From Mycolicibacterium porcinum (GTDB lineage: Bacteria; Actinomycetota; Actinomycetes; Mycobacteriales; Mycobacteriaceae): a stretch of DNA of 19,395 bases. Of the stretch, positions 1 through 19,395 are shown in pieces; positions within the stretch are counted from its first letter, which is position 1, and the number at the start of each line of letters is the position of its first letter. The stretch lies in the NCBI GenBank assembly GCA_001942045.1, contig MSTD01000009.1, positions 1-19,395 on the forward strand. The letters run 5' to 3'. The translations under genes and the position numbers were made by a program. Below the pieces are notes generated by a model that was given only the letters and a program-made list of their open reading frames with translations, had not been told where the DNA came from and ran no database searches.

Positions 1-1
1 G

Positions 2-34
2 CCGCCCGCGAAACCGGTGCAGCAGGCCGGCTGA
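2..34 (+). CDS. Possible 3' end of an upstream gene (partial)
   Basis: The left edge is open in all three forward frames. The frame beginning at base 2 reads PPAKPVQQAG and stops at 32-34, which looks like a proline-rich tail. The frame beginning at base 1 stays open to a TGA at 58-60 that overlaps the next GTG. In mycobacteria glnD (PII uridylyltransferase) usually lies just upstream of ffh, so a GlnD C-terminus is plausible. Eleven residues cannot prove it, and I cannot tell which of the two frames is real. Confidence 0.25.
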   Translation, partial: PPAKPVQQAG

Positions 35-56
35 TCGGTACGCGAAGATTGGCCGC

Positions 57-857
57 GTGACCAATTTCGCGGGCTCGAACTTCGGCAACGGTGTGCCGCC
101 CGGCTATGGCCATGGCTATAGCTATGGCGCGGGTTATGGCGCACCGCAGCAGCTTGGCCATGGCGCGCCGTATGGCTATCCGGCTCCGGTTCCTGCTCCG
201 GAGCCGGAACGGTTCTCGCCGGCCGCACAGACAGTCATCAGCGGCTTGCTGTTGGTGCCCGCGATCCTGATCTTGTTCCTTGAGTCGCTGCTGCGGCAGG
301 CATCCTGGGCGAAGGAGTGGTCCGAACCGCTGCGCAATGTGTGGTACCTGGCGTGCAACTCCCTGCTGTGGCTGTACCTCCTGGTGGTCGTCGCATTCTG
401 GGCGCGACGTAACCGACGGGTTGCCGGCGTGAGCCTCGTCATCGCGATGGCGATTCTCGACACGGCGCTGGCGGCGGCCTACCTGTGGTACCCCTCGATC
501 TACGAGATGACCGGCGATTCATCCGCGCTGATGTGGGTCTTGGACGCGGCTCCCGTCCTGATCGCGGTCGGCCAGGCTGCTGTGTGGGGCGTCGCGCGCC
601 GACGCGGCAAGATCTGGCCCGTCGGTCTGATCGTGACCGTGGTGCTGGCAACCGTCGACCAGGTGGTCCGTCAGTCGCTGATCCGCGACGCGGTACGCGA
701 CCATGACTCGTTCACCAGTGGCTGGTGGAACCAATGGTGGGGCGTGGCGGCCACGAGCCTGGGCATCTTCGTCCTGTCGTGCCTGATCTGCTGGGCGGTG
801 GACGCCATGAGTTCCGGCGCGCGGCGCACAACCACACCACAATTCGGCGGCCGCTAG
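57..857 (+). CDS. Gly/Tyr/Pro-rich multi-pass membrane protein of unknown function
   Basis: I do not recognise a family. The 266-residue protein has two parts. Residues 1-50 are low-complexity, with repeated Gly-Tyr, His-Gly and Ala-Pro units. Residues 59-252 hold about six hydrophobic segments, near 60-79, 95-116, 122-145, 158-180, 187-205 and 230-252, separated by Arg-rich turns such as ARRNRR and ARRRGK, typical of cytoplasmic loops. It starts with GTG and has no convincing ribosome-binding site; the frame is open upstream to the window edge, so the true start could lie further left. Nine bases separate it from ffh, so the two are probably co-transcribed. Tails of this kind occur on several mycobacterial envelope proteins, but that does not give a function. 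The reading frame is well supported by codon bias and membrane pattern. Confidence 0.75.
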   Translation: MTNFAGSNFGNGVPPGYGHGYSYGAGYGAPQQLGHGAPYGYPAPVPAPEPERFSPAAQTVISGLLLVPAILILFLESLLRQASWAKEWSEPLRNVWYLACNSLLWLYLLVVVAFWARRNRRVAGVSLVIAMAILDTALAAAYLWYPSIYEMTGDSSALMWVLDAAPVLIAVGQAAVWGVARRRGKIWPVGLIVTVVLATVDQVVRQSLIRDAVRDHDSFTSGWWNQWWGVAATSLGIFVLSCLICWAVDAMSSGARRTTTPQFGGR

Positions 858-866
858 GCTTACCAC

Positions 867-2432
867 GTGTTTGAGAGCCTGTCTGACCGGTTGACCGGCG
901 CCCTGCAGGGCCTACGCGGCAAGGGGCGGTTGACCGACGCCGATATCGACGCCACCGCGCGCGAGATCCGGTTGGCCCTGCTGGAGGCCGACGTCTCGCT
1001 GCCGGTGGTGCGTGCCTTCGTCGCGCGCATCAAGGACCGCGCCAAGGGCGCCGAGGTCTCGGCCGCGCTGAATCCCGCGCAGCAGGTGGTCAAGATCGTC
1101 AACGAGGAGCTGATCGGCATCCTCGGTGGCGAAACGCGCCAGCTGAACTTCGCCAAGAACCCGCCGACCGTGATCATGCTGGCCGGTCTGCAAGGCGCCG
1201 GTAAGACCACGCTGGCCGGCAAGCTGGCGAAATGGCTCAAGGGACTGGGCCACACCCCACTGCTGGTGGCGTGTGACCTGCAGCGGCCCGGTGCGGTCAA
1301 CCAGCTGCAGATCGTCGCCGAGCGCGCCGGCGTGGGTGTCTTCGCCCCGCACCCGGGCACCTCGCCGGACGGGCTGGAGATCGGTGGCCACGGTGATCCG
1401 GTGGCGGTCGCGACGGCCGGTATGGCCGAGGCCCGGGCCAAGCACTTCGACGTGGTCATCGTCGACACCGCGGGCCGGCTCGGTATCGACGAGGAGCTGA
1501 TGGGGCAGGCCGCGGCCATCCGCGATGCCGTGAATCCCAACGAGACCCTGTTCGTGCTCGACGCGATGATCGGTCAGGATGCCGTCGCCACCGCTGAGGC
1601 ATTCCGTGAGGGCGTCGGTTTCACCGGTGTCGTGCTGACCAAGCTCGACGGTGACGCCCGCGGTGGTGCCGCGCTGTCGGTCCGCGAGATCACCGGCGTC
1701 CCGATCCTGTTCGCCTCGGCGGGGGAGAAGCTCGAAGACTTCGACGTCTTCCACCCCGACCGGATGGCCAGCCGCATCCTGGGGATGGGCGACGTGCTCA
1801 CCCTCATCGAGCAGGCCGAGCAGGTCTTCGACCAGCAGAAGGCCGAGGAGGCCGCCGCCAAGATCGGCTCCGGCGAGCTCACGCTGGAGGACTTCCTCGA
1901 GCAGATGCTGGCGATTCGCAAGATGGGTCCGATCGGCAACCTGCTGGGCATGTTGCCCGGGGCCGGTCAGATGAAGGACGCGCTGGCTGCCGTCGACGAC
2001 AAGCAGCTGGATCGCGTGCAGGCCATCATCCGCGGCATGACCCCGGCCGAACGCGCCGACCCGAAGATCATCAATGCCTCGCGGCGGCTCCGCATCGCCA
2101 ACGGCTCCGGTGTCTCGGTGTCCGAGGTCAATCAGCTCGTGGACCGGTTCTTCGATGCCCGCAAGATGATGTCGTCGATGGCCGGCCAGATGGGTATGCC
2201 GTTCGGCCGCAAGAATTCCCCGCGCAAGGCTGCCAAGGGCAAGAACAAGCAGGCCGGCAAGAAGAAGGGCCGTCAGTCAGGGAAAGGCCCGACGCCGCCG
2301 AGGAACCCGTTGGGTGCCGGGATGCCGGCCGGCTTCCCGGATTTGTCGAACATGCCCAAGGGACTGGACGAATTGCCGCCCGGCCTGGCCGATTTCGACC
2401 TGTCCAAGCTGAAGTTCCCGGGCCAGAAGTAG
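867..2432 (+). CDS. ffh: Signal recognition particle GTPase Ffh (SRP54)
   Basis: Ffh binds 4.5S RNA and signal sequences of nascent membrane and exported proteins, and docks with FtsY at the inner membrane through paired GTPase domains. The 521 residues show the standard order: helical N domain (about 1-95); G domain with P-loop GLQGAGKTT (107-115), DLQRP (137-141), DTAGR (200-204) and TKLDGDARGG (258-267); then the methionine-rich M domain (about 320-450) that binds RNA and signal peptides. A basic Lys/Arg tail (near 450-475) and a Pro/Gly-rich end follow. The segment between DLQRP and DTAGR contains APHPGTSPDGLEIGGHGDP, longer than in E. coli and, from memory, similar in M. tuberculosis. 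The GTG start has only a weak ribosome-binding site and sits 9 bases after the preceding gene, suggesting coupling. Confidence 0.97.
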   Translation: MFESLSDRLTGALQGLRGKGRLTDADIDATAREIRLALLEADVSLPVVRAFVARIKDRAKGAEVSAALNPAQQVVKIVNEELIGILGGETRQLNFAKNPPTVIMLAGLQGAGKTTLAGKLAKWLKGLGHTPLLVACDLQRPGAVNQLQIVAERAGVGVFAPHPGTSPDGLEIGGHGDPVAVATAGMAEARAKHFDVVIVDTAGRLGIDEELMGQAAAIRDAVNPNETLFVLDAMIGQDAVATAEAFREGVGFTGVVLTKLDGDARGGAALSVREITGVPILFASAGEKLEDFDVFHPDRMASRILGMGDVLTLIEQAEQVFDQQKAEEAAAKIGSGELTLEDFLEQMLAIRKMGPIGNLLGMLPGAGQMKDALAAVDDKQLDRVQAIIRGMTPAERADPKIINASRRLRIANGSGVSVSEVNQLVDRFFDARKMMSSMAGQMGMPFGRKNSPRKAAKGKNKQAGKKKGRQSGKGPTPPRNPLGAGMPAGFPDLSNMPKGLDELPPGLADFDLSKLKFPGQK

Positions 2433-2436
2433 TTCG

Positions 2437-3495
2437 GTGCTCCACCTGCGGGGGCGCGGCCTGCCCGACGGCGAACCCGTCGAGTGGTGGGTGGCCGACG
2501 GGGTGCTGTCGGCGGAACCGATCGCCGACGCCGCCACCGTCTTCGACGGCGGCTGGATCATCCCGGGGTTGGTCGACGCGCACTGCCATGTCGGGCTGGG
2601 GCCCGGCGGCGCGGTTTCGCTGGACGAGTCGGTCACCCAGGCCGAAACCGAACGTGACGCCGGCGCACTGTTGTTGCGGGACGCCGGGTCCCCGGTGGAC
2701 ACCCGCAGCTTCGACGAGCGCGACGATCTGCCGCGCATCATCCGGGCCGGACGGCACCTCGCGCGCCCCAAGCGGTATTCGCCAGGGTTGCCGATCGACA
2801 TCGAGGACGAGTCGCAGTTGCCCGATGCCGTGGCCGAGCAGGCCCGGTGGGGCGACGGCTGGGTGAAGCTCGTCGGCGACTGGATCGACCGCGGTGTCGG
2901 AGACCTGGCACCGCTGTGGTCGGACGAGATCGTCAAGGCGGCGATCGACGCCGCCCACGCCGAAGGAGCACGGGTCACCGCGCACGTGTTCGGCGAGGAT
3001 GCGCTGCCGGGGCTCATCAAGGCCGGAATCGACTGCATCGAGCACGGCACCGGAATCACCGACGACACCATCGAATTGATGCTCGAACACGGCACGGCGT
3101 TGGTGCCCACGCTGATCAACATCGACAATTTCCCCGGCATCGCCGACGCTGCGGGCAAGTACCCGGTGTATGCCAAGCACATGCGGGAGCTCTACGCCTC
3201 CTGCCGCAGCCGCGTCGGCGCGGCCTATGAGGCGGGAGTGCCGATTTTCGCGGGTACCGATGCCGGCGGGATGATCGCCCACGGTCGTATCGCCGATGAG
3301 GTCGAGGCGCTCAAGGGCATCGGGATGAGTCCCACCGCGGCGCTCGGTGCGGCCAGTTGGGATGCCCGGGCCTGGCTGGGTCGGCCCGGGCTGGAGCATG
3401 GTGCGTCCGCGGACCTGGTGTGCTACACCGAGGACCCGCGGCACGGCGGGGTCAGCCACCCGGATCTGGTGATCCTGCGCGGGCGGGTCTACTGA
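2437..3495 (+). CDS. Metal-dependent amidohydrolase (imidazolonepropionase/prolidase-like)
   Basis: This is a binuclear-metal amidohydrolase of the TIM-barrel superfamily, 352 residues. The small N-terminal beta segment leads into GLVDAHCHVG, where His49 and His51 are the HxH metal ligands. Lys144 (in WVKLV) fits the carboxylated bridging lysine, His183 (TAHVF) and His203 (IEHGT) are the next ligands, and Asp275 (AGTDAGG) is the catalytic aspartate. That ligand set is known from prolidase-like and imidazolonepropionase-like members that cleave amide or cyclic-amide bonds. The true substrate cannot be read from the sequence. The GTG start lies 4 bases after the ffh stop, so expression is probably coupled to ffh. 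An amidohydrolase (Rv2915c) occupies the same place in M. tuberculosis. No signal peptide is seen, so it should act in the cytoplasm. Confidence 0.88.
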   Translation: MLHLRGRGLPDGEPVEWWVADGVLSAEPIADAATVFDGGWIIPGLVDAHCHVGLGPGGAVSLDESVTQAETERDAGALLLRDAGSPVDTRSFDERDDLPRIIRAGRHLARPKRYSPGLPIDIEDESQLPDAVAEQARWGDGWVKLVGDWIDRGVGDLAPLWSDEIVKAAIDAAHAEGARVTAHVFGEDALPGLIKAGIDCIEHGTGITDDTIELMLEHGTALVPTLINIDNFPGIADAAGKYPVYAKHMRELYASCRSRVGAAYEAGVPIFAGTDAGGMIAHGRIADEVEALKGIGMSPTAALGAASWDARAWLGRPGLEHGASADLVCYTEDPRHGGVSHPDLVILRGRVY

Positions 3496-3500
3496 CCGGC

Positions 3501-3549
3501 GATTTGTGCACCTGCCGTAACGCCCACCGTTACAGCAGGTGCACAAATC
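3501..3549. repeat. Long intergenic palindrome between convergent genes (REP-like or bidirectional terminator)
   Basis: The left arm GATTTGTGCACCTGC (3501-3515) is the exact reverse complement of 3535-3549. After one C/A mismatch the stem continues as GTAAC/GTTAC (3517-3521 with 3529-3533), closing a 7-base loop (3522-3528). It takes up 49 of the 60 bases between two convergent stop codons. No T-run follows either arm, so it is not a classic rho-independent terminator, but it could still end transcription from both sides or be a dispersed palindromic element. Confidence 0.8.
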
Positions 3550-3555
3550 ACTCGT

Positions 3556-5097
3556 CTAGTACACGTCGCGCAGGTAGCGATGCGTCTTGATCAGGTCGTT
3601 GACGCAGGCATGCGCAGCGTCGGCGTCCATCCCGCCGTTCTCGGCGACGATCTCGTGCAGGGCGGCATCGACGTCCTTGGCCATGCGGTCGGCGTCACCG
3701 CACACGTACAGGTGTGCGCCGTCCTGTAGCCAACTGAACAGCTCCGCAGAGTTCTCCCGCATACGTTGTTGCACATACACTTTCGTGTCCTGATCGCGGG
3801 AGAATGCCACATCGAGCCGGGTCAGGGTGCCGGCCTCGGCGAATCCGGTCAGCTCCTCGCCATAGAGAGAGTCGGTGGTCCGGCGCCGGTCCCCGAAGAA
3901 CAGCCAGGACCGGCCCGGTGCGGCGGTGGCCTGCCGTTCCTGCAGGAAGGCGCGGAACGGCGCGATGCCGGTGCCGGGCCCGATCATGATGATCGGCACG
4001 TCGCCGGCCGGCAGCCGGAAATGATGGTTGGGGCGCAGATGAATCCGAACCGCCTGGGTACGCTCGGCCAGATAGGTGGAGGCCACACCGCCGTATCGGC
4101 GGCCGGCGCGGGGATAGCGCACGGTGGCCACGGTCAGGTGCACGCGATCGGGGTGCACCAGTGGGCTCGAGGCGATCGAGTAGTCGCGGAACTGCAGCGG
4201 ACGCAAGGTATCGATGACGTCATCGACGGTGAGGTCGGCGCGCCGGATGAGGTCGAGGACGTCCTCGCCGTAGCCGGCCGGGCCGGCCAGCTCCTGCAAT
4301 GCGCGTGAGGGCGTGCGGATCTCGAGCTGCTCGGTGAGCAGAACTCCCAAGGTCTCCTCGGCCCCCGCCACGCGGTGTCCGGCATCCACCTTGAGCTCGG
4401 CCAGAATCGCCGTCACCAGATCAGGGTCGTTGACGGCGTGGACCGCCAGCGAATCGCCGGCTTGATACCTGATCCCGGAGTCGGTGAGGTCGAGCTCGTA
4501 GTGGCGGACCTCTTTGTCGGATTCGGTCGAGGTGAGCAGTCGATTGACCGACAGGGGAGCGGTGAACGGGTGGTTGCGCTCCAAGCCGCGCGGTGGATCG
4601 GGGTTCTCCATGACGACGACCGGCGGCGCGGTGGGTCCGGACTGAGCGGCGACGAGTTGCTTGACGAGGTCGGTGGTCCAGGCGGCCGCGGGCTCTTCGT
4701 AGTACCCGTCGACGTCGACCCGGTCGGCCAGCCGGGTGGCGCCCAGCTCTTCGAGTCGCGCGTCGAGGAGTTTGCCTGCGTTGCAGAACAATTCGTAGGA
4801 CGTGTCCCCGAGGGCGAGCACTGCGAAACTCAGGTGTTCCAGTCGTTCGGTCGAGGCGCTGATCGCTTCCCAGAACAAGGTGGCGGTGTCGGGGAACTCG
4901 CCGTCGCCGAAGGTCGACGTGACGACGATGAAATGCGTTGTGGTGCTGAGATGGTCGAGTTCCACCTGATTGAGCTCCACAGCCTCGGCAGGGATTCCGG
5001 CCGCGGTGGATGCTTCGGCGAACGACATGGCAGCGTCCTCCGCGTTACCCATGTCGGTGCCATAGGCGACCACCAACGAGAACTCACGGTCGGACAC
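3556..5097 (-). CDS. CysJ-like NADPH diflavin reductase (sulfite reductase flavoprotein type)
   Basis: This 513-residue protein passes electrons from NADPH through FAD and FMN to a partner hemoprotein. Residues 5-150 are a flavodoxin-like FMN domain (VVAYGTDMGNAE near the start, TSTFGDGEFPD, LALGDTSYELFC). A connecting and FAD-binding domain follows, with RDYS (304-307) and GVASTYL. The NADPH domain has GPGTGIAPFR from residue 373, FFGDRR, AFSRD and the YVCGDADRMAKDV segment. It ends in RDVY, the same ending I recall for E. coli CysJ, whose terminal tyrosine stacks on FAD. I chose GTG at 5097 because AGGGGAG sits 5 bases upstream and the flavodoxin strand starts at once. Longer starts at 5112 and 5148 are possible, giving 518 or 530 residues. 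No CysI, P450 or other acceptor is adjacent, so the physiological partner is unknown. Confidence 0.85.
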   Translation of the reverse strand: MSDREFSLVVAYGTDMGNAEDAAMSFAEASTAAGIPAEAVELNQVELDHLSTTTHFIVVTSTFGDGEFPDTATLFWEAISASTERLEHLSFAVLALGDTSYELFCNAGKLLDARLEELGATRLADRVDVDGYYEEPAAAWTTDLVKQLVAAQSGPTAPPVVVMENPDPPRGLERNHPFTAPLSVNRLLTSTESDKEVRHYELDLTDSGIRYQAGDSLAVHAVNDPDLVTAILAELKVDAGHRVAGAEETLGVLLTEQLEIRTPSRALQELAGPAGYGEDVLDLIRRADLTVDDVIDTLRPLQFRDYSIASSPLVHPDRVHLTVATVRYPRAGRRYGGVASTYLAERTQAVRIHLRPNHHFRLPAGDVPIIMIGPGTGIAPFRAFLQERQATAAPGRSWLFFGDRRRTTDSLYGEELTGFAEAGTLTRLDVAFSRDQDTKVYVQQRMRENSAELFSWLQDGAHLYVCGDADRMAKDVDAALHEIVAENGGMDADAAHACVNDLIKTHRYLRDVY

Positions 5098-5102
5098 ATC
5101 GG

Positions 5103-5109
5103 CTCCCCT
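5103..5109 (-). promoter_or_regulatory. Ribosome-binding site that decides the diflavin reductase start
   Basis: On the minus strand AGGGGAG ends 5 bases before the GTG at 5097. The upstream alternatives are weaker: GGAG is about 14 bases from the ATG at 5112, and nothing recognisable precedes the GTG at 5148. Confidence 0.6.
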
Positions 5110-5133
5110 CATCGCGCGCGGGGGTACTCCACG

Positions 5134-5153
5134 CAAATTTAGGGTCACCTTAG
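5134..5153 (-). promoter_or_regulatory. AT-rich promoter region with an imperfect palindrome resembling part of a DtxR/IdeR box
   Basis: In the 106 bases between the upstream dac stop and the GTG at 5097, the minus strand reads CTAAGGTGACCCTAA (5153-5139). It is the only AT-rich patch nearby and an imperfect dyad centred on GGTGACC. Against the iron-box pattern TWAGGTWAGSCTWACCTWA the left two-thirds fit well (TAAGGT, then A, then CCTAA), but the right end does not. It may be an operator, or only -10-like sequence. Confidence 0.3.
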
Positions 5154-5203
5154 TTTGGCGCGAGTCCCGGTGGGGCCCTACCTTTTACCGCACGCGGGCA
5201 CGG

Positions 5204-6019
5204 TCAGTGGGAGAAGCCGTAGTCGAACAGTTCGATTGCCTGACCGTACAGATCGCCGGTGCCGTACATCTGGACCACGATCAGGCGACGGTTCCCGCGT
5301 TGGGCGGCACCCACATACGTCTTGCGGGCAAGGTCGGTGTATCCGGTCTTGCCGGCGATGTCACCGGGATAGCGTTGGAGCAGTTCGTTCTGGTTCGTGA
5401 GCGTCTTACCGGGAAATTGTGCCGTCGGTTGGCGCATGATCTGTGCGATCAGCGGATACCTCAGTGCCGCACGCAGGATCACCGCGAGATCGTGCGGGGT
5501 GGTGACGGTTTCCCAGCCGGGGCCGTCGAGGCCCGACGGTGAGCCGGCCCGGGTGTTGCGGGCGCCGACACTGGCCGCCTTGCGCGTCATCGCCGCCACG
5601 GTGGCGGGCCGGCCGCCGAGCATGTCGGCGAGCATGTTCGCCGCATCGTTGCCCGACACCATCAGCAGTGCTTCGAGCAGTTGGCGGGTGGTGTACGGCT
5701 GCCCCGGCTTGAGACCCACGCACGAGCATTCGACCTTGGTGTGGGACTCGTTGGCCCGCGCGAAATTGTCGGGTCGGAGATGGTCGAGCACCACCATCGC
5801 CAACAGCGGCTTGATCGTGCTGGCTGGGGCGTAGGAGCCGTTGGGATCTTTGGCCGCCAGCACCTGGCCGGTGTCCATGTCGGCGACCAGCCAGGCCTTG
5901 GCCGGCCCGTCGGGAATCTGGGCACCTGCCGGCTGAACGCCGGGCTGCGCGTTCGCGGCGGGTGTGACCGCGAGCACCGCGCCGAGGGCGAGCACGGTCG
6001 CCGCGAAACGTCGTCGCAC
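5204..6019 (-). CDS. Secreted D-alanyl-D-alanine carboxypeptidase, first tandem copy
   Basis: This is a penicillin-binding serine carboxypeptidase (peptidase S11) that trims the terminal D-Ala from peptidoglycan stem peptides outside the membrane. The 271 residues begin with a Sec signal peptide with cleavage expected after ANA (about residue 24). The three active-site motifs are intact: STIK with Ser67 and Lys70, SGN at 122-124, and KTG at 224-226. Two cysteines in ECSCVG (98 and 100) could form a disulfide and are also present in the neighbouring copy. The protein ends soon after the catalytic domain, so it lacks the C-terminal domain and amphipathic anchor of PBP5-type enzymes; in length it resembles mycobacterial DacB2. 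It starts with GTG, with AAGG a few bases upstream. The second copy lies 86 bases upstream in the same direction. Confidence 0.92.
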   Translation of the reverse strand: MRRRFAATVLALGAVLAVTPAANAQPGVQPAGAQIPDGPAKAWLVADMDTGQVLAAKDPNGSYAPASTIKPLLAMVVLDHLRPDNFARANESHTKVECSCVGLKPGQPYTTRQLLEALLMVSGNDAANMLADMLGGRPATVAAMTRKAASVGARNTRAGSPSGLDGPGWETVTTPHDLAVILRAALRYPLIAQIMRQPTAQFPGKTLTNQNELLQRYPGDIAGKTGYTDLARKTYVGAAQRGNRRLIVVQMYGTGDLYGQAIELFDYGFSH

Positions 6020-6105
6020 GGACCTTGACGCTACGGATCACAGGACTCGCTCAGCGCGCGAACAGGTCTCCGTATGGTTGCGGGGCCGCGGTGTCGGTCA
6101 GCCCC

Positions 6106-6990
6106 CTACAGCTGGCTGATGCCGGCGGAGCGGTCCTGGGCGAAACCCCAGTCCAACAGGCTGGTCGCCTGGTCCCAGTAGGTCGGGCCACCTTCCTTGA
6201 CCAGCCCGTACATCATGGCGATCACCAACCGGCGCCCGTCGCGCTGTGCCGCGCCGACGAACGTCTTGCGGGCCACGTCGGTGAAACCGGTCTTACCGCC
6301 GAGCATGCCTGGATAGCGGCCCAACATCTCGTCCTGGTTGATCAACGTGACCGGCCCCGTGGCACCTGGGAAGGACGCCGATGGGGATGACGTGATCGCC
6401 GCGAACGTCGGATTGGCCAGCGCGGCGCGGAAGATCACGGCCAGGTCCCGCGGCGTGGTGGCGCCGTCGATGCCGGGGCCGTTGAGGCCCGACGGCGACC
6501 CGGCATGGGTGGCGGTCGCGCCGAGCGCGGCGGCCTTGGCGTTCATCTTGGCCACCGCGGCGCCGGTTCCGCCGAGCATGTGCGCCAACGTGTTGGCGGC
6601 GTCGTTGCCGGACACCAGCAGTGCCGCATCCAGCAGCTGCCGTGTCGTGTAGGTGCGGCCGGCTTTGATCCCGACGCAGGTGCACTCGACCTTGGCATCG
6701 GCTTCGTCGGCGACGACCGTCGCATCCAACGGCATCTCGTCGAGGGCCACCAGTGCCAGCAGAGTCTTGATGGTGCTGGCGGGTGCGTGCGGGACGTACT
6801 GATCCCGCCCGGCCAGGATCTGGCCGGTGTCCATGTCGGCGACGATCCAGGCCGGGGCGGGACCGTCCGGGATGGGCGTCGCGCCGACCTGCTGCACGCT
6901 GCTGTCGGCGGACGCCACGGGCGAGCCTGGTAGAGCTGTTGGGAGAAGTACTGCGAGACAGAGCGAGATCGCGCCGACGAGCCTGACCAT
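6106..6990 (-). CDS. Secreted D-alanyl-D-alanine carboxypeptidase, second tandem copy (DacB2-like)
   Basis: A 294-residue S11 carboxypeptidase acting on peptidoglycan pentapeptides in the cell wall space. Its Sec signal peptide (residues 1-28) ends in ASA. Catalytic motifs are STIK (Ser72, Lys75), SGN (127-129) and KTG (233-235); the ECTCVG cysteines (103, 105) match the other copy. The open frame continues far upstream over the divergent peptidase gene. I placed the start at the ATG at 6990 because the signal peptide begins there and AGGG lies 9 bases ahead; a GTG at 6996 is an alternative. It is clearly a paralogue of the 5204-6019 gene, sharing whole blocks such as YTTRQLL and VSGNDAAN, and probably arose by duplication. 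M. tuberculosis carries one such gene (dacB2, Rv2911) at this point. It is transcribed divergently from the M42-type gene. Confidence 0.92.
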   Translation of the reverse strand: MVRLVGAISLCLAVLLPTALPGSPVASADSSVQQVGATPIPDGPAPAWIVADMDTGQILAGRDQYVPHAPASTIKTLLALVALDEMPLDATVVADEADAKVECTCVGIKAGRTYTTRQLLDAALLVSGNDAANTLAHMLGGTGAAVAKMNAKAAALGATATHAGSPSGLNGPGIDGATTPRDLAVIFRAALANPTFAAITSSPSASFPGATGPVTLINQDEMLGRYPGMLGGKTGFTDVARKTFVGAAQRDGRRLVIAMMYGLVKEGGPTYWDQATSLLDWGFAQDRSAGISQL

Positions 6991-7005
6991 GTCCACTGAC
7001 CCTAG

Positions 7006-7014
7006 TGGCACAAT
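7006..7014 (+). promoter_or_regulatory. Possible -10 region for the M42-type peptidase gene
   Basis: TGGCACAAT occurs here in the 75-base divergent gap and is the same string found at the predicted rpsP and rplS promoters. A possible -35, TGACCA (6984-6989), gives a rather long 19-base spacer. The downstream TGTCTGC block seen at the ribosomal genes is absent, so this call is weak. Confidence 0.3.
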
Positions 7015-7065
7015 CCGCGTGCATCGGTGTGTGAAGAAGATCCGACGAATTCGAGGTGAGAAAAC

Positions 7066-8301
7066 GTGGCCGAGACCGCCGCCATGCCGGAGGCCGAACG
7101 CAAGTGGATGATCGACACGCTGCTGGCATTGCTGCAGACCCCGAGTCCGTCGGGACGCACCGACGCCGTGATGCAGTTGATCGGCGATATTCTCAACGAT
7201 TTCGGTGTGCCGTTCACATTGACCCGGCGTGGTGCGTTGACCGCTGAACTCCCTGGTGAGTCGCCCACGATCGACCGAGCTTTGGTGGTGCACGCCGACA
7301 CCATCGGCTGCATGGTCCGGAATCTGAAGGACAACGGCCGCCTCGAACTGGTCCCGGTCGGCACCTTCTCCGCACGGTTCGCTGCGGGTGCGCGGGTGCG
7401 GATCTTCTCCGACGACCCCGACGAGTTCTTCACCGGCACGATCATGCCGCTCAAGGCCAGCGGCCATGCCTACGGCGACGAGATCGATACCCAGCCCACC
7501 GACTGGGACCACGTCGAAGTCCGGGTGGACCGAAATGTGTCGACGCGTGCGGATCTGGAACGGCTGGGTCTGAACGTGGGTGACTTCGTCGCGCTGATCG
7601 CCAGTCCCGAACTCACCCAAGACGGCTTCGTGGTGTCGCGGCACCTCGACGGAAAGGCCGGGGTGGCGGTCGCGCTGGCCCTGGCCAAGACCATCTCGGA
7701 GCAGAAGATCGTGCTGCCGCACCGCGCGATGCTCATGGTGACCATAACCGAGGAAGTGGGTCACGGCGCCAGTCACGGGCTTCCGCCCGATGTGGCCGAG
7801 TTGGTCTCGGTGGACAACGCGGTCTGCGCCCCGGGACAGCACTCGATCGAACACGGCGTGACGATCCCGATGGCCGACCTGCACGGCCCGTTCGACTATC
7901 ACCTGACCCGCAAGCTCTGCCGCCTGGCCGAGGGACAGGGCATCCCGTTCGCGCGGGACGTGTTCCGCTACTACCGGTCCGACGCGGCAGCCGCCATCGA
8001 GGCCGGCGCGGGCACCCGCGCGGCACTGCTGGGGTTCGGCCTCGACGGGAGCCACGGTTGGGAACGGACCCACCTGGATTCGTTGGAGGCGACCTATCTG
8101 TTGCTCAACGCTTGGCTGCAGACCCCGTTGACGTTCGAGGCATGGGATTCCAGCCCGACCGGTGCGCTGCGTGACTTCCCGTCCTCGAAGCAGCCGGCTC
8201 CCAGCGAGCAGTGGGTGCCGTTGTCCCGTGGCGACTTCACCGAGCCGGGAGACGCCTCACCGGGAACGCATTGGCCGCCGTCGGAGGGCCCCCAATCCTG
8301 A
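7066..8301 (+). CDS. M42-family metallopeptidase homologue (type named for the NAGGN osmoprotectant system)
   Basis: This is a two-metal aminopeptidase-like protein of 411 residues. All expected M42 ligands and the catalytic acid are visible: His76 (VVHADT), Asp195 (HLDGKAG), Glu229 and Glu230 (TITEEVGHG), Asp250 (SVDNAV) and His330 (GSHGWE). The interruption between residues 90 and 175 corresponds to the lid or dimerisation domain of the family. From memory this subtype is annotated as the M42 peptidase of the N-acetylglutaminylglutamine amide osmoprotectant system, but none of that system's biosynthetic genes is in the window, so its substrate is open. The last 60 or so residues are a Pro/Ser-rich extension. 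The GTG start has GAGGTGAG just upstream. No signal peptide; cytoplasmic. Confidence 0.85.
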   Translation: MAETAAMPEAERKWMIDTLLALLQTPSPSGRTDAVMQLIGDILNDFGVPFTLTRRGALTAELPGESPTIDRALVVHADTIGCMVRNLKDNGRLELVPVGTFSARFAAGARVRIFSDDPDEFFTGTIMPLKASGHAYGDEIDTQPTDWDHVEVRVDRNVSTRADLERLGLNVGDFVALIASPELTQDGFVVSRHLDGKAGVAVALALAKTISEQKIVLPHRAMLMVTITEEVGHGASHGLPPDVAELVSVDNAVCAPGQHSIEHGVTIPMADLHGPFDYHLTRKLCRLAEGQGIPFARDVFRYYRSDAAAAIEAGAGTRAALLGFGLDGSHGWERTHLDSLEATYLLLNAWLQTPLTFEAWDSSPTGALRDFPSSKQPAPSEQWVPLSRGDFTEPGDASPGTHWPPSEGPQS

Positions 8302-8320
8302 CCTGGTGTTGAATCGAGAC

Positions 8321-8740
8321 ATGTTGAGCCTGGCCGAGATTTCGGATCGCCTGGAGATCCAGCAGCTGTTGATCGACTACTCCACGGCGATAGACCGTCG
8401 ACTGTTCGACGACCTCGATGTCGTGTTCACCCCCGACGCCTACATCGACTACCGGGCGATGGGCGGAATCGACGGTCACTACCCGGAGGTCAAGGCGTGG
8501 CTGGCCGAGGTGCTGCCGAACTTCCCGGCCTACGCCCACATGCTCGGCAACTTCGATGTGAAGATCGACGGTGACAAGGCATCTTCTCGCACGATCTGCT
8601 TCAACCCCATGGTGCTGCCGGGGCTGGAGCAACAGGTGTTGTTCTGCGGGCTCTGGTACGAGGACGAGTTCATCCGGACCTCCGAGGGGTGGCGGATGAG
8701 CCGCCGGGTCGAGACCAAGTGTTTCGACAAGGTCGTGTGA
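8321..8740 (+). CDS. NTF2/SnoaL-like domain protein
   Basis: A 139-residue protein with the single alpha+beta cone of the SnoaL/NTF2 superfamily. The N-terminal helix pair (EISDRLEIQQLLIDYSTAIDRR) leads to the strand and loop DLDVVFTPDAYIDYRA; the C-terminal strands include LWYEDEFIRTSEGWRMSRR. Members may be enzymes (cyclases, isomerases, dehydratases) or binding proteins, and no catalytic set can be assigned from this sequence. It corresponds to the conserved M. tuberculosis Rv2910c family, which sits beside rpsP there too. I placed the start at ATG 8321, where homology begins; the open frame continues upstream into the M42-type gene only by chance. A gap of 19 bases follows the peptidase stop, so they may be co-transcribed. 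The 8760-8816 palindrome follows its stop. Confidence 0.82.
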   Translation: MLSLAEISDRLEIQQLLIDYSTAIDRRLFDDLDVVFTPDAYIDYRAMGGIDGHYPEVKAWLAEVLPNFPAYAHMLGNFDVKIDGDKASSRTICFNPMVLPGLEQQVLFCGLWYEDEFIRTSEGWRMSRRVETKCFDKVV

Positions 8741-8759
8741 CGGGGCCCGGCCGACCCGG

Positions 8760-8816
8760 TCAGTGGCCAGTTGTGACACGCCACCGGCGAGACGTCGTGC
8801 GATAACTGGCCACTGA
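8760..8816. repeat. Long inverted repeat downstream of the SnoaL-like gene (REP-like or terminator)
   Basis: TCAGTGGCCAGTT (8760-8772) is the exact reverse complement of 8804-8816. The stem continues imperfectly inward, with a G-T wobble, a T-A pair, a two-base mismatch and then CACG/CGTG, around a central CCACCGGCG-type loop. It separates the SnoaL-like gene from the rpsP promoter and lacks a T-run. Its build resembles the 3501-3549 palindrome: long perfect outer arms, imperfect inner arms and a loop containing CACCG. Confidence 0.75.
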
Positions 8817-8824
8817 GGCCGGAT

Positions 8825-8854
8825 TTGGGCTGGTCGGCATCGTTCTGGCACAAT
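8825..8854 (+). promoter_or_regulatory. Predicted rpsP operon promoter
   Basis: TTGGGC (8825-8830) and CACAAT (8849-8854) are separated by 18 bases and fit a housekeeping sigma-70/SigA promoter loosely. The surrounding block TCTGGCACAATTG (8844-8856) recurs exactly upstream of rplS, and TGTCTGC (8862-8868) follows at about the position where transcription should begin. Confidence 0.55.
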
Positions 8855-8861
8855 TGGCGGC

Positions 8862-8983
8862 TGTCTGCCGCGCGACTCGTTCAATGCGCTGTGCGGCGGT
8901 CACACACGTAAGGCAAAACCGGATCGGGCAATTCCGCCCGCATCGCTGAATTGCAGCGTGACACTCAAGGAGAAGTCTTAACC
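8862..8983 (+). promoter_or_regulatory. Structured 5' leader of rpsP (candidate ribosomal-protein leader RNA)
   Basis: The predicted leader is about 120 bases long. Its 5' part can fold GCCGCGCG (8867-8874) against 8890-8897 with two G-U pairs. Two tandem small hairpins follow: CGGGC/GCCCG (8925-8929 with 8936-8940, loop 6) and CGCTG/CAGCG (8944-8948 with 8954-8958, loop 5), 3 bases apart. The strong ribosome-binding site AAGGAGAAG (8967-8975) comes next. The rplS leader has the same pair of hairpins with the same spacing. No known leader family is recognised, and I cannot confirm that it folds in vivo. Confidence 0.45.
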
Positions 8984-9469
8984 ATGGCTGTCAAGATCAA
9001 GCTCACCCGGCTTGGCAAGATCCGCAACCCCCAGTACCGCATCGCCGTCGCCGACGCGCGCACCCGCCGCGAAGGCCGCGCCATCGAGGTCATCGGCCGT
9101 TACCACCCCAAGGAAGAGCCGAGCCTGATCGAGATCGATTCGGAGCGCGCGCAGTACTGGCTGGGCGTCGGTGCCCAGCCCACCGAGCCGGTGCTGGCCC
9201 TGCTGAAGATCACCGGTGACTGGCAGAAGTTCAAGGGCCTGCCGGGCGCCGAGGGCACGCTGAAGGTCAAGGAGCCCAAGCCGTCCAAGCTGGAGCTGTT
9301 CAACGCGGCGCTGGCCGAGGCCGAGAGCGGCACCGGTGCCGCGGCCGTCACGCCGAAGAAGAAGAAGGCTCCCGCCAAAAAGGATCAGCAGGACGAGACC
9401 GCTTCGGTCACCACCGAGGCTGAGGCCCCGGCTGCCGAGGCCGCCGACGAAGCCGCAAGCGAGAGCTGA
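8984..9469 (+). CDS. rpsP: 30S ribosomal protein S16
   Basis: S16 binds 16S rRNA early in 30S assembly. The 161-residue protein opens with the family signature [19 protein letters not shown] and continues with [20 protein letters not shown]; the core ends near residue 110. The rest is an extension, first Lys-rich ([11 protein letters not shown]) and then Ala/Glu-rich, typical of mycobacterial S16. The ATG at 8984 was chosen over the upstream in-frame ATG at 8951 because AAGGAGAAG lies 8 bases ahead and the conserved sequence begins exactly there. It is the first gene of an operon with khpA, rimM and trmD, with gaps of 8, 10 and 12 bases. Confidence 0.97.
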
Positions 9470-9477
9470 GCATCGCA

Positions 9478-9720
9478 GTGAGTTCTGTCGTGGTCGACGC
9501 CGTCGAGCACCTGGTCCGCGGCATCGTGGACAATCCCGACGACGTACGCGTCGACATGGTCACCAGCCGCCGCGGCCGGACCGTCGAGGTGCACGTGCAC
9601 CCCGATGACCTGGGCAAGGTGATCGGTCGCGGGGGCCGTACGGCCACCGCGCTGCGGACGCTGGTCGCAGGTATCGGTGGGCGCGGTATTCGCGTCGACG
9701 TGGTGGACACCGACCAGTAG
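9478..9720 (+). CDS. khpA: KH-domain RNA-binding protein KhpA (YlqC family)
   Basis: An 80-residue protein that is essentially one KH domain. The nucleic-acid-binding loop GRGG is at residues 50-53 within [19 protein letters not shown]; the preceding [14 protein letters not shown] is the beta hairpin. In Gram-positive bacteria KhpA pairs with KhpB/Jag and binds many RNAs, affecting cell wall growth and translation. The position between rpsP and rimM is the usual one. The start is GTG without a clear ribosome-binding site, 8 bases after the rpsP stop, so translation is probably coupled. In M. tuberculosis the equivalent is Rv2908c. Confidence 0.93.
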
Positions 9721-9730
9721 CGTCGGATCC

Positions 9731-10258
9731 ATGGACCTGGTTGTCGGGCGGGTTGTCAAAGCTCACGGCATTTCCGGTGAGGTCGTCGTCGAGGTCCGTA
9801 CCGACGACCCCGACGCCCGGTTCGCCCCTGGTGTGGCCCTTCGCGGCCGCGCCAAGGGGGGAGCCGAGCGCAATTTCTCGGTCGAGTCCGTGCGCGATCA
9901 TGCCGGCCGGCTGCTGATCCGTCTGGCCGGTGTCACCGACCGTAACGCGGCTGATGAGTTGCGTGGCACGGTGTTCGTCGTCGACACCGCCGACCTACCC
10001 GCGATCGATGATCCCGACGAGTTCTATGACCACGAACTCGAAGGCCTTCGGGTCGTCACGGTCGACGGCACCGCGGTGGGAGTAGTTCGCGAGGTGCTGC
10101 ACACCGCTGCGGGCGAGCTGTTGTCGATCAAGGCCGATCCGGATGACCGCGAGGTGCTGGTGCCGTTCGTCAGCGCCATCGTCACGTCGGTATCCCGGGA
10201 CACCGGAACTGTCGTCATCGATCCTCCGGACGGCCTGCTGAACCTGGACCAGGTCTGA
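9731..10258 (+). CDS. rimM: 16S rRNA processing and 30S maturation factor RimM
   Basis: RimM helps mature the 30S head and 16S rRNA and binds S19. The 175 residues comprise the N-terminal RimM beta-barrel ([24 protein letters not shown]) and a C-terminal PRC barrel, whose entry is marked by [15 protein letters not shown], with LVPFVSAIV and the closing [10 protein letters not shown]. The ATG at 9731 matches the family N-terminus; the open frame extends further upstream only through overlap with khpA. It lies 10 bases after khpA and 12 before trmD, in the standard operon order. Confidence 0.96.
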
Positions 10259-10270
10259 CGGGCCCGCGCA

Positions 10271-10954
10271 GTGCGTATTGACGTCGTCACGATCTTCCCG
10301 GCCTACCTCGATCCGATCCGGCAGTCGTTGCCTGGCAAGGCGATAGACGCCGGAATCCTCAGCGTGGCCGTGCACGACCTGCGTGACTGGACCCATGATG
10401 TGCACCGGTCGGTCGATGACTCACCGTACGGTGGGGGCCCTGGCATGGTCATGAAAGCGCCGGTGTGGGGCGAGGCGCTCGACGAAATTTGTTCCGAGGA
10501 AACACTTCTGGTGGTTCCGACCCCGGCCGGTCGTCCCTTCACCCACGCTGTGGCCGAGCGCTGGAGCGCCGAGTCGCACCTGGTCTTCGCCTGTGGGCGA
10601 TACGAGGGGATCGACCAGCGGGTGGCCGACGACGCGGCCCGCCGGATGCGGGTCGAAGAGGTTTCGATCGGCGACTACGTCCTGAACGGCGGCGAGTCGG
10701 CGGCTTTGGTGATGATCGAGGCGGTGGTCCGGCTGATGCCCGATGTGTTGGGCAATCCCGCATCGCACCAACAGGATTCGCATTCCGACGGCCTGCTTGA
10801 GGGGCCCAGCTACACCCGGCCGCAGAGTTGGCGTGGGCTCGATGTGCCCGAGGTGTTGCTGTCGGGGGACCACGCCAAGGTGGCCGCGTGGCGCCATGAG
10901 CAATCGCTGCAACGCACCCGCGAACGCAGGCCGGACCTGCTCGACGAGTCCTAG
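10271..10954 (+). CDS. trmD: tRNA (guanine-N1)-methyltransferase TrmD
   Basis: TrmD makes m1G37 in tRNAs reading codons that begin with C or some G, which prevents +1 frameshifting; it works as a SPOUT dimer with a trefoil knot for S-adenosylmethionine. Visible signatures are the N-terminal [12 protein letters not shown], the knot [13 protein letters not shown] followed by [14 protein letters not shown], and the C-terminal [14 protein letters not shown] and VLLSGDH. The length of 227 residues is close to the usual value. The start is GTG, 12 bases after rimM. Its TAG stop lies within the CTAG shared with the stop of antisense lppW, so the two genes overlap tail-to-tail by 4 bases with no room for a terminator between them. 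Confidence 0.97.
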
Positions 10955-11907
10955 ATCCGGCCGCCGGGGAAGACCGTCTTCACGGCATCGGTGATGGTGT
11001 CCCGCGCGGTGGCCGCGTTCGTGGGCTGCAGTGAGCTGATCACCATGATGAAGCGGCGGTCGGCACCGACCACCCCGGTCGACAGGTGCATCCAGTCCGA
11101 ACCGATACAGCACATCCAGCCCTGCTTGACCGCAACCGGTTCGGCGTACAGGCCGTCGGGAATGCCGAATCGCTGGGGATAGGTCCCGCCCGGCTGCGTG
11201 CCGTCGATGGCGTCAGGCGTGGACTGGGCCAGGTTGGACAGGATGACGTTGGCCTGTTCGGCAGGAAGACCGCCGCTACCGTTCATCAGCATGTCGTAGT
11301 AGCGCACCAGATCGGCCGCGGTACTGATCGTGTTCCACCACCGCCCGTCATTCGGCGGTCGGGTCGAGGCGAGGCCGTAGCGGGCGGCCACCCGGTTGAC
11401 GATCGCGCTGCCGCCACTGCGGTTCCAGAACACCTCGGCGGCACTGTCGTCCGAGGACCTCAGCATCACGTCGAGGTTCTCGCGGTCCTCGGGACTGAGG
11501 ACCGTTTGGCGCTTGGCTTCCTGCAACAGCAGATCGTCGGCGATGAACAACTTGACCACCGATGCGATGGCGATCGGCGCCCCGTTCCCGTTGGACACCA
11601 GCTGGCCGGAGTTGCGGTCGAGCACCAGTAGGGAGATCTCGGCGCCGGCATCGGCGGCGTCCTCCGTGGCCCGCTGCGCGCGATCCCCGAGACCCATGAA
11701 CGCGGCGGCGGGCTCGCCCGGAGGGGCCTCCGGCAGGGGAGCCATGCTGCCCTGAGGGGCGACGACGGTCAGCTGCGGCACTCCGGCAGGCGCCGGCGTG
11801 GTTCCGTAGACGCGGGCTTCGCAGCCGACTGTCACGGCGGCCATCGCGACCACCGCCGTCATTCCGGCCGCGTTCGCAATCTTCAGCTTCGACGGCCCCC
11901 GTCGCAT
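10951..11907 (-). CDS. lppW: LppW-like lipoprotein with a serine beta-lactamase-type fold
   Basis: A 318-residue exported protein related to M. tuberculosis LppW. The N-terminal hydrophobic segment ends in VTVGC, giving a lipidation cysteine at 29; the lipobox is imperfect because Thr rather than a large aliphatic residue sits at -3. The rest resembles class A beta-lactamase or transpeptidase folds: SVVK (Ser116 to Lys119), [11 protein letters not shown] in the place of the SDN loop, and KQGWMCC from Lys261 in the place of KTG. The last two differ from active lactamases, so the catalytic role is uncertain, and M. tuberculosis LppW shares these features from memory. The ATG at 11907 follows AAGGAGG by 3 bases. 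It is antisense to its flanking genes and splits the trmD-rplS arrangement. Confidence 0.9.
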
Positions 11908-12060
11908 GGTCCTCCTTGAACCGTCAAACAAACCGATGCGCGCTGCAGGACCGGCACATCGGTGGGTGAAGCCTAGCTGTTCGCCTCGTGGCACGCGTGC
12001 TTAGCCGCGCTCGAAGTATGCTGGGGAGCCGATGTGGATGGGCGCCGTGTTTCGCCGGAT
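11908..12060. other. Divergent lppW-rplS intergenic region, upstream half
   Basis: The gap between the lppW and rplS start codons is 323 bases; this half lies upstream of the predicted rplS promoter. It must carry the lppW promoter, but I see only a weak TAGGCT hexamer on the minus strand near 11970-11975. CCGATG (11933-11938) and CATCGG (11957-11962) form a 6-base inverted repeat with an 18-base spacer that could be an operator or chance. I see no gene here. Confidence 0.35.
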
Positions 12061-12090
12061 TTCACGGTATGGGGACCCATCTGGCACAAT
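12061..12090 (+). promoter_or_regulatory. Predicted rplS promoter, matching that of rpsP
   Basis: TTCACG (12061-12066), an 18-base spacer and CACAAT (12085-12090) repeat the rpsP spacing. The 13-base block TCTGGCACAATTG (12080-12092) is identical to the one before rpsP, and TGTCTGC (12099-12105) follows 8 bases after the -10, against 7 at rpsP. Confidence 0.55.
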
Positions 12091-12098
12091 TGAGCAGT

Positions 12099-12230
12099 TG
12101 TCTGCGCAGGGCTGGGCCCGGCTTGGCCGCGTTCCGCTGCGAGATACACCCCGATACACCCGAAAATAGCTTCGGCTGCGCACCATGTGTGCGTTTGTCC
12201 GGAGCCGCGAACAACAAGGAAGTGTCACCG
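12099..12230 (+). promoter_or_regulatory. Structured 5' leader of rplS (candidate ribosomal-protein leader RNA)
   Basis: The leader is about 130 bases. Near its 5' end CGCAG (12105-12109) can pair with CTGCG (12137-12141), enclosing CGGC-TTG-GCCG. An AC-rich stretch follows with the repeat GATACACCC (12143-12151 and 12153-12161). Then come two tandem hairpins, CCGAA/TTCGG (12160-12164 with 12171-12175, loop 6) and CGCAC/GTGCG (12179-12183 with 12189-12193, loop 5), 3 bases apart. AAGGAAG (12216-12222) is the ribosome-binding site. The two-hairpin geometry equals that of the rpsP leader, with different stem sequences. Confidence 0.45.
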
Positions 12231-12572
12231 ATGAACACGCTGGACTTCGTCGATCAGGCGTCGCTGCGCGACGACATCCCGACCTTCAGCCCCGGCGACA
12301 CCGTCAACGTGCATGTGAAGGTGATCGAGGGCTCGAAGGAGCGCATCCAGGTCTTCAAGGGCGTCGTGATCCGCCGTTCCGGCGGCGGCATCCGCGAGAC
12401 CTTCACCGTGCGCAAGGAGAGCTACGGCGTCGGCGTCGAGCGAACCTTCCCGGTGCACTCGCCCAACATCGATCACCTCGATGTCGTGACCCGCGGTGAC
12501 GTGCGTCGCGCCAAGCTCTACTACCTGCGCGAACTGCGTGGCAAGAAGGCGAAGATCAAGGAAAAGCGCTGA
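12231..12572 (+). CDS. rplS: 50S ribosomal protein L19
   Basis: L19 lies at the 30S-50S interface of the large subunit. The 113 residues are the full family length, with [55 protein letters not shown] and the basic end [21 protein letters not shown]. The ATG at 12231 has AAGGAAG 8 bases upstream; an open frame reaching far upstream is fortuitous. The gene begins an operon with lepB, rnhB and the DUF2469 gene. It has its own promoter because lppW, on the opposite strand, lies between it and trmD. Confidence 0.97.
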
Positions 12573-12609
12573 GCGCGCTGCACCGCCTGACGAAGCTCTC
12601 GTCGCGGGA

Positions 12610-12647
12610 CCGGTCACGACGCTCGCTACTGTGGTGCCTGTGACCGG
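12610..12647 (+). promoter_or_regulatory. Inverted repeat that would pair with the lepB start codon
   Basis: CCGGTCAC (12610-12617) is the exact reverse complement of GTGACCGG (12640-12647), and the right arm starts at the GTG I favour as the lepB start. In mRNA this 8-bp stem with a 22-base loop would bury the initiation codon. The loop itself contains two more in-frame GTG codons (12631, 12634). Confidence 0.4.
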
Positions 12648-13500
12648 ACCCACCGACTCTGCCGACGCGCGCTCGGAGGGCGACCTCGACGCCGACTCGG
12701 ACTCAGATTCCGCTTCCGCCCCGCCGGAGTCCGGCGCCGGGGAACAGCCGGACGAGTCACCGAAGCGCAAGCACTCCACGGCCCGTGAATTCGCCATTCT
12801 GGCGACCATCGCGTTGGTGCTGTACTACGTGACACTGACGTTCATCGCTCGGCCCTATCTGATTCCGTCGGAATCCATGGAACCCACGCTGCACGGCTGC
12901 GCCGGCTGCGTAGGTGACCGCATCATGGTCGACAAGGTCACCTACCGGTTCTCGAAGCCCGAGCCCGGCGACGTGGTGGTCTTCAAAGGCCCGCCGTCCT
13001 GGAACATCGGCTACAAGTCGATCCGTTCGGACAACACCGCCATCCGCTGGGTGCAGAACGCCCTGTCTTTCGTGGGGTTCGTGCCGCCGGATGAGAACGA
13101 CCTGGTGAAGCGGGTGATCGCGGTCGGCGGTCAGACGGTGCAGTGCCGCGCCGACACCGGTTTGACGGTCGACGGCAAGAAGCTGAACGAGCCGTACCTG
13201 GATCCGGCCACCATGATGGCCGACCCGAACATCTATCCGTGTCTGGGCAATGAGTTCGGACCGGTCACCGTGCCCCAAGATCGGCTGTGGGTGATGGGTG
13301 ACAACCGGACCCACTCGGCCGACTCGCGCGTGCACTGCAGCAACCTGCCCGCCGATGCACGGGAAGGCCTGTTGTGTACCGGTGATCCGATGGCAGGCAC
13401 TGTTCCGGTGGAGAATGTGATCGGAAAGGCACGGTTCATCGCCTGGCCGCCGTCGCGCTGGGGCGGCATCACCGGCGGGAACCCGCAGACCGACTCCTAG
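12640..13500 (+). CDS. lepB: Signal peptidase I
   Basis: LepB cleaves Sec and Tat signal peptides at the outer face of the membrane. After a hydrophilic acidic N-terminus (about 1-48), one transmembrane helix runs from about Phe51 to 70. The catalytic domain shows box B SESMEPTL with nucleophile Ser79, GDRIMVDK, box D KRVIAVGG with the general base Lys157, and box [17 protein letters not shown] cysteine pair follows box B. The length is 286 residues, against about 294 in M. tuberculosis. The start is uncertain: GTG 12640 gives the best N-terminus, GTG 12631 or 12634 are alternatives, and none has a good ribosome-binding site. It is 67 bases after rplS and 10 before rnhB, so it is likely expressed with them. 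Its probable substrates here include both Dac proteins. Confidence 0.95.
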
Positions 13501-13510
13501 GAGCTGCCCG

Positions 13511-14308
13511 GTGCCTCCAGTGGTGAAGACGTCGTGGCCGCCGCGGACCGTGATCCGGCGGTCGTCGGGCCTGCGCACGTTGGAATCCGCGTTGTATCGC
13601 AACGGCCTGGGCCCGGTCGCCGGGGTGGATGAGGTGGGTCGCGGGGCCTGCGCGGGACCGCTGGTGGTGGCCGCGTGTGTGCTCGGCCCCAACCGGATGG
13701 ACAGCTTGGCCTCCCTGGACGACTCGAAGAAGTTGGGGGAGCGGGAGCGCGAGCGGCTGTTCCCGTTGATCCGCCGGTATGCGCTGGCCTATCACGTGGT
13801 GTTCATTCCCTCTGCCGAGGTGGACCGACTCGGCGTGCACGTGGCCAATATCGAGGGCATGCGGCGGGCGGTGGCGGGATTGTCTCTGCGGCCGGGGTAT
13901 GTCCTGTCCGACGGTTTTCGGGTTCCGGGCCTGGCGGTGCCGTCGCTGCCGGTGATCGGGGGTGACGCCGGAGCCGCCTGTATCGCCGCGGCCAGCGTGC
14001 TGGCCAAGGTGAGCCGGGACCGGTTGATGGTCGAGATGGAACAGCACCATCCGGGTTACGGGTTCGCCGAGCACAAGGGGTACAGCACGCCGGCGCATTC
14101 CGCGGCGTTGGCGGAGTTGGGGCCGTGTGCGGAGCACCGCCACTCGTATGTGAACGTGCGGCGGGCCGCAGAGACGGCAGATGGGCGGCGGGCCGCGGAG
14201 ATCACCGAGGTGCGGCGGGATATGGCACCGATGCGGCATGCTGAGGCGGGGTACGGAAAGATGATCGACAGGGCATCAGCACAACGAGAAGGACAGCACA
14301 CCAGATGA
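13511..14308 (+). CDS. rnhB: Ribonuclease HII
   Basis: RNase HII cuts the RNA strand of RNA-DNA hybrids and single ribonucleotides left in DNA. Catalytic residues are visible: Asp40 and Glu41 in [15 protein letters not shown], Asp134 in LSDGFRV and Asp170 in KVSRDRLM; the substrate-contacting SLDDSKKL is also present. The 265 residues include a C-terminal extension after HSYVN, rich in Arg and Ala ([21 protein letters not shown]). The start GTG 13511 has GGAG 7 bases upstream; GTG codons at 13520 and 13523 could also serve. Its stop overlaps the next ATG in an ATGA junction. Confidence 0.95.
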
Positions 14309-14610
14309 GCGCCGAGGATCTCGAGAAGTATGAAACCGAGATGGAGCTCTCGCTTTACCGCGAATACAAGGACATCGTCGGGCAGTTCAGTTACGTCGTC
14401 GAGACCGAGCGCCGGTTCTACCTCGCCAACAGTGTCGAGCTGATTCCACGCAACTCCGAGGGCGAGGTCTATTTCGAGCTGCGCCTCGCCGACGCCTGGG
14501 TGTGGGACATGTACCGCCCGGCGCGGTTCGTCAAGCAGGTGCGCGTCATCACGTTCAAGGACGTGAACATCGAAGAGGTCGAGAAGCCAGAACTGCGGTT
14601 GCCGGAGTAG
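14305..14610 (+). CDS. DUF2469 family protein
   Basis: A 101-residue acidic protein of the actinobacterial DUF2469 family (Rv2901c in M. tuberculosis). Recognisable features are the N-terminal [20 protein letters not shown] helix, [16 protein letters not shown], and the aromatic segment [29 protein letters not shown]. Its function is unknown to me, although linkage to rnhB is widely conserved. The ATG overlaps the rnhB stop (ATGA), so translation should be coupled. AGAAGGA about 12 bases upstream may assist. It is the last gene of the conserved block; what follows differs from the M. tuberculosis order. Confidence 0.93.
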
Positions 14611-14629
14611 CCGCGAACAGGGGGTCGAT

Positions 14630-15886
14630 GTGACGGCGATCGTCAATACCGAACAGAACGATATTCGCCGCCGCGCCGAGGCCGTGCTGGCCCGTCTACC
14701 CGAGGTACGGGCGTGGCAGGAGCCGTTGTACCGAGATCTGCATCAGCATCCCGAACTCTCCCACCAGGAGCGGCGCACCGCCGGTGTGGTCGCCGCTCGC
14801 CTGCGGGAGTCGGGCCTGACCGTGCACGAAGGTGTCGGTGGCACCGGCGTGGTCGGCCTGCTGGGTAACGGCGACGGTCCCCGGGTGCTGTTGCGCGCGG
14901 ATGTCGACGCCCTGCCGGTGACCGAGGCGACCGGTTTGCCGTATGCGAGTTCTCAAGACGGCGTCATGCACGCGTGTGGTCACGACGTACACGTGACCTG
15001 TCTACTGGGGGCGGCTGATTTGTTCGCCGGGGCCACAGATCACTGGCGGGGCACGGTGATTGCCCTCTTCCAGCCGGCCGAGGAAGTCGGCGACGGTGCC
15101 CGCGGCATGGTCGCTGACGGCCTGGCCGATCTCGTCGGCCCGATCGACGTGGCGTTGGCCCAGCACGTGTTCCCGGCGCCGGCCGGGCAGCTGCGCACCC
15201 GCAGCGGTCCGGTGCTGTCGGCGGCCGACAGCATGCGTATCACGGTCTACGGCCGCGGTGGCCATGGTTCGATGCCACAGGCCACGGTGGATCCGGTGGT
15301 GCTGGCATCGATGATCGTCATCCGGTTGCAGACGATCGTGTCCCGCGAGGTCGATCCGAGCCAGACGGTGGTTCTGACTGTCGGCAGCATCCAGTCGGGG
15401 ACCAAGAGCAACGTCATCGGCGACCACGCCGTGCTCGAGCTCAACCTGCGTACCTTCGACGAATCGGTGCGCACCGCAGTGCTTTCCGCGATCCGGCGCG
15501 TGGTCGTCGCCGAGTGCCAGGCCTCCGGGTCGCCGCGTGACCCGGAATTCGAGTTGTACGCCGGCTTTCCGCTGACCGTCAACGACGATGCGGTGACGGC
15601 TCGCGTCGAGGCCGCGTTCGGCGAGTACTTCGGCGACCGGACCCAGATGATGCCCGCCGGGTCAGCGAGCGAGGACTTCAGTGAGATCCCGGCTGCACTG
15701 GGAGTGCCCTATACCTACTGGGGGTTCGGCGGTACCGACGAGCAGGCCTTCCGCGCAGCTGAGGCTGCGGATCGCGTGAGCGCTGATATCCCGGTCAATC
15801 ATTCGCCGCGGTTCGCCCCGGTGATCCAGCCGACGCTGGACACCGGTACGCAGGCGCTGGTGGTGGCCGGGCTCAGTTGGCTTTAG
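14630..15886 (+). CDS. M20D family amidohydrolase (hippurate/N-acyl-amino-acid hydrolase type)
   Basis: A 418-residue zinc peptidase of the M20D group, which removes acyl groups from N-acyl amino acids or related amides. Metal ligands are in place: Cys116 and His118 (HACGHD), Glu151 and Glu152 (PAEEVG), His179 (AQHVF) and His391 (NHSPRF). The dimerisation domain carries GRGGHGSMPQATVDPV and the substrate-site motif SGTKSNVIGD. Family markers LHQHPELSHQE and LRADVDALPV are near the N-terminus. There is no signal peptide. The start GTG 14630 has AGGGGG 5 bases upstream and follows DUF2469 by 19 bases. Its stop overlaps the end of the minus-strand dienelactone hydrolase by 14 bases. The exact substrate is not deducible. 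Confidence 0.92.
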   Translation: MTAIVNTEQNDIRRRAEAVLARLPEVRAWQEPLYRDLHQHPELSHQERRTAGVVAARLRESGLTVHEGVGGTGVVGLLGNGDGPRVLLRADVDALPVTEATGLPYASSQDGVMHACGHDVHVTCLLGAADLFAGATDHWRGTVIALFQPAEEVGDGARGMVADGLADLVGPIDVALAQHVFPAPAGQLRTRSGPVLSAADSMRITVYGRGGHGSMPQATVDPVVLASMIVIRLQTIVSREVDPSQTVVLTVGSIQSGTKSNVIGDHAVLELNLRTFDESVRTAVLSAIRRVVVAECQASGSPRDPEFELYAGFPLTVNDDAVTARVEAAFGEYFGDRTQMMPAGSASEDFSEIPAALGVPYTYWGFGGTDEQAFRAAEAADRVSADIPVNHSPRFAPVIQPTLDTGTQALVVAGLSWL

Positions 15887-16577
15887 CGCGCAGGTGTTCG
15901 CCGAAGAAGGCGAACACCCGCGACCAGGCATCGGCGGTGGCGGCCTCGTTGTAGCCGAAGCCGGTGATCCGCAGAAATGATTGCCCGGGAAGCTGATTGG
16001 CGAAGCTGTGCCCGGCGTCGGGGTAGACCTTGATGTCGGCCGGGATGTTCTTGTCGTCGACGATGCGCTGTAGGCGGTCGCCCGCACCGATGCCCATCGG
16101 GTCGCGGCGGCCGAAGCTGGCCACCACCGGGCACGAGGCGTCCAGGGTCTGCTCGAGCCGTCGGGGTAGGGGGGTGCCGTAGAACGGGGCTGCTGCGCCA
16201 AACCCTTTGGGGCCCATGACGAGTGCGAATTGCCCGCCCATGCAGAACCCGGCGATGCCGACCGATCCGGTGCACTGCGGATGGGCGAGCAGGTGATCGC
16301 GGGCAGCCAGGATGTCGTCGAGTGCCCGGCCCCGCTGGGTCAGGAGTTCGCGCATCACCCGGGTGATGCAGCGGGCGCGGCCGCCGCGGGCGTAGAGGTT
16401 CGGTGTGAGTGCGAGGTAGCCGGCGGCGGCGACGCGTTCCGAGATCGCCTCGTTGTCCGGGCCGTAGCCGATCGCATCGTGGATGATCACGACGCCGGGC
16501 CACGGCCCTTGTCCATCGGGGAGGCTGAGTAGGGCGTCGATCGGGCCGGCTGGGGTGTCCACGGTGATCGTCGTCAC
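15873..16577 (-). CDS. Dienelactone hydrolase family protein
   Basis: An alpha/beta hydrolase of 234 residues with the cysteine-based triad of dienelactone hydrolases: Cys112 in GFCMGG, Asp159 in GRRDPMG and His190 in DAGHSFAN. The N-terminal half has VVIIHDAIGYGPDNEAISERVAAAGY, the usual oxyanion-region strand and helix. Classical members open dienelactones in chloroaromatic degradation, but mycobacteria encode many paralogues of unknown substrate and no aromatic-degradation genes are adjacent. The start is GTG, preceded by GGTGAG. It lies 24 bases after selO in the same direction, so it is probably the last gene of a DUF2237-selO-hydrolase unit. It ends inside the M20D gene. Confidence 0.9.
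   Translation of the reverse strand: MTTITVDTPAGPIDALLSLPDGQGPWPGVVIIHDAIGYGPDNEAISERVAAAGYLALTPNLYARGGRARCITRVMRELLTQRGRALDDILAARDHLLAHPQCTGSVGIAGFCMGGQFALVMGPKGFGAAAPFYGTPLPRRLEQTLDASCPVVASFGRRDPMGIGAGDRLQRIVDDKNIPADIKVYPDAGHSFANQLPGQSFLRITGFGYNEAATADAWSRVFAFFGEHLRAKAN
15893..15918. terminator. Perfect hairpin just past the M20D stop
   Basis: GGTGTTCGCC (15893-15902) and GGCGAACACC (15909-15918) form a perfect 10-bp stem around the 6-base loop GAAGAA, beginning 7 bases after the M20D stop. No T-run follows. It lies inside the last codons of the antisense dienelactone hydrolase gene, so it has to serve as coding sequence too. Confidence 0.5.
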
Positions 16578-16601
16578 CTCACCGAGGGTAGCGGGAGATC
16601 G

Positions 16602-18056
16602 TCAGGTTCCGCAGAACGTGCGGTAGGCGCCGAAGTCCGGGGGCGCGGGCGCGGCATAGCGTTCCAGGCCGGGCCGCGCGTCGTAGGGTGCCGTGACCGC
16701 GCGGATGAGGCGCTGGACGGGTTCCAGGTCATCGTTCATCGCCGCGTCCAGCGCTTCCTCGACCAGGTGATTGCGGGGGATGTAGAGAGGGTTCACCCGG
16801 TCCATCGCATCCGCGTCGGGGCCGAGGGCACGCCACCGCGCCAGCCAGTCGTCGAACCCGGCCGCGATCGTGCTCTCCCCGCGCACGGAACGGCTGAGTT
16901 CGCGGAAGAACGACGTGTAGTCAGTTCGGTTCTGCTGCAACAACACAAGCAGATCGTTGATCAGAGTGCGCGCCACTTCGTCGTCGACATCGCCGCGCAC
17001 TCCGAGTTTGGCACGCATGCCGGCCGACCAGGCCGCGTCGAACTGCGGCCCGAAGCCGTGCAGGGCTTGGGTGGCCAACTGCACGGCGTGCTCACCCTCG
17101 TCGGCGAGCAACGGGAGCAAGGTTTCGGCGAAGCGGGCCAGGTTCCACGCGGCCACGGTGGGCTGGTTGCCGTAGGCGTAGCGGCCGCCGTGGTCGATCG
17201 AGCTGAATACCGTTGCGGGATCGAAAGTTTCCATGAACGCGCACGGCCCGTAGTCGATGGTCTCGCCGGAGATGGTCATGTTGTCGGTGTTCATCACGCC
17301 GTGCACGAATCCGACCAGCATCCACTGCGCCAGCAAAGAGGCCTGTACCGAGATGACCGCCTCGTACAGCGCCAGGTACGGATTGGCGGCATCGGCCGCG
17401 CCGGGATGGTGGCGCGCGATGGCATGGTCGGCCAGGCGGCGCAGCAGCCCGAGGTCGCCGGCTGCCTGGGCCTGGGCGGAGGCGTACTGGAAGCTGCCGA
17501 CCCGGAGATGACTGCCGGCGATTCGGGCCAGCACCGCGCCGGGCTGCATGGTTTCGCGGCGCACATCCCGCCCGGTCGCGACGACGGCCAGTGCCCTGGT
17601 GGTGGGAATGCCCATGGCGTGCATGGCCTCGCTCACGATGTACTCGCGCAGCATGGGCCCGACGACGGCCAGGCCGTCACCGCCACGGGCGAACGGGGTG
17701 CGCCCCGATCCTTTGAGGTGCAGATCACGGGGCCGGTCGTCGGCATCGACGAATTCGCCGAGGAGCAGGGCGCGGCCATCGCCAAGGCGGGGGACGTACC
17801 CGCCGAACTGATGCCCGGCGTAGGCCTGCGCGACGGGGGTGGCGCCGTCGGGGACGGTGGTGCCCGACAGCAGGCCCAGCCCGTCGGGTGTGCGCAGCCA
17901 GGCGGCGTCGAGGCCGAGTTCGGCCGCCAGTGGCTCGTTGAGCACGAGCAGCCGGGGCGCCGGGGTCGCCTCGGCCTGCCATGCGACCGCCATCTCGGGC
18001 AGGGCGCGGGCGAAGCGGTTGTCCAGCACAACGGTCGGTTCGGATGCGACGCTCAC
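16602..18056 (-). CDS. selO: Protein adenylyltransferase SelO (YdiU family pseudokinase)
   Basis: SelO transfers AMP from ATP to Ser, Thr or Tyr of target proteins, using a kinase fold with ATP bound in the flipped direction; in other organisms it links to oxidative stress. The 484 residues contain [20 protein letters not shown], the nucleotide-binding Lys115 in [10 protein letters not shown], and the active-site segment [16 protein letters not shown] with Asp258, Asn259 and Asp268. Cys272 and Cys482 (third from the end, FCGT) match the redox pair reported for E. coli SelO (C272 and C476, from memory), where a disulfide controls activity. The start is GTG, 19 bases after the DUF2237 stop, with a weak ribosome-binding site, so coupling is likely. 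Confidence 0.94.
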
Positions 18057-18075
18057 GGCTTGAGCCTACGGAGCC

Positions 18076-18462
18076 TCACAGGCTGCCCAGGTCATCCGGC
18101 ACATCGACGGCGTACTGCCGGAGAACATCGAGGGGCACCAGGTCGAGGGTGCGTTCATGGGTGGCGGCCAGCACCACCGGGGCTGCCCTGCCGTCGTTGT
18201 GTGCGCGCAGCCAGTTGAGCGCCGTGACGCACCACCGGTCTCCCGGGGTCAGGCCGGGAAAGCGGTACTGCGGTGCCGGTGTCGACAGGTCGTTGCCGAT
18301 GGATCGCTGGTGTTCGAGGAACTCGGCGGTCACCACCGCACAGATGGTGTGCCGGCCCGCGTCGGCGTCGCCGGTCGAGCAGCACCCGTCGCGGTAGAAG
18401 CCGGTGAGCGGGTCGGTGCCGCATTCCTCCAGCGGGCCACCCAGCACGTTGCGATCAGCCAT
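18076..18462 (-). CDS. DUF2237 family protein
   Basis: A 128-residue cysteine-containing protein. The conserved signatures are NVLGGPLEECGTDPLTGFYRDGCC near the N-terminus, ICAVVTAEFLEHQRSIGNDLSTP in the middle and GDRWCVTALNWLRA toward the end. Its biochemical function is unknown; the conserved Cys residues (ECG, GCC, TICA, WCV) hint at metal or redox chemistry without proving it. The ATG at 18462 has AGGAG 9 bases upstream, and the frame beyond it toward the IclR remnant is not coding. It is the first gene of the unit with selO and the dienelactone hydrolase. A promoter should lie within or beyond the IclR remnant, but I cannot identify it. Confidence 0.88.
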   Translation of the reverse strand: MADRNVLGGPLEECGTDPLTGFYRDGCCSTGDADAGRHTICAVVTAEFLEHQRSIGNDLSTPAPQYRFPGLTPGDRWCVTALNWLRAHNDGRAAPVVLAATHERTLDLVPLDVLRQYAVDVPDDLGSL

Positions 18463-18490
18463 CTCGGTATCTCCTGAGTTCTGCGCGAGT

Positions 18491-18895
18491 TCACAATGCC
18501 GCGGAGATCCGTTGCGCGGTCTCGCGCACTGCGCATCCGAACCTAGCGAACTTGTCGGCCGTAATCCGGCTACTCGGTCCCGATATCGAGACCGAGCCGA
18601 TCGGTTCACGTTGTGCGTTGACGATACTGGCGCCGAGTGCCGTGATACCGGCATTCAGGCCCTGCTCGTTCACCGAGTATCCACGTGTCCGCACCAACTC
18701 GATGGTCTCGCCCAGTCGGTCCGGATCGGTGATCGTGTGTTCGGTCTGCGGAGCGAGGTGCTGTGAAAGATATTGCGCAACATAGTCGTCGGTGCTTGCC
18801 GCGAGGAAGGCGATTCCGGTTGCGGAGGCGTGCAACGGAATTCGTGACCCCAACGGCATGAAGGCACGCAGGGGATGCGGGGTGCCCAGGGGTGC
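18491..18895 (-). pseudogene. 5'-truncated IclR-family regulator (effector-binding domain only)
   Basis: The frame encodes the IclR effector-binding domain: PLGSRIPLHASATGIAFLAAS, LVRTRGYSVNEQGLNAGITALGASIVN and GSVSISGPSSRIT, ending with the usual terminal helix. The whole N-terminal winged-helix DNA-binding domain and the domain linker are missing. Family-like sequence (HPLRAF) continues upstream of the first ATG (18859) with no start codon, and no ribosome-binding site precedes that ATG. The frame stays open to a TGA near 18980 but soon runs into the neighbouring regulator gene. This looks like a gene whose 5' part was lost by deletion or rearrangement; a 122-residue product from 18859 is possible but unlikely to bind DNA. 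Confidence 0.75.
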
Positions 18896-18911
18896 GGCGT
18901 GAGTACCCGGA

Positions 18912-19395
18912 TCAGGTGGTGGTCTGCGGGCCCGCGCTGCGTTGTGCGTCGAGTACGAGAAGCGCCACGTGCAGTGAGGTCATCGATTCACCGTCGTCGA
19001 GGTTGACGCCGAGCCGGCGTTCGATCGTCGCCAGCCGGCTGTAGAGCGCCGGCCGGCTCATGTGCAGGCGTTTGGCCAGTGCGGACTTGTTGCCGGCCAG
19101 TTCGAGGTAACCGCGCAGCACTTCGACGTCGTCGCTGCCTTGCTCGGCGTCGTGGATCAGCAGGGTCTTGAGTTCCGTCTCGGCGAACATCTGGACGCGA
19201 GGATCGTCGAGCAGCAGAGTGATCAGGCCGCGCAGCCGGACGTCGGAGGCGCGCACGAACGGGCGTGCCAGGTCCGACATCGACGCGGCGACCTCGGCGA
19301 CGTGGGCGGCTTCGCGCAAGCCGTGGACGGCGTCGGCGAACCCCCCGTCCTCACTGCCGACCGCGACGACTACCTTGTCGGCGCCGCCGCCGCGG
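18912..19395 (-). CDS. PucR/CdaR-type transcriptional regulator, C-terminal part (cut by window edge)
   Basis: The last 160 or so residues of a regulator whose 5' end lies beyond the right edge. The fragment begins in a GGDEF-like region (DKVVVAVGSEDGGFADAVHGLREAAHVAEVA), then has VRLRGLITLLLDDPRVQMFAETEL, and ends in the PucR-type helix-turn-helix: VLRGYLELAGNKSALAKRLHMSRPALYSRLATIERRLGVNL. Family members control purine, sugar-acid or amino-acid catabolism genes; the ligand cannot be told from this part. The stop at 18912 lies immediately beside the IclR remnant. Confidence 0.85.
   Translation of the reverse strand, partial: RGGGADKVVVAVGSEDGGFADAVHGLREAAHVAEVAASMSDLARPFVRASDVRLRGLITLLLDDPRVQMFAETELKTLLIHDAEQGSDDVEVLRGYLELAGNKSALAKRLHMSRPALYSRLATIERRLGVNLDDGESMTSLHVALLVLDAQRSAGPQTTT

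Follow-up and report, generated by a model that had tools for sequence, protein, structure and literature searches.

Comparison across related genomes indicates that the 5' leader of rpsP is a real structured RNA, in which one interrupted stem (P1/P2/P3) follows a start-proximal hairpin (P0). The fold is conserved and covarying, occurs in 97 of 101 genomes of the GTDB family examined and has a strict place before rpsP. We consider it probable that this leader is autoregulatory for bS16 in the genus studied and in nearly all of its sister genera, S16 being the ligand that we infer. The window, that is, the whole stretch of DNA analyzed here, comprises 19,395 nucleotides from Mycolicibacterium porcinum (contig MSTD01000009.1 of assembly GCA_001942045.1). 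Pfam searches identified rpsP, khpA, rimM, trmD and rplS in it, with khpA and rimM behind rpsP on the same strand and trmD also following rpsP. The product of rplS was recognized as Ribosomal_L19 and is 98–99% identical to L19 of Mycolicibacterium porcinum, M. peregrinum and Mycobacterium sp. DL99. A homologue of rpsP was found in all 131 genomes of the family. According to an excerpt of PMC10931766, no information is available about how the trmD operon is regulated. The sequences compared lie upstream of rpsP or rplS in 80 loci, nearly all of them mycobacterial, and in further genomes of the same GTDB family. Feature coordinates are collected in Table 1.

Table 1. Features of the rpsP and rplS leaders in the window (positions of the window; pairing strands in brackets)
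Feature	Position	Strand	Remarks
rpsP promoter, -10 region TGGCACAAT	8846..8854	+	predicted start site near 8860-8862
P0, start-proximal hairpin	8865..8899 (8865-8874 with 8890-8899)	+	single-sequence fold
rpsP-leader element (model R1), 68 nt	8897..8964	+	69.7 bits, E 2.1e-15
P1a, outer stem GUCAC/GUGAC	8899..8962 (8899-8903 with 8958-8962)	+	common to sister genera
P1b, outer stem CACGY/RCGUG	8905..8960 (8905-8909 with 8956-8960)	+	mycobacterial alternative
P2, GCAA/UUGC	8913..8954 (8913-8916 with 8951-8954)	+	
Asymmetric internal loop, AACCG (8917-8921) and GCUGAA (8945-8950)	8917..8950	+	candidate protein contact
P3	8922..8944 (8922-8924 with 8942-8944; C8941 bulged; 8925-8929 with 8936-8940)	+	
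Hairpin 2, CGCUG/CAGCG	8944..8958	+	no covariation
Shine-Dalgarno AAGGAG of rpsP	8967..8972	+	4 nt past P1a; from sequence
rpsP (bS16) CDS	8984..9469	+	Pfam Ribosomal_S16, E 1.3e-22
rplS leader	12082..12230	+	promoter word 12082-12090; no rpsP-type element

Mycobacterial rpsP leaders share a highly conserved block of about 65–68 nt, GTCACACACGYRAGGCAAAACCGG...CGCTGAATTGCAGCGTG (63 distinct cores), and the sister genera carry the same block with different stem sequences. The fold common to all consists of P1 (GGUCAC/GUGACC), P2 (GCAA/UUGC), the internal loop AACCG/GCUGAA and then P3, the apical part of which is the first of two small hairpins that a sequence-only reading of this DNA had described. 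Of the 63 mycobacterial cores, all have a complete P2, 45 a complete P1a and 60 a complete P1b; P1a and P1b are mutually exclusive, and across these cores P1b shows U-A for C-G in three cases and G-C for A-U in one. The match of covariance model R1 to the rpsP leader is the sole significant one in the window, nothing else scoring above 13.5 bits with filters off. We also observed an upstream ORF of 21 codons (ATG at 8884, TGA at 8947; 8884–8949) that overlaps the element; by eye, its ATG is shared by several close relatives but is not found throughout the mycobacteria.

The comparative support for this fold lies in its covariation. In 56 diverse leaders, chosen from 146 distinct cores (alignment A3), 87.3% of cells were paired against 77.1% in shuffled alignments, and 101 cells had changed on both sides against 39.1. 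The covariation score was 0.304 against 0.147 after shuffling, a value reached by none of 500 shuffles, and slid versions of the fold attained at most 0.078. Changes on both sides affected six of the eight pairs of P3 in this set (seven of eight in a second set) and, in wider sets, three of the five pairs of P2, for example GCGA/UCGC. P1 is 86.9% paired, mostly by conservation, with one of its six pairs changed on both sides. The second set, 43 leaders of which 35 lie outside the training set and eight are shared with it, gave 92.7% paired cells and a score of 0.380 against 0.148 (0 of 500 shuffles), in an alignment that was fitted to the model and leans towards the structure. Relatedness was allowed for with a tree built from 113 bases of rpsP coding DNA per row: 50 branches carried both-side changes in true pairs compared with 12.5 expected, and 38 of these changes led from one canonical pair to another, compared with 0–3 in six slid controls.

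Conservation of the unpaired loop has to be read with the alignment procedure in mind. The cores of alignments A1–A4 were cut at anchor words, taken from the internal loop and P2 or, in the case of rplS, being GAACC and TCCTCT, so that the invariance of these words there is partly by construction; the mycobacterial alignment A2 holds 63 distinct of 66 rpsP leaders. The cutting rule failed for nine of 166 leaders, seven of which were recovered by R1, while L232 and L236 (genus g8) scored at most 10.2 bits with filters off. Counted independently of any anchor, AACCGG is present in 154 of 158 distinct 140-nt rpsP upstream regions, and in the leaders outside the training set (model-fitted rows) AACCG is kept in 33–35 of 35 per position and GAA in 34–35. 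P0 was analyzed in 51 sister-genus rows (A5), in which 91.4% of cells were paired, a flattering percentage since 11 atypical-looking rows and duplicates had been left out of the 77 distinct non-mycobacterial regions; covariation was 0.312 against 0.132 shuffled (0 of 500), and two of five measures lay within the shuffles (88 and 71 of 500). In mycobacteria, P0 was seen by eye.

The sequence-only reading had taken the leader for two tandem mini-hairpins with a counterpart before rplS, and as a description of the letters it is accurate throughout. Before rpsP, CGGGC-AATTCC-GCCCG (8925–8940), the linker CAT and CGCTG-AATTG-CAGCG (8944–8958) end 25 bases ahead of the ATG at 8984. Before rplS, CCGAA-AATAGC-TTCGG (12160–12175), the linker CTG and CGCAC-CATGT-GTGCG (12179–12193) have the same 16-3-15 geometry, and the block TGTCTGC starts 63 and 61 bases upstream of the respective first hairpin (at 8862 and 12099). 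On its + strand the window holds two exact Watson-Crick tandems of this kind, whereas 100 dinucleotide shuffles contain 0.06 on average, and inside this window the geometry thus exceeds chance. Across species, however, it is not conserved: the exact geometry occurs in four of 65 distinct mycobacterial rpsP leaders and in one of 90 rplS leaders, which is the window itself (five of 65 and two of 90 with G-U pairs allowed). In 90 mycobacterial leaders the first rplS hairpin pairs no better than shuffled columns, at 66.2% against 66.1%, and the second slightly better, at 30.3% against 26.6% of cells, a level reached by three of 200 shuffles in a hairpin that is mostly unpaired. Given this rarity and this pairing, the rplS look-alikes are best read, from the comparison of sequences, as a coincidence of this strain.

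The second rpsP hairpin fares no better. In the 56 leaders it is 77.2% paired against 77.8% shuffled, with covariation of 0.145 against 0.156 and no double change on the tree, and its two halves pair elsewhere in the comparative fold. Folding of the window sequence by itself speaks for hairpin 2 (ensemble probability 0.72, against 0.14 for P2), whereas comparison speaks against it: mean probabilities for hairpin 2 and P2 are 0.00 and 0.66 in 40 sister-genus rows and 0.11 and 0.70 in 16 mycobacterial rows. The two arrangements have close energies in the window (-21.4 kcal/mol for P1b, P2 and P3; -22.1 kcal/mol for P1a, hairpin 2 and P3), and the region is not unusually stable in single-sequence folding (z -1.38). 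Hairpin 2 may at most form as an alternative within the clade of the window. We therefore rejected the tandem-hairpin model for its lack of covariation and double changes in hairpin 2 and for the rarity of its geometry. What survives of the sequence-only reading is an RNA element in the rpsP leader, conserved, of the ribosomal protein leader type and with no match in Rfam 15, but not one made of two tandem hairpins.

A single regulator common to rpsP and rplS that reads two tandem mini-hairpins, as had been suggested, would account for the matching geometry of both window leaders, for their common promoter word and for the single-sequence preference for hairpin 2. We nevertheless regard it as extremely improbable. 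Over 81 sources holding rplS, R1 gave 66 matches, all of them at the rpsP leader of sources that also hold rpsP and none in an rplS leader, and the rplS element of the sister genera is a different one (see below). A common two-hairpin element was rejected on these grounds, its stems not being conserved before both genes; it is refuted as a conserved feature, and a strain-specific function alone could rescue it.

The near-equal spacing from TGTCTGC is exact as described, and it is traced to a promoter word, TGGCA[CG]AAT, that both genes have in common and that sits just upstream of TGTCTGC. This word was found in 146 of 159 distinct rpsP upstream regions and 136 of 141 rplS upstream regions, with median distances to the start codon of 128 and 140 nt, respectively. 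In 789 kb (loci L001–L081) the + strand carries 143 copies and the - strand a single one, which is the rplS promoter of L081, a locus that is reversed, and no listed locus has more than two copies. In the fetched loci the word is thus almost confined to rpsP and rplS leaders; the window copies are those at 8846–8854 and 12082–12090, and a third lies at 7006–7014, about 50 bases before an ORF at 7066. The TGTCTGC block comes just downstream of this -10 element, and in the window it shares bases with the 5' strand of P0. The rpsP leader is presumably transcribed from the TGGCACAAT promoter; no mapped rpsP transcription start was found in the part of the literature open to our search. The case illustrates how equal hairpin geometry in two leaders can be a coincidence over a shared promoter.

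We then turned to the distribution of the element. Within the GTDB family of the window, R1 matched 97 of 101 genomes, covering 30 of 31 genera, with one strong match per genome; three of the 97, all of genus g3, scored 33–42 bits. Searches over 40 genomes use stricter filters, with which weak matches can be lost. Since 40 of the 56 training rows came from the genomes searched, roughly 50 or more of the 97 matches are not training rows. All but one of 98 matches lay on the strand of rpsP, 12–45 nt ahead of its first matched codon, the remaining one (G027:C12) being weak and located where predicted ORFs overlap. Outside the family, R1 gave one weak match in 130 genomes of the order and two in 192 genomes of the phylum, and the stretches surrounding these three matches (G242, G437 and G461) contain neither rpsP nor rplS.

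The four genomes of the family that R1 missed belong to two genera. Both genomes of genus g8 (G008 and G038) lack the rpsP element, with scores of at most 10.2 bits with filters off and no AACCGG in 140 nt, and the element is accordingly dispensable there. In genus g3, a divergent copy stands at the expected place in G088 (16.8 bits, filters off), and G034 has a weaker one (7.1 bits, filters off) with CAAAACCGG and CCAGUGAC, while other members score 20.6–41.6 bits. More copies of this type would probably emerge with a refined model. The g3 elements (L224, L235, L237, L238, L240, L292 and L293; 7.1–41.6 bits) diverge in having a longer P2 and other loops. R1 is a covariance model usable for annotation.

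Several properties of the element are those of ribosomal protein leaders: it lies in a 5' leader by the ribosome-binding site, its stems show compensatory changes and, apart from the weak G027 match, it is not found at other loci. According to the part of Eckert and Weinberg (2020; PMC7247131) available to us, in all known cases a gene under the leader's control encodes the ligand, a principle by which a single regulated ribosomal protein gene points to its own product as the ligand. With the search for an intrinsic terminator (a GC-rich hairpin and a T run) negative on the + strand between 8700 and 9100, translational control is favoured; in the window, 4 nt separate the 3' end of P1a from the Shine-Dalgarno sequence, which together with the missing terminator suggests ribosome occlusion as the simplest mode. 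Surplus S16, or S16 with a partner, would bind the internal loop and clamp P1/P2, so that the 30S subunit would be kept from the adjacent Shine-Dalgarno sequence. Such a block would lower the synthesis of S16 and, by coupling, that of KhpA, RimM and TrmD encoded downstream. Both S16 as the ligand and translational repression as the effect are suggested by this arrangement.

The same ligand principle, in the excerpted form cited above, also fits KhpA, a KH-domain protein encoded beside rpsP, and RimM, and it does not exclude either, since khpA and rimM stand behind rpsP on the same strand, with trmD following as well (Pfam). Binding by one of them would couple assembly factors to the supply of S16; as the leader stands directly before the one ribosomal protein gene of the group, we hold this to be quite unlikely. 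The fold might also work with no specific ligand, by protecting the 5' end, setting mRNA stability or shaping ribosome loading, and it is true that P0 begins within a few bases of the predicted transcription start and that structure extends over most of the leader as far as the Shine-Dalgarno sequence. Pure stability, however, does not require the near-invariance of the unpaired AACCG documented above, and the fold is not reused before other genes in the searched genomes, which makes a passive role unlikely. A metabolite riboswitch, or a member of some other known Rfam class, could likewise be compact and have a conserved loop close to the Shine-Dalgarno sequence, but no Rfam 15 family matched at its gathering score and the element accompanies one gene only, which encodes a ribosomal protein; we give this explanation hardly any credence.

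A more elaborate version of S16 sensing can be formulated for mycobacteria. The RNA would be family-wide, with a loop not copied from 16S rRNA, but bistable in mycobacteria, P1b/P2 forming one state and P1a with hairpin 2 the other, and S16 binding would flip the leader between them; the rplS leader would be separate and lineage-specific, with none in the window's genus. Taken as a whole, we find this combination doubtful. Mimicry of 16S rRNA by the rpsP element was considered and rejected, as it yielded weak matches only: the best R1 score on two rRNA loci (16S with flanks, filters off) was 12.5 bits, and an internal-loop motif scan of 16S rRNA remained at shuffle level on L265 and gave one looser match on L264. 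Such resemblance is not a required feature of ribosomal protein leaders.

With respect to known systems, no Rfam 15 family matched the window or 20 sister loci above its cut-off, and at E values up to 5 nothing came near a cut-off, the only two matches falling far below those of their families. Among the literature matches listed, which leave most subscription journals outside their scope, none described an rpsP or rplS leader in these bacteria in its title or first abstract lines. The closest counterpart, likened here by position and description, is the S16 leader that Eckert and Weinberg proposed from comparative genomics before rpsP, usually with rimM, in Flavobacteria (PMC7247131, in the extract available). 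It likewise lies upstream of rpsP with proposed S16 autoregulation, but in another phylum than the mycobacterial element, and among the listed rows of Table 1 in that paper the S16 leader is given for Flavobacteria only. A covarying rpsP leader found throughout the family thus adds an S16-leader candidate outside Flavobacteria. Within mycobacteria, the rpsO (uS15) leader is likewise a structured 5' UTR of a single ribosomal protein gene; as far as the accessible portions of the reports go, its autogenous translational control has been shown experimentally, unlike that of the rpsP leader, and it involves a pseudoknot and a different gene and ligand (Aseev et al., 2021, PMC8470358; PMC10931766).

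Leaders of rplS follow a different course. In the sister genera they carry an element of their own, modelled as R2, that combines GAGYA/URCUC, GAACC/GGUUC and a variable hairpin. In 39 of 44 distinct rplS cores (alignment A4; L107, L121, L123, L135 and L137 were left out, and L144 failed the cutting rule), 92.1% of cells were paired and nine of 16 pairs had changed on both sides (0 of 500 shuffles); counted without anchors, UCCUCU is present in 55 of 55 sister-genus rplS leaders. R2 matched 73 of 81 genomes of the family (28 of 31 genera), and a strong match lay 14–25 nt before rplS in all 50 genomes with a known rplS coordinate, a count that excludes a further 27 matches for want of such a coordinate. 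Five weak matches lie elsewhere than before rplS, and none of 15 loci with weak matches outside the family holds rplS. Like the rpsP element, R2 is a ribosomal protein leader by the start codon, in the same family and behind the same promoter word, but its sequence and fold differ. The L19 leader of Firmicutes, a leader of rplS contained in Rfam, concerns the same gene but matches neither the window nor the sister-genus rplS leaders. We observed R2 at L133:424-489 (-), L118:425-480 (-) and 37 further A4 loci, and it constitutes a candidate L19 leader that matched no family of Rfam 15.

The rplS leader of the window matched neither R1 nor R2, and R2 is absent from the window's genus (10 of 10 genomes), from genus g8 and from genus g18. 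In both the window's genus and g18 the rpsP element persists without R2, so the two elements are not the mark of a shared regulon; they evolve separately, and the single regulator of rpsP and rplS once envisaged is not supported. In mycobacterial rplS leaders (12099–12230 in the window), folds of subgroups point tentatively to two stems, one start-proximal and one, CGGC/GCCG, by the Shine-Dalgarno sequence, the latter with 62.9% pairing against 60.7% shuffled in 90 leaders (reached by three of 200 shuffles) and 11 double changes against 10.7. Genus g8 (L232 in G038 and L236 in G008) has neither the rpsP nor the rplS element and offers a natural case of their joint loss or replacement.
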